From Actinomycetes bacterium (GTDB lineage: Bacteria > Actinomycetota > Acidimicrobiia > Acidimicrobiales > Ilumatobacteraceae): 49,521 nt of DNA. Location: NCBI GenBank assembly GCA_014190235.1, contig BJGC01000017.1, positions 1-49,521 on the forward strand, read 5' to 3'. Positions 1 to 49,521 of the stretch are shown here, in pieces. Each line of letters opens with the position of its first letter. Position 1 is the first letter of the stretch. The notes beneath the pieces are model-generated. The model was not told where the DNA came from. It ran no database searches and was given only the letters and a program-made list of their open reading frames with translations. Made by a program: the position numbers and the translations under genes.

Positions 1-84
1 GAGGCAGTGTTGGCGCTTGTTCGAAATAAATATGTCACCGGTGAGGTCTTTGTGGTCGACGGTGGCCTGACGCAGATGACATAG
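1..84 (+). CDS. Short-chain dehydrogenase/reductase, 3' end only
   Basis: Reading frame 1 is open from the first base to a TAG at 82-84 and gives 27 residues. The end, with YVTGEVFVVDGG, is the typical C-terminus of classical short-chain dehydrogenases (FabG type), where this segment follows the last helix and closes the NAD(P)-binding Rossmann fold. The catalytic YxxxK and the glycine-rich N-terminus lie outside the window, so the substrate cannot be inferred. The next gene begins 11 bases downstream on the same strand and may be co-transcribed. Confidence 0.75.
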   Translation, partial: EAVLALVRNKYVTGEVFVVDGGLTQMT

Positions 85-94
85 TGAAAAGACA

Positions 95-988
95 ATGATC
101 GTTCATCTCATTGACGGCACGTACGAGCTGTATCGACAGCATTTTGGTCAAGCAGTTCGTCACGGAACGCCAGCGCCGTTAGCTGCAACATCAGGAGTAT
201 TGACGTCCACATTGCAATTGCTCACCAATGGGGCCACTCACGTGGCAGTTGCAGTTGATCACGTGATTGAAAGTTTTCGTAATGACTTGTGGGATGGATA
301 TAAAACAAGCGATGGTATGGAACCAGAAATTCTTGGTCAACTTGCGTTTATGGAAGAAGCGTTGCGAGCCCTGGGAGTGCCTGTTTGGGCGATGGTGAAA
401 TACGAGGCTGACGATGCCTTGGCCGCAGGTGCGCGTATTGCGGACGCCAATGAACAAGTGCAACAAGTGCAAATACTCACGCCAGACAAAGACCTCGGAC
501 AAAGCGTTCGCGGAAATCGGGTAGTGCAGTTTGACCGCCGCAATGATCTCATCATCAACGAAGAATCTGTGCGTCAAAAGTTTGGGGTGGGACCAGAAAG
601 TATTGCTGACTGGCTAGGGCTCGTAGGTGACACAGCAGATGGTTTTCCGGGATTGCAAGGGTGGGGAGCAAAAAGTGCTTCTGCGGTACTTGGGGTGTAT
701 CACACAATCAGCGCAATACCCGATGATGACAAACAATGGCTGGCCGACGGAGTTGTTGTGCGTGGTGCGACGAAGTTGGCCGCAACACTTGCCGCAAATC
801 GCGAACTAGCAATCTTGTTTAAAAAAATTGCAACGGTGGTTGATGACGTGGACGATGATGTTCAACTCGGTGGTGTGGAGGATTGGCAATGGCGCGGGCC
901 GACATCTGCACTTCGGGCAGTCGCGACAGAGGTGGGGAACAACCAGATCGTTGAGCGTGCAGAGCGAGCAATGGTGGGACGTGAATAG
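95..988 (+). CDS. 5'-3' exonuclease (PolI N-terminal domain / flap endonuclease-like)
   Basis: A 297-residue stand-alone protein of the 5'-3' exonuclease family, which is otherwise found as the N-terminal domain of DNA polymerase I. Metal-binding acidic residues are seen at D7 (LIDGT), D54, YEADD near 103-107, TPDKD at 129-133 and GDTADGFPG at 178-186. The last of these leads into the helix-3-turn-helix DNA-binding segment (GWGAKSA). There is no polymerase domain. It likely trims flaps or RNA primers during replication or repair. The length is typical for the free-standing form. It follows the dehydrogenase closely and is convergent with the SRP RNA. Confidence 0.88.
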   Translation: MIVHLIDGTYELYRQHFGQAVRHGTPAPLAATSGVLTSTLQLLTNGATHVAVAVDHVIESFRNDLWDGYKTSDGMEPEILGQLAFMEEALRALGVPVWAMVKYEADDALAAGARIADANEQVQQVQILTPDKDLGQSVRGNRVVQFDRRNDLIINEESVRQKFGVGPESIADWLGLVGDTADGFPGLQGWGAKSASAVLGVYHTISAIPDDDKQWLADGVVVRGATKLAATLAANRELAILFKKIATVVDDVDDDVQLGGVEDWQWRGPTSALRAVATEVGNNQIVERAERAMVGRE

Positions 989-992
989 TGAA

Positions 993-1098
993 GTAACGGC
1001 CAGGCGGTCTGCGGCACACACGTAAAACCGCTGAAGGCTGCTGCCTTCCGGCCCTGACCTGATTCACGGGTTCGTGTCGCACAGGACCCGACCGTTAC
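993..1098 (-). ncRNA. ffs: Signal recognition particle RNA, small (4.5S) type
   Basis: On the minus strand the segment carries the conserved SRP domain IV: CAGGTCAGGGCCGGAAGGCA followed by GCAGCC, i.e. the GGAA-type tetraloop hairpin with the asymmetric and symmetric internal loops that bind Ffh. The ends GTAACGG and CCGTTAC pair to close a roughly 106-base hairpin, as expected for the short bacterial form without an Alu domain. The exact ends are inferred from this pairing. It is convergent with the exonuclease gene and divergent from the tRNA-Ser gene. Confidence 0.9.
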
Positions 1099-1185
1099 CT
1101 CACCACCCACGTCACCATGGGTGATGAGGCTCAAGGATACCTTGCCGATAGCCTGCGTCACTTGCGGCATCGGTGACGATGCCGA

Positions 1186-1270
1186 GGAAGGGTGCGAGAG
1201 CGGCCGAATCGGCACGCTTGGAAAGCGTGTGAAGTGAAAGCTTCCGTGGGTTCGAATCCCACCCCTTCCG
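1186..1270 (+). tRNA. tRNA-Ser, anticodon GGA
   Basis: A cloverleaf with acceptor GGAAGGG (1186-1192) pairing with CCCTTCC (1263-1269), an anticodon stem CACGC/GCGTG around TTGGAAA, a long variable arm (class II, as for Ser) and a T arm GTGGG-TTCGAAT-CCCAC. The anticodon GGA reads TCC and TCT. The discriminator is G1270 and CCA is not encoded. The tadA start codon lies 2 bases after the tRNA, so both probably share a transcript. Confidence 0.95.
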
Positions 1271-1272
1271 CG

Positions 1273-1722
1273 ATGGAACACATAGATGCGATGCGACTAG
1301 CCCTCGAACAAGCACGGGCTGCGCTTGCTCTCGGTGACGTGCCAGTCGGCGCGGTTGTCTTGCACGACGGCAATGTCATCGCGGCTCGCCATAACGAACG
1401 TGAACTGCGCCAAGACCCAACTGCACACGCCGAAGTATTAGCCCTGCGTGATGCCAGTGAAGCCCTTGGTCGTTGGAGACTCGAAGATTGCACTCTTGTA
1501 GTCACACTTGAGCCTTGCGTGATGTGTGCAGGGGCGTTGATCTCTGCTCGCATTGGGCGGCTCGTGTATGGTGCGGCCAATTTTGAAGCGGGGGCTACTG
1601 CATCGTTGTATAACGTCACCAGCGATCCTCGATTGGGTCATAATCCTCCGGTCGAACACGGACTCCTGGCCGACGAATCTGGTGAGTTGCTACGGTCGTT
1701 CTTTGCTGGACTCCGTTCGTAA
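1273..1722 (+). CDS. tadA: tRNA-specific adenosine deaminase TadA
   Basis: A zinc-dependent deaminase that converts A34 to inosine in tRNA-Arg(ACG). It has the cytidine/deoxycytidylate deaminase fold with HAE (in PTAHAEVLAL) and PCVMCAGA, which supply the zinc ligands and the proton-shuttling Glu; DVPVGAVV near the start is also typical. From ATG 1273 it has 149 residues, a usual length. The frame stays open upstream to 1192, but that part is the tRNA-Ser gene, so starts there are rejected; ATG 1291 is a second option. Having a tRNA-modifying enzyme directly behind a tRNA gene implies processing from a common transcript. Confidence 0.93.
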   Translation: MEHIDAMRLALEQARAALALGDVPVGAVVLHDGNVIAARHNERELRQDPTAHAEVLALRDASEALGRWRLEDCTLVVTLEPCVMCAGALISARIGRLVYGAANFEAGATASLYNVTSDPRLGHNPPVEHGLLADESGELLRSFFAGLRS

Positions 1723-1741
1723 CGCCGATAACCTTGCCGAC

Positions 1742-1828
1742 GGAAGAGTGCCAGAGCGGCCGAATGGGACGGTCTCGAAAACCGTTGTGGATGCAAGTTC
1801 ACCGTGGGTTCAAATCCCACCTCTTCCG
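1742..1828 (+). tRNA. tRNA-Ser, anticodon CGA
   Basis: Acceptor GGAAGAG (1742-1748) pairs with CTCTTCC (1821-1827); the anticodon stem ACGGT/ACCGT encloses CTCGAAA, so the anticodon is CGA (codon TCG). It has a long variable arm of class II and a T arm GTGGG-TTCAAAT-CCCAC. The discriminator G1828 is followed by CCA at 1829-1831, so CCA may be genome-encoded, unlike in the first tRNA-Ser. A TAACCT box at 1729-1734 places a probable transcription start close to the mature 5' end. Confidence 0.95.
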
Positions 1829-1856
1829 CCAATCAGGCAGTGACGTATTTGTTGAG

Positions 1857-1979
1857 TCAGCGTTGTTTGTCGGCGTACTTTTGGAAAGTCAACAATCCGT
1901 ACCAAAACACTCCGGTGAAGACAACGATTGATACACAGCCACCAAAAGCAAATAGCGTGGAGTTAGTTATCGCTATCAC
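1857..1979 (-). CDS. Very small membrane protein (40 aa)
   Basis: A GTG-initiated frame of 40 residues overlaps the end of the upstream 69-residue gene by 17 bases. The product has one hydrophobic segment (about residues 8-31, including VSIVVFTGVFWYGLL) and a positively charged end, KYADKQR, fitting a single-pass protein with the C-terminus in the cytoplasm. The overlap suggests translational coupling to the neighbouring small membrane protein. No family is recognised. It could be a chance frame, but the hydrophobic core plus charged tail and the overlapping arrangement argue for a real gene. Confidence 0.5.
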   Translation of the reverse strand: MIAITNSTLFAFGGCVSIVVFTGVFWYGLLTFQKYADKQR

Positions 1980-2172
1980 GATTGCCCTTTGCTAGCAAGA
2001 GCGCACCGAGCGCCAGGATCGACGGAACCCAAATGCCAACATAGATTCCGTTGAGCCTGGCCGAAATATCGGCTTCGTCTGCTTGGAAATATAATGTCAC
2101 GCTGAGCACAAAACTAGCGAAAGCAGCAACGATCGCAGTTCCTTTAAGAACAGTTTCAGGTTTCGGAGTCAT
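1963..2172 (-). CDS. Small two-helix membrane protein (69 aa)
   Basis: The 69-residue product has two hydrophobic segments, about residues 9-29 (GTAIVAAFASFVLSVTLYF) and 42-62 (IYVGIWVPSILALGALLLAK), separated by an acidic loop. The function is unknown. It is followed, with overlap, by an even smaller membrane protein, so the two may work as a pair. The gene lies between tRNA-Ser(CGA) and the lipoprotein peptidase, on the same strand as the latter. Confidence 0.6.
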   Translation of the reverse strand: MTPKPETVLKGTAIVAAFASFVLSVTLYFQADEADISARLNGIYVGIWVPSILALGALLLAKGNRDSDN

Positions 2173-2277
2173 GTTGGCTTCTCTTTCAAAATACTGGCAT
2201 CGGGTTGATGCCTCAATAAGTGTAAGCGCAGCCCAATTGGAAGTGTGGCATTGTGCACAGAGGATTGAGCCACATTG

Positions 2278-3789
2278 TCAGCACGTCAGATTATTTGATG
2301 GCGGCTGAAGAGTGATGAGGTACGTATCAACAGGGTCAACAACGCATGCGGTAGACCCATACCCAGTGTGCTGGTCAGCCGTTGCCTGAACGAAGACTCC
2401 GCCTTCGAGTGCTTTTGCCATTGATCTACTGCTTTCAATCGGAGTCGCGGCATCCCCTGAGGTGCCAATAACCACGATGGGTCCGGCTCCTTTGCCCGTG
2501 ATGATGACATGCGTTGCTTGCGGAGCGGGCCAGAACATGCACGTATAAGAGTGGATGAAACTTGGCCCCAAGCGCGGAGCAATTGCAAGGAACTGATCAT
2601 TTGATGCATCAATCTCGGCAACCGTTAAGGGGCCTGGTTCGTCGAGGCACGAGATTGCGATGAAAGCCTCAAGCTCATTTCCGTACGTGCCGTCACTATT
2701 GCGCTGAAAATATTGGTCATTGAGTGAGAGCAGTCCAGCACCCTCACCTTTTTGTGCATCACTTAGGGCCCGTTCAAGGTCTGGCCACGTGGAGTCTGAA
2801 TACATCGCTTCGGCAATTGCCGTATAGGCCACGGTTTGATTAACGGGTGACCGATCAGCCGACACTTCGAGCGGATTGTCGTCAAGGCCAGAGATGAGTT
2901 TGTCGAGTGCAGCGCCTGGATTTGCGTTGTTATAGAACAAGCACTTTTTGTTGGCGGCACACTTTTTTAGGAACGTATTTAATGCTTTTTCGAACCCTTC
3001 TGCTTGTTGTAGAGCGCCTTGGATGGCATCAGCCGTTGGATCTGACGCGCCATCAAGCACTGCTGCGCGAACAGTGTCGGGAAACATCGTCGCCCATGTA
3101 GCGCCAAGTTCACTCCCGTATGAGAAACCGAAGTAACTTATTTTTTTTTCACCAAGGGCCGCACGAATCGTGTCCATGTCATGAGCGGTTGCCTGAGTTG
3201 AAATATACGGAAGTATCTTGCCACTCCGAGTTTTGCATTCGTCTACGAACTTTTTTGTGAGTGCCAAGATCTGGTCGATGTCAGCCTGATTGTTAGGAGT
3301 ATTGTCGGCAGCAAAGTATTCATCGTATGAATCAATGCAGTCCACACTTGGAGTCGAAGCTCCAGTGCCGCGCGGGTCCCATCCGATGATGTCAAAGTTG
3401 GACAAGAGAGTCTGGCTCAAGTAATACTCAGCGTTTTCTGCAACAGATGAACCACCAAAACCCGGACCACCGGGATTAACAAGCAGCGAGCCAATGCGTT
3501 GGCCTGGTTCGTCAGCGGTACGCCGCAACAGATGTAACGAAAAGGTTCCGATGTCAGGTTCGTCGTAATCGAATGGAACATTGAGTGTGCCGCATTCGAA
3601 CTTGCCGCAAATCTTCCAAGTTATTCGTGGAGAATTTCCTTGAGCATTGGGAGATGTCGCGATGGGGTTCTTGTTTATGGTTGGGGTTGTAGTGGCCGAG
3701 CTTGAACACGCGGTAAGACCAATAATCAACATGCCTATTACAAGCACGGCTCGACGTCGAACTGCGGTGGTGAATAAATCGGTGAACAT
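2278..3789 (-). CDS. Exported alpha/beta-hydrolase lipoprotein, tripeptidyl aminopeptidase-like
   Basis: 503 residues with a lipoprotein signal peptide: basic N-terminus, hydrophobic core and lipobox LTAC with the lipidated cysteine at residue 28. The mature part is an alpha/beta hydrolase of the proline-iminopeptidase / tripeptidyl aminopeptidase type: oxyanion region VNPGGPGFGGSS (about 104-115), nucleophile elbow GFSYGS (Ser223), the acid in GTSGDAATP and the His in DQHTGYG near the C-terminus. The C-terminal part resembles the TAP-like domain. It probably cleaves peptides outside the membrane. It is transcribed divergently from the ABC transporter; a 7-bp inverted repeat (GGCTAGG at 3800-3806, CCTAGCC at 3826-3832) lies between the two starts. 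Confidence 0.85.
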   Translation of the reverse strand: MFTDLFTTAVRRRAVLVIGMLIIGLTACSSSATTTPTINKNPIATSPNAQGNSPRITWKICGKFECGTLNVPFDYDEPDIGTFSLHLLRRTADEPGQRIGSLLVNPGGPGFGGSSVAENAEYYLSQTLLSNFDIIGWDPRGTGASTPSVDCIDSYDEYFAADNTPNNQADIDQILALTKKFVDECKTRSGKILPYISTQATAHDMDTIRAALGEKKISYFGFSYGSELGATWATMFPDTVRAAVLDGASDPTADAIQGALQQAEGFEKALNTFLKKCAANKKCLFYNNANPGAALDKLISGLDDNPLEVSADRSPVNQTVAYTAIAEAMYSDSTWPDLERALSDAQKGEGAGLLSLNDQYFQRNSDGTYGNELEAFIAISCLDEPGPLTVAEIDASNDQFLAIAPRLGPSFIHSYTCMFWPAPQATHVIITGKGAGPIVVIGTSGDAATPIESSRSMAKALEGGVFVQATADQHTGYGSTACVVDPVDTYLITLQPPSNNLTC

Positions 3790-3846
3790 CTCTCACGCAG
3801 GCTAGGCGATAGGTGCGTTGCGCGCCCTAGCCTTGAGGATGTGCGA

Positions 3847-5715
3847 ATGGGACCTCACATGATGATGCCAAGTGATGGCCATGACGTGAAAGGTGCCAAG
3901 GTTCAGCGAGGCTCGTTGCGCCGAGCTTGGGTGTTTGCAGCGCCATATAAAAAACATATTGCTGCCTTTCTTATGGCTATTCTGCTGTCAGCGTTGATCG
4001 CGCTTGCTCCGCCATTGTTGTTTCGCGGAATCTTGGATCATGCAATTCCTGACCAAAATCGTGGCTTGATCACCACGCTTGCCTGTGTGCTTGTTTTAGC
4101 AGCGCTGATTGATGCGCTGCTCGCAATCGTGCAGAGGTGGTATAGCTCCACTATCGGTGAAGGTCTAATTTATGACTTGCGAGTTGCGTTGTTTGACAAA
4201 GTACAAAGAATGCCGATTGCTTTTTTTACGCGCACTCAAACTGGTGCCTTGATTAGCAGACTCAACAATGACGTGATTGGTGCTCAGACAGCAGTGACGT
4301 CAACTTTGGGCAGCGTGGTGTCAAACGTTGTTGTGTTAATCACCACACTGGGGGCAATGTTGGCGCTTGAGTGGCGTTTGACATTGCTGTCTCTCGTTGT
4401 TCTTCCACTGTTTATTTTGCCTGCAAAGCGAGTCGGACTAAAACTCGGCGTGATCGCTCGACGTCAGATGGAACTCAATGCGGAGATGAACACTCAGATG
4501 AGTGAACGCTTCAATGTTTCGGGAGCAATGCTGGTCAAGTTATTCGGACGCAAAGAGCGCGAAGTTGCAAACTTCAGCACGCGAGCCGCTGGTGTGCGAG
4601 ACACCGGCATCCGCAGTGCCATCTATGGTCGCGTATTTTTCGTTGCGCTGGGTCTTGTTGGTGCTCTTGGTGCCGCAGCAATCTATGGAGTTGGTGCTCA
4701 TCAAGTTGTTTCGGGTGACATCAGCGCCGGAACGCTTGTGGCGATGGCGGCTTTTGTGCAACGTATTTATCAACCACTTACTGGTTTGACGAATGCTCGT
4801 ATCGAGGTGATCACTGCGTTTGTGAGTTTTGATCGAGTCTTTGAAGTTCTTGATGCGCCAGTCTCAATCTTTGACAAGCCAGGTGCATACGATCTTGTCG
4901 AACCTCGGGGTGAAATTGTTTTTGACAACGTCACTTTTCGGTATCCGCCTGGTGCGTCGGTATCTATTGCGTCGCTCGAAGCAGCCGGCGTGATGCAAGG
5001 CGCAGACCCCGATGTTGATGTCTTGAAAAACGTCTCGTTCACGGTGCCTGCCGGAAAAACAGTGGCGCTAGTTGGTGCTAGTGGGTCCGGAAAAACAACA
5101 ACGGCAATGTTGACTGCACGTTTGTATGACGTCACATCTGGCGCCGTGCGCATAGATGGTCATGATGTTCGAGACCTGACCGGAGATTCACTTCATGACG
5201 CCATTGGGGTGGTGTCACAGGATCCGCATTTGTTTCATGAGTCAATTGAATCGAATCTGCGATACGCGCAGCCAAATGCGACTGATGCAGAACTAGTGAT
5301 TGCATGCCAGGCGGCACGAATTCATGAGGTGATTGCTTCGCTGCCAGACGGATACAGCACTGTCGTGGGTGAGCGCGGTTATCGCTTGTCGGGTGGAGAA
5401 AAACAAAGACTAGCCATTGCTCGCTTGCTGCTTCGAAATCCTGCAGTGATGATTCTGGACGAGGCAACGAGCCATCTTGACAATGAAAACGAGGCATTAG
5501 TGCAAGAAGCACTTGAGTCTGCGTTGTTTGATAGAACTGCTCTCGTGATCGCACATCGCTTATCGACAATTCGAGATGCTGATCTAATTGTCGTGCTCGA
5601 TCAAGGATGTGTTGTCGAACAAGGCACGCATGCAGAATTAATGGACAAAGACGGCTTCTATGCATCGCAGGTGCGAGCAGGGGGCAGTTTTAGTTTGGAG
5701 AGTGATGTCTTCTGA
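3847..5715 (+). CDS. ABC transporter, fused permease and ATPase (exporter type)
   Basis: A half-transporter of about 622 residues with an N-terminal six-helix membrane domain (about residues 25-320) and a C-terminal ATPase. The ATPase shows Walker A GASGSGKTT, signature LSGGEKQR, Walker B VMILDEATSHLD and the H-loop IAHRLST. The architecture is that of homodimeric MsbA/LmrA-like exporters; the substrate is unknown. The start was chosen at ATG 3847 because GAGGA at 3835-3839 is well spaced; an in-frame GTG at 3841 is the alternative. About 20 extra residues lie before Walker A (ASLEAAGVMQGADPDVD), an insertion not usual in this family. The 3' end overlaps xseA by 11 bases. Confidence 0.9.
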   Translation: MGPHMMMPSDGHDVKGAKVQRGSLRRAWVFAAPYKKHIAAFLMAILLSALIALAPPLLFRGILDHAIPDQNRGLITTLACVLVLAALIDALLAIVQRWYSSTIGEGLIYDLRVALFDKVQRMPIAFFTRTQTGALISRLNNDVIGAQTAVTSTLGSVVSNVVVLITTLGAMLALEWRLTLLSLVVLPLFILPAKRVGLKLGVIARRQMELNAEMNTQMSERFNVSGAMLVKLFGRKEREVANFSTRAAGVRDTGIRSAIYGRVFFVALGLVGALGAAAIYGVGAHQVVSGDISAGTLVAMAAFVQRIYQPLTGLTNARIEVITAFVSFDRVFEVLDAPVSIFDKPGAYDLVEPRGEIVFDNVTFRYPPGASVSIASLEAAGVMQGADPDVDVLKNVSFTVPAGKTVALVGASGSGKTTTAMLTARLYDVTSGAVRIDGHDVRDLTGDSLHDAIGVVSQDPHLFHESIESNLRYAQPNATDAELVIACQAARIHEVIASLPDGYSTVVGERGYRLSGGEKQRLAIARLLLRNPAVMILDEATSHLDNENEALVQEALESALFDRTALVIAHRLSTIRDADLIVVLDQGCVVEQGTHAELMDKDGFYASQVRAGGSFSLESDVF

Positions 5716-6886
5716 AATGATTGAGGGACGTCCCGTTTTTACGGTCTCGGCGTTTGGCAACATCATCAAAGGTCTTGTAAGTGAAGCGTTTCTTGGTGGT
5801 GTGTGGGTAGAAGGAGAAATCCAGGGTGCAAAGCCCGCTAAGCCTCATATGTATTTTTCGCTTGCCGAAAAAGTTGATGATGTCGATGTAAAAATTGATG
5901 TTGCAATTTTTGCGGGTGTGTTACGTAGCGTAAATGCAAAATTACGTGAACAAGGTCTAGAACTTAAAAATGGAATGAAAGTTCGAGTGTTCGGAGTTCT
6001 CGATTTTTATGCACCACGCGGAAGTTTGACCTTTAAGGTCTCTGACATTGATACGCGGTTTTCATTAGGTGAACTTGCGTTGCAGCGCGAGGCGTTGTTG
6101 CGCAAGTTGATTGAAAATGGCATGACAGAGTTGAACAAGGCTCTTGAGGTTCCAATCGTGCCATTGCGCCTGGGTGTGATTAGTAGTGAGACCGCAGCAG
6201 GCTGGGCGGATGCGCGAAAGCACTTAGCAGAGTCTGGATTTGGTTTTCAGATTTCGTTTGTTGACTGTCGCGTACAAGGTGACCAAGCAGTGTCAATGGT
6301 GGTTCGAGCGCTCGAAATACTTGGAGAACGAACAGACATTGACGTGATTTTGCTGATGCGTGGTGGTGGCAGCAAAGGAGACTTAGCTGCTTTTGATGAC
6401 GAAGCGATTGCTCTGGCGATTGCTCGTTGTCCCCTCCCTGTGTTCACCGGAATCGGTCACGAAGTTGATCGCAGTATTGCTGATGAAGTTGCGCATACAG
6501 CGTGTAAGACCCCCACTGCATGTGCAGACGAAATCATTGGCTATGTCGCTGAGTTCTTAGAAGCAATTGCCGATGCGGCACACGATCTGCAGCGACAGAC
6601 ACAGCAGGTGCTTGAGCGCTCGCGCACGCGACTTACCGTGAACCTCGATCGTTTGTGTCGAGTGCCGGTATTGCAGTTAGAGCGTCACGCCCAACGTCTT
6701 GACAGCATCACGGAGAGAGTGCGACTGCTTGACCCAGTAAATACCATGGCAAAAGGCTGGAGCATTACACGGGCAGCCAACGGAGACATTGTTCGTGACG
6801 CAGCGTCATTATCAGTAGGCCAAGAAATGACAACGACTTTTGCATCAGGATCTGCCACTAGCACTATCAAGGAGACACACATATGA
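5705..6886 (+). CDS. xseA: Exodeoxyribonuclease VII large subunit
   Basis: About 393 residues. An N-terminal OB-fold (FTVSAFGNIIKGLV, VWVEGEIQGAKPAKPHMYFS) binds single-stranded DNA. The catalytic domain includes LRLGVISSETAAGWADA, a variant of the usual GVITSPTGAAIRD, then LMRGGGSKGDLAAFDDE and GIGHEVDRSIADEVA. With XseB it forms the bidirectional single-strand exonuclease VII. ATG 5705 was chosen; it overlaps the end of the ABC transporter gene and gives the normal N-terminus. The stop overlaps xseB by 4 bases, so the two subunits are translationally coupled. Confidence 0.93.
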   Translation: MSSEMIEGRPVFTVSAFGNIIKGLVSEAFLGGVWVEGEIQGAKPAKPHMYFSLAEKVDDVDVKIDVAIFAGVLRSVNAKLREQGLELKNGMKVRVFGVLDFYAPRGSLTFKVSDIDTRFSLGELALQREALLRKLIENGMTELNKALEVPIVPLRLGVISSETAAGWADARKHLAESGFGFQISFVDCRVQGDQAVSMVVRALEILGERTDIDVILLMRGGGSKGDLAAFDDEAIALAIARCPLPVFTGIGHEVDRSIADEVAHTACKTPTACADEIIGYVAEFLEAIADAAHDLQRQTQQVLERSRTRLTVNLDRLCRVPVLQLERHAQRLDSITERVRLLDPVNTMAKGWSITRAANGDIVRDAASLSVGQEMTTTFASGSATSTIKETHI

Positions 6887-7110
6887 ACCCACCATCAAAA
6901 GCCACAACTGGTGAGCCAAAGGGATACGCCGAAGCACTCGCAGAACTCGAAAAAATACTTTCGGTTCTTGACGGTAACTCGGTTGATGTTGATGCATTAG
7001 CCACACAGGTGCAACGTGCATCTTTTCTGATCACATGGTGTCGTGGGCGCATTGATGCTGCTCAATTACAAGTGGACAAGGTTGTTGCCGGTCTCGGTGA
7101 CGACGAATAG
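6883..7110 (+). CDS. xseB: Exodeoxyribonuclease VII small subunit
   Basis: 75 residues with the XseB pattern: YAEALAELEKILSVLDGNSV in the first helix and a second helix around LATQVQRASFLITWCRGRID. The small helical subunit binds XseA and is needed for activity. The ATGA overlap with xseA (6883-6886) is the usual arrangement. A prenyl synthase gene follows after 26 bases. Confidence 0.92.
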   Translation: MNPPSKATTGEPKGYAEALAELEKILSVLDGNSVDVDALATQVQRASFLITWCRGRIDAAQLQVDKVVAGLGDDE

Positions 7111-7136
7111 ATTCGCTGATTGTCGCTGCACATCTC

Positions 7137-8192
7137 ATGACAACCCCACCAGCATCTCTTGGCACGATTGCCCAACAAGTAGAACTTTTACTGACTTCTA
7201 CTCTGGATCAAGAAATTGAACGATGGACACAACTCGATCCAGAACTGGCTGAACCGATAGCTGAAATTCGTCGACTTGTTTTGGTAGGCGGCAAGAGGCT
7301 GAGGCCCGCATTTTGCTATTGGGGATATGTCGGTTTAGGTGGCAGTGATCAAGACAAAGTTGTGCAGATTGGTGCAGCAATTGAGTTACTACACGCGATG
7401 GCATTGTTCCATGATGACATCATGGATGGTGCTGCAACTCGACGCGGTGACACAACAACGCATCTGCGATTTGAAGATCGGCATGTACGCGCGAACTGGG
7501 CTGGTGAGGCGCGTCGATTTGGTGAAGGTGCAGCAATATTGATTGGTGATATGGCTTTTGTGTTATCGGATCGATTAGTAAACGATGTAGCAACGCCTGT
7601 TCGCAATATGTGGGATGACATGCGAATGGAACTCAACGTTGGGCAGTATCTCGATATGTTGGGCTCTGCTCGACGTGAACGTAGCCGCGAAGTTGCCGAC
7701 CGCATCTGTCGTTACAAAAGTGGTAAATACACAATTGAGCGACCCTTGCATATTGGGGCACTGCTTGCTCATCCAAATAATGCAGACATAATTCTGCAAC
7801 AACTTTCTGCATATGGTTTGCCACTCGGTGATGCGTTTCAGATGCGTGACGATGTTCTTGGCGCTTTTGGGGATGAGTCAGTAACCGGAAAATCAGTCGG
7901 TGGCGATCTGCGCGAAGGCAAGCCGACTCCACTATTGGCCTGTGCTACTCAGAGAGCAACAACCGCACAACTCGCTATTTTGCGCATAGTCGGTCAAGAA
8001 GATCTCACAAATAGCGATATCACCGCGATTCAACAAGTAATTATTGAGACGGGTGCTCTTGACGAACTTGAAGATCTCATTGCCTCTTCACGCGACGCAG
8101 CAATTTCTGCATTGGCGCATACAACATTGAGCAGTGAAGCAGTCAATGAATTAAACGAACTTGCGCATTACGTGGCAGATAGGGATGTGTGA
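7137..8192 (+). CDS. Polyprenyl diphosphate synthase (geranylgeranyl-type)
   Basis: 351 residues of the trans-isoprenyl diphosphate synthase family. The first aspartate-rich motif is DDIMD at 93-97 and the second region is MRDDVLGAFGD (D238, D239), a DDxxG variant of the usual DDxxD. GGKRLRPA at 51-58 binds the allylic or homoallylic diphosphate. It should condense IPP with allylic diphosphates to a C15-C25 or longer chain; the chain length cannot be read with certainty. It follows xseB on the same strand and converges on the hydrolase pair. Confidence 0.88.
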   Translation: MTTPPASLGTIAQQVELLLTSTLDQEIERWTQLDPELAEPIAEIRRLVLVGGKRLRPAFCYWGYVGLGGSDQDKVVQIGAAIELLHAMALFHDDIMDGAATRRGDTTTHLRFEDRHVRANWAGEARRFGEGAAILIGDMAFVLSDRLVNDVATPVRNMWDDMRMELNVGQYLDMLGSARRERSREVADRICRYKSGKYTIERPLHIGALLAHPNNADIILQQLSAYGLPLGDAFQMRDDVLGAFGDESVTGKSVGGDLREGKPTPLLACATQRATTAQLAILRIVGQEDLTNSDITAIQQVIIETGALDELEDLIASSRDAAISALAHTTLSSEAVNELNELAHYVADRDV

Positions 8193-8205
8193 ACTGCCGT
8201 ATCTG

Positions 8206-8874
8206 TTATCGAGCAGCGTAACTTTCAAGGGCTTCTTGAGCACTGAGTCCGGTCATGACGCCTGGTTCTTCGTTGATGGCTTCGATCCATGGTGGTCGCA
8301 CAACACAACACACGGCAATTGGGTCAATGTCATTGGGGCCAGTGACGCTTAGTCGTGCAAAAGTGCTGGCGTAATTTGCTGGTCGTGCATCGCGAGAAAG
8401 TTCAATCAACGCCCATGGGTCTGGGGTTTGGCCACTGCGGTCGCCTACCGTGGCAATTTCAGTGACAGCACTGATGTGCGTGGCTCCGCCAGCCAGTCCT
8501 GGCCCGTCTGTGAGAACTGCGCCGTGGACCAGTTCTGGTCTTGCACCAGCGGCCAGTAACGCAATATATGCACCGATACCGCGCCCTAATAGACAGGCGC
8601 CGCCAAGATAACGCAATGCGATATCAACGTCTGCAAGCAAAATCTCGCATGAATATCCGCCACCTGCAGGAACACTGGATTGTCCGTGTCCTGTGAAGTC
8701 AAGTGCGTAGATCGGTCCGGGCCAACGAGCGGCAACCTCTGGAACAGTGCTGGGGGAATGTTCTCCCAAACCATGCAGCAATAATAATGGCGTGCCAGAA
8801 CCGACACGCAATGTGTGGAGAGCAAGAGAAACTTTGTTATGTACAAGTTGTTGCACGGTGTTTGTGGTGCTCAT
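8206..8874 (-). CDS. Alpha/beta-hydrolase-fold protein lacking the catalytic serine
   Basis: 222 residues with the N-terminal half of a classic alpha/beta hydrolase: LLLLHGLGEH (oxyanion loop) and YALDFTGHGQS. At the nucleophile elbow, where GxSxG is expected, it reads GRGIG (97-101), with glycine at 99 in place of serine. The C-terminus is short and shows no DxGH-type catalytic histidine. It is probably a non-hydrolytic member, a binding or regulatory protein, or a decaying gene; the intact frame favours a functional pseudoenzyme. It overlaps the upstream intact hydrolase gene by 4 bases (8871-8874), so the two are co-translated. Confidence 0.7.
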   Translation of the reverse strand: MSTTNTVQQLVHNKVSLALHTLRVGSGTPLLLLHGLGEHSPSTVPEVAARWPGPIYALDFTGHGQSSVPAGGGYSCEILLADVDIALRYLGGACLLGRGIGAYIALLAAGARPELVHGAVLTDGPGLAGGATHISAVTEIATVGDRSGQTPDPWALIELSRDARPANYASTFARLSVTGPNDIDPIAVCCVVRPPWIEAINEEPGVMTGLSAQEALESYAAR

Positions 8875-9776
8875 GACAAAAACTCCAAAATCATCGCACT
8901 GACTTCGTTTGGTTTTTCGATGTGTACAAAGTGTCCGACATCATGAATTGCTTCGAGTCGTCCGTTGCGCGGAATCCATGGAGCCAAATCTCGTGGTCGT
9001 GTTCCCCATCCCATTGGTTCGTCAATCGTGCCGATGAGTCCAAGAAATGGCATGCCAAGCGCGATCATGCGCAAGAGGGTCCACTCAGGGCGCCATGGAC
9101 CAAAACCACCAAAGCGCATTGTGGGATCAAGTTTCCATCTCCATCCGTCATCATCTTGGCGTGCACCAATCGTGACGAGGTATTCGAGCCATTCAATAGG
9201 GAGTCGTGGATTCATTTTGCCGCGACGCACTGCAAGGTCGTGCAATGAGCCTGGTTTGCGATGCGCGAGCGCGGCTTCGTGACGAAAATCTAACCACCCT
9301 GTGATTTCACCCGCCATCATTCGTGTTTGATCGTGATCTGGTGCATCGGGCATGCGTCTTTTTGAAGGCATGCCATCGATGTTGACCAACTTGGAGATGC
9401 GATACGGAGATGCGTCAGCAAGTTGCAACATCAGCGCACCACCTTTGGAGTGTGCAACGACAGGCGCGGCCTTGTTGGTGATTGAGCTCATCACAGTTAA
9501 TGCATCTCGGATGTCTGCGTCCCATCCGTAGAGAGCGGTGTGGTCGCTATCACCATGTCCACGATGATCCCAACTGATGACCCGATACCCCGCGGCCGCC
9601 ATGATTGGCGCAAAGACGTCGTAGGTGCCAGCAAAGTCAGACCCACCATGAACCAAAAACAATGGGGGATCAGATTCGTTGCCCCATTCATAAGTGGCGA
9701 TGCTGACTCCATCGGCGTCTGTTCGATACGAGCGAGCGGGGCGTTGGGCGCCGGGGAAAGAAGGAAGGTTCGTCAT
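8871..9776 (-). CDS. Alpha/beta hydrolase
   Basis: 301 residues from ATG 9776. Motifs: FLVHGGSD (oxyanion), WDHRGHGDSD, nucleophile elbow AHSKGG with Ser110, and C-terminal GHFVHIEKP with the catalytic His. This is the usual core of epoxide-hydrolase or esterase-like proteins; the substrate is unknown. The frame is open far upstream, but that part is low-complexity (runs of V and D) and is the antisense of the LysM gene, so the later start was chosen. It overlaps the serine-less paralogue-like gene downstream. Confidence 0.83.
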   Translation of the reverse strand: MTNLPSFPGAQRPARSYRTDADGVSIATYEWGNESDPPLFLVHGGSDFAGTYDVFAPIMAAAGYRVISWDHRGHGDSDHTALYGWDADIRDALTVMSSITNKAAPVVAHSKGGALMLQLADASPYRISKLVNIDGMPSKRRMPDAPDHDQTRMMAGEITGWLDFRHEAALAHRKPGSLHDLAVRRGKMNPRLPIEWLEYLVTIGARQDDDGWRWKLDPTMRFGGFGPWRPEWTLLRMIALGMPFLGLIGTIDEPMGWGTRPRDLAPWIPRNGRLEAIHDVGHFVHIEKPNEVSAMILEFLS

Positions 9777-9825
9777 GGGCTGTATCACTCTACGCCGACC
9801 AAAATGTCTCCTAGTGTGGTTTGTG

Positions 9826-10182
9826 ATGTTCTTGCGCACACGGCTCCATAAATATCTGCTGTGGGGAGTATTGGGTTTTGCTGTTTTGGCAGTAGTTTCA
9901 AGTTTTTTTGACGGCGGCTCATCGTCGTCAACAACAACAACAACATCGTCATCAGTACGAACAATCCCAGGATCAACCACGACGTATGTGCCACGCGAGT
10001 ACACCGTGCTTCCAGGGGACTCGCTCTATTCCATTGCTGAAAGATTTAATCTCAGTGCTCCTGGTCTGGTGACACTCAATAAGATAAAAAATCCTGATCG
10101 CGTGCCAGCCGGCACAGTTCTCAAGTTGCCCCCCAGTGCGGGCTTTGTCCCCATTGGCGCGACCACAACGATGCCCCCGTGA
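9826..10182 (+). CDS. Membrane-anchored LysM protein
   Basis: 118 residues from ATG 9826. One N-terminal membrane segment (about residues 8-27) is followed by a Ser/Thr-rich linker and one LysM domain (YTVLPGDSLYSIAERFNLS to GTVLKLP). LysM binds N-acetylglucosamine-containing glycans, so the protein probably sits on the outer face of the membrane touching peptidoglycan. The start is supported by a TAGTGT box at 9812-9817, 8 bases before it, which fits a leaderless message; earlier in-frame ATGs at 9694 and 9775 are less likely. It is divergent from the alpha/beta hydrolase gene. Confidence 0.78.
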   Translation: MFLRTRLHKYLLWGVLGFAVLAVVSSFFDGGSSSSTTTTTSSSVRTIPGSTTTYVPREYTVLPGDSLYSIAERFNLSAPGLVTLNKIKNPDRVPAGTVLKLPPSAGFVPIGATTTMPP

Positions 10183-10199
10183 TAGTTACACTTTAGAAG

Positions 10200-10895
10200 A
10201 TGAGTGCAAAGTTTTGGCCAACAGCAGAACATTGGTCTGTCGAGATACCACTCCATACGCCACATCCACGGTTGGCCTGGCTTGACAGTACCGGAGTTAT
10301 TTCTCTATCTCCGTGTCCGTTCGAAGTGCCGGCGTCGGAGTGGGAGACACTTGAGTATTTAGATTGGAAAAGTGGTGGCGATACCAACTTTGCACCACTT
10401 GCATCTGCCGATGGACAACTTGACTGTCGGGGCTTTTGGGACAAGGGTAAAACTGATAAAGATGCACTGTTCACAACCAACGCAGATAAAGCGCCAACGC
10501 TGAAAAAATATGTGCAAGATATTGGTGCCAACTTTGGTCGAGTTCGCATTATCAAGTTAGAACCACAAGATCACGACACTGCAATACGTAATTTGCACCG
10601 TGACGATAACAATCGTTTTAACCCCGAGAACGAAGGTTGGGTGGTTCGCTCATGGTTAGAACTGACGGATTGTCCTGACAGTTATATGTTACTGATGGAT
10701 ACCGGACCAGATGGCTTACCCGATCCCGCAACTGAACAACGCATCGCGTTACACAGAGGCGCACGTTTTGTGGTGGATACACAACGTTTGTGGCATGTAG
10801 TGGTGCATAATTCAGATTTTCCTCGATATGCACTCATAACAAGTCTTGAGAGCGGTCCTGCTCTTGACAGTTTTATTGCATCTCAACACGCGTAG
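10200..10895 (+). CDS. Putative 2-oxoglutarate/Fe(II)-dependent oxygenase, aspartyl hydroxylase-like
   Basis: 231 residues. The C-terminal half carries a plausible iron triad: H133-R-D135 (in NLHRDDN) and H199 (in RLWHVVVHN), with R209 ten residues later as the 2-oxoglutarate-binding arginine. This is the pattern of the aspartyl/asparaginyl beta-hydroxylase group. The overall resemblance is moderate and the substrate is unknown. A TACACT box at 10187-10192 lies 7 bases before the ATG, supporting this start as leaderless. It converges on the ethylmalonyl-CoA mutase gene. Confidence 0.5.
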   Translation: MSAKFWPTAEHWSVEIPLHTPHPRLAWLDSTGVISLSPCPFEVPASEWETLEYLDWKSGGDTNFAPLASADGQLDCRGFWDKGKTDKDALFTTNADKAPTLKKYVQDIGANFGRVRIIKLEPQDHDTAIRNLHRDDNNRFNPENEGWVVRSWLELTDCPDSYMLLMDTGPDGLPDPATEQRIALHRGARFVVDTQRLWHVVVHNSDFPRYALITSLESGPALDSFIASQHA

Positions 10896-10912
10896 TAAGA
10901 ACTGCATTAGTT

Positions 10913-12874
10913 CTATGAGCGGCGATGTGCTGCTGCAAGTTCTGCAACCTCACGCATAATTCGAGCGATGTCAAAATCTTTTGGTGTATAGACAGCCGCA
11001 ACACCTGCCTTTGTCATTCGCTCACGATCATCTTCTGGAATGATTCCACCGATGATGAGGGGAGCATCGACACCTGCCTCGCGCAGTAACCGAATCACGG
11101 TTGGCACTAGAGACAAATGCGAACCAGAGAGAATCGACAAACCAATGACATCTGGATCTTCATCGCGAGCGCTTGCGGCGATTTGTTCTGGCGTCAGGCG
11201 AATACCGCTATAGACAACTTCCATTCCAGAATCACGCGCAGCGACAGCGATTTGTTCTGCGCCATTGGAATGTCCATCTAGTCCGGGCTTGGCAACCAAG
11301 AACTTTGGTGGTCCACCAGGAATTGTTTTGACATATGCCGCAACATCAGCCAACGCTGTTGTGCGTCTGCCGACGGCAGCGCCCACGCCAGTTGGGGCTC
11401 TGAATTCGCCGAACACTTGGCGCAAAGCCTCTGACCATTCACCCGTCGTACCGCCAACTTGAGCGAGCGCGATGGAGGGCTCCATGATGTTGTCCCCGCT
11501 CTGGGCTGCAGCGGTGAGCGCAGACAATGCGGCTGTGACTGCCTGATTGTCGCGGTTGGCACGCCACGCTACGACATCGGCAATTGTCTCTTTTTCAACT
11601 TCGGGGTCAACTTTTAAGATGTTGTCCGCGCCACCAAGCGGAGACTTTTCGGTCTCAGTAAACGAGTTGACTCCAACAACAATCTGGTCACCGCTCTCTA
11701 TTGCGCGAGTTCGCTCAGCCATTGAACTGACGAGTCGTCCCTTGAGTTCGTCAACAGCGTTGAAAGCGCCACCGAGTGACAACACATCTTGAAGTTCGGT
11801 CCATGCGGCTTCGTATAATTCTGAGGTGCGGGCCTCAATGACATGTGATCCGTCAAAAATGTCTTCGTGTTCGAGAAGATCTGTTTCGAAAGCCAGTACT
11901 TGCTGCATACGCAACGACCACTGTTGATCCCACGGACGAGGCAAGCCAAGCGCTTCGTTCCATGCTGGCAACTGCACACTTCGGGCACGCGCATTTTTTG
12001 ACAATGTCACTGCCAGCATTTCAAGAACAATGCGCTGTACGTTATTTTCTGGTTGTGATTCAGTGAGACCCAGCGAGTTCACTTGAACGCCATATCGAAA
12101 ACGGCGTGCCTTAGGGTCTTGCACGTTGTAGCGTTCGCGCGCAATTCGGTCCCAGAGTTGGGTAAAAGCACGCATCTTGCAGACCTCGTCCACAAAGCGA
12201 ATTCCGGCATTTACAAAAAATGAGATCGAGCCAAAGACTTGGTCGAATTGGTCATCATTAACTTGTCCACTTTCGCGCACAGCATCAAGAACATCGATTG
12301 CAGTAGCAAGTGAGAATGCAATCTCTTGCACGGGTGTGGCACCAGCTTCTTGCAGATGATACGAACACACATTCATCGGGTTCCACTTAGGAGCGTTGTT
12401 GGCACACCATGCCACCATGTCAACGATGAGACGCTTTGATGGCGCTGGCGGAAAAATATATGTACCACGAGATAGGTATTCCTTGACGATGTCATTTTGC
12501 GTTGTGCCACGCAGCTGAAGGGGCGTGACATCTTGTTCTTGTGCGTTAGCAATGTAGAGGGCGAGCAACCATGCAGCGGTGGCATTAATTGTCATGGACG
12601 TATTCATTTGTGCAGGCGGAATACCGTTGAGCAACGTGCGCATATGTCCAAGATGCACGACTGGAACTCCGACCTTGCCGACTTCACCGTTGGCTAGTTC
12701 GTGATCAGGGTCGTATCCAGTTTGCGTCGGGAGATCAAAAGCAATCGAAAGACCAGTCTGTCCTTTGGCCAAGTTGGTGCGGTACAACTCATTTGAAGCG
12801 TGCGCCGTGGAGTGTCCGGAGTATGTCCGAATCAACCATGGGTCATCATGTTTGGGCTTGTCAGTGGATGCCAC
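10913..12874 (-). CDS. ecm: Ethylmalonyl-CoA mutase (B12-dependent)
   Basis: 653 residues in one chain: an N-terminal acyl-CoA mutase TIM barrel (RTYSGHSTAHASNELYR, LSIAFDLPTQTGYDPDH, MNTSMTINATA, GTTQNDIVKEYLSRGTY) and a C-terminal B12 domain with DGHSNG (D533, H535, G538), where the His is the lower cobalt ligand. The text closely follows MeaA/ethylmalonyl-CoA mutase rather than methylmalonyl-CoA mutase. That enzyme makes methylsuccinyl-CoA in the ethylmalonyl-CoA pathway for acetyl-CoA assimilation. Pathway partners such as Ccr are not in the window. The 3-hydroxyacyl-CoA dehydrogenase two genes downstream would fit CoA-ester metabolism. Confidence 0.85.
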   Translation of the reverse strand: MASTDKPKHDDPWLIRTYSGHSTAHASNELYRTNLAKGQTGLSIAFDLPTQTGYDPDHELANGEVGKVGVPVVHLGHMRTLLNGIPPAQMNTSMTINATAAWLLALYIANAQEQDVTPLQLRGTTQNDIVKEYLSRGTYIFPPAPSKRLIVDMVAWCANNAPKWNPMNVCSYHLQEAGATPVQEIAFSLATAIDVLDAVRESGQVNDDQFDQVFGSISFFVNAGIRFVDEVCKMRAFTQLWDRIARERYNVQDPKARRFRYGVQVNSLGLTESQPENNVQRIVLEMLAVTLSKNARARSVQLPAWNEALGLPRPWDQQWSLRMQQVLAFETDLLEHEDIFDGSHVIEARTSELYEAAWTELQDVLSLGGAFNAVDELKGRLVSSMAERTRAIESGDQIVVGVNSFTETEKSPLGGADNILKVDPEVEKETIADVVAWRANRDNQAVTAALSALTAAAQSGDNIMEPSIALAQVGGTTGEWSEALRQVFGEFRAPTGVGAAVGRRTTALADVAAYVKTIPGGPPKFLVAKPGLDGHSNGAEQIAVAARDSGMEVVYSGIRLTPEQIAASARDEDPDVIGLSILSGSHLSLVPTVIRLLREAGVDAPLIIGGIIPEDDRERMTKAGVAAVYTPKDFDIARIMREVAELAAAHRRS

Positions 12875-12893
12875 CCCGTAAGTATGGCAACGC

Positions 12894-13589
12894 TTAGGTG
12901 GTTTTCACTATCTTGGCTGGTGTAACGCCGGCTGGGGTAAGGGCCAGTTCGAGACGTTTGAGATAGTCGCGACGAGGCAGTTCAGTGGCTCCAAGGCTTT
13001 GGAGATGTTCGGTCCACCACTGTGTATCAAGAAGAGTCATCTCGGCCATTTGCATTGCGCCGACTAGAGCCATCAGCGCAACTTTGGAAGCATCGCGGCG
13101 TCGATGAAACATCGACTCACCCGCAAAGAATCCGTCAACACGAATGCCATATAAGCCACCGACGAGTTGGTCGTCTTGCCACACTTCGACACTGTGCGCC
13201 CAACCCAGGTCATGTAGCCGACAGTACGCCTCAATGAACTCCTCTGTGATCCAGTTGCCCTCTTTGTGAGTATTGGAGCAAGCAATCATGACATCACGAA
13301 ATGCCTGATTAAAAGTGGTGCGCATTGAGCGAGCGCTCTGACGCATTGAGCGAGTAACTCGGAAGTCGCTGAGTTCAAGAATTCCGCGCTCAACTGGCGA
13401 CCACCATCCCAAAACAGATTGCTGATGATCGAGATACATCGGAAACATGCCGTGCTTGTAGGCATCAATAATTGTCGCTGGGGCGAGATCGCCACCAATA
13501 CAGACAACGTCGTCGTTCGGGTCCCACTCGTGGGCCTCTGGAAAGTTCCAGTGATTTAGTCCAACATCTTGGGGAGGTGTTGGTTGCAT
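12894..13589 (-). CDS. aat: Leucyl/phenylalanyl-tRNA--protein transferase
   Basis: 231 residues with the family hallmarks GDLAPATIIDAYKHGMFPMY, LGWWSPVERGIL, GNWITEEFIEAYCRLHDLGW and AGESMFHRRRDASKVAL. The enzyme adds Leu or Phe to the N-terminus of proteins with basic N-terminal residues, marking them for ClpAP/ClpS degradation. The length is normal. It lies between the mutase and the dehydrogenase genes on the same strand. Confidence 0.94.
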   Translation of the reverse strand: MQPTPPQDVGLNHWNFPEAHEWDPNDDVVCIGGDLAPATIIDAYKHGMFPMYLDHQQSVLGWWSPVERGILELSDFRVTRSMRQSARSMRTTFNQAFRDVMIACSNTHKEGNWITEEFIEAYCRLHDLGWAHSVEVWQDDQLVGGLYGIRVDGFFAGESMFHRRRDASKVALMALVGAMQMAEMTLLDTQWWTEHLQSLGATELPRRDYLKRLELALTPAGVTPAKIVKTT

Positions 13590-13617
13590 ATGAGCAGTCT
13601 GACGAGTGCTGGTTTAC

Positions 13618-14487
13618 TCAGTACGTGTAGAAGCCTGCGCCCGTCTTGCGCCCAAGTTTTCCGGCGGCCACGAGACGACGCAATGTTGGCACTGCTGCAT
13701 AGTTGGGGTCTGCAAATTCAGCGTAGAGAGCATCAAGAATCGAAACAGATGTGTCAAGCCCAACGAGATCGAGCAGAGCAAATGGCCCCATCGGGAAGTT
13801 GCAGCCGCCTTTCATGGCTGTATCGATGTCTTCCATTGATGCAGTTCCGGTTTCCCAAATGCGTACAGCGTTATTGAGATACGGAAACAACAACGCATTG
13901 ACAATAAAGCCAGCACGGTCTTTCACTTGAACGCCGCTTTTGCCACACGCAGCAACAAATGCATTTGCTGCTGTCATGGTTTCATCTGATGCAGTGATCG
14001 GACGCACGACTTCGACAAGTGGCATTGCTGTTGCCGGATTAAAAAAGTGAATACCGCATACCTGTGAAGGACGCTGTGTGGCCATTGCCATGTCAACGAC
14101 CGACAAGGTGCTGGTGTTCGTTGCAATTATTGCTGAAGGCTTCACGATGGTGTCTAGTTCAGCGAATAGTTGTTTTTTCACGGCCAGATCTTCGACAACT
14201 GATTCAATAATGAGATCGCAATTAGCAAGATCAGAAAGCTTGGCAGTTGCGCTCAGACGCGACAAGATATTTGCTTTGTCCTCGGCTGTAATTTTTTCGC
14301 GCTGTACCTGCTTATCGAGTCCTTTGGTGATACTGGCGATCATCGCGTCGGCAGCAGATGCACTGCGTGAGCGAACGATGACTGTGAAGCCTGCTTTGGC
14401 TGCAACTTCGGCAAGACCGGAGCCCATGATTCCGGAGCCCAGGATGGCGACTGTGGAGATTGTGTTTGCTGTGTGTTGTTCTGACAT
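13618..14487 (-). CDS. 3-hydroxybutyryl-CoA dehydrogenase family
   Basis: 289 residues from ATG 14487. The N-terminal Rossmann fold shows VAILGSGIMGSGLAEVAAKAG, followed by the family's catalytic region GIHFFNPATAMPLVEVV and the C-terminal domain with DRAGFIVNALLFPYLN. It oxidises (S)-3-hydroxybutyryl-CoA to acetoacetyl-CoA, or the reverse, in fatty-acid or ethylmalonyl-CoA-type metabolism. The frame could extend to 14538, but that part overlaps the divergent gene's promoter region. The intergenic gap to the divergent phosphatase is 49 bases. Confidence 0.9.
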   Translation of the reverse strand: MSEQHTANTISTVAILGSGIMGSGLAEVAAKAGFTVIVRSRSASAADAMIASITKGLDKQVQREKITAEDKANILSRLSATAKLSDLANCDLIIESVVEDLAVKKQLFAELDTIVKPSAIIATNTSTLSVVDMAMATQRPSQVCGIHFFNPATAMPLVEVVRPITASDETMTAANAFVAACGKSGVQVKDRAGFIVNALLFPYLNNAVRIWETGTASMEDIDTAMKGGCNFPMGPFALLDLVGLDTSVSILDALYAEFADPNYAAVPTLRRLVAAGKLGRKTGAGFYTY

Positions 14488-14536
14488 TTGATTGAGAGTA
14501 ACAATCCAGACACCTTTGTCCTCTACCGTGTGTCGC

Positions 14537-15298
14537 ATGGACTCACTTGCCCCCGAAAGACTGGTTCCCCTTGAAGCCGTTCACAACTTCCGTGACATTG
14601 GTGGCTACCTTGGCCAATCTGGTCTCAGCGTCAAGAGGGGCGTCTTGTATCGGGCCGATGGGCTGTATCGGCTCACGGCGAGCGATATCGAGGTGATCCG
14701 AGCATTGGGTATTCAAACCGTGATCGATCTGCGTTCTGCGGAGGAACTGCACAACGTCGGCACTTTTCCGCAGGATGTCATTGAGGTGAATTTTCATCAT
14801 GTTCCCATCATCGACTCCACATGGCAGCACAGTGATGTTCCGGACTTCGACGAAGACACTGATTTCTTGATGTGGGCGTACACGCAGATGTTGTCAGAAG
14901 GTGCCGCCCAGTTTCAGCGAGCATTCTCCATTATTTCTGATTGGCCGCAAATGCCGTTGGTGTATCACTGTGCTGCTGGCAAAGACCGCACAGGCCTATT
15001 GACGATGTTGTTGCTCGGAGTTCTTGGCGTTGACGATGACGTGATTGTGCGCGATTATGCATTGTCCGAACCAGCGATGTTGCGAATGATGGAGTGGGCA
15101 CGCACTGAGTATCCAGATCTTGAAACACGTATGTCGGCTTCGCCAAAGTATTTTCTGTCAGCAAATCCACGCGCTATGACGAACCTAATCCAGAATTTGC
15201 GTGAACAGCATGGAGACTTTAACGGGATCGCTGCTTCACTTGGAATCACTGAAACAGCAATTGAATCGCTGAAATCAATGATGTTGATTGCGAACTAA
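14537..15298 (+). CDS. Tyrosine-protein phosphatase family (dual-specificity, LipA/PtpB-like)
   Basis: 253 residues. It shows HNFRDIGGYLG near the N-terminus, the conserved FRDxGG entry of this family, and the P-loop HCAAGKDRTG with Cys145 as nucleophile and the Arg of the CX5R signature. It is similar in layout to mycobacterial PtpB-like phosphatases acting on phosphotyrosine, phosphoserine or phosphoinositides. The start at ATG 14537 is supported by TACCGT at 14524-14529, 7 bases upstream (leaderless). Confidence 0.88.
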   Translation: MDSLAPERLVPLEAVHNFRDIGGYLGQSGLSVKRGVLYRADGLYRLTASDIEVIRALGIQTVIDLRSAEELHNVGTFPQDVIEVNFHHVPIIDSTWQHSDVPDFDEDTDFLMWAYTQMLSEGAAQFQRAFSIISDWPQMPLVYHCAAGKDRTGLLTMLLLGVLGVDDDVIVRDYALSEPAMLRMMEWARTEYPDLETRMSASPKYFLSANPRAMTNLIQNLREQHGDFNGIAASLGITETAIESLKSMMLIAN

Positions 15299-15307
15299 CG
15301 CAACGAT

Positions 15308-16144
15308 TTATTTTTCTGCAATTGTCACAGATGTAATTTTTACTGCACGACTCGGAGCACCACCGAGTTGACCACTGCCAGCGTTGAGGTCGAGAATCGC
15401 CTTGGCGACATCGAGACCTTTGCTGATTTTGCCAAACACAACGTATGTCCCTTGGATATTGAGAGAAGATGCCTTTGGTCCGGTGACGATGAAGAATTGT
15501 CCGCCAGCGCTGTTTGGCTCGCCAGTGCGTGCCATCACGATGTCGCCTTCGGTGTATGTGTAACCGTTGCCTTCGTCTTCGATGGTGTAGCCAGGATCAT
15601 CAGTATTTGATTCACCGCCACCCTGAATAATGTCGAGGTTGAGGTCTGTTCTAAAAATAAATGAACCGTCGTAGTACTTGTATCGCGACAAGGTGACAAA
15701 GTTATTGACAGTCTTTGGGGTTTTGGTCGTGTCAAGAGCAATCTCGATTGCGCCTTCTGACGTGTTAAAGGTTGCCGTATATGACTTTTTGGCATCAATA
15801 CACATTGGCGGTGCCTTTGTAAAGTTTGTCGTGCGAACTGCCGTGCCGTCTGCCGCTGGGCATTTTGTGTCGCCCTCAATTTGCTCGCCTGGCGTGGTGG
15901 ACAATGTGGGAGTCAGGGAGGCAATCGTGGTGTCTGATGCCGCGACCGTGGTGTCAGTAGTGCTTGTGGAATCAGTCGTAATGAAGAATTTCGACACTGC
16001 CCACAAAGCAAGAATGGTGAGTGGGATGCCGATTCCGTAGCGGATCACCCGTTGCTTAATAACGGCATTTCTTTGTGCTTTTTGGCGCCCTTCACGAGCG
16101 AGATTGCGGTTGACCTTCTTGCGTTCGCGTTTATCTGTTCCCAT
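15308..16144 (-). CDS. Membrane-anchored cyclophilin-type peptidyl-prolyl isomerase
   Basis: 278 residues: a very basic N-terminus (about 1-33), one membrane segment (about 34-52, GIGIPLTILALWAVSKFFI), a Thr/Ser-rich linker, then a cyclophilin domain (VNNFVTLSRYKYYDGSFIFR, IQGGGESNTDDPGY, GQFFIV). The aromatic/Arg active-site region FRTD and GGQFFI are recognisable. It should catalyse proline isomerisation outside the cytoplasm. It is transcribed convergently with the phosphatase and divergently from lysC. Confidence 0.9.
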   Translation of the reverse strand: MGTDKRERKKVNRNLAREGRQKAQRNAVIKQRVIRYGIGIPLTILALWAVSKFFITTDSTSTTDTTVAASDTTIASLTPTLSTTPGEQIEGDTKCPAADGTAVRTTNFTKAPPMCIDAKKSYTATFNTSEGAIEIALDTTKTPKTVNNFVTLSRYKYYDGSFIFRTDLNLDIIQGGGESNTDDPGYTIEDEGNGYTYTEGDIVMARTGEPNSAGGQFFIVTGPKASSLNIQGTYVVFGKISKGLDVAKAILDLNAGSGQLGGAPSRAVKITSVTIAEK

Positions 16145-16186
16145 GAACTCTGCAGGCTATCGCCTCGCCGATAACCTGATTAATTG

Positions 16187-17449
16187 GTGGCAACAATCGT
16201 TCAAAAATATGGCGGTACTTCGGTAGCCGACCCAGACCGCATTAAGGCGGTGGCCGCCCATGTGGCGACCTCGGTCGCCGAGGGCAATCAGGTCGTGGTT
16301 GTGGTCTCAGCAATGGGCAAAACGACAGATAACTTGCTGGCGCTTGCTCAACAGGTATCAAGCATTCATCCTGTGCGCGAACTTGACATGTTGCTCACAA
16401 CTGGCGAACGCATTTCAATGGCGCTGATGTGCATGGCGCTCGCTGACGTCGGAGTAGACGCCGTCAGTTTCACTGGTTCACAAGTGGGCATTATTACCGA
16501 TACGGCCCACACCAAGGCAAAGATCATTGAAGTCAAAGCAGATCGCGTGCGTGAAGCCGTGGCACTGGGCAAAGTTGCTGTTGTCGCAGGTTTCCAGGGT
16601 GTCTCTATCGAACGCGAGATCACAACATTGGGTCGGGGCGGCAGCGATACAACGGCAGTTGCTCTAGCCGTGGCTATGAACGCAGATGTTTGCGAGATCT
16701 ATACCGATGTCACTGGTGTGTTTTCGGCCGATCCGCGCATTGTGCCAATGGCCCGCAAACTTACACATCTACAATTTGAAGAAATGCTCGAGATTGCCGG
16801 AGCAGGCAGCGCTGTTCTTGCACTTCGGGCAGTTGAGTTTGCGCGCCGACACGGCGTGCCAATTCATGTGCGTTCGAGTTTTACGTGGGAGCAAGGAACA
16901 TGGATATCAGACGTTTTGTCAGAAGGAGAATCCACAATGGAAGAGCCAGTCATTTCGGGTGTTGTACACGATGCAGCCGAATCAAAAATCACAATACGCA
17001 GTGTGCCAGACAGGCCAGGCGTGTCTGCGGCACTTTTTGAACCGCTTGCTGCGGCCAATATCAACGTGGACATGATTGTGCAAAATACGTCTAAAGAAGG
17101 ATCGACCGATGTGTCTTTTACTGTTCCAAAGTCCGAACTTCAGCGTGCCGAAAAAATCGTGCAGCAAGTTGCTAAAGAAATTGGTGCTCAAGATGTCACA
17201 AGCGAATCAGATATTGCCAAAGTATCGCTTGTCGGTGCTGGCATGAAAACTAGCCCCGGAATCGCAGCGCAGATGTTTCGCGTGTGTGCCGAGAACGATG
17301 TCAACATTCACATGATCTCAACGAGCACGATCCGAGTGTCCGTGGTGGTGGCAGCCTCTGATATGGAACGTATTGTCAGGGCATTACACACTGCTTTTGG
17401 TCTGGACGGCGACACTGCGTATTCCGCACCTTTGCCAATACGCAAGTAA
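16187..17449 (+). CDS. lysC: Aspartate kinase
   Basis: 420 residues from GTG 16187; TTG 16184 is the alternative start and lies 6 bases after a TAACCT box (16172-16177). The kinase domain shows [24 protein letters not shown] and [13 protein letters not shown]. Two ACT domains follow (from about residue 262), which bind lysine/threonine in this family. It phosphorylates aspartate, the first step to Lys, Met and Thr; asd is 0.9 kb downstream on the same strand. Inside the gene, ATG 16937 with a strong Shine-Dalgarno matches the start of the separate beta subunit known in Corynebacterium-type aspartate kinases. Confidence 0.94.
16923..16939 (+). promoter_or_regulatory. lysC: Internal ribosome binding site and start for the aspartate kinase beta subunit
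   Basis: AAGGAG at 16923-16928 stands 8 bases before an in-frame ATG (16937-16939). The resulting 170-residue product begins MEEPVISGV and contains just the two regulatory ACT domains. This is where the beta subunit of alpha2beta2 aspartate kinases starts in actinobacteria and bacilli. Dual translation is inferred from position and ribosome-binding strength. Confidence 0.65.
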
Positions 17450-17459
17450 TAATGGATGT

Positions 17460-18308
17460 ATGAGCAGTCATCGTCCGCATCTCACTCCCTGGAAAGCTGC
17501 CGGAAAAAGAACAGAGCGCGGAACAACCGCAGATCAAGTCGTGCGCGATACGGGTTGGATATTTAATAACGAAACTGGTAACACGCTCACGCTCGAGCAG
17601 TTCGTCGAAACTGGTAACGCAGAAGTAGATAAGTACTTACGACGCTTTGGCTTGATGGCCACTGCAGGCAGTAAAAGCATTGTTGAGATCGGCTCTGGCA
17701 TCGGTCGCATGACGGCTGCCTTGACGAATGTGTTTGAGACTGTGGTGGCAACTGATATTGATGCTGCATTTCTTGAACGTTGTCGCGAAACAGTGGCAAA
17801 GTTTGGCAACACATCAACATTGCGCACTTCGCATATTGCCGATGGGCGCACTATTGCGCTGCCATCTCAAAGTGTCGACGTTGTGTTTTCTTACATCACT
17901 CTGCAGCACTGCAAACACGATGATGCCTTGGCTCTCACGGCTGAGGCGTACAGAATCGTCAAGCCAGGTGGGCGACTGATTCTGAATTACCGCACATGGG
18001 TGTTGTCAGACGCGTTCCTTATTCCGTTAAGCGCAATCATGCGAGTGTTGTGGCACACGCCCGTCATCGGTGAGCCGCTGTCTCGATGGCGATGGTCAAC
18101 GCGCCTGGGGTGGCAGGCCAATCGCCTGAGCCCACGACAGGTGTATGCCCATCTTGAGTCACTCGGTGTGCAACTCGAGACGCCGAAGGCTTTTTCGGGG
18201 GGTATTCGGGCACGACGACCAGTCAGTATTGGGGCAACGCAAGTTTTGCAAGATGAGTTTCCGATGGGCAATAAAAGTCATTGGTGGCTAGTTGCTCATC
18301 GCAGTTAG
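17460..18308 (+). CDS. Class I SAM-dependent methyltransferase
   Basis: 282 residues. Motif I is VEIGSGIGRMTAAL, followed by VVATDIDAAFLERCRE (acidic residue binding the ribose), then DVVFSYITLQHC (motif II region) and RIVKPGGRLILNYRTW. This is the UbiE/methyltransferase-11 layout. The substrate is unknown. ATG 17460 was preferred; the frame is open further upstream inside lysC. It lies between lysC and asd on the same strand and may share their transcript without sharing their pathway. Confidence 0.8.
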   Translation: MSSHRPHLTPWKAAGKRTERGTTADQVVRDTGWIFNNETGNTLTLEQFVETGNAEVDKYLRRFGLMATAGSKSIVEIGSGIGRMTAALTNVFETVVATDIDAAFLERCRETVAKFGNTSTLRTSHIADGRTIALPSQSVDVVFSYITLQHCKHDDALALTAEAYRIVKPGGRLILNYRTWVLSDAFLIPLSAIMRVLWHTPVIGEPLSRWRWSTRLGWQANRLSPRQVYAHLESLGVQLETPKAFSGGIRARRPVSIGATQVLQDEFPMGNKSHWWLVAHRS

Positions 18309-19745
<1,437 letters not shown>

Positions 19746-19770
19746 GCCACAACTCTACTGTTGTGCAGCG

Positions 19771-20838
19771 CTAGGGCGCTAGTAGCGAAGCCGCTATATC
19801 GGTGATTCCGTCTAGGTCAATAATGTCGGCGGACCGTTCGGCAACGCGAATACATGATGCTGATGTGAGGCCAAGCATAAATTGCGCGAGTTGGGCATCG
19901 GCCTGCTCGGCTTCGGAATGGAGTTGAGCCAGATTGCGCCATAAGTCACCATCGGGATCTTGTACATGCGTGAGCGCAACCTCGGCTGCAGTATCACCAA
20001 ACCGTGGGGGCATCCGATTGGCAATGACAAGATCGATCGCAATGTTGTTGCGTTGCAAACCATCAGCAAAGTACGAGGCTTCCTCAAGGGTGTCGGAGCG
20101 AGCCGACGCGACCAAAACAAATGAAGTCACGGAACCACGAAGCAGCGTCGCGCTCTGTCTTGCCCGCTGGCGAAAGCCGTCCTCCATGCCGGCGAAAGCT
20201 TGCAGAAACGCGATGGCATCGTCAAGAGCCGCCGCACCGACAATTTTTCCAGCGGTGCGAACTACTGGTTGTAGCGCAGTTGATATGAGTTTCATTCCGG
20301 TGAGCGTGGGTGAGATGAGCAATCGGAAAAGTCGATGCTCTAAGAAACGAGCGAGGCGCTCGGGTGCTTCGACAAATGCAAGTGCAGATCGCGTTGGTGG
20401 TGTATCAACAATTACAAGGTCAAAGCGATCGTCGCCCTGTAGCGCGAGCAGACGTTCAGCGGCAATATAGTCACGGGTTCCGCTGAGTGATCGCGACACA
20501 TTGCGATAGAAAGTGTTGTTTAGTATTTCGGTCACTTGTTCGGCGTCACTTGCAAATTGTGTCACCAGAGAATCAAATGTTTCTCCGACATCAAGCATGG
20601 TTGCCCACATCTGACCACGACCGATTTGTTTTACCAGAACTGGCTCATTGCCAATCTCGTCACGCAGACCAATTGCATCTGCAAGTCGTCGAGCAGGATC
20701 AATTGTGATGACGATGGCGCGACGGCCGATCTGTGCGGCCGAAAGAGCGAGTGCTGCTGCAATTGAAGTTTTGCCAACGCCACCGGTTCCGCAGCAGACC
20801 ACCACTGATTGAGTACGCAAGATTTGTTCAAGGCTCAT
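19771..20838 (-). CDS. ArsA/Get3-like P-loop ATPase (second of pair)
   Basis: 355 residues from ATG 20838. The deviant Walker A is CCGTGGVGKTSIAAALA (GKT), followed by ITIDPARRLADAIG (switch I-like), and VIVDTPPTRSALAFVEAPERL (switch II). This is the anion-transporting ATPase family that includes ArsA and Get3. In mycobacteria two such genes lie side by side (Rv3679/Rv3680). It overlaps the first gene by 4 bases (20835-20838). No arsenic-resistance genes are near, so a tail-anchored-protein or redox-related role is at least as likely as arsenite export. Confidence 0.85.
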   Translation of the reverse strand: MSLEQILRTQSVVVCCGTGGVGKTSIAAALALSAAQIGRRAIVITIDPARRLADAIGLRDEIGNEPVLVKQIGRGQMWATMLDVGETFDSLVTQFASDAEQVTEILNNTFYRNVSRSLSGTRDYIAAERLLALQGDDRFDLVIVDTPPTRSALAFVEAPERLARFLEHRLFRLLISPTLTGMKLISTALQPVVRTAGKIVGAAALDDAIAFLQAFAGMEDGFRQRARQSATLLRGSVTSFVLVASARSDTLEEASYFADGLQRNNIAIDLVIANRMPPRFGDTAAEVALTHVQDPDGDLWRNLAQLHSEAEQADAQLAQFMLGLTSASCIRVAERSADIIDLDGITDIAASLLAP

Positions 20839-21680
20839 GGCAGCGTCGCAATCGCAGATTCGAGCGTCGGTGTGAGTTCGAGACAAATCGACGCACTGTT
20901 TGAGAGTCGGGGTAGTCGAAGTTGTGGCAGCGGTAATTTCTGCGTGAGTAGAGCACATGCAAGTTCGTGTCGTTGTTGTCTGTTGCGTCGATATAACAGC
21001 GCCTCATTGAGTTCGGAGTTGCCTGTGCTGTTTTTGGGTAACGATTCATCGTCAATACCGTTGAGCACCACTGGTCCAAGCGCGACGCCAATCTGGTCTT
21101 CAATCTCAAATGCTGTGTCAATGAGTTCTGACACGGGTGTCAACTCTGGTGTCGACACCATCATCACTCGACATCGCGCAGGGTCCGCGAGCATATTGAG
21201 AATCTCGATTGCTTGCGTATGAATTGGTCCACCGCGCACCGCTTGACGCAATGACAATGGTGCACGCAGCAATCCAATGGTTTGTCCTGCAGGTGGACCA
21301 TCAACAATGATGAGGTCCCAGTCACCTGTTTGTTCGAGTTGTTTGATCTTGCCCAGAATTAAAAGGTCATCAATTCCCGGAGCGGTGGAGGCCACTAAAT
21401 CCACGATCCCGGCTGCCAATAAGCGTCGTGAGACTCGTCCAAGACCTAGGGAATCGAAATAATCTGCCAGTGCAGCACCAGGCGTGATGGCTAACCTTTC
21501 AACCTTCGGGTCAAGGCCCACAACAGGGTTTTTGCCTTCAATTTCAACCAAAAGGGTGTGAAGTCCGACACCTGTCGCCGCCTGCGCAAGTGCGGCGGCC
21601 ACGGTCGATTTCCCAACGCCGCCTTTGCCCGCCACAATGAGTACACGCGATGCGCTGAGAAAGTGTCGTGTATCCATCAA
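20835..21680 (-). CDS. ArsA/Get3-like P-loop ATPase (first of pair)
   Basis: 281 residues; ATG 21680 or the next codon 21677 starts it. Walker A is VAGKGGVGKSTVAAALA, then TLLVEIEGKNPV and LIIVDGPPAGQTIGLLRAP. It is shorter than its partner and has a degenerate C-terminal half. ATG overlap with the next gene indicates a two-subunit ATPase. It is divergent from the nfeD-like gene with only 12 bases between the start codons. Confidence 0.85.
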   Translation of the reverse strand: MMDTRHFLSASRVLIVAGKGGVGKSTVAAALAQAATGVGLHTLLVEIEGKNPVVGLDPKVERLAITPGAALADYFDSLGLGRVSRRLLAAGIVDLVASTAPGIDDLLILGKIKQLEQTGDWDLIIVDGPPAGQTIGLLRAPLSLRQAVRGGPIHTQAIEILNMLADPARCRVMMVSTPELTPVSELIDTAFEIEDQIGVALGPVVLNGIDDESLPKNSTGNSELNEALLYRRNRQQRHELACALLTQKLPLPQLRLPRLSNSASICLELTPTLESAIATLP

Positions 21681-21692
21681 TCGGAGGCCTTA

Positions 21693-23120
21693 GTGCGCAG
21701 AATAGTAAGCATCACCATGATGCTGGGCTTGGCAGTTCCAGTGTTGTCGACAATCGTTAGCGTACTTGTTTCGTCGCATGTGGCGCACGCCGCCGAAGTT
21801 GTTGACGCCGTTACTGCACCGCATGTTGCTAATGGTGTCATATCTGCAACTGTTGCGCCTGATCTTGCGCTCGTTGATGTCGTAGAAGTGAGTGGGATTA
21901 TTGACGAGATTGCTGTCGACGCAATCGAGCGCTCGCTTGAGAAGGCAACGAAGAATCAATCCCAAGCAGTCATCTTGCAACTCAACAGTCGAGGGGCGGT
22001 CGTGAGTCGTGCGCGCATGACAGAACTTCTAGAAACAATCAAGACATCAACTATTCCAGTTGCAGTGTGGGTGGGGCCCTCAGGCGCGCGTGCCTACGGA
22101 ATGCCTGCACAAATACTTGCGGTGGCAGACGTGACAGCAATGGCTCCTGGCTCACGCATCGGACGCATCGGTGTTCCGCTCAAAGTGAATGGTTCGAATA
22201 TTTCATTTGGTGCAGCAGATGAAGTTCTCGGAACACAAACTCTTGGTTTCTTGGAGGCTCGTGAACAAGGTGCTCTGAAGTTTGCAACTGATGATCGAGG
22301 TGTTCCGGTTTTGCGAAATATGTTGTACGTGCTTGACGGCGTTACGGTCAAAGGTGCCGCGCTTGACACAGTCGCTGACTCTATTGATGCAAATGGTCAG
22401 GTAGTGCGAGAAGCAACCACGGTTCGATTCTTTAAACTAGGACTCGTACCACGACTGTTGCATACGGTGGCGAGTCCGCCATCAGCGTTACTACTACTCA
22501 CTATTGGTCTTGCTCTTTTGATTTTTGAGTTTTTTACTGCCGGCATCGGTATTGCTGGCGTGGTCGGAGCAGTGTGTCTCATTCTTGGTGCACTCGGTGC
22601 CGGAGCGTTGCCTCTTAACGGTGTTGGTCTTGTACTACTCCTCTTGTCAATGGTCGCGTGTGCCGTTGACGTACAGGTGGGTGTTCCTCGGGTGTGGACT
22701 GGTGTCGGATTAACAATGTATTCGGCATCGACCTTTTTGCTATTTAATTCTGTTGATGGTCTGACGATGCGGCCGTCATGGATCACTTTGTTGGTATGCA
22801 TCGGAGGTCTAGCACTCACTTTCATCGTCGGAATGCCATCAATGACGCGCACTCGATTTGGCACACCAACGATTGGGCGTGACAACTTAATCGGAGCTCA
22901 AGGTATTACGGTCGGTGCGATTAACCCTGAAGGAACAGTTCGTGTCGATGGTGCTCAGTGGCATGCGCGCACCAACCGCGCCACTCCATTGAGCGACGCA
23001 CAGCATGTTCGAGTGGCAGCAATCGATGGCATCACATTATTGATCGAGCCTCTTGAGGGCGCTGCACGCGATTATCGGGAAATGCGCAAGACGGACTCAT
23101 CTGAAACTGCTGTGGAGTAA
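21693..23120 (+). CDS. NfeD-family membrane serine protease (ClpP-like domain plus NfeD domain)
   Basis: 475 residues from GTG 21693, which follows GGAGG at 21683-21687. A signal peptide ends near AHAAEV (about residue 33). The periplasmic part (about 50-235) is a ClpP/SppA-like protease domain (VEVSGIIDEIAVDAIERSLEKA; the candidate nucleophile is the Ser in WVGPSGARAYG). Four or so membrane helices follow (about 255-380), then a C-terminal NfeD OB-like domain (IGAQGITVGAINPEGTVRVDG). This is the long NfeD1b form linked to stomatin-type proteins and membrane quality control; no stomatin is adjacent. fxsA follows after 6 bases. Confidence 0.88.
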   Translation: MRRIVSITMMLGLAVPVLSTIVSVLVSSHVAHAAEVVDAVTAPHVANGVISATVAPDLALVDVVEVSGIIDEIAVDAIERSLEKATKNQSQAVILQLNSRGAVVSRARMTELLETIKTSTIPVAVWVGPSGARAYGMPAQILAVADVTAMAPGSRIGRIGVPLKVNGSNISFGAADEVLGTQTLGFLEAREQGALKFATDDRGVPVLRNMLYVLDGVTVKGAALDTVADSIDANGQVVREATTVRFFKLGLVPRLLHTVASPPSALLLLTIGLALLIFEFFTAGIGIAGVVGAVCLILGALGAGALPLNGVGLVLLLLSMVACAVDVQVGVPRVWTGVGLTMYSASTFLLFNSVDGLTMRPSWITLLVCIGGLALTFIVGMPSMTRTRFGTPTIGRDNLIGAQGITVGAINPEGTVRVDGAQWHARTNRATPLSDAQHVRVAAIDGITLLIEPLEGAARDYREMRKTDSSETAVE

Positions 23121-23126
23121 GCACTA

Positions 23127-23582
23127 ATGTTTTTGTTAATCTTTGCTGTCATTATCGCAGTGCCATTGATTGAGATTTATTTTGTCGTCAAGATTGGCTC
23201 TGTTGTCGGTGTGATCCCAACCATTGCTCTGCTGTTTGTAATTTCAGTTTTTGGGTCGCGGGTGGTGAAGCATCAAGGCTTGCGAGTGTGGCGCAAATTC
23301 AACGAACAAGTGAGTAGTGGCCATGTGCCATCTCGAGAACTCATTGAAGGCGTTTGCTTATTGGTGGCTGGTGCACTCTTGGTCGCCCCCGGATTTTTTA
23401 CAGATGCTCTGGGTTTCTTGCTCTTACTCCCACCGTTTCGACTTGTTGTTGTAAAAATTGTTGGTGCTCGAACCACAAATAAAGTCCAAGTTGTTCGTGC
23501 AACATACGACAGACCCGTGGTGGACATTAAAGAGCATCGCGACGACGACACTGGTCATGCAAACGGAGAACTAGGTCAGTGA
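23127..23582 (+). CDS. fxsA: FxsA-family cytoplasmic membrane protein
   Basis: 151 residues with the FxsA layout: VPLIEIYFVVKIGSVVGVIPT, the second helix with SVFGSRVVKHQG, and LLVAPGFFTDALGFLLLLPP before a hydrophilic tail. FxsA in E. coli relieves F-plasmid exclusion of phage T7; its normal role is unknown. The stop overlaps the Nudix gene's GTG by 4 bases. Confidence 0.9.
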   Translation: MFLLIFAVIIAVPLIEIYFVVKIGSVVGVIPTIALLFVISVFGSRVVKHQGLRVWRKFNEQVSSGHVPSRELIEGVCLLVAGALLVAPGFFTDALGFLLLLPPFRLVVVKIVGARTTNKVQVVRATYDRPVVDIKEHRDDDTGHANGELGQ

Positions 23583-24433
23583 GCACGCCGCGCAGCAGTG
23601 GTCCTGGCAAAGAAGAGTCATTTGATCCGCATACAGTGCCGATCAGTCAAGCCGCAACGGTATTGCTGGTGCGTGATGACGAGTTAGGCCTGGATGTATT
23701 TATGCTACGACGAACATTGTCTGCGGTGTTTGCGAGTGGAATGTATGTGTTCCCAGGTGGGCGAGTTGATAGCGCAGATTCTCACGAAGAACTTGGGGAA
23801 ATCTGTGATGGACTCACCGACGAACATGCGAGTTCTCTTCTTCAGATTCCGCGCAACGGCCTGTCATTTTGGGTTGCGGCAATTCGTGAATGTTTTGAAG
23901 AAGCAGGCGTTCTTTTGGCAAGACATGCCGATACTGGAGAGGTCGTACGTTTTGATACTCCTGAGGTGATTGAACGATTCGAAGATGCCCGACATTTAGT
24001 ACACGAAGGCGAACTCTCATTGACAGAACTCTGTCGCCGAGAAAATCTTCGCCTCACAACAGATGCAATTCACTATGTCAGCCACTGGATTACACCGGCT
24101 GGTGAACGTCGCCGTTTCGATACACGCTTCTTTGTTGCTCGTGCGCCACAAGCACAAGAACCCTTGCACGACGACGGCGAGACTATTGAAAGCCTGTGGG
24201 TGAAGCCACGCGAAGCACTCGGTCGCTTTGCATCAGGAGATCTGCAAATGTTGCCTCCAACAATCAGCAACCTTGAATTTTTGCTTGACTGTACGACAGC
24301 AGACGACGCTTTAGACGCAGCTCGTAAAGTTGGTGTGCCGCCAGTGATTGAGCCTCGTCTGCGACTGAACTCTGATGGCAAAGTGATTGCAGTTGTTATG
24401 CCAGATGAATCTGGCTACGACGAACTTGGCTAG
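23579..24433 (+). CDS. Nudix hydrolase (NUDT19-like)
   Basis: 284 residues from GTG 23579, which overlaps the fxsA stop (GTGA). The Nudix fold starts with AATVLLVRDDELGLDVFMLRR and FPGGRVDSAD. The catalytic helix AAIRECFEEAGVLL holds the REXXEEXG core, separated from the GG by about 40 residues, the long insertion known from NUDT19-type acyl-CoA diphosphatases. The substrate is probably CoA or acyl-CoA, inferred from this insertion. Confidence 0.82.
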   Translation: MSTPRSSGPGKEESFDPHTVPISQAATVLLVRDDELGLDVFMLRRTLSAVFASGMYVFPGGRVDSADSHEELGEICDGLTDEHASSLLQIPRNGLSFWVAAIRECFEEAGVLLARHADTGEVVRFDTPEVIERFEDARHLVHEGELSLTELCRRENLRLTTDAIHYVSHWITPAGERRRFDTRFFVARAPQAQEPLHDDGETIESLWVKPREALGRFASGDLQMLPPTISNLEFLLDCTTADDALDAARKVGVPPVIEPRLRLNSDGKVIAVVMPDESGYDELG

Positions 24434-25605
24434 CGACCGCGCACGCTCACTGCAACGACATCTTCAACGCGGGCCGTGCACCCAGACATTTCTGTTGCAT
24501 CAGGAGTGTCGTCAATAATGCGTTGCGCAATTGCCAAAAAGACGCCAGCAGCTTTGCCAATGTTGGCGAGCACTACCGGTTCACCAGAGTCGCTGCCAGC
24601 AGCAACGGTTGATTCGATTGGCACTTGACCGAGTAGTTCGACGCCAATCTCGTTGGCCAGGGTTTGTCCGCCACCAGTGCCAAACAATGCGTATTGCGTG
24701 CCGTGATCACATTCGAAAGTGCTCATGTTTTCGATCACTCCGGCGACACGCAAAAAACTGCGGCGTGCCATGTCTGCTGCACGGATAGCAACTTTTTGGG
24801 CCGATACTGCAGGCGTTGTGACGATGAGCAAGTCCGTGCGCGGCAACATGCGAGCAAGCCCCATCTGCACGTCACCTGTTCCGGGTGGCATGTCAATGAG
24901 TAAATAATCAAGTTCTCCCCACTCAACATCATGAAGAAATTGCTCAACAGCTTTAGTGAGCATCAGGCCACGCCACATCAGCGCTGTACTTTCGTCTTCT
25001 ACCAACATTCCCGTGGAGACAACTTTGAGCAGGCCTGAGCCGACAACGCGAACATTGGGAACAATCATTGGTTTTTCTCGACCGTCAACAGCTCGTGCTT
25101 GCAGGCGGTCAGGCATGCCGAGCATGCGCGGAATCGAGAATCCCCAAATGTCGGCATCTAACACACCAACGATTTTTCCGGCTTGGGCTAAAGCGGCGGC
25201 CAAATTGACTGTGACCGAACTCTTCCCGACGCCACCCTTGCCGCTGGCAATTGCCAAGATGCGTGTGTTGGCGGGGACTGCTGTATCGCTTGCTTGTTCT
25301 TTGGCGTTCCAGCGGGCGCGAGTCATGGCCGCAGTGCGTTCATCTGGGGTCATCTCGCCCCAATCGATGGTGACTTTGGTGATGGCCGGATGAGCGAGCA
25401 GGCGAGACTCAATGTCGTTACGGATCTGCACACGCAACGGGCATCCCTTAATCGTGAGTTTCATGGCGATGGTGACGAGTCCGTCAGTAAACGTGATGTC
25501 TCCGGCCATGCCAAGGTCGACGATATTGTCGCCTAGTTCTGGGTCGATGACGGCGCGCAACAACGAGCGGATGTCGTCAATGCTGGGGGCCGTGGTTTGG
25601 CTCAC
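24430..25605 (-). CDS. mrp: Mrp/NBP35-type Fe-S cluster carrier ATPase
   Basis: 391 residues from GTG 25605. The N-terminal MIP18/DUF59 domain (LLRAVIDPELGDNIVDLGMAG, LTIKGCPLR) precedes the P-loop ATPase with IASGKGGVGKSSVTVNLA, GVLDADIWGFSIPRMLG, LIDMPPGTGDVQM and VIENMS. The canonical CxxC for cluster binding is not obvious (IENMSTFECDHG keeps one Cys). It likely loads Fe-S clusters onto apoproteins; an IscA-type carrier gene is divergent next door, which fits. Upstream in-frame codons to 25713 overlap that promoter region and are rejected. It is convergent with the Nudix gene and overlaps it by 4 bases. Confidence 0.9.
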   Translation of the reverse strand: MSQTTAPSIDDIRSLLRAVIDPELGDNIVDLGMAGDITFTDGLVTIAMKLTIKGCPLRVQIRNDIESRLLAHPAITKVTIDWGEMTPDERTAAMTRARWNAKEQASDTAVPANTRILAIASGKGGVGKSSVTVNLAAALAQAGKIVGVLDADIWGFSIPRMLGMPDRLQARAVDGREKPMIVPNVRVVGSGLLKVVSTGMLVEDESTALMWRGLMLTKAVEQFLHDVEWGELDYLLIDMPPGTGDVQMGLARMLPRTDLLIVTTPAVSAQKVAIRAADMARRSFLRVAGVIENMSTFECDHGTQYALFGTGGGQTLANEIGVELLGQVPIESTVAAGSDSGEPVVLANIGKAAGVFLAIAQRIIDDTPDATEMSGCTARVEDVVAVSVRGR

Positions 25606-25681
25606 ATATCTAGTGTACGGGGCTGTAGGGTGAAGGGTAGAAATATCGTCATAATCCCTAGCCAAGCCCTTGGAGGTTCCC

Positions 25682-26002
25682 ATGATCACACTGACCGATG
25701 CAGCCGCAGTCAAAGTAGAGCAATTGCTTCTCGACGAAGGTGCCGCCGAAATGGCATTGCGCGTGGCCGTTAAGTCTGGCGGATGCTCAGGGTTTCAGTA
25801 CGACATGTATTTTGATGGCGACATTGCCGCCGATGACATCGTCATCACATTTGGCGCAGTGCGAGTTGTTGTTGACCCAGCGTCTGCTCCGCTACTTGAA
25901 GGCGCAAGTCTTGACTTCAAAGACGGTCTTAACGAACAAGGTTTTGCAATCAGTAATCCCGGCGCCACACGTAGTTGTGGTTGCGGCAAATCGTTTAGCT
26001 GA
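25682..26002 (+). CDS. IscA/HesB-type iron-sulfur cluster protein
   Basis: 106 residues from ATG 25682, with GGAGG at 25672-25676. It has the A-type carrier motif: first Cys in SGGCSGFQY and the C-terminal CGCGKSF, giving three cluster-ligating cysteines. It should accept and pass on [2Fe-2S] or [4Fe-4S] clusters. A TAGGGT box at 25626-25631 is a possible -10. The 3' end overlaps the convergent lipoprotein gene by 8 bases. Confidence 0.93.
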   Translation: MITLTDAAAVKVEQLLLDEGAAEMALRVAVKSGGCSGFQYDMYFDGDIAADDIVITFGAVRVVVDPASAPLLEGASLDFKDGLNEQGFAISNPGATRSCGCGKSFS

Positions 26003-26879
26003 TTCCAGTTGCTGCGAGCAACACACTGCGCACTTCTTCTTCGTTGAAAATGGCGTCAAGTCGCGCCTGAAGAATGCCTTTGGAGTCGGTGACAAATAAC
26101 GCTGGCTCATATGACATGTTGTATGCCTTCACTGCTGGAGCAGGAGTTGTTGCAGTCGAATCTGTGTACACATCAGCATGAATAAATACGACTGAGTCGC
26201 CAACATTTTTTTGTACGGCGATAAGTGCATCAAGAGCAGGTGCACATGTGCCGGTTTGGCAATACGCAGGTGTGCCTATGAGATACACGACAGGTTTTCC
26301 GGAGCGAAGCGCTTCGGTGAGTGTGATTGAATGAAATGGACAGGCCCCCTCTGTGCGGGTGCAAATTGGGTTGACGCCCTCGTTATTTAAAGTTGTTGGT
26401 GTATCAAATGGCGGTAACGCATCACCAACGAGTGGAATCCGTACTGCGGTGCGCTCCAGTATCTGAAACGCTGCACCATCTGATGGACCACCATCAACAA
26501 CGAGCGAATAAATACCCGGAGTATCAACGGTGACGATGAATGGCCAGTACGGCTGCGGAACGCCTGTGGTGTGTTTGGTCGATGTCACGTGTTGGACGAC
26601 AGTTTTACCAGAGGCAGTATCAACGACCTTGGCGGTGAGTATTTTGGGAAGCGATGTGTCTGCGTCAGTGAGGACACCCTTTTGAACGGCCAGTGAGATT
26701 GGCAAGCGAACAGTGCCTGGCACGAGGACATCGTTGGGAAACCGTTGCACGAGGGCCACGCTTTTGGGCAATGATGGGCCTGATCCGCCGCACGCACCCA
26801 AGGCAAAAGCACCGACGGTTGTGGTGCCTGCATAGATCAAAAAAGTGCGTCGTGAAAATGGCCGAAGAGATGTCATCAC
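25995..26879 (-). CDS. Tat-exported thioredoxin-like lipoprotein
   Basis: 294 residues. The N-terminus has a twin-arginine signal (SRRTFL) and a lipobox ALGAC, Cys at about 30. The C-terminal domain is thioredoxin-like: GKPVVYLIGTPAYCQTGTCAP with a CxxxxC pair in the place of the usual CxxC, then VVFIHADVYTD and a cis-Pro-like SYEPALFV. The middle region is beta-rich (TPGIYSLVVDGG). It may act as an extracytoplasmic thiol-disulfide protein; the unusual Cys spacing makes the activity uncertain. Confidence 0.72.
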   Translation of the reverse strand: MMTSLRPFSRRTFLIYAGTTTVGAFALGACGGSGPSLPKSVALVQRFPNDVLVPGTVRLPISLAVQKGVLTDADTSLPKILTAKVVDTASGKTVVQHVTSTKHTTGVPQPYWPFIVTVDTPGIYSLVVDGGPSDGAAFQILERTAVRIPLVGDALPPFDTPTTLNNEGVNPICTRTEGACPFHSITLTEALRSGKPVVYLIGTPAYCQTGTCAPALDALIAVQKNVGDSVVFIHADVYTDSTATTPAPAVKAYNMSYEPALFVTDSKGILQARLDAIFNEEEVRSVLLAATGIS

Positions 26880-26917
26880 TGCAATCGTAGAGGGGGTGGT
26901 GACCTACAGTAAGAGGT

Positions 26918-27280
26918 ATGGCCAAACAATCACCACCCGCAAGTCCGTATACCCCAGCCGTGCGAGCCGGAGACTGGATCATTGTGTCTGGTCAACTCGG
27001 CATCAAAGACGGCGCAATAGTGACGGGCGGTGTGGCAGCACAAACTGCTCAAGCAGTGGCAAACCTTAAGGCGCAACTCGCAACAATGGGAGCGTCGCTT
27101 AAAGATGTCAGCAAAACGCTGTGCTTTCTTACTGACATGGACACGTTCGCTGCATTTAACGAAGCGTATGTCGCTGGATTTGGAGACAGCCGCCCTGCGC
27201 GCAGCACGATTGGAGTCGCTGCATTGCCGTTTAATGGTGATGTTGAGATTGAGGCATGGGCGTACAAGCCAGTACGCTAA
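26918..27280 (+). CDS. ridA: RidA family protein
   Basis: 120 residues with YTPAVRAGDWIIVSGQLG, VSKTLCFLTDMDTFAAFN and RPARSTIGVAALPFNGDVEIEA; the Arg in RPARSTIGV is the substrate-binding residue of imine deaminases. It removes reactive enamine/imine intermediates from PLP enzymes; a PLP decarboxylase lies just downstream. TACAGT at 26905-26910, 7 bases before the ATG, suggests a leaderless mRNA. Confidence 0.9.
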   Translation: MAKQSPPASPYTPAVRAGDWIIVSGQLGIKDGAIVTGGVAAQTAQAVANLKAQLATMGASLKDVSKTLCFLTDMDTFAAFNEAYVAGFGDSRPARSTIGVAALPFNGDVEIEAWAYKPVR

Positions 27281-27285
27281 TTAAC

Positions 27286-27441
27286 ATGCCAGGCGTCGTC
27301 ATTATCATCCTTGTGTTACTTGCCTTCCCCGTTGTGGTTGGTTTGTCAACTGCTGCTCTCGCAGCGCTCATCGGACATTTCTTGTATTCAGATGCAGAGA
27401 CTCGCCACGAAGGCAGTGAACTACTCGAGACCAACGTCTAG
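27286..27441 (+). CDS. Small single-pass membrane protein (51 aa)
   Basis: 51 residues from ATG 27286, 5 bases after ridA. One long hydrophobic helix (about 4-33, VVIIILVLLAFPVVVGLSTAALAA in part) is followed by an acidic tail (SDAETRHEGSELLETNV). No family is recognised. Tight packing between ridA and the decarboxylase suggests that the three are one transcript. Confidence 0.6.
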   Translation: MPGVVIIILVLLAFPVVVGLSTAALAALIGHFLYSDAETRHEGSELLETNV

Positions 27442-27468
27442 TTGTTAGAAACGACGCCGTTGGTAGCG

Positions 27469-28830
27469 ATGCACCGGTTTGACCGGAAGAGCAAGAGACT
27501 GAGTTGGAAGATTCTGTCGTACGCGTTGCAAAGAATTCGGCGTGATTATCCACTTGATCGGGGGAGAACTCCCGATGAATTACGTCAAGCCACTGGCGCC
27601 ACCATCACACCCGCCGGAATTGGTGGCAAAAAGGCACTGCAATTATGGAGAGATGTGTTGGCACCGGCATGTATCACGGTTGATCATCCCAGATTTATGG
27701 CGTATGTGCCGTCCGCCCCAACAGAAGCAGCAGGGTTATTTGATGTTGCAGTGTCTGCGGCAAATGTTTACGCAGGCTCATGGCAAGAGGGTTCTGGTGC
27801 AGTATTTGCCGAGAACGAAGCACTGCGTTGGCTTGCCGATGTTGCTGGATTTTCTATCACCGCTGGCGGTGTATTTGTCAGTGGCGGAACCGCTGGCAAC
27901 TTGTCGGCACTGATTGCTGCGCGCTGGAACTGGCGTCATCACGCCAACGGAGTTTTTGACAATGTGCGTGGCGCAATTGTTGCATCGCGTGGTGCACATT
28001 CGTCTATTTCTCAATCTGCTCGAGCAATGGATGTTGATGTGATGTGGGTAGATACAGATACACGCGGACGCATGACCGGCGTTGCGACACAGTCCGCTAT
28101 TGACGCCATGTCTGAGCACGACAAGTCAAGAGTCTTTGCGATTGTTGCAACAGGCGGAACAACAAATATTGGAGTTGTTGATGATTTAACTGGTGTTGGC
28201 GAGTGCGCGCGCAATTTAAATACATGGTTTCATGTTGACGCTGCATACGGTGGCGCAGGGCTGATCGCCCCCACCGTCAGGCATTTGTTCAACGGAATTG
28301 AGCATGCCGATTCTTTTATTGTTGACCCACATAAATGGTTGTTTGCCCCCTTTGATTGCTGTGCCTTGTTGTACGCCAATCCTCAGATTGCACGTGCAGC
28401 ACACACGCAACACGCCGAGTATCTCGATGCACTACACCAAGATGATGAGTGGAATCCATCTGACTATGCGCATCATTTGTCCCGACGTGCACGTGGATTA
28501 CCATTCTGGTTCAGTTTGGCAACATATGGTACCAATGAGTATCAGCGTTCAGTAGAAGTCACACTTGATATCACGCGTGCTGCAGCACGGCAGATTTCTG
28601 AGCATCCAGATCTTGAACTAGCAATGGATCCCGAACTCAGTATCGTGATGTTTCGTCGTGTTGGATGGTCTGTCGATCAGTATTACGCGTGGTCTGACAA
28701 AGTTCTCAATGATGGAGTGGCGTTCGTAACACCTACAACATGGCACAATGAAGTGATGTTGCGACTCTGTATCGTGAACCCACTTACGTCTGCTCAAGAT
28801 ATTGCCATTGTGCTCGGAACCCTGAAATAA
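27469..28830 (+). CDS. PLP-dependent group II amino acid decarboxylase
   Basis: 453 residues from ATG 27469; a TTG at 27442 directly after the previous stop is the alternative. Family features: FMAYVPSAPTEAAGLFDV, GGVFVSGGTAGNLSAL (phosphate binding), HVDAAYGGAG (Asp binding the PLP pyridine N) and VDPHKWLFAPFD with the Schiff-base Lys. The family includes aromatic amino acid, tyrosine, glutamate and diaminobutyrate decarboxylases; the substrate cannot be fixed from the sequence. It is followed after 4 bases by a deaminase gene. Confidence 0.87.
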   Translation: MHRFDRKSKRLSWKILSYALQRIRRDYPLDRGRTPDELRQATGATITPAGIGGKKALQLWRDVLAPACITVDHPRFMAYVPSAPTEAAGLFDVAVSAANVYAGSWQEGSGAVFAENEALRWLADVAGFSITAGGVFVSGGTAGNLSALIAARWNWRHHANGVFDNVRGAIVASRGAHSSISQSARAMDVDVMWVDTDTRGRMTGVATQSAIDAMSEHDKSRVFAIVATGGTTNIGVVDDLTGVGECARNLNTWFHVDAAYGGAGLIAPTVRHLFNGIEHADSFIVDPHKWLFAPFDCCALLYANPQIARAAHTQHAEYLDALHQDDEWNPSDYAHHLSRRARGLPFWFSLATYGTNEYQRSVEVTLDITRAAARQISEHPDLELAMDPELSIVMFRRVGWSVDQYYAWSDKVLNDGVAFVTPTTWHNEVMLRLCIVNPLTSAQDIAIVLGTLK

Positions 28831-28834
28831 TTCT

Positions 28835-30214
28835 ATGAACACGCAACACGCAGACCTTTTGATTACCAATGCGGATCTCGTCGCCACTGTTGACGAGGCA
28901 CGTCGCGAAATACCCGGTGGGTGGGTGGCCATCACAAACGGTTTCATCTCGGGGCTCGGAGGCGTGCACGATGCACCACCACTGGCGACACAGATCATCG
29001 ATGCGCGCGGCTGCTTGGTTACTCCTGGTCTCATTAATACGCACCATCACATGTACCAAAACTTGACACGAGCATTTCCGCCAATGACAAATGCAGCATT
29101 GTTTGGGTGGCTGCAAACCTTGTATCCACTCTGGAGTGTTCTTGATGAAGAAGGCGCGCATGTCTCGGCATGGGTTGGCCTGGCTGAACTCGCTCTCTCT
29201 GGCTGCACAACATCAACGGACCATTTGTATTTGCATCCCCGTGGTGGTGGAGATTTATTGTCGGCCGAAATCGAAGCAGCGCAGGACCTCGGAATCCGAT
29301 TTCATCCCACTCGTGGATCAATGTCTTTGTCGCAAAAAGATGGTGGATTACCGCCTGACAATGTGGTTCAAGATGATGATGTGATCTTGGCTGAGTCTCA
29401 AACGGCGGTTGAGCGGCATCACGATCGCAGTCATGGTGCAATGGTGCGCATTGCGCTTGCCCCGTGTTCGCCTTTTAGTGTCACAAAATCCTTGATGATT
29501 CGGTCGGCAGAACTTGCTGAAAAACTGAATGTTCGTCTTCATACACACTTCGCAGAAAACGTCGAAGACGATGATTTCTCTTTGCGGATGTTTGGATGTC
29601 GCCCGTTTGAGTATTTGCGAGACGTGGGTTGGCTGAGTGATCGCACATGGGTGGCGCATTGTGTCATGCCTAATCACGATGAGATTCAAGCTCTGGGTGC
29701 AGCCGGAATTGGTGCTGCGCATTGTCCCAGTAGCAACATGATTATTTCTTCTGGCATTGCACCGATTATCGAATTACGAGCTGCTGGTGTGCATGTTGGG
29801 CTTGGAGTAGATGGTTCGTCATCTGCTGACTGTGCTTCTTTATGGATGGAAGCGCGTGAAGCAATGCTGTTGGCAAAGTTGCGCAGTGGCGCTGGTGCGG
29901 CTGATGCGCGCATGGCACTTGAATGCGCCACCATCGGAGGTGCTGGTTGTTTGGGTCGTCTCGGCGAGATCGGGAGTCTGCAGATTGGGGCGGTTGGAGA
30001 TGTTGCTGTGTGGTCACTGCAGGGCGTGCGGTTTGCAGGAGCAATCGCTGACCCGATTGAGGCCTGGATGCGCTGTGGCCCGATCAGCGCAAGAGACACC
30101 ATCGTGCACGGTCGCACAATTGTTCGCAACGGCGAACTTGTGAGCACCCGGGTTGATGAAATGCTCAGCATTCATCGTCGAATCGCAACCAAGATGCAGC
30201 GACTCGCTGACTAA
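28835..30214 (+). CDS. 8-oxoguanine deaminase-type amidohydrolase (AtzA/TrzN/SsnA group)
   Basis: 459 residues. Metal site: TPGLINTHHHMYQNLTR (HxH), RLHTHFAE, WVAHCVM and the Asp in VGLGVDGSSSADC. STDHLYLHPRGGGD and the TRGSMSLSQKDGGLPPD segment resemble 8-oxoguanine deaminases, which release ammonia from oxidised guanine. A triazine hydrolase-like or SsnA function cannot be excluded. It is in the same run of genes as the PLP decarboxylase and the GDT1 transporter. Confidence 0.82.
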   Translation: MNTQHADLLITNADLVATVDEARREIPGGWVAITNGFISGLGGVHDAPPLATQIIDARGCLVTPGLINTHHHMYQNLTRAFPPMTNAALFGWLQTLYPLWSVLDEEGAHVSAWVGLAELALSGCTTSTDHLYLHPRGGGDLLSAEIEAAQDLGIRFHPTRGSMSLSQKDGGLPPDNVVQDDDVILAESQTAVERHHDRSHGAMVRIALAPCSPFSVTKSLMIRSAELAEKLNVRLHTHFAENVEDDDFSLRMFGCRPFEYLRDVGWLSDRTWVAHCVMPNHDEIQALGAAGIGAAHCPSSNMIISSGIAPIIELRAAGVHVGLGVDGSSSADCASLWMEAREAMLLAKLRSGAGAADARMALECATIGGAGCLGRLGEIGSLQIGAVGDVAVWSLQGVRFAGAIADPIEAWMRCGPISARDTIVHGRTIVRNGELVSTRVDEMLSIHRRIATKMQRLAD

Positions 30215-30225
30215 TCGTTTCTGTT

Positions 30226-30792
30226 ATGCATGCATTTTGGTTAAGCCTCGCTGTTATCTTCGTGGCTGAATTGGGCGATAAAAGTCAACTCATGGCGCTG
30301 GCATTTGCCACTCGCTATCGCACTCTGCCAGTGCTGATTGGTATTACGACAGCGACCGCACTTGTTCATTTGTTCTCTGTTGTTATTGGTGATGTGCTTG
30401 GTTCTGCCATTCCTGAAAAACCAATAGCAATTGTCGCAGCAATTTCGTTTCTCTTTTTTGGTCTATGGACATTGCGTGGCGATGAACTCTCCGCTGGCGA
30501 CAAAGAACGCGCCGCAATACCGGCCAAGCACGTCATCATTGCCGTCGGAACAGTCTTTTTCTTATCAGAGCTTGGCGATAAAACAATGTTGGCGACAATC
30601 ACACTGGCAACTCGTCATGGCATCTGGGGGACCTGGCTTGGCTCAACTGTCGGAATGGTTGCTGCCGATGCACTTGCAATCATTATTGGTCGTGCTCTCG
30701 GCGCACGGTTGCCAGAAAAGGCTCTTCGTATTAGCGCAGCCGTTCTGTTTTTTGTTTTTGGTGCACTCTTGTTAATTGATGCATTAAATTAA
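30226..30792 (+). CDS. GDT1/TMEM165 family cation transporter
   Basis: 188 residues with six predicted helices in two repeats, each carrying the family signature: VAELGDKSQLMALAFATRY near residue 14 and LSELGDKTMLATITLATRH near 110. Acidic ELGDK motifs form the cation site. Bacterial members export Mn2+ (MneA type), others exchange Ca2+ or Mn2+ for protons. It ends 7 bases before the convergent glnR-like gene. Confidence 0.93.
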   Translation: MHAFWLSLAVIFVAELGDKSQLMALAFATRYRTLPVLIGITTATALVHLFSVVIGDVLGSAIPEKPIAIVAAISFLFFGLWTLRGDELSAGDKERAAIPAKHVIIAVGTVFFLSELGDKTMLATITLATRHGIWGTWLGSTVGMVAADALAIIIGRALGARLPEKALRISAAVLFFVFGALLLIDALN

Positions 30793-30799
30793 CAACGAA

Positions 30800-31495
30800 T
30801 TACGAGCCCCAGCGAGATTGTCCGAATCGGTATCCGACGCTTCGAACGGTCTGAATCAGGTTTGCGTGCTCTTCGCCCAACTTTGCACGCAAACGCCGAA
30901 CGTGCACATCAACTGTGCGCGCTCCACCGTAGTATTCGTAACCCCACACTCGTGAGAGCAGCATCTCGCGCGAAAATACCTTGCCAGGGTTTTGCGCTAA
31001 GAACTTCAAAAGTTCGTATTCCATATATGTGAGATCAAGCGGGTGGTTATTGAATGTCGCCTGGTATGTCTCGAGATTGAGCGCGAGACCTCCGTGTTCG
31101 ATGAGTTCAGGTCTTGTGCCGCCGACTGATTGCCACAACAAGTGACGCAGTCGCGCTTCAAGTTCGCGCGGATGAAATGGTGTGAGACAGAAGTCCTCAT
31201 AGAGGTCATCTCGCAATTCAAGGTCAGCGAGCTGTGCTCCGGATACCAGCACCACCACAGGCGAAACGGGGGTGTCACGTTTACGCAGAGAGCGAGCGAA
31301 TAACCACGCAGCCTCTGGGTCTTCGTCGCACACGATGATTGCGCCTGCCCAACCCTTGGCCGGTTCATTGCGCGTTGCCTCGTCTGTACTAGACACTGCT
31401 TTCCAGCGATAACCAGAAAGGTCGAGCATCCGCGCCAAATCAGTCGGCGGTGGATCTGGATAGACCACCAGCATTTCTAGAGCGTTTGCCACCAT
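30800..31495 (-). CDS. glnR: GlnR-like orphan response regulator (OmpR family)
   Basis: 231 residues. The N-terminal domain is a divergent receiver (LVVYPDPPP; GAIIVCDED), lacking the full acidic pocket, as in actinobacterial GlnR, which works without phosphorylation. The C-terminal winged helix is well conserved: LTYMEYELLKFLAQNPGKVFSREMLL, VWGYEYYGGARTVDVHVRRLRAKLG and IQTVRSVGYRF. GlnR controls nitrogen assimilation. It is the third gene after two glutamine synthetases on the same strand, 4 bases after glnA, which strongly supports the assignment. No kinase is adjacent. Confidence 0.8.
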   Translation of the reverse strand: MVANALEMLVVYPDPPPTDLARMLDLSGYRWKAVSSTDEATRNEPAKGWAGAIIVCDEDPEAAWLFARSLRKRDTPVSPVVVLVSGAQLADLELRDDLYEDFCLTPFHPRELEARLRHLLWQSVGGTRPELIEHGGLALNLETYQATFNNHPLDLTYMEYELLKFLAQNPGKVFSREMLLSRVWGYEYYGGARTVDVHVRRLRAKLGEEHANLIQTVRSVGYRFGQSRWGS

Positions 31496-31499
31496 GGTC

Positions 31500-32846
31500 T
31501 TAGATGGATTTCAGATAACGGGTGAGTTCGTATGGTGTGACTTGGGTCTTGTAGGCGCGCCACTCAGATCGTTTGTTGCGCAAGAACCATTCAAAGATGT
31601 GCTCGCCAAGCGCCTCAAGCACGAGTGACGACTGCTCCATAATCTGCAATGAATCAGACAGTGATTGCGGAAGTTGATCGATACCGAGTTTGAGCAAGAC
31701 ATCATCATCCATCTCGAATAGGTTGGCGTCAGCCTCGGGCGCAAGTTCGTATTCTTCGCGGATTCCCTTGAGTCCAGCAGCCAAAATAACAGAGAAAGCC
31801 AAATACGGATTACATGCTGGGTCAGGAGAGCGGTATTCAATGCGCGTGGCACTTGCGTTGCCGCGTTTAGCAATAGGGACACGAATCAAACCACTTCGGT
31901 TATTGCGCGCCCACGAGATGTGGACTGGCGCTTCAAAACCAGGAACAAGGCGTTTGTAACTATTGACGGTCTGATTAGTGACCGCTGTTATTTCTGCGGC
32001 ATGACGCAAAAGGCCTGCCATAAACTGTTTGGCGATTGGCGACAAGTTATACGGATCAGATTCGTCATAGAAGGCGTTGTTTTCGCCAGAGAATAACGAC
32101 AAGTGCAGGTGCATGCCGGAGCCCTGTACGCCCTCAAGAGGCTTTGGCATAAAAGTTGCATGCACATTATGCATCGCAGCAATTTCTTTGACGACCATCC
32201 GAAAGGTCATCACGCTGTCTGCCATTGACAGCGCATCAGTGTGTCGTAGATCTATTTCTTGTTGGCTCGGTGCGTCTTCGTGGAAAGAATATTCAACAGG
32301 AATTCCCATCGTTTCGAGTGTGCGGATTGTCTCTTTGCGCATCGACGATGAGACATCGTTGCTTGTGAGATCAAAGAATCCGCCTTCGTCTAACGGGACA
32401 GGCTTTTGACCAGCGACGGGTGGTTCGAAATAGAAATACTCCATGTCTGGAGCAACAAGAAATTCAAAACCTTGAGCCCGAGCAGCATCAAGATTGCGAC
32501 GCAGTACTTGTCGAGGGTCTCCACGAAACGGTGTTCCGTCTAAATTGTGAATGTCACAGAACACTCTTGCTTCTGCACCTTTGGCGTCTACCCATGGCAT
32601 AACTTCAAACGTGTTGGGATCAGGGATTGCCAGTACATCGCTTTCTTGTAGTCGGCTGAACCCATCGATAGATGAACCGTCAAAAGTCATGCCGTCATTG
32701 AGCGCATTTTCTAGTTCCGCTGGACTAATAGCGAAACTCTTAAGATTTCCGAGAACATCGGTAAACCACAGGCGAACGAGTCGAACGCCACGTTCTTCGA
32801 CTGTTCTGAGGACATAATCGCGTTGCTGATCAAGCATGGGAGGCAT
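31500..32846 (-). CDS. glnA: Glutamine synthetase type I (short GSI-alpha / GlnA2-like form)
   Basis: 448 residues. Motifs: FDGSSIDGFSRLQESD (beta-grasp latch), PDMEYFYF (metal-binding Glu), GSGMHLHLSL, NRSGLIRVP and EYRSPDPACNPYLAFSVIL. It makes glutamine from glutamate, ammonia and ATP. The position of the adenylylated Tyr of GSI-beta enzymes is Phe377 here (NLFEM in place of NLYDL), so control by GlnE adenylylation is unlikely. Length and sequence resemble GlnA2-type enzymes. It lies between glnII and glnR. Confidence 0.9.
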   Translation of the reverse strand: MPPMLDQQRDYVLRTVEERGVRLVRLWFTDVLGNLKSFAISPAELENALNDGMTFDGSSIDGFSRLQESDVLAIPDPNTFEVMPWVDAKGAEARVFCDIHNLDGTPFRGDPRQVLRRNLDAARAQGFEFLVAPDMEYFYFEPPVAGQKPVPLDEGGFFDLTSNDVSSSMRKETIRTLETMGIPVEYSFHEDAPSQQEIDLRHTDALSMADSVMTFRMVVKEIAAMHNVHATFMPKPLEGVQGSGMHLHLSLFSGENNAFYDESDPYNLSPIAKQFMAGLLRHAAEITAVTNQTVNSYKRLVPGFEAPVHISWARNNRSGLIRVPIAKRGNASATRIEYRSPDPACNPYLAFSVILAAGLKGIREEYELAPEADANLFEMDDDVLLKLGIDQLPQSLSDSLQIMEQSSLVLEALGEHIFEWFLRNKRSEWRAYKTQVTPYELTRYLKSI

Positions 32847-32875
32847 CCTTCTAGTGTGCCGTGAAATTTAGTAAA

Positions 32876-33889
32876 TCAGTCACACACCGTTTCGAGGATG
32901 AGACGCGTGACTGTGTAAGGGTCACAGTTGGCATTTGGGCGACGGTCTTCGGCGTAACCCTTTTGGTCGCGAGCAACTTGCCACGGGATGCGTACTGAAG
33001 CACCGCGATTAGACACTCCGTAGGAGTACTTGTTCCATGGTGCAGTCTCGTGCTTGCCTGTGAGGCGACTTTGAATATCGTGGCCGTAATTCTCAACATG
33101 CTCAAGAACTCGTGTTCCGAGTTTTTCGCACGCAGCGACAACAGCGTCGTATCCTTCGCGCATCGCCTTCGTAGAAAAGTTTGTGTGTGCACCCGCTCCG
33201 TTCCAGTCACCTTTTTCAGGCTTGGCTGCAAACGAAATGACAACGTCGTATTCTTCGGCAATGCGATGCAACAACCAATGGGCGATATACATCTGGTCAC
33301 TCACTGCTAAGGCATCAACTGGTCCAATCTGAAACTCCCACTGACCAGGCATAACTTCTGCGTTGGTTCCGGCAATTTTTAGACCGGCATCAATGCATGC
33401 TTGTGTGTGCTCTTCGATGATGTCACGTCCCACGACTCGTCCTGCTCCGACGCCGCAGTAGTACGGACCTTGCGGACCGGGGTAACCACCAACAGGGAAT
33501 CCAAGTGGTGAGCCATCGAGGCGAAGCATTGTGTATTCCTGCTCAATGCCATAGATCATTTCTTGGGCAGCATGTCGCTTGGCGACTACTTCAAGTGCTG
33601 CACGAGTGTTTGTGGGGTGTGGTGACGCATCTTTTGCCAACAACACTTCGCACATCACCAAGATATTTTTTCCGCCACGGATGGGATCGGGACACTGAAA
33701 CACTGGCTTCAAGATGCAGTCTGATGCTTCGCCTGTTGCTTGGTTTGTCGATGATCCGTCAAAGCCCCACTCGTCGAGTGGCATCTCTGAAATGGCTCCC
33801 GAGAAGTCGGGAAGGATTTTTGTCTTTGATCGCAGTAACGGGGTTGGTTGGGTTCCGTCGAGCCAGATGTATTCAGCCTGAATTGGCAC
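32876..33889 (-). CDS. glnII: Glutamine synthetase type II (eukaryotic-type)
   Basis: 337 residues, the short GSII form: WGFDGSSTNQATGEASD, YGIEQEYTML, YCGVGAGRVVGRDIIEEH, NAEVMPGQWEFQIGP, WNGAGAHTNFSTKAMRE and NRGASVRIPW. This form is heat-labile and not adenylylated in the bacteria where it is known. It is the first gene of a glnII-glnA-glnR run. A candidate GlnR operator lies 76-102 bases upstream of its start codon. Confidence 0.93.
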   Translation of the reverse strand: MPIQAEYIWLDGTQPTPLLRSKTKILPDFSGAISEMPLDEWGFDGSSTNQATGEASDCILKPVFQCPDPIRGGKNILVMCEVLLAKDASPHPTNTRAALEVVAKRHAAQEMIYGIEQEYTMLRLDGSPLGFPVGGYPGPQGPYYCGVGAGRVVGRDIIEEHTQACIDAGLKIAGTNAEVMPGQWEFQIGPVDALAVSDQMYIAHWLLHRIAEEYDVVISFAAKPEKGDWNGAGAHTNFSTKAMREGYDAVVAACEKLGTRVLEHVENYGHDIQSRLTGKHETAPWNKYSYGVSNRGASVRIPWQVARDQKGYAEDRRPNANCDPYTVTRLILETVCD

Positions 33890-33964
33890 AGCATGTCCTT
33901 TGAGTGAGTCGGGTAAACCCGATGAATAAGTAGGTACATCCTGCCAAATTCCGAGGACGACTCC

Positions 33965-33991
33965 ATTGCTGAACTGTTACGGCTGTGTGAA
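33965..33991 (-). promoter_or_regulatory. Candidate GlnR operator upstream of glnII
   Basis: Read on the minus strand, three pentamers stand at exact 11-base steps: TTCAC (33991-33987), GTAAC (33980-33976) and GCAAT (33969-33965), each separated by 6 bases. The known actinobacterial GlnR box is GTnAC-n6-GnAAC. The first pair matches at 9 of 10 counting the free positions, with T for G at the first base. The third pentamer continues the periodicity. The site would let GlnR control its own operon. It is not experimentally supported here. Confidence 0.5.
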
Positions 33992-34035
33992 ATACCACAA
34001 GGGGGTGCCCGTGTTGGTTCGGTAGCCTCTGCATC

Positions 34036-35679
34036 GTGACGATTTCATCGACGCTTCAGATTGGATTGGCTCAAATCAACCCTCTCGTGGGTGACCTGAG
34101 CGGCAATTTGCTCAAAATTCAGGAGTCATACCGCCAAGCGGTGGCGGCTGACTGTGCGGTCGTTGTGTTTGGTGAACTGACATTGACGGGTTATCCACCT
34201 GAAGATCTTGTGCTCAAAAAAGCATTCGTGCGTGACAACGTGGACGCTGTTCGGGCATTTGCCACAACGACCGGGTCGTGCGCAGCCGTTGTGGGTTTTG
34301 TCGACACCGTGGGTGACCAACTATTCAATGCAGCAGCATTGTGTTGCGATGGTCGCGTTGTGTCGGTGTATCACAAGCAACTACTCCCGAACTACAGCGT
34401 GTTTGATGAAGAGCGATACTTTGCGCCTGGTGCAGCCATGGCCGGAGCTATTCCGAGCGGTGTGGTCGACATCGCTGGAGTAACGATGGGAATCACAATT
34501 TGTGAAGACGTGTGGTTTGAGAGCGGGCCAGTGTCATCGCAAGCGCAAGCAGGTGCGCGAATAATTCTTAACATCAATGGCTCACCGTTCCATGTCGGTA
34601 AACAGGCGGAGCGTGAGCAGATGTTGGCAGAGCGTGCTCGCACAAATAACTGTGCCATCGTGTATGTCAATCAAGTTGGCGGTCAAGACGAGTTGGTTTT
34701 TGACGGTGCGAGTGTTGTATTTGATGCACACGGAAAATTAGTGAGCCGCATGATCTCGTTTGCTGAAGATTTTTCAGTCGTTGAACTTAGCCCCGACGGT
34801 TTGGGTGACGTATCAGAAATCGCCCAACCGCTCGACGATTTAGACACCATGTATGAGGCGCTGGTTCTGGGCACTCGCGACTACGTGCGAAAAAATGGTT
34901 TTACTGATGTTGTCGTTGGACTTTCGGGTGGCATCGACTCCACTCTTGTGGCGGCAATTGCTGTTGATGCACTTGGTGCAGAGCACGTGCACGGAGTTGC
35001 GATGCCATCGCGTTATTCCAGCCAAGGTTCGTTAGATGATGCGGCAGCACTTGCAAGTAACTTAGGAATCGACTATCGCATTATTTCAATCGAGCCGGCA
35101 TTCTCTGCTTATCTTGAAATGTTGACGCCATCATTCATCGGTCGCAACGAAGACCTCACAGAAGAAAACCTACAAAGCCGCTGTCGGGGTACAACGTTGA
35201 TGGCGTTATCCAACAAATTTGGATGGATGGTTCTTACAACTGGCAACAAGAGTGAAATCGCAGTCGGCTATTTCACGATTTACGGTGACTCTGCGGGTGG
35301 TTACGCCGTTATCAAAGATGTTTTCAAGACCGATGTCTTTGCGCTATGTCGCAGGTATAACGAGCGAGCAGGTCATGAAATTATTCCAGTTGCGGTCATC
35401 AACAAGGCGCCATCTGCAGAGTTGCGACCCGATCAACGTGATGACCAAAGTCTTCCGCCGTATGACGAACTCGATCCTATTTTGGCGATGTATATAGATG
35501 GTGACCTCACGGTGAGCGACATCGTGGCACGCGGCGTTGATGAGGTGCTCATCGGACGATTAGCCAGACTTGTTGATCTCAGTGAATACAAAAGACGCCA
35601 GACGGCTCCTGGAGTGCGTGTGTCATCAAAAGCGTTTGGCAGAGACCGTCGAGTGCCAATCACTCATCGATATACATAA
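34036..35679 (+). CDS. nadE: Glutamine-dependent NAD+ synthetase
   Basis: 547 residues from GTG 34036. The N-terminal nitrilase-like glutaminase domain has the Glu-Lys-Cys triad in FGELTLTGYPPEDL, VYHKQLLPNY and MGITICEDVWFE. The C-terminal synthetase domain has the ATP pyrophosphatase loop VGLSGGIDSTLVA and TTGNKSEIAVGYFT. It converts deamido-NAD to NAD with glutamine as nitrogen donor. It is divergent from the glutamine synthetase operon, whose product it consumes. Confidence 0.94.
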   Translation: MTISSTLQIGLAQINPLVGDLSGNLLKIQESYRQAVAADCAVVVFGELTLTGYPPEDLVLKKAFVRDNVDAVRAFATTTGSCAAVVGFVDTVGDQLFNAAALCCDGRVVSVYHKQLLPNYSVFDEERYFAPGAAMAGAIPSGVVDIAGVTMGITICEDVWFESGPVSSQAQAGARIILNINGSPFHVGKQAEREQMLAERARTNNCAIVYVNQVGGQDELVFDGASVVFDAHGKLVSRMISFAEDFSVVELSPDGLGDVSEIAQPLDDLDTMYEALVLGTRDYVRKNGFTDVVVGLSGGIDSTLVAAIAVDALGAEHVHGVAMPSRYSSQGSLDDAAALASNLGIDYRIISIEPAFSAYLEMLTPSFIGRNEDLTEENLQSRCRGTTLMALSNKFGWMVLTTGNKSEIAVGYFTIYGDSAGGYAVIKDVFKTDVFALCRRYNERAGHEIIPVAVINKAPSAELRPDQRDDQSLPPYDELDPILAMYIDGDLTVSDIVARGVDEVLIGRLARLVDLSEYKRRQTAPGVRVSSKAFGRDRRVPITHRYT

Positions 35680-35686
35680 CTGACGA

Positions 35687-36859
35687 CTATGTTCGGGGTG
35701 CGCGATAGAAAAGCGTGCATGCTCCCGCGCCTGTCGCAAGAAGAGCACTGATCACGGCAGGTAACCAGAATCCATGTGATTCGTAGCTCCATGTCGAAAG
35801 AAAAGAAAATGTCGCTCGACCGAGTGTTCCGGCTCCCACAACAGCGCCAAGACTTGCGCCGGTGCTTCCTGGAACCAAATTTGCAGCAATTGGCAACAGG
35901 CTCACAATGGCAAACTCAAATCCACCCATAAACACGACCAATAAGATCACTCCACTTAACCAATGTTGTTGACCAATGGTGAGTAGCACGGCTGACACCA
36001 CCATTAACACTGAACCGTAGACAACACTTTGCTCTTTGCCCCATGTGTCGGTGCGTCGAGCACTCGTAATACTTGCTGCGAGTTCTATAAGACCAAGCGC
36101 AATAACGACAGCGGTGATCCAGCTCTTGCCGTCAAAGCCGTCTTCTAGCCAGGGCCCAAAGGTGATACCCAGGCTTTGGCTTGCGCCCATCAACATGAAC
36201 GACGCTGCAACGATCAACAGTGCTTTTCCGCGAATACGAACTTTCTCGGTGATCTCCGCACCATCACCAATGTCACCGCTTTCTTTGGGCAGTTGCCTGA
36301 TGACAATGAGTGCAGTCACCAGTACAGCAACTGCGCCGCAAGCAAAGCCAACACGCCACGATGTGAGCATGGTGATGAGACCCATCACGGCAACACCAAG
36401 CAAAAGACCTAACGCCCATGATGTTTCGATGACGCCAATAACACGACCGCGTCGTTCGTATGGAACATGTTCATTGATCCACGCGATCATTGAAGTGTCA
36501 AATAAAACTTTTGAGGCACTCAAGAAAAAGACGCTCGCACCAAACATCAGTGGGTTAACTGCAGTAGACGCAAATAACACACTGATAACGACACCAAACA
36601 TTCCCCATGTCATTGTGATTCTGCGGTCTCGCGTATCAACGGCATGTCCAATAAAACGGCTGAGTAGTCCGGCGAATTCTCCGACCATCAGCGCAAGTCC
36701 GAGCGTGCTGACTTTGACATCGAACCCAGCCGCGATCGTGGCAATAAACGGTGGTGAAAACCTGTAGCACGCATTCGATGCCATGCGGGCCCACACCAAC
36801 GCATCTAAGCGATGGTGCAAAATGGGGGAGTACGAGTCGTCAAGTTGGCGAGCAAACAC
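35687..36859 (-). CDS. MFS transporter
   Basis: 390 residues with about twelve hydrophobic helices. A motif-A-like loop (SRFIGHAVDTRDRR) lies between helices 2 and 3, and PYERRGRVIGVIETSW is a second conserved loop. Substrate unknown. It begins 2 bases after the end of the histidine phosphatase gene on the same strand and is probably co-transcribed with it. Confidence 0.82.
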   Translation of the reverse strand: MFARQLDDSYSPILHHRLDALVWARMASNACYRFSPPFIATIAAGFDVKVSTLGLALMVGEFAGLLSRFIGHAVDTRDRRITMTWGMFGVVISVLFASTAVNPLMFGASVFFLSASKVLFDTSMIAWINEHVPYERRGRVIGVIETSWALGLLLGVAVMGLITMLTSWRVGFACGAVAVLVTALIVIRQLPKESGDIGDGAEITEKVRIRGKALLIVAASFMLMGASQSLGITFGPWLEDGFDGKSWITAVVIALGLIELAASITSARRTDTWGKEQSVVYGSVLMVVSAVLLTIGQQHWLSGVILLVVFMGGFEFAIVSLLPIAANLVPGSTGASLGAVVGAGTLGRATFSFLSTWSYESHGFWLPAVISALLATGAGACTLFYRAPRT

Positions 36860-36861
36860 TT

Positions 36862-37476
36862 TTACAGTTCCTCACCAACGGGGCCATGTGCGAGTAATTC
36901 AACAACGTCTTCAACGAGCAATGACTTTGCTCCCGCACCAGGAGTCAGAAGAAACCGACATCCACCCAGATTGGGGATGCGAGGATCGGAGGCCCCCAAC
37001 GCGCGTCGCATGACGCGGATTACACCGGCGTGAGCTACGACAAGAGCCTCGCCTCCCGCGCAGAGTTGCGAAATATCCCCAAGTGCTGCCGTAAAGCGGG
37101 TAATCAAAGAAGTGTCTGATTCAAAAGACGGGGGTCGTCGATGGCGGTCGAGCCATCCTGGCCATTGTCGTTCTATCTGAGAATGCGTGAGTCCTTGCCA
37201 TTCGCCAACATCGGTCTCACGTAATCGTGCATCAACAATGAGCGGCCCGACGCCAAGGCCATGCGCGATGATTTGGGCGGTTTCATGCGCCCGCTGCAGA
37301 TCGCTACACGCGATGAGATCAAAAGTGCCAAGTTTTTCAATCGCCCGAAAAGCTTGTTGGCGTCCATCATCTGTGAGAGGGGGATCGGCTTGTCCCTGCC
37401 ACTTTCCCAGCGCGTTCCACTCACTCTCGCCATGGCGCAGGACCAGAATTCGAGTTGTTGGGGTTGACGAGGACAC
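36862..37476 (-). CDS. Histidine phosphatase family protein (phosphoglycerate mutase-like)
   Basis: 204 residues with the phospho-histidine signature LRHGESEWN, followed by GQADPPLTDDGRQQA, a second Arg in CSDLQRAHETA, Glu in RLRETDVGEWQG and the second catalytic His in VVAHAGVIR. This is the acid phosphatase/cofactor-dependent mutase superfamily (CobC/GpmB type). The precise substrate is open. It is divergent from the MoaD-like gene; the 37-base gap has room for little more than a promoter. Confidence 0.85.
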   Translation of the reverse strand: MSSSTPTTRILVLRHGESEWNALGKWQGQADPPLTDDGRQQAFRAIEKLGTFDLIACSDLQRAHETAQIIAHGLGVGPLIVDARLRETDVGEWQGLTHSQIERQWPGWLDRHRRPPSFESDTSLITRFTAALGDISQLCAGGEALVVAHAGVIRVMRRALGASDPRIPNLGGCRFLLTPGAGAKSLLVEDVVELLAHGPVGEEL

Positions 37477-37513
37477 GGCTCCTAAGGGTAGTTCGGCGAG
37501 TACGCTCAGATGC

Positions 37514-37756
37514 GTGGCTCAGATGCGTTTTTTTGCGGCAGCACGTGAGGCTGTTGGACGGTCAACGGACAGCGTGCCAGGCGCAACCGTGGCTGAAGTC
37601 TTGGCTGTTGCGGTTGCTCGTTATGGAGACACGTTCGCCGCAGTTTTGGCATCGAGTCGTATCTGGGTGAACGGCGAAGAAGCCGACGCGTCGTGTGTTG
37701 TGCTTGACACCGATGAATTGGCAGTTTTACCACCTGTCTCAGGAGGATCAGAATGA
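37514..37756 (+). CDS. MoaD/ThiS family sulfur-carrier-like protein
   Basis: 80 residues from GTG 37514 (ATG 37523 is the alternative). It has the MoaD-like ubiquitin fold signature FFAAAREAVG near the start, VWVNG-like IWVNGEEA and the C-terminal LPPVSGGSE. Active sulfur carriers end in a free Gly-Gly; here two residues, Ser-Glu, follow the GG, so activation would require their removal or the protein does not carry sulfur. No other molybdopterin genes are present. It overlaps the RsiG-like gene by 4 bases. Confidence 0.72.
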   Translation: MAQMRFFAAAREAVGRSTDSVPGATVAEVLAVAVARYGDTFAAVLASSRIWVNGEEADASCVVLDTDELAVLPPVSGGSE

Positions 37757-38235
37757 GTGATGCAACGCACTTGTCATTGTCAGATTTACGCGCTCGACGC
37801 AGCGCTCTGCAACGCCAAGAAGACGCAGTGTCATTTGTGCGACGACTGACACAAGGGCGCATTGATCTCGTGCACGACGAAGAACGCCGCCGTGCAACAA
37901 ACGCTCCTGTGCCGAGTGGCACCTTGACAGAGCGCCTGGCAAATGTTTTCGGGCAAGAACACGGCGGCGGAAGCGCTCGACCGCCACGTGAGACAGATGT
38001 TCCCGCCGACCATCCTTTGTTAGTACAACTCGATGAACTCTGCGAAGAATTTTCATTTGAAAATCTTGAGTCATTGACAGATACAGATCTCCGTTCACTT
38101 CGTGACGCTCTCACAATGTTTGAGCAGAGTTGTTCGCAACAACGTCATCAGATGTTTGAGCAAATCGACGCGCTCACGGCAGAACTGGTTGCTCGTTTGC
38201 GAGATGGCGGCACAGCGGCCTTGCTGACTGACTGA
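37753..38235 (+). CDS. RsiG-like c-di-GMP-binding anti-sigma factor
   Basis: 160 residues, two long helices joined by a flexible Gly/Pro-rich middle (about 52-85). The first helix contains E23-S27-R30-Q34-D38, an exact match to the E(X)3S(X)2R(X)3Q(X)3D signature by which Streptomyces RsiG binds c-di-GMP. The second helix has E124-S128-R131-F135-D139, the same spacing with Phe replacing Gln. In Streptomyces RsiG holds the sigma factor WhiG when loaded with c-di-GMP. No sigma factor lies in this window. It overlaps the MoaD-like gene and precedes mshA. Confidence 0.75.
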   Translation: MSDATHLSLSDLRARRSALQRQEDAVSFVRRLTQGRIDLVHDEERRRATNAPVPSGTLTERLANVFGQEHGGGSARPPRETDVPADHPLLVQLDELCEEFSFENLESLTDTDLRSLRDALTMFEQSCSQQRHQMFEQIDALTAELVARLRDGGTAALLTD

Positions 38236-38330
38236 AATCTGGCCCGATGACCTGAGGCAATCAATACTCGACCACCAAATGGCGGCTCCACGGAGCCAAT
38301 TTCAAGACTCTGGGGATAGATTGACCATGC

Positions 38331-39542
38331 ATGCAACGCGTGGCTGTGCTCTCATTTCATACGTCTCCATTGGTTCAGCCCGGCGTGGGCGATGGTGGTG
38401 GCATGAACGTCTATGTACGCGAATTAGTTTCGGCCTTGTCACATGCTGGCGTTGACTGCACCACATACACGCGAGCCTGGAAACCAGGTCTTCCGGCAGT
38501 GGTGAACATCGAACCAAATCACAAAGTGGTTCATATCCCCGCTGGTGATTTTGATATTCCTAAAGATTCGCTGTCGTCAATGATTCCTGAGTTCACTGAC
38601 AATGTGATGCAACACATCACGGCTGCAGGTGGCACAGATGTTTTGCATGCCAACTACTGGATGTCCGGTGTTGCTGGACACGATCTCAAGCACGCACTTG
38701 GTGTCCCTCTTGTGTCGACATTTCATACTTTTGCGCGCGTCAAAGCGCAAGGTGGCGATTATGAGTCGGCGCATCGCGAACAGGCCGAAATCAATGTCAT
38801 CGGTTGTTCAGATGCGATCTGTGTGAGTTGCACCGAAGAAGAACGTCAATTTGTGTCGTTATACGGACCACCTCCTGGGTCACTCGAAATCGTTGCGCCC
38901 GGAGTAGAGCATGCGTTCTTTGCTCCTGGAGATAAAAAAGGCGCTCGCAAGGCGCTTGGTCTGAGTGATCATCCTGTCTTGTTATTCGTTGGCCGCATTC
39001 AACCGCTCAAAGGCGTTGACGTCGCTGTTGAAGCACTCGCAGCACTTGATCGCAAAGATGCACATTTGTTGATTGTCGGCGGAGCAAGTGGCGCCGAGGG
39101 CGATGCCTACTTTGCGGCAGTGCAAGAACTGATTACGCAACACCGTCTGAACGACCGTGTGCATTTCATTGCTCCACAGCCACACCATTTGTTGTCAACG
39201 TACTACCGCGCAGCCGATGTGGTACTTGTGCCGAGCCGTAGCGAAAGTTTTGGATTGGTAGCCCTAGAGGCAGCAGCGTGTGGAACTCCGGTTGTGGCAA
39301 ATGCCGTAGGTGGACTACTCACTGTTGTTGAGCACGGTCGAACAGGCTTCTTGGTGGCTAATCGCAAACCAGAAATTTTTGCAGAACATATTGCCGAAAT
39401 TCTCAACAACAGTCACATGACGACGGCAATGTCTGCTGCTGCGGCTGAGCATGCCACTCGGTACACATGGAGTTTTGCCGCTGCAAGATTGCGCCGTGTC
39501 TACGCAGACTTGGCAATACGTGATCGTGTGATCTGTGTTTAA
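38331..39542 (+). CDS. mshA: MshA-type glycosyltransferase (GT4)
   Basis: 403 residues. N-terminal FHTSPLVQPGVGDGGGMNVYVREL, then HANYWMSGVAG and STFHTFARVK, and the C-terminal UDP-sugar site FVGRIQPLKGVDVAVEAL and SRSESFGLVALEAAACGTPVV (EX7E). This matches D-inositol-3-phosphate N-acetylglucosaminyltransferase, the first step of mycothiol synthesis. A TAGATT box at 38317-38322 stands 8 bases before the ATG. A YbjN gene follows, as it does behind mshA in mycobacteria. Sucrose-phosphate synthase-like activity is the main alternative. Confidence 0.85.
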   Translation: MQRVAVLSFHTSPLVQPGVGDGGGMNVYVRELVSALSHAGVDCTTYTRAWKPGLPAVVNIEPNHKVVHIPAGDFDIPKDSLSSMIPEFTDNVMQHITAAGGTDVLHANYWMSGVAGHDLKHALGVPLVSTFHTFARVKAQGGDYESAHREQAEINVIGCSDAICVSCTEEERQFVSLYGPPPGSLEIVAPGVEHAFFAPGDKKGARKALGLSDHPVLLFVGRIQPLKGVDVAVEALAALDRKDAHLLIVGGASGAEGDAYFAAVQELITQHRLNDRVHFIAPQPHHLLSTYYRAADVVLVPSRSESFGLVALEAAACGTPVVANAVGGLLTVVEHGRTGFLVANRKPEIFAEHIAEILNNSHMTTAMSAAAAEHATRYTWSFAAARLRRVYADLAIRDRVICV

Positions 39543-39563
39543 CCGAGTGAACAAATTATCAAT

Positions 39564-40052
39564 ATGAGTGAATTATTTGCAGATTCGATTCTTGTTGACT
39601 TCGAACGATACATCAATCAATGGCTTGAAATATTGTCAAACAGGAACGACGCAATCGTTGCAGTCGATCGTGGCGAGACCGATGAACGCCGGTGGTTTGT
39701 GCGCATGCGTGGTGAAGAAAAAGATTTCACAACGATCTGGTTATTGCTTGGACAACGCACACTTCGCTACGAAACATACGTCATGCCTGCTCCCGAAGAA
39801 AACGCACAAGAGTTGTATGAGTTTGCACTACGCCAGAACGAGCGCATCACTGGTGCACACTTTTCAATTGGCATTGAGGACGCCCTTTTTCTGCGGGGCG
39901 AATTGCCACTTGGGGTTCTCACCGAGTCAGAACTAGACCGCATTATTGGCACGATGTATGCCACAGTTGAGCGTTTCTTCCCAATGCTCATTCGCACAGG
40001 ATTCGCCACACGTTTTGCGCGCACAGATGCGCCGTTAGCCTCTGAAAGATGA
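39564..40052 (+). CDS. YbjN domain protein
   Basis: 162 residues of the YbjN/type III secretion chaperone-like fold, with WFVRMRGEEKDFTTIWLLLGQRTLRYETYVMPAP in two short strands and YEFALRQNERITGAHFSI. Function unknown. It sits directly downstream of mshA, the same neighbourhood as in mycobacteria, and overlaps proC by 4 bases. Confidence 0.8.
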   Translation: MSELFADSILVDFERYINQWLEILSNRNDAIVAVDRGETDERRWFVRMRGEEKDFTTIWLLLGQRTLRYETYVMPAPEENAQELYEFALRQNERITGAHFSIGIEDALFLRGELPLGVLTESELDRIIGTMYATVERFFPMLIRTGFATRFARTDAPLASER

Positions 40053-40843
40053 CATCCACCACACCTTCTCTAGCCATTATCGGCGGTGGCAATATGGGCA
40101 CGGCGCTTATCGCTGGTCTTATCGCTGGTGGCATCTCTGCTGAATCCATCGTGGTCGTTGAGATTGACGACGATAAGCGAAATGCAGTCGCGCAACAATT
40201 TGGCGTTCGAACGTCGGCCACAATTATTTCGTGCGATGGTGCAATCGTCGCCGTCAAACCTCAGTCAGTTGTTGATGTGTGTTCGCAACTTCGCAAAGTC
40301 GGAGTACAACGCGTTGTATCGATTGCCGCTGGCATCTCGTTGGCAACTCTTGAGCAAGCACTGGGTGCAGATATCGCTGCGATCCGAGCAATGCCCAACA
40401 CACCCGCGTTAGTGGCAGAGGGTGTCACCGGACTCGCAGCAGGCACGAGTTGTTCTGAGGCAGACATAGAGTGGGCTGAATCAATGTTGGCTGCGGTGGG
40501 CATTGTGGTGCGCGTGTCAGAAGATCAGATCGATGCCGTCACGGCAGTTTCTGGTTCTGGACCTGGCTATTTATTCCTGATCGCCGAAGCCTTGCTCGAC
40601 GCTGGAGTGGCGCAAGGGCTTACTCCCGATGTGGCCCAAACCCTCGTCAAACAATTGTTTCGGGGCTCTGGAATATTGCTGTCCGAGTCCCCAGAAACTG
40701 CTTCTACATTGCGTGAGCGGGTGACATCTCCCAATGGCACAACGGCTGCAGGACTGTTGGTGCTTGAAACTGCCCACATTCGCCAGATCATGGATCGAGC
40801 AGTCGCCGCCGCCGCCGCCCGCAGTCGGGAAATGGGCGTCTAG
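40049..40843 (+). CDS. proC: Pyrroline-5-carboxylate reductase
   Basis: 264 residues. N-terminal IIGGGNMGTALIAGLIAGG (NADPH binding), IRAMPNTPALV, and the conserved C-terminal block AVSGSGPGYLFLIAEALLDAGV, then LRERVTSPNGTTAAGLLVLE. It makes proline in the final step. The 4-base overlap couples it to the YbjN gene. A strong hairpin follows 135 bases after its stop. Confidence 0.94.
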   Translation: MTSTTPSLAIIGGGNMGTALIAGLIAGGISAESIVVVEIDDDKRNAVAQQFGVRTSATIISCDGAIVAVKPQSVVDVCSQLRKVGVQRVVSIAAGISLATLEQALGADIAAIRAMPNTPALVAEGVTGLAAGTSCSEADIEWAESMLAAVGIVVRVSEDQIDAVTAVSGSGPGYLFLIAEALLDAGVAQGLTPDVAQTLVKQLFRGSGILLSESPETASTLRERVTSPNGTTAAGLLVLETAHIRQIMDRAVAAAAARSREMGV

Positions 40844-40978
40844 GGCCTTGGTCGGTCCCAAGAAAATAAATAGCGTGACATTTTTCATAACCACTCATTT
40901 GGGCGTAGGGTACAGAGGTACGAAGTCGCCGAACAGGGTTCGCCCAGTTCGAGAGTCGCGTTCCCTCGGGAACTGCGC

Positions 40979-41021
40979 CGACAGGGCCGATGTCATCGGG
41001 GGGTTGACATCGGCCCTGTCG
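40979..41021. terminator. Strong 17-bp inverted repeat, putative terminator or structured RNA
   Basis: CGACAGGGCCGATGTCA (40979-40995) pairs perfectly with 41005-41021 around the 9-base loop TCGGGGGGT. Only a weak T-run (GTTTAG) follows, so a classical intrinsic terminator is possible but not clear. A second small hairpin, GTTCCC-TC-GGGAAC, lies just upstream (40960-40973). On the minus strand the loop contains CCCCCC, which recalls the C-rich loops of actinobacterial 6C-type RNAs, though only one such loop is present. The element lies between proC and the SAM hydrolase gene. Confidence 0.6.
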
Positions 41022-41062
41022 TTTAGTCGCTCAGTGCATCGCATCACATTGGTCGATCAATC

Positions 41063-41926
41063 ATGAAGTACTCACACATTTCTTTACTCACTGATTATGG
41101 CCTCCAAGATGAATTTGTTGGCGTGATGAAATCCGTGATGATCGACATGGCCCCGCACGTGACAATCACTGACATCACACACGGCGTTCCGGCTTTTGAT
41201 ATTCGTTCTGGCAGTCTCACATTGGCAAGAGCAATTCAGTATGTTCCAAAAGGAATCGTGATTGCAGTTGTCGACCCTGGTGTCGGAACCAATCGTCGTG
41301 CGATCGCTATTGAAGTAGCAGATGGAGATGGCATTCTGCTCGGACCAGACAATGGTTTACTTGCCCCAGCCGTGGCAATGGCTGGCGGTGCGCAACGTGC
41401 GTTTGCTCTCACCAACACGGACCTGCATTTGTTGGCCCCCGGAAACACTTTTGCAGGGCGTGATATTTTCGCCCCTGTTGCGGCGTTTTTGTGCAACGGA
41501 GGCAATTTGTCAGAAGTAGGTGAAGAAGTTGATGCTGATCTTCTTGTCCCTGGCGTCGTGCCACTGTCTCAAGAAGAAACCCATGACGAGTATGGCGCGG
41601 GGTTGCGTTGTGAAATCACATGGATTGATTCTTTCGGCAATTGTCAACTCAACGTTGGCATTGATGACATTGCACACCTGCCAACGCAATTGCGAGTACT
41701 CGTCGCAGATGACATCCGCAGCATGAAGGTCCTTGCTAATTTTGCTGCTATTCCAACCGGAGGAGTTGGGCTCGTTATCGATTCATACGGAATGTTGGCA
41801 CTTGCGTGTGATCGTGAATCTGCGGCGAGCACTCTTAATGTGGGAACCGGAGACAGGGTGTCACTGTTTGCCGGAGACGGCGATGCAGGAACCACGACTT
41901 CTGCAGTCTCACTCCGTTCCAAGTAG
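41063..41926 (+). CDS. S-adenosylmethionine hydrolase (SAM hydroxide adenosyltransferase, DUF62)
   Basis: 287 residues with the two-domain family layout: LLTDYGLQDEFVGVMKSVM, ITDITHGVPAFDIRSGSLTLARA, VVDPGVGTNRRAIAIE and GPDNGLLAPA in the N-terminal domain, then WIDSFGNCQLN in the C-terminal one. It splits SAM into adenosine and methionine using water and is related to fluorinase and chlorinase, but lacks any halogenase context. It is separated from proC by a structured 219-base gap. Confidence 0.88.
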   Translation: MKYSHISLLTDYGLQDEFVGVMKSVMIDMAPHVTITDITHGVPAFDIRSGSLTLARAIQYVPKGIVIAVVDPGVGTNRRAIAIEVADGDGILLGPDNGLLAPAVAMAGGAQRAFALTNTDLHLLAPGNTFAGRDIFAPVAAFLCNGGNLSEVGEEVDADLLVPGVVPLSQEETHDEYGAGLRCEITWIDSFGNCQLNVGIDDIAHLPTQLRVLVADDIRSMKVLANFAAIPTGGVGLVIDSYGMLALACDRESAASTLNVGTGDRVSLFAGDGDAGTTTSAVSLRSK

Positions 41927-41948
41927 CGCCACGCACTACGGTAGAGAT

Positions 41949-42035
41949 ATGCGCCCTGCTACAACACTTGCCGTTGTTCTCTTGATCGTGGTTATTTTTG
42001 GTGCCGGAATCGTCAATCTCTTGATGCTCAAGTAA
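41949..42035 (+). CDS. Tiny single-pass membrane protein (28 aa)
   Basis: 28 residues: a short start (MRPATT), a hydrophobic helix (LAVVLLIVVIFGAGIVNLL) and a final Lys. TACGGT at 41937-41942 stands exactly 6 bases before the ATG, the same geometry as in hemC and the DGR target gene, which supports leaderless expression of a real gene. No family is known to me. It overlaps the convergent membrane-protein gene by 8 bases. Confidence 0.5.
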   Translation: MRPATTLAVVLLIVVIFGAGIVNLLMLK

Positions 42036-42765
42036 TTAACTGTTGTCGCGCCGAACGTGCAGCAGTGCCGTATGTGGCGACAATAAATCCCAAAAACAAG
42101 ATGCTGATTCCGACGAGCAATGACGCGATAAAGGCAGTGTCCTTGCCGAGTCGGCCAGCCACTGTTCCGCTCGCGGATAAGACCACTGTTCCAAGAGCAA
42201 TTAAAATATTTCCGCTCGCCAGTGCGCGAGGTGACTTCACTTCTCGTGTGGCGGCTGTTGTGATGGTGGGGGATTTCCCTCGCGAAAGACTGATCGCCGA
42301 CCAAATTGCTCCGACAAAAATAACCAGCGCCGGAACTCCAGAACCAACGGCTGCGAGTACGCGCGGTGTCACGCCAAAAAGATCGCGGGCAGTGGGGAAT
42401 TCATTGGCGACAACAGGCGCTTTCAGCGGTGCTACCAAGACGACTCCCACCGAAAACCCAGTGAAACCAAACAGCCATCGCCCTACGATGTCGCCAATTC
42501 GTGTCCCTAGAAAGAGATACACAGTTCCTAGCGCCAACCATGGAACGTTGATGATGGCTCCCAAGGCAAAAAATACTCGGAATGAAATATCGCTCCAGCC
42601 TCGAGCCTGAGCCCACCACAACGCCAATGATGCACAGCTAAATAGCGCCATTGCCACCGTCCACGCCAAGTCTTGGCGACGGCCACGACGCAACCAGCGA
42701 TCAAACGTACTGAGGCCAAAGGCCAGCGCGATCAGAGCAGATATGGCGGCAAGGGCAGTGTTCAT
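42028..42765 (-). CDS. Polytopic membrane protein of unknown function
   Basis: 245 residues with about seven hydrophobic segments (for example 3-20, 36-52, 64-85, 96-112, 138-160, 188-206, 216-232) and short loops. No motif is recognised that assigns a function. It is divergent from rex, so both may be read from the same control region. Confidence 0.7.
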   Translation of the reverse strand: MNTALAAISALIALAFGLSTFDRWLRRGRRQDLAWTVAMALFSCASLALWWAQARGWSDISFRVFFALGAIINVPWLALGTVYLFLGTRIGDIVGRWLFGFTGFSVGVVLVAPLKAPVVANEFPTARDLFGVTPRVLAAVGSGVPALVIFVGAIWSAISLSRGKSPTITTAATREVKSPRALASGNILIALGTVVLSASGTVAGRLGKDTAFIASLLVGISILFLGFIVATYGTAARSARQQLIT

Positions 42766-42841
42766 CGGTCGGTCTGAGGACCCAGAAGATAATCACGAGT
42801 GCAAAAGGTCACGGGAGAAAGCCTAGATGGGCGCCTGTGGA

Positions 42842-42863
42842 CTTCGTGAATGAATGCACGAAG
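42842..42863 (+). promoter_or_regulatory. Candidate Rex operator (autoregulation)
   Basis: CTTCGTG (42842-42848) and CACGAAG (42857-42863) form a perfect inverted repeat with 8 bases between. Against the Streptomyces Rex operator TGTGAACNNNTTCACA, the GTGAA half, the CAC half and their spacing match; the inner C and one T differ. It lies 0-40 bases before the possible starts of rex, where Rex represses its own operon in Streptomyces. The match is partial. Confidence 0.4.
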
Positions 42864-43566
42864 TAATAGCGTGGAGGTCATGAGCCCTGTTTCTCGTCGT
42901 CGCATTCCAGAAGCAGCCGTGATTCGCCTTCCTTTATATCTGCGCATTCTCAATGATCTCACCGCAGACAATTGCACGCAAATCTCAAGTGATCAACTTG
43001 CAGTTCTGGCTGGACAGAATGCCGCCAAGGTCCGAAAAGATTTGTCGTATTTAGGAAGCTACGGAACTCGCGGTGTTGGTTACGACGTTGCGTACTTGTT
43101 GTATCAAATTCAGCGTGAACTTGGGTTGAACAAGTCATGGCCAATCGTCATTGTTGGTGCTGGCAATCTTGGACAAGCTCTTGGTAATTACGGCGGCCTC
43201 AGCGAGCGCGGATTTGTGGTTGCTGCCGTCGTTGATAGTGACTCGTCAAAAGTAGGCAGCCTCGTGGGTGGCGTCCGCGTCAGTCATGTTGACGACTTGC
43301 CTCTCATTGTTCAATCAAAAGGAGTCAGCATTGGCATCATCGCTGTACCTGCCCAACATGCGCAGTCGGCAGCAGATCTTCTTGTGCGAGCCGGAATCGG
43401 CTCTATTCTCAACTTTGCCCCCGTGATGTTAAATTTGCCCGCTGATATTCATGTGCGCAAAGTAGACATGGCACTTGAGTTACAAATCTTGAGCTACTAC
43501 GAACAGGTTCGCAGTGATGCGCGTGCAACTACCGTTACCTCAACCTCAGAGTCAGTGATCGCGTAG
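42850..43566 (+). CDS. rex: Redox-sensing transcriptional repressor Rex
   Basis: 238 residues from ATG 42850; GTG 42871 and ATG 42880 are alternatives, the last just 2 bases after a GGAGG. The winged helix has RRRIPEAAVIRLPLYLRIL and KVRKDLSYLGSYGTRGVGYDV. The NAD(H)-binding Rossmann domain has VGAGNLGQALGNYGG. Rex senses the NADH/NAD+ ratio. It is the first gene of rex-hemA-hemC-hemD, the same operon as in Streptomyces. Confidence 0.93.
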   Translation: MNARSNSVEVMSPVSRRRIPEAAVIRLPLYLRILNDLTADNCTQISSDQLAVLAGQNAAKVRKDLSYLGSYGTRGVGYDVAYLLYQIQRELGLNKSWPIVIVGAGNLGQALGNYGGLSERGFVVAAVVDSDSSKVGSLVGGVRVSHVDDLPLIVQSKGVSIGIIAVPAQHAQSAADLLVRAGIGSILNFAPVMLNLPADIHVRKVDMALELQILSYYEQVRSDARATTVTSTSESVIA

Positions 43567-43573
43567 ACAACTC

Positions 43574-44833
43574 ATGAGCATCGTCGTTATCGGAATCAAT
43601 CACCGCACAAGTCCGCTCGAACTTCTTGAGCGTGTCACCATTTCTCAAGAAGCACTTCCCAAAGCGCTGCACAGTTTGTCCGTACGTGATGATGTGCGCG
43701 AGGTGGTTGTTTTATCAACATGTAATCGCATTGAGGTGTACGCAATCACCGAACGTTTTCATGCTGCATATGCCGACATCCGAGATTTTTTCTGCGAATC
43801 AAGTGGTCTCACGCCAGACGAACTTCATCCGCATCTTTACAGTCAACACGACGAAGCAGCAATCGCACACTTATTCGAAGTTGCATCTGGTCTCGATTCA
43901 GCAGTAGTTGGCGAAACTGAAATCCTCGGACAAGTCGGCGACGCGTGGGAGACTGCACGTACAGAAGGCGTGGCTCGAACCGCGCTCAACGCACTGTTTA
44001 GGCATTCTTTAGAAGTAGGCAAGCGAGCACGAACAGAAACCGGAATCAGTCGCTCTACAACATCGGTATCACATGCAGCGGTCGAAATGGCCCAAGAGAT
44101 CTTGGGCACACTATCTGAGCGGCGTGTTCTCGTTGTAGGGGCTGGCGGAATGGGTGAAGGTGTTGCAAGTGCGTTATTGCGTGCTGGTGCGTCAAGCATC
44201 ACGGTCATGAATCGCACCGAGTCGCGCGCACGTGATTTAGCACAACGCATCGATGCCAAAGTTGCATCAATGGATGATCTTGAATCTGAGTTATCACAAG
44301 CAGATGTTGTGTTGGCTTGTACAGGTGCTGGTCAAGCAGTAATCACCGCCGATGCACTTGCCAGAGCACGAACATCAGTGACAACGCCACTGTTGATTGT
44401 AGATATCGCCCTTCCGCGTGATGTCGAGCCTGCAGCCGGTCGTCTTGATGGAGTGACGCTGCGAGATCTTGGAGACCTCAGTGATTGGGCCTCTCGAGGG
44501 GTCAAACAACGCGCCGGTGAGGCCGCAAAGGTTCGAGACATCGTGGGTCAAGAAGTCGAGCGATTTGTTGTTGATTCAGTTGCTCGTCAAGCAGCGCCAC
44601 TGATTTCTCAACTTCGCGAAGTTGCTGAGCGTGTGCGCCAAGAAGAACTCACTCGCTATGCCCATCGTCTAGAAGACCTCACCGCCGATCAACAAGAAGT
44701 TGTCGAATCGCTGACCCGGGGGATTCTTGCCAAGTTGTTGCATTCGCCGTCGATCCAACTCAAAGATGCAGCCGGTACCCCCCAGGGTGATCGGTTGTCC
44801 GCCGCGGTACGCGACCTCTTTGGATTGCAGTAG
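43574..44833 (+). CDS. hemA: Glutamyl-tRNA reductase
   Basis: 419 residues. VIGINHRTSPLELLERV and VLSTCNRIEVYA carry the catalytic Cys50. The NADPH domain has VVGAGGMGEGVASALL and VMNRTESRA; the C-terminal dimerisation domain follows. It reduces glutamyl-tRNA to glutamate-1-semialdehyde, the first step of C5-pathway tetrapyrrole synthesis. It starts 7 bases after rex. Confidence 0.95.
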   Translation: MSIVVIGINHRTSPLELLERVTISQEALPKALHSLSVRDDVREVVVLSTCNRIEVYAITERFHAAYADIRDFFCESSGLTPDELHPHLYSQHDEAAIAHLFEVASGLDSAVVGETEILGQVGDAWETARTEGVARTALNALFRHSLEVGKRARTETGISRSTTSVSHAAVEMAQEILGTLSERRVLVVGAGGMGEGVASALLRAGASSITVMNRTESRARDLAQRIDAKVASMDDLESELSQADVVLACTGAGQAVITADALARARTSVTTPLLIVDIALPRDVEPAAGRLDGVTLRDLGDLSDWASRGVKQRAGEAAKVRDIVGQEVERFVVDSVARQAAPLISQLREVAERVRQEELTRYAHRLEDLTADQQEVVESLTRGILAKLLHSPSIQLKDAAGTPQGDRLSAAVRDLFGLQ

Positions 44834-44862
44834 TTCGTCGGCAGACTTCGTACGCTAGTGGC

Positions 44863-45744
44863 ATGACAACGATTCGTCTCGCCACACGAAGCAGTGCTCA
44901 GGCAAAAAAGCAGAGTGAGTTTTTGGCGCAACAACTGATTGCCGCTGATGATGATTTGGTGATCGAATTTGTTTTTGTCGAAACACTTGGTGACAAAAAA
45001 GCAGATACACCATTGCATGAAATTGGCGGTCAGGGTGTTTTCGTCAAAGAAGTACAGCGAGCAGTATTAGACCGACACGCTGATATCGCAGTGCACTCGG
45101 CAAAAGATCTGCCTTCCGAACAACAGGCTGGATTGGTGATTGCTGCGTTTACTGAACGACGCACTGCCAACGACGCACTCATCGGTTCTACACTTGATGA
45201 TCTTGCCAGTGGAGCAACTGTTGCCACAGGATCTGTTCGTCGTCGCGCACAACTTGCACGACTGCGACCAGATCTACAGTTCATTGACCTACGCGGCAAC
45301 ATCAATACTCGTCTTGACAAGATTCCTGAAAATGGCGCAATCATGATGGCAGTGGCTGCACTCGAGGTTTTAGATCTTCAAGATCAAATAACGCAGGTGC
45401 TGTCCCTTGATGATGCTGTTCCAATGGTTGGACAAGGTTGTGTCGCCGTAGAAGTGCGTGCCCTTGATGACGCAACGCGAAGACTTTTGCAGATCATTGA
45501 TCACGCCCCAACTCGTCGTGCTGTCGAAACAGAACGTGCATTTCTCAACGAACTCGGTGCTGGTTGCACTGCTCCTATTGCTGCACATGTGTCACCAGAT
45601 CACATGCTTCGCGCGTTTATGGCCAACGACATCACATCAGTGCAACTCACGGGTTCTATTCTGGATATTCATGACCATCTTGAGGTAGGACGAGAAATTG
45701 CTAGGGAATGTCAAAAGCAACTTCGTAGAGGTCGGCGCAGTTGA
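44863..45744 (+). CDS. hemC: Hydroxymethylbilane synthase (porphobilinogen deaminase)
   Basis: 293 residues. RLATRSSAQAKKQSEFLA, FVETLGDKKADTPLHEIGGQG, AVHSAKDLPSE, TGSVRRRAQLARLRPDL and NELGAGCTAPIAAH (the Cys anchors the dipyrromethane cofactor). It joins four porphobilinogens. TACGCT at 44851-44856, 6 bases before the ATG, may provide an extra leaderless start within the operon. The stop overlaps hemD. Confidence 0.95.
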   Translation: MTTIRLATRSSAQAKKQSEFLAQQLIAADDDLVIEFVFVETLGDKKADTPLHEIGGQGVFVKEVQRAVLDRHADIAVHSAKDLPSEQQAGLVIAAFTERRTANDALIGSTLDDLASGATVATGSVRRRAQLARLRPDLQFIDLRGNINTRLDKIPENGAIMMAVAALEVLDLQDQITQVLSLDDAVPMVGQGCVAVEVRALDDATRRLLQIIDHAPTRRAVETERAFLNELGAGCTAPIAAHVSPDHMLRAFMANDITSVQLTGSILDIHDHLEVGREIARECQKQLRRGRRS

Positions 45745-46475
45745 GCGACGAACTACTTGGTCGCACTGTTGTTGTCACACGAGCAGCCACCCAAAATAAA
45801 GAACTCACTGAACTTCTCACAGCACACGGTGCCAAAGTAGTTGAACTGCCACTTATTGCCATCGCAGAGCCACTTGATAATGGCCGCCAACGCGATGAAC
45901 TGCTACATCGTCTCAATGAGTTTGATTGGATTGTCGTGACATCGCCAAATGGTGCAGAACGCGTCGTCCCATTTCTTGCTCGTGCATCTGCGCCAAATAA
46001 TCGCAACGGTGTCACCAAAATTGCAGTAGTTGGTGAGGCAACTGCGCGAACACTAGGTCACGAATGTGACCTAGTCGCATCTCCTGCACGCGCAACACAA
46101 CTTGTTCAACAATTTCCGACAGGTTCTGGGAGCGTTCTACTTATGCAAGGAGATCTTGCGGACACAGAAGTTGCTGATGGACTCAGAAATCTTGGTTGGC
46201 ATGTCACATCTGTTGTCGCATATCGCACAACGCATGTGCGACCCAGCCGCGACAAGATGCTGCCCGCTCTTGCTGCAGACATCTTGTTATTGGCATCATC
46301 AAGTGCTGTCCTCGCGTGGTTCGATGTTTTTGGCGCATCAACTCCACCGATTGTGATCAGCCTCGGTCCGTCTACATCAAGTACTGCAATCGCGCGTGGA
46401 CTGAGCGTCACAACAACAGCATCCGAACAGAGCATGACAGCTTTCGTGCAGGCTGCAATAGACGCCTGTCAATAA
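45741..46475 (+). CDS. hemD: Uroporphyrinogen-III synthase
   Basis: 244 residues from TTG 45741, overlapping the hemC stop by 4 bases. Sequence is weakly conserved, as is normal for this family; FDWIVVTSPNGAERVVPFL, VGEATARTLG and LLLASSSAVLAWFD are typical. It inverts the D ring and closes the macrocycle. It is the last hem gene; the DGR begins 55 bases later. Confidence 0.88.
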   Translation: MSDELLGRTVVVTRAATQNKELTELLTAHGAKVVELPLIAIAEPLDNGRQRDELLHRLNEFDWIVVTSPNGAERVVPFLARASAPNNRNGVTKIAVVGEATARTLGHECDLVASPARATQLVQQFPTGSGSVLLMQGDLADTEVADGLRNLGWHVTSVVAYRTTHVRPSRDKMLPALAADILLLASSSAVLAWFDVFGASTPPIVISLGPSTSSTAIARGLSVTTTASEQSMTAFVQAAIDACQ

Positions 46476-46530
46476 GCACTACTGCGTAGAGTCATACGCC
46501 CCAAATAAGTACAATCTTTGCCATCTGGTC

Positions 46531-46558
46531 TTGCGGGGGGGGGTAGTGCTACTAGGGT
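46531..46558 (+). promoter_or_regulatory. Likely promoter of the DGR target gene, with a G9 tract in its spacer
   Basis: A -35-like TTGCGG at 46531-46536 and a -10-like TAGGGT at 46553-46558 are separated by 16 bases. Nine consecutive G (46535-46543) fill most of the left half of this spacer. The -10 box ends 6 bases before the ATG and there is no Shine-Dalgarno, so the mRNA is probably leaderless. Slippage in the G run would change the spacer length and thus promoter strength. Confidence 0.45.
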
Positions 46559-46564
46559 ACGGAC

Positions 46565-47521
46565 ATGTTCAAAACCAAGAAATCCCAGGTTCGTATCTGG
46601 TCGACTCATTTTGGGGCATTGATGCTGACCGCAGGTGTCATTGTCGGTATCGCAATTGGTGGTGTCGGAGGTGTCATCGCAGCATCATCAACGAAGTCAA
46701 AGATTGTGGCATGTGCCAATAAGACCACCGGAGCAATGAGATATTCCACGTCTGGAAGATGCACCAAAACCGAGACAAAAGTATCGTGGAATCTGGCTGG
46801 CACGAATGGCACTGCCGGAGCAAAAGGCGAGACAGGTGCTGCAGGTACGAACGGTACGAACGGCACGAACGCAACTCTGGCTATTACTCAACAGTCTGTG
46901 TGTGATGGAACCGATGCGGACGCCACTGCTAATGAGGTATGCAAGGTGGGTATGACTGGTCCTGGTGGTGGTCTTATTTTCTTTGTTGACTACAACGATG
47001 AATATGCAACCTATGACTATTTAGAGGCTGCACCTGCTGACGCTGCGTATGCCTCAAGTGCTACTACTGGCGCGTGGGCAACATCCGTGGCAAAGTGCGG
47101 AGCTGCACAATCAACTTCTTGTCTAACCGCCACTATTTACACGGAAACAGCCGTTGCGCTTGCAACAATCAAGGGGTTGCATCGAGGATTATTTGGTGGC
47201 AAGACAGCAACAGCTTCAATTGTTGCTCGTCACGACGCAGCGGCTCCGGCAGTAGCAAAGAATACCTATGCCGCTGGTGTTGCCGATGATTATGCAGTCA
47301 ATGGAAAGTCGGATTGGTGGTTGCCATCTAAAGATGAACTGGGAAAGATGCAAGAGAATCTGAACAATAAGGGTGTTGGTGGTTTTGCCGCTGACTCCTA
47401 TTGGAGTTCTTCTGAGAGCACCGCGGGCACCGCGTGGCGTCAGGATTTCAGCTTCGGGTCTCAGGGCCTCAACTACAAGACCGACGACAGCGCCTACGTG
47501 CGTCCAGTGCGGGCTTTTTGA
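46565..47521 (+). CDS. DGR target protein: membrane-anchored, collagen-like, C-type-lectin/DUF1566-like
   Basis: 318 residues. A basic N-terminus and a hydrophobic segment (about 17-41) act as a signal or anchor. A cysteine-bearing module (ACANKTTGAMRY to RCTKTETKVSWN, 49-76) leads into Gly-X-Y-like repeats (NGTAGAKGETGAAGTNGTNG, about 81-103), a combination common in bacterial surface collagen-like proteins. From about 113 a DUF1566/C-type-lectin-like domain follows (GPGGGLIFFVD; SDWWLPSKDELGKM at 249-262; SYWSSSES at 278-285; YVRPVRAF at the end). The last 47 residues are the variable region. In known DGRs such a fold displays randomised residues on a ligand-binding face. Ligand unknown. 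Confidence 0.88.
   Translation: MFKTKKSQVRIWSTHFGALMLTAGVIVGIAIGGVGGVIAASSTKSKIVACANKTTGAMRYSTSGRCTKTETKVSWNLAGTNGTAGAKGETGAAGTNGTNGTNATLAITQQSVCDGTDADATANEVCKVGMTGPGGGLIFFVDYNDEYATYDYLEAAPADAAYASSATTGAWATSVAKCGAAQSTSCLTATIYTETAVALATIKGLHRGLFGGKTATASIVARHDAAAPAVAKNTYAAGVADDYAVNGKSDWWLPSKDELGKMQENLNNKGVGGFAADSYWSSSESTAGTAWRQDFSFGSQGLNYKTDDSAYVRPVRAF
47371..47513 (+). repeat. DGR variable region (VR)
   Basis: 143 bases aligning without gaps to the template region at 48107-48249. There are 26 substitutions and all 26 fall on TR adenines (of 48 adenines); none of the 95 other positions differs. Eighteen of twenty A-rich codons are altered, giving S, S, T, G, T, R, D, S, F, S, G, L, Y, T, D, D, S and A; one AAC and one AAG are unchanged. 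The segment ends with the constant stretch TACGTGCGTCCAGTGCGGG, followed by C in VR against G in TR, the IMH/IMH* difference. In frame at the very end of the target gene. Confidence 0.95.
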
Positions 47522-47522
47522 T

Positions 47523-47552
47523 CTATTTTTCTATTTTTCTATTTTTCTATTT
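47523..47552. repeat. Short tandem repeat CTATTTTT x 3.75
   Basis: Three full units of CTATTTTT (47523-47530, 47531-47538, 47539-47546) and a partial fourth start one base after the target stop codon. The tract is nearly pure pyrimidine on the coding strand. It lies between the VR and the hairpins, so it may be slippage-prone and may help strand opening; that is inference. Confidence 0.85.
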
Positions 47553-47556
47553 AAAT

Positions 47557-47580
47557 TTTTTCTGCCGTCAGGCAGAAAAA
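47557..47580 (+). terminator. 10-bp hairpin downstream of the VR
   Basis: TTTTTCTGCC (47557-47566) pairs perfectly with GGCAGAAAAA (47571-47580) around the 4-base loop GTCA. It lies 44 bases after the VR. Characterised DGRs carry a hairpin/cruciform with a four-base loop just downstream of the VR that promotes retrohoming; this is the best candidate here. A run of T follows (47581-47587), so it could equally be an intrinsic terminator for the target gene. Confidence 0.6.
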
Positions 47581-47583
47581 TTT

Positions 47584-47605
47584 TTTTGAGAATTTAGTCT
47601 CAAAA
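47584..47605 (+). terminator. Second hairpin between target and avd
   Basis: TTTTGAGA (47584-47591) pairs with TCTCAAAA (47598-47605) around the loop ATTTAG. It is AU-rich and weak, lies directly after the 10-bp hairpin and before the avd ribosome binding site. It may fine-tune read-through from the target gene into avd. Confidence 0.4.
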
Positions 47606-47622
47606 CGATAAAAGGAGAATAT

Positions 47623-48003
47623 ATGCGATACGAAGAATTACCTGTTTTCCGAGATGTGCACGAATTGACTTTGAAAATATGTGATATGACTCAGAATTTC
47701 AGACGGGACTACAAGTACACCCTCGGCGAAGATATGAGGCGAGACTGCCTAAAGATGATGCGAGGTATTTACAAAGTCAACAGAGCTCGGGACAAAGCAC
47801 TGTATTTTGACGAGTTTCTCGATGATTTTGAGTTATTGAAAATGGAAGTTCGGATATGTGGAGATCTCAAGCTGCTGTCAGTCTCCCAACAGGGAAGCAT
47901 CATCGAGATGATGGATAAGATCGGTAAACAGATCAGGGGCTGGCGAAAATCTAGTCTCCTAGCCAGAGTTTCATCAGTTACGGCTGATGAGAGCGAGCAA
48001 TGA
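47623..48003 (+). CDS. avd: DGR accessory variability determinant (Avd), four-helix bundle
   Basis: 126 residues: a four-helix-bundle protein beginning YEELPVFRDVHELTLKICD, with FRRDYKYTLGEDMRRDCLKM and LKMEVRICGDLKLLS. This is the Avd family, related to the 23S rRNA intervening-sequence protein fold. Avd forms a basic pentamer that binds the TR RNA and the reverse transcriptase and is required for cDNA synthesis. AGGAG at 47613-47617 is 5 bases before the ATG. It lies between the target and the TR, the same order as in the Bordetella phage BPP-1 element. Confidence 0.9.
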   Translation: MRYEELPVFRDVHELTLKICDMTQNFRRDYKYTLGEDMRRDCLKMMRGIYKVNRARDKALYFDEFLDDFELLKMEVRICGDLKLLSVSQQGSIIEMMDKIGKQIRGWRKSSLLARVSSVTADESEQ

Positions 48004-48026
48004 TCGTGTTGAAAAGCGATAGGGGG

Positions 48027-48106
48027 ACTGCGGAGGTGTTACTACTTCGCAGTTGATTCGTGTGACATCCAGATGCCTGGGTGTCACCAAGACACCCCTA
48101 TGTCAC
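48027..48106 (+). ncRNA. Structured RNA directly upstream of the TR
   Basis: Two stem-loops. First: ACTGCGGAG (48027-48035) with CTTCGCAGT (48045-48053), one G-U pair. Second: outer stem GTGACAT (48062-48068) with ATGTCAC (48100-48106) enclosing GGGTGTC (48079-48085) and GACACCC (48091-48097) around ACCAA. The outer stem ends at 48106, one base before the first TR base. Such structure is expected for the non-coding DGR RNA that Avd and RT recognise; the folding is by eye. Confidence 0.6.
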
Positions 48107-48249
48107 GGGTGTTGGTGGTTTTGCCGCTGACAACTATTGGAGTTCTTCTGAGAACAACGCGAACAACGCGTGGAATCAGAATTTCAACAACGGGAATCAG
48201 AACAACAACAACAAGAACAACAACAACAACTACGTGCGTCCAGTGCGGG
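48107..48249 (+). repeat. DGR template region (TR), non-coding template RNA
   Basis: 143 bases matching the VR. It has 19 AAC/AAT codons and one AAG in the VR frame, including runs of four and five AAC. AAY codons randomised at both adenines reach 15 amino acids and no stop, the classic DGR design. TR RNA is reverse-transcribed with adenine-specific errors and the cDNA replaces the VR. An 8-base direct repeat CAGTGCGG (48241-48248 and 48255-48262) marks its 3' boundary. Open frames across it are not taken as genes. Confidence 0.95.
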
Positions 48250-48274
48250 GTTTTCAGTGCGGTATCGATCTGAG

Positions 48275-48302
48275 CACAGATGGGGGTGACGGCCCATCTG
48301 TG
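48275..48302 (+). ncRNA. Hairpin in the spacer between TR and RT gene
   Basis: CACAGATGGG (48275-48284) pairs perfectly with CCCATCTGTG (48293-48302) around GGTGACGG. It lies in the 87-base spacer between TR and the reverse transcriptase. In BPP-1 the corresponding spacer is part of the template RNA and holds the priming site for cDNA synthesis, so this hairpin is probably part of that RNA. Confidence 0.6.
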
Positions 48303-48336
48303 ATTTCGCTGTAATCAACAAAAATCTGGGGGACTG

Positions 48337-49521
48337 ATGGCAATATCGGTGGTTCAAAATAATTCAGTGGCTGAAGGGGTGACATTGACGGAGTTGCTAG
48401 AGGCCTATTACTCCTGTCGTCGTCATAAAAGAAATACGCATAATGCCCTGAAATTTGAAGTTGACTTTGAGCGGCATCTGATCTTGCTTCGAGACGAGAT
48501 TAATGCTGGCACATATCGGCCAGGCCGAAGCATTGCCTTTGTGGTTGATAAGCCAGTAAAAAGAGAAATCTTTGCTGCTGATTTTAGAGATCGAGTCGTG
48601 CATCATTTGATTATTAATAAACTGAACCCATTATTTGAGCGTGAATTTATTTACGACAGTTATGCCTGTCGAGTAGGGAAGGGAACATTATTCGGAGTTC
48701 ACAGGCTCGAGAGTTTCATCAGAAAGTGCTCACAAAATTACGCAACCGACTGCTATGTACTCAAGCTCGATATCCGAGGTTTCTTTATGCACATTAATGT
48801 AGATCTGTTGTTCGATCGGCTATCAATTTTTATAGAGCATAAGTACGCAGGTCGAGACAAGGAGATGCTTGTTGAGTTGTGTCGGATAGTGCTACTCAAT
48901 AAGCCGAGTGAGAACTGCACTATCAAGGGAAGTCGCAGTGACTGGAACGGACTTCCTCGGGACAAGAGTCTCTTCTATGCGCCGAAAAACTGTGGTTTAC
49001 CAATTGGGAATTTAAGCAGTCAAGTATTTGCAAATTTTTATATGAATCTCTTTGATCACTTTGTCAAAAGTAAATTACAAGTTCGTTTCTATGGACGCTA
49101 CGTCGACGATTTTGTGCTCGTGCATTCTGACAAAGAGTACCTAAGATCTCTGATTCCAATTCTGCGAAAATTCCTACTTGACGAGTTGGCGCTTGATCTT
49201 CATCCCAAGAAAATCACATTGCAGCATTACTCACACGGAGTCCCTTTTTTGGGGGCAATCATTAAGCCTCACCGAACATATGTAGGGCGACGAACTAAAG
49301 GAAACTTCTATTCCTCTATTCAGAAACACAACGAGATTATTGCAACCCGTCAACCCGATCTCACAGAACAAAGGGCATTTATTTCAAGCATGAACTCTTA
49401 CTTGGGGGTGATGGGGCACTATCGCACCCAACGGCTACGACGGTCAATGATCCGACGCCATGTTCGAGGGTGGTGGAAATACGCCTACCTCAATGGTGGA
49501 ATCAATAAATTTACGCTGAAA
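48337..49521 (+). CDS. DGR reverse transcriptase, cut by the window end
   Basis: 395 residues are visible and the frame is still open at 49521. Group II intron-like RT motifs: VKREIFAADFRDRVVHH (about 74-90), LDIRGFF with catalytic Asp145 (144-150), GLPIGNLSSQVFANFYM (220-236; the (I/V/L)GxxxSQ of DGR RTs, where other RTs have QG), GRYVDDFVL with YVDD at 255-258, and VPFLGAIIKPH. No maturase or endonuclease domain is seen in the visible part. GGGGGA at 48328-48333 precedes the ATG. It writes the mutagenised cDNA from the TR RNA with Avd. Confidence 0.93.
   Translation, partial: MAISVVQNNSVAEGVTLTELLEAYYSCRRHKRNTHNALKFEVDFERHLILLRDEINAGTYRPGRSIAFVVDKPVKREIFAADFRDRVVHHLIINKLNPLFEREFIYDSYACRVGKGTLFGVHRLESFIRKCSQNYATDCYVLKLDIRGFFMHINVDLLFDRLSIFIEHKYAGRDKEMLVELCRIVLLNKPSENCTIKGSRSDWNGLPRDKSLFYAPKNCGLPIGNLSSQVFANFYMNLFDHFVKSKLQVRFYGRYVDDFVLVHSDKEYLRSLIPILRKFLLDELALDLHPKKITLQHYSHGVPFLGAIIKPHRTYVGRRTKGNFYSSIQKHNEIIATRQPDLTEQRAFISSMNSYLGVMGHYRTQRLRRSMIRRHVRGWWKYAYLNGGINKFTLK

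Follow-up and report, generated by a model that had tools for sequence, protein, structure and literature searches.

The diversity-generating retroelement (DGR) of Bordetella phage BPP-1 (mtd-avd-TR-brt; NC_005357) carries its target, avd, template repeat (TR) and reverse transcriptase (RT) in the same order as the locus described here, and both elements show adenine-specific exchange and a hairpin after the variable repeat (VR). Unlike that of BPP-1, the present element is chromosomal and lies within a hem gene cluster with no phage gene seen nearby; its target is an Lcl_C surface protein, a remote target exists and a tract of nine guanines (G9) precedes the target. Compared with the phage features given in PMC3240598, the hairpin loop is GTCA rather than the consensus GRNA and the T-rich spacer measures 36 nt against a range of 4–34 bp. 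DGRs with DUF1566/Lcl_C targets (PMC6642488; PMC8144416; in Bacteroides phages, PMC8143477) have the target domain and the C-terminal VR in common with this locus, and membrane-anchored cellular targets and multi-target DGRs were already known from them. Relative to these reports, what differs here is the poly-G before targets, together with dispersed targets traced through one genus, scars and orphan VRs. In cyanobacteria one DGR likewise serves targets elsewhere in the genome, which PMC7517822 describes as mostly predicted to be cytosolic, whereas N-terminal hydrophobic anchors are discerned by eye in the present targets. The run of 8–11 Gs shortly before a surface-protein gene recalls phase-variable genes with homopolymeric tracts; the cassette would work like these but is not one of them. 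The Legionella Lcl adhesin (NCBIfam NF046116) also combines collagen-like repeats with Lcl_C, but the target here is not that adhesin (36.1 bits, cut-off 500).

An earlier, sequence-only reading of this DNA had considered a DGR of this kind, directed at a collagen-like surface protein in an apparently acidimicrobial chromosome, to be little described. This claim is weaker than was thought: Actinobacteria appear in the DGR survey PMC3521204 and in PMC6642488, where DUF1566 is called the commonest Pfam domain among DGR targets, and remote targets are also in print. Within an open-access library, no paper joining Acidimicrobi with diversity-generating retroelements was found. The new part is the poly-G tract, which suggests phase variation of the target. 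The same reading missed this tract, the remote target and the hairpin as a DGR part. The remote target, on contig C3, exemplifies a kind that a large metagenome survey says its own method would miss (PMC8144416).

The cassette between hemD and hemB

The cassette sits between hemD and hemB on the chromosome of a freshwater actinobacterium, in a draft genome (G000) of 2.02 Mb. Its features within the window (the whole stretch of DNA analysed, 49,521 nt) are the following.

45741..46475, + strand: hemD (HEM4), left neighbour (Pfam PF02602, 8e-39)
46535..46543, + strand: G9 tract, 21 nt 5′ of the target ATG; may be a promoter element prone to slippage
46565..47521, + strand: target gene, 318 aa, with hydrophobic N-terminal segment, collagen-like repeats and Lcl_C (formerly DUF1566) C-terminal domain
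47371..47518, + strand: VR, 26 of 27 mismatches with the TR at TR adenines
47495..47518, + strand: invariant VR 3′ end, IMH-like; departs from the TR by one fixed G/C difference, at 47514
47557..47580, + strand: hairpin of 10 pairs, loop GTCA, 3′ of a TCTATTTT repeat; probably marks the target site, and resembles a terminator as well
47623..48003, + strand: avd, 126 aa (bAvd, 59.2 bits; PHROG 3206 Avd, 8e-20)
47969..47992, + strand: RNA stem of 10 pairs with covariation, where avd ends; would form the 5′ part of the DGR RNA
48107..48254, + strand: TR, which has 48 adenines and, read in the VR frame, 19 Asn codons
48337..49521, + strand: RT, 395 of 397 codons in the window (RVT_1, 69.8 bits, cut-off 29.6)

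The RT gene runs off the end of the window; contig C23 opens with an identical 127 nt and completes the gene to 397 aa, with the stop at C23:136 and hemB from C23:148. The order target (VR), avd, TR and RT had been proposed in the sequence-only reading, and every part was found in its place. The element is very probably a genuine DGR that diversifies membrane-anchored surface proteins of its host.

In a tree of 18 sequences, built with the annotated BPP-1 gene and with L010 and L018 dropped, the RT falls among DGR RTs, BPP-1 Brt included, and two group II intron RTs are split from them (100/100). A first tree had used an over-long BPP-1 frame, which it placed, with weak support (63/7), next to the group II RTs; it was discarded. 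Neither tree includes L006, L007, L011, L012, L015, L017, L019, L020 or the RT fragment of G005. RTs of the DGR clade carry the motif (L/I)G..SQ in place of SP; the present RT reads CGLPIGNLSSQ, for which the counterpart in BPP-1 is VGIPIGSLTSQ. Among PDB entries it matches 8ub7 ‘Reverse transcriptase’ best (7e-32). Tree, SQ motif and PDB match support the DGR-type RT proposed earlier, and a position outside the DGR clade, named beforehand as grounds for rejecting it, is not what the tree gave. Avd, also proposed earlier, passes Pfam bAvd (PF22296; cut-off 40 bits) and falls under the cut-off of the NCBIfam Avd model (53.5 of 80 bits). A match to Rfam RT-7 (23.7 bits; 116.8 required) is kept only as a hint.

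TR and VR align over 148 nt, ungapped, with 27 mismatches. In 26 of them the TR has one of its 48 adenines, opposite G in 12 cases, C in 8 and T in 6, a bias expected by chance at about 1e-14 (hypergeometric). An adenine-rich template rewriting its target at adenines had been read from the sequence before, and these counts agree with it. At non-A sites VR and TR are equal in 99 of 100 cases; the sole exception, a G>C exchange close to the 3′ end, is present in all 13 aligned VR ends. The VR ends at the target stop codon. Because 47 of the 48 TR adenines occupy the first or second position of a codon, most of them within the 19 Asn codons, many residues are changeable and a stop is possible in one codon only. 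In the target 18 codons are changed; about 10^27.7 protein variants could arise from this TR. Related loci with their own TR/VR pairs give adenine/other mismatches of 24/1 (L002), 23/1 (L006) and 30/2 (G168).

The Lcl_C domain of the target, a candidate for the C-type lectin fold expected of DGR targets, scores 40.1 bits (PF07603, cut-off 34.9) and has a PDB profile match to 8q4e HbP1 (2.6e-15). Of the collagen-like character claimed earlier, the Gly-rich triplets are readable, but the collagen profile stays below its cut-off (17.2 against 27.2 bits); the N-terminal hydrophobic anchor is a reading by eye. A structure prediction for the domain from a six-row alignment was discarded (mean pLDDT 32).

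Remote target and adenine-restricted change between genomes

On contig C3 of G000 a second target was found, in which 28 of 30 VR–TR mismatches are at A (P ~1e-15). Its VR differs from that of contig C13 in the related genome G031 at 26 of 46 template-A sites and at 2 of 98 others (P 5e-14), and the targets outside the VR differ by 12–13%. This restriction to A sites points to rewriting since the two genomes diverged. The second ground for rejection named in the sequence-only reading, identical VRs across strains with the same non-adenine differences from the TR, is likewise not what was found. As hemD lies upstream of the G031 target, the latter is not a clean orthologue; the order there is hemD, target, sigma, which may be a rearrangement. 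Activity of the DGR is suggested by these two related genomes, one VR each. A VR-like copy on contig C31 was set aside as not a clean VR (22 of 44 mismatches at A with MAFFT, 21 of 37 with BLAST); A sites are nonetheless over-represented (P 9e-4), and the copy may be a drifted former target. An Lcl_C gene on C14 was rejected as a VR (28 of 69 mismatches at A).

The proposed mechanism builds on what can be read directly in the DNA, namely the parts, the adenine-only exchange and its repetition in the remote target and between two genomes, the covarying stem, the hairpin and the G9 tract. The DGR RNA would span the avd end, TR and spacer; the stem at the avd end is paired in 60 of 60 cells, with six pairs changed on both sides among six sequences. 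By analogy with the BPP-1 family, RT and Avd would reverse-transcribe this RNA with errors at adenines, and the cDNA would replace the VR of the adjacent target and that of the C3 target, the target site being marked by the invariant VR 3′ end and the hairpin behind the VR. The targets would be displayed on the surface and bind ligands.

Poly-G tracts before the targets

A G9 run precedes both G000 targets, in each case 21 nt from the start codon, and these two are the sole G9/C9 runs in the draft. The expected G9 count is ~1.8 under a chain model and 15.7 with independent bases, so that the count is ordinary and the position unusual. A G9–G11 tract precedes 6 of 6 DGR-proximal targets of this RT clade (two phyla; those with upstream DNA) and 0 of 10 targets outside it; between relatives its length is 8, 9, 10 or 11. 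We propose, with confidence evenly balanced, that the tract switches target expression through slipped-strand mispairing. That it is no switch is also a serious prospect, nearly an even one: it may instead be a promoter feature inherited with these cassettes, a binding site for a protein or the boundary of the cassette, or its length may in part be an artefact of assembly. Both G9 promoters of G000 are copies of a single sequence and L005, L006 and L008 are close kin, which leaves few independent origins of the tract, and it is absent before some remote targets (G020:C103, G020:C49, two targets in G025 and the type-2 genes of G031). Yet so mutable a tract is still held at 8–11 across several sequence surroundings and two phyla, and the near-identical promoters of L005 and L006 differ in length (10 and 11 Gs).

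A strict promoter scan of 46400–48400 returned no sigma-70-like site. Poly-C at the TR start of the phage loci L013–L016 (C8–C10 in the TR, C6 in the three VRs with known start) belongs to the TR/VR homology and was not counted as a promoter tract. Viral scans returned nothing with the Bacteroidota promoter pattern or the VR pattern, and the RT of a gut phage, used as the query of a scan, brought up no relative.

There is perhaps an equal chance for and against a wider pattern, in which targets of this RT clade (freshwater Actinomycetota and Bacteroidota) combine adenine-directed rewriting of the tip with poly-G on/off control near the promoter, one RT serves dispersed targets and orphans outlive a lost RT. 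Most variants presumably bring no benefit or do harm. With a promoter switch, if real, the cell could silence bad ones and keep good ones, which would help to explain how a free-living bacterium tolerates constant rewriting.

The hairpin and traces of loss within the genus

A hairpin or cruciform after the VR is known from a subset of DGRs. In G000 the DGR-type hairpin occurs at two sites, each directly 3′ of an A-specific VR. The window copy does get an intrinsic-terminator score, but a role in transcription termination only, without one in homing, is unlikely: 9 of the 11 places with the motif in G000, G031 and G006 directly follow a VR copy, and a comparable hairpin is required for homing in BPP-1 according to PMC3240598. 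VR copies without the hairpin also show more non-A mismatches (median 0.090, n = 7, against 0.027, n = 14; P 0.0015), in groups drawn partly by eye and not independent. When the copies are grouped automatically, 11 have the hairpin and 10 lack it (P 0.0025); the finder overlooked G005:C4, G005:C49 and G006:C55 (all fold) and G006:C51 (pattern search), and admitted one off-motif stem, G025:C140. Terminator and homing roles may both hold. A match of the hairpin to Rfam RAGATH-32 (27.8 bits, gathering score 41.8) was put down to the resemblance that paired hairpins may show by chance, and no paper was found under that name.

The sister genome G006 has a deletion scar of the cassette in its 153-nt hemD–hemB spacer, at first taken for an empty site, and G005 carries an RT fragment. 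The RT was not found in 28 of the 32 genomes of the genus, many of them incomplete, the exceptions being G000, G005, G020 and the scar-bearing G006. Common as such losses are nearby, it is very doubtful that the present cassette is a decaying relic with its last VR rewriting long past, since the reading frames of RT, avd and target are all open, the window VR still equals the TR at all but one non-A site, and the non-A VR sites of the C3 and G031 targets are closer than the remainder of these genes, as fits fresh copying. Across the genus the cassette occurs intact, as an RT fragment and as a deletion scar, and targets occur as orphans and either with the hairpin or lacking it; rules of retrohoming may be readable from this natural series.

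The cassette and its reverse transcriptase

The window spans the entire contig C17 of a 2.02 Mb draft genome and carries a diversity-generating retroelement (DGR) cassette.

46565 to window end, + strand: target gene, avd, template repeat (TR) and reverse transcriptase (RT) gene, in that order

The variable repeat (VR; 47371–47518) and the TR (48107–48254) align over 148 nt without gaps, and 26 of their 27 mismatches fall at the 48 TR adenines, which are replaced by G, C or T (chance of such a bias about 1e-14). The sole non-A mismatch, G to C close to the 3′ end, is common to all 13 aligned VR 3′ ends, as expected of the IMH/IMH* difference known from BPP-1. Nearly all TR adenines (47/48) occupy codon positions 1 or 2, and a stop can be reached from one codon only. 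The RT extends past the window: the final 127 nt of C17 recur at the very start of contig C23, where the RT is complete (397 aa) and hemB begins 11 nt past its stop. The left-hand neighbours of the cassette are hemA, hemC and hemD, and no phage genes were seen next to it in a Pfam search of these hem neighbours.

Among solved structures, the RT is closest to 8ub7, ‘Reverse transcriptase’ (7e-32), which we take to be the BPP-1 enzyme, and the top PHROG is 1423 (6e-95). The sequence-only reading had assigned the RT to the DGR type, and a tree of 18 RTs bears this out: the RT is placed among the DGR RTs, BPP-1 Brt included, and is separated 100/100 from two group II intron RTs. Its nearest neighbour in the tree is that of G168, from the same family and a different genus (96/86), followed by that of the genus member G020 (100/98). 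By identity (64–68%), three Bacteroidota loci from freshwater-type samples (L005, L006 and L008) come next. RT matches occur in 4 of the 221 genomes of the family, the window genome counted. Directly 3′ of the RT in L008 lies a serine recombinase gene (PF00239; 7283–7945), a possible transfer route. In the Nanoarchaeota locus L011, a G11 run (6432–6442) stands within a DGR-type RT frame and the RT resumes in another frame afterwards, as a result of either frame switching or misassembly.

The DGR identity is as certain as sequence allows, and the kind is already known. In the available text of published surveys, Actinobacteria make up 5.2% of DGR hits (PMC3521204) and are among the main DGR phyla, DUF1566 is the commonest target domain and multi-target DGRs are described (PMC6642488); remote targets are described for cyanobacterial DGRs (PMC7517822). 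Cellular DGR targets appear mostly membrane-anchored, and remote ones were missed by the survey method, according to the available part of PMC8144416.

Remote targets, hairpins and losses

A TR search of the draft genome gave two strong matches beyond the TR and the window VR. The match on contig C3 is a true VR, with 28 of 30 mismatches at A, and ends a 291-aa target paralogue; that on C31 was rejected as a clean VR (22 of 44 mismatches at A). The C3 target has a counterpart in the related genome G031 (92% DNA identity, 3.8 kb). Between the two VRs, 26 of 46 TR-A sites differ compared with 2 of 98 others (P 5e-14), and the same pair diverges by 12–13% in the remainder of the target and by 4% in the adjoining sigma gene. 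Non-A VR sites are thus more similar than the gene around them and A sites much less so, the pattern expected if both VRs were repeatedly copied from one shared template. The G031 counterpart is not a clean orthologue of the C3 target, because hemD lies upstream of it. The order hemC–hemD–target–sigma there (L137, 1844–5447 of G031:C13) joins both target loci of the draft genome, the C17 hem locus and the C3 sigma gene, by recombination between target paralogues or by an assembly join.

A-specific VRs of the genus are followed on the 3′ side by a T-rich repeat and then a hairpin, whose outer stem varies in sequence among groups and keeps its pairing. No exceptions were seen among copies in which non-A mismatches do not exceed 5%, counting two folds in the genus member G005, and such mismatches are more numerous in copies without the hairpin than in those with it. 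With up to one mismatch, the motif TTTCTGCCNNNAGGCAGAAA was found at two places in the draft genome, five in G031 and four in the related genome G006; 9 of these 11 sites directly follow a VR copy, and the remaining ones are at a contig start and on G006:C27. The latter contig holds a lone target-site hairpin (L177, 52–71) at the position equivalent to the C3 target, probably the scar of a deleted target. In BPP-1 such a hairpin is required for homing and has the loop GRNA, according to the available text of PMC3240598, whereas the loops of the window’s group are GTCA, GCCA, ATCA or GTTA; those of G005 and G020 have three bases. The hairpin also looks terminator-like.

TR-like DNA is present in 14 of 32 genus genomes (E 0.001 or better), several matches being short, and the RT protein in 3 of 32. 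VR copies mismatched mainly at A sites were found in the draft genome, G005, G006, G020 and G031; each of the three in G020 has one non-A mismatch to its own TR. Target N-termini are of at least two types, collagen-like and starting MNQFLSNK. In the hemD–hemB spacer of G006 (L045, approximately 1348–1500 of G006:C72), a target start is fused to the last RT codons. G006 thus once had the cassette and lost it, the joint being the deletion scar. The RT of G005 is a fragment only (residues 191–394), and in this genome only the spacer separates hemD from hemB, an arrangement that looks like the pre-insertion state or a clean loss. No RT was found in G031 (genome 82% complete). This genome has a second surface-protein family with VR-like C-termini (contigs C3, C16, C37, C59, C60, C110 and C125), most with the MNQFLSNK start.

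Poly-G tracts upstream of targets

A G9 run lies 21 nt upstream of the ATG in both targets of the draft genome, and its contigs contain no further G9 or C9 runs. With 1.8 of these runs expected for the genome size under a chain model, their number is ordinary; their placement is not. The two promoters are copies of each other and therefore represent one event. In the RT clade, a G tract precedes the DGR-proximal target in all six cases with upstream DNA in hand (L003, whose target is absent, is left out), across two phyla and several sequence surroundings, at 6 to 48 nt from the start codon (the G168 start is uncertain).

G tracts of DGR-proximal targets
L002 (G020): G11
G168: G10
L005: G10
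L006: G11
L008: G10

Outside the clade, none of 10 DGR targets has a G or C run longer than 4 at −150 to +60 (Fisher P 1e-4, the rows not being independent). Runs of 8 or more occur in two (L238 and L247) of 69 viral loci, 67 of which come from the BPP-1 search; that of L238 is inside a gene, about 150 nt upstream of the next. Remote or further targets with a tract are those on C3 of the draft genome, G031:C13 and G006:C38, and those without are on G020:C103 and G020:C49, two of the related genome G025 and the G031 type-2 genes. The near-identical promoters of L005 and L006 have 10 and 11 Gs, respectively. Our preferred reading is that the tract may form a phase-variable promoter; a scan found no sigma-70 site there.

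The terms ‘homopolymer’ and ‘phase-variable’ are absent from the available main text of the DGR papers PMC8144416, PMC10907252, PMC8867640, PMC10053308, PMC6642488, PMC4891356, PMC7517822, PMC11792537, PMC3521204 and PMC12875486; ‘phase variation’ appears in two of these, in connection with the host of BPP-1. An open-access search combining DGR with phase variation, homopolymeric and slipped-strand gave no paper with a DGR term among the matches listed. By these searches, poly-G tracts before DGR targets are undescribed. In four related viral contigs (L013–L016), the TR starts with C8, C9, C9 and C10, and the three VRs whose start is available have C6.

An RNA stem near the avd 3′ end

The end of avd contains a 10-pair stem (47969–47992) that is present in all six related sequences, two of which (L005 and L008) are nearly identical to each other. 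All 60 alignment cells are paired and six pairs are altered on both sides; sliding the partners by up to three columns gave at most 73% pairing. Of 500 shuffles, none equalled the paired percentage or the count of cells changed on both sides, and 35 equalled the count of pairs so changed. A sub-threshold Rfam RT-7 match overlaps this stem. In Pseudomonas phage Cruim01 (L175, 1226–1418), a misc_RNA labelled RT-15 lies between the avd-position gene and the RT, and for this reason the RT-n RNAs may be DGR RNAs.
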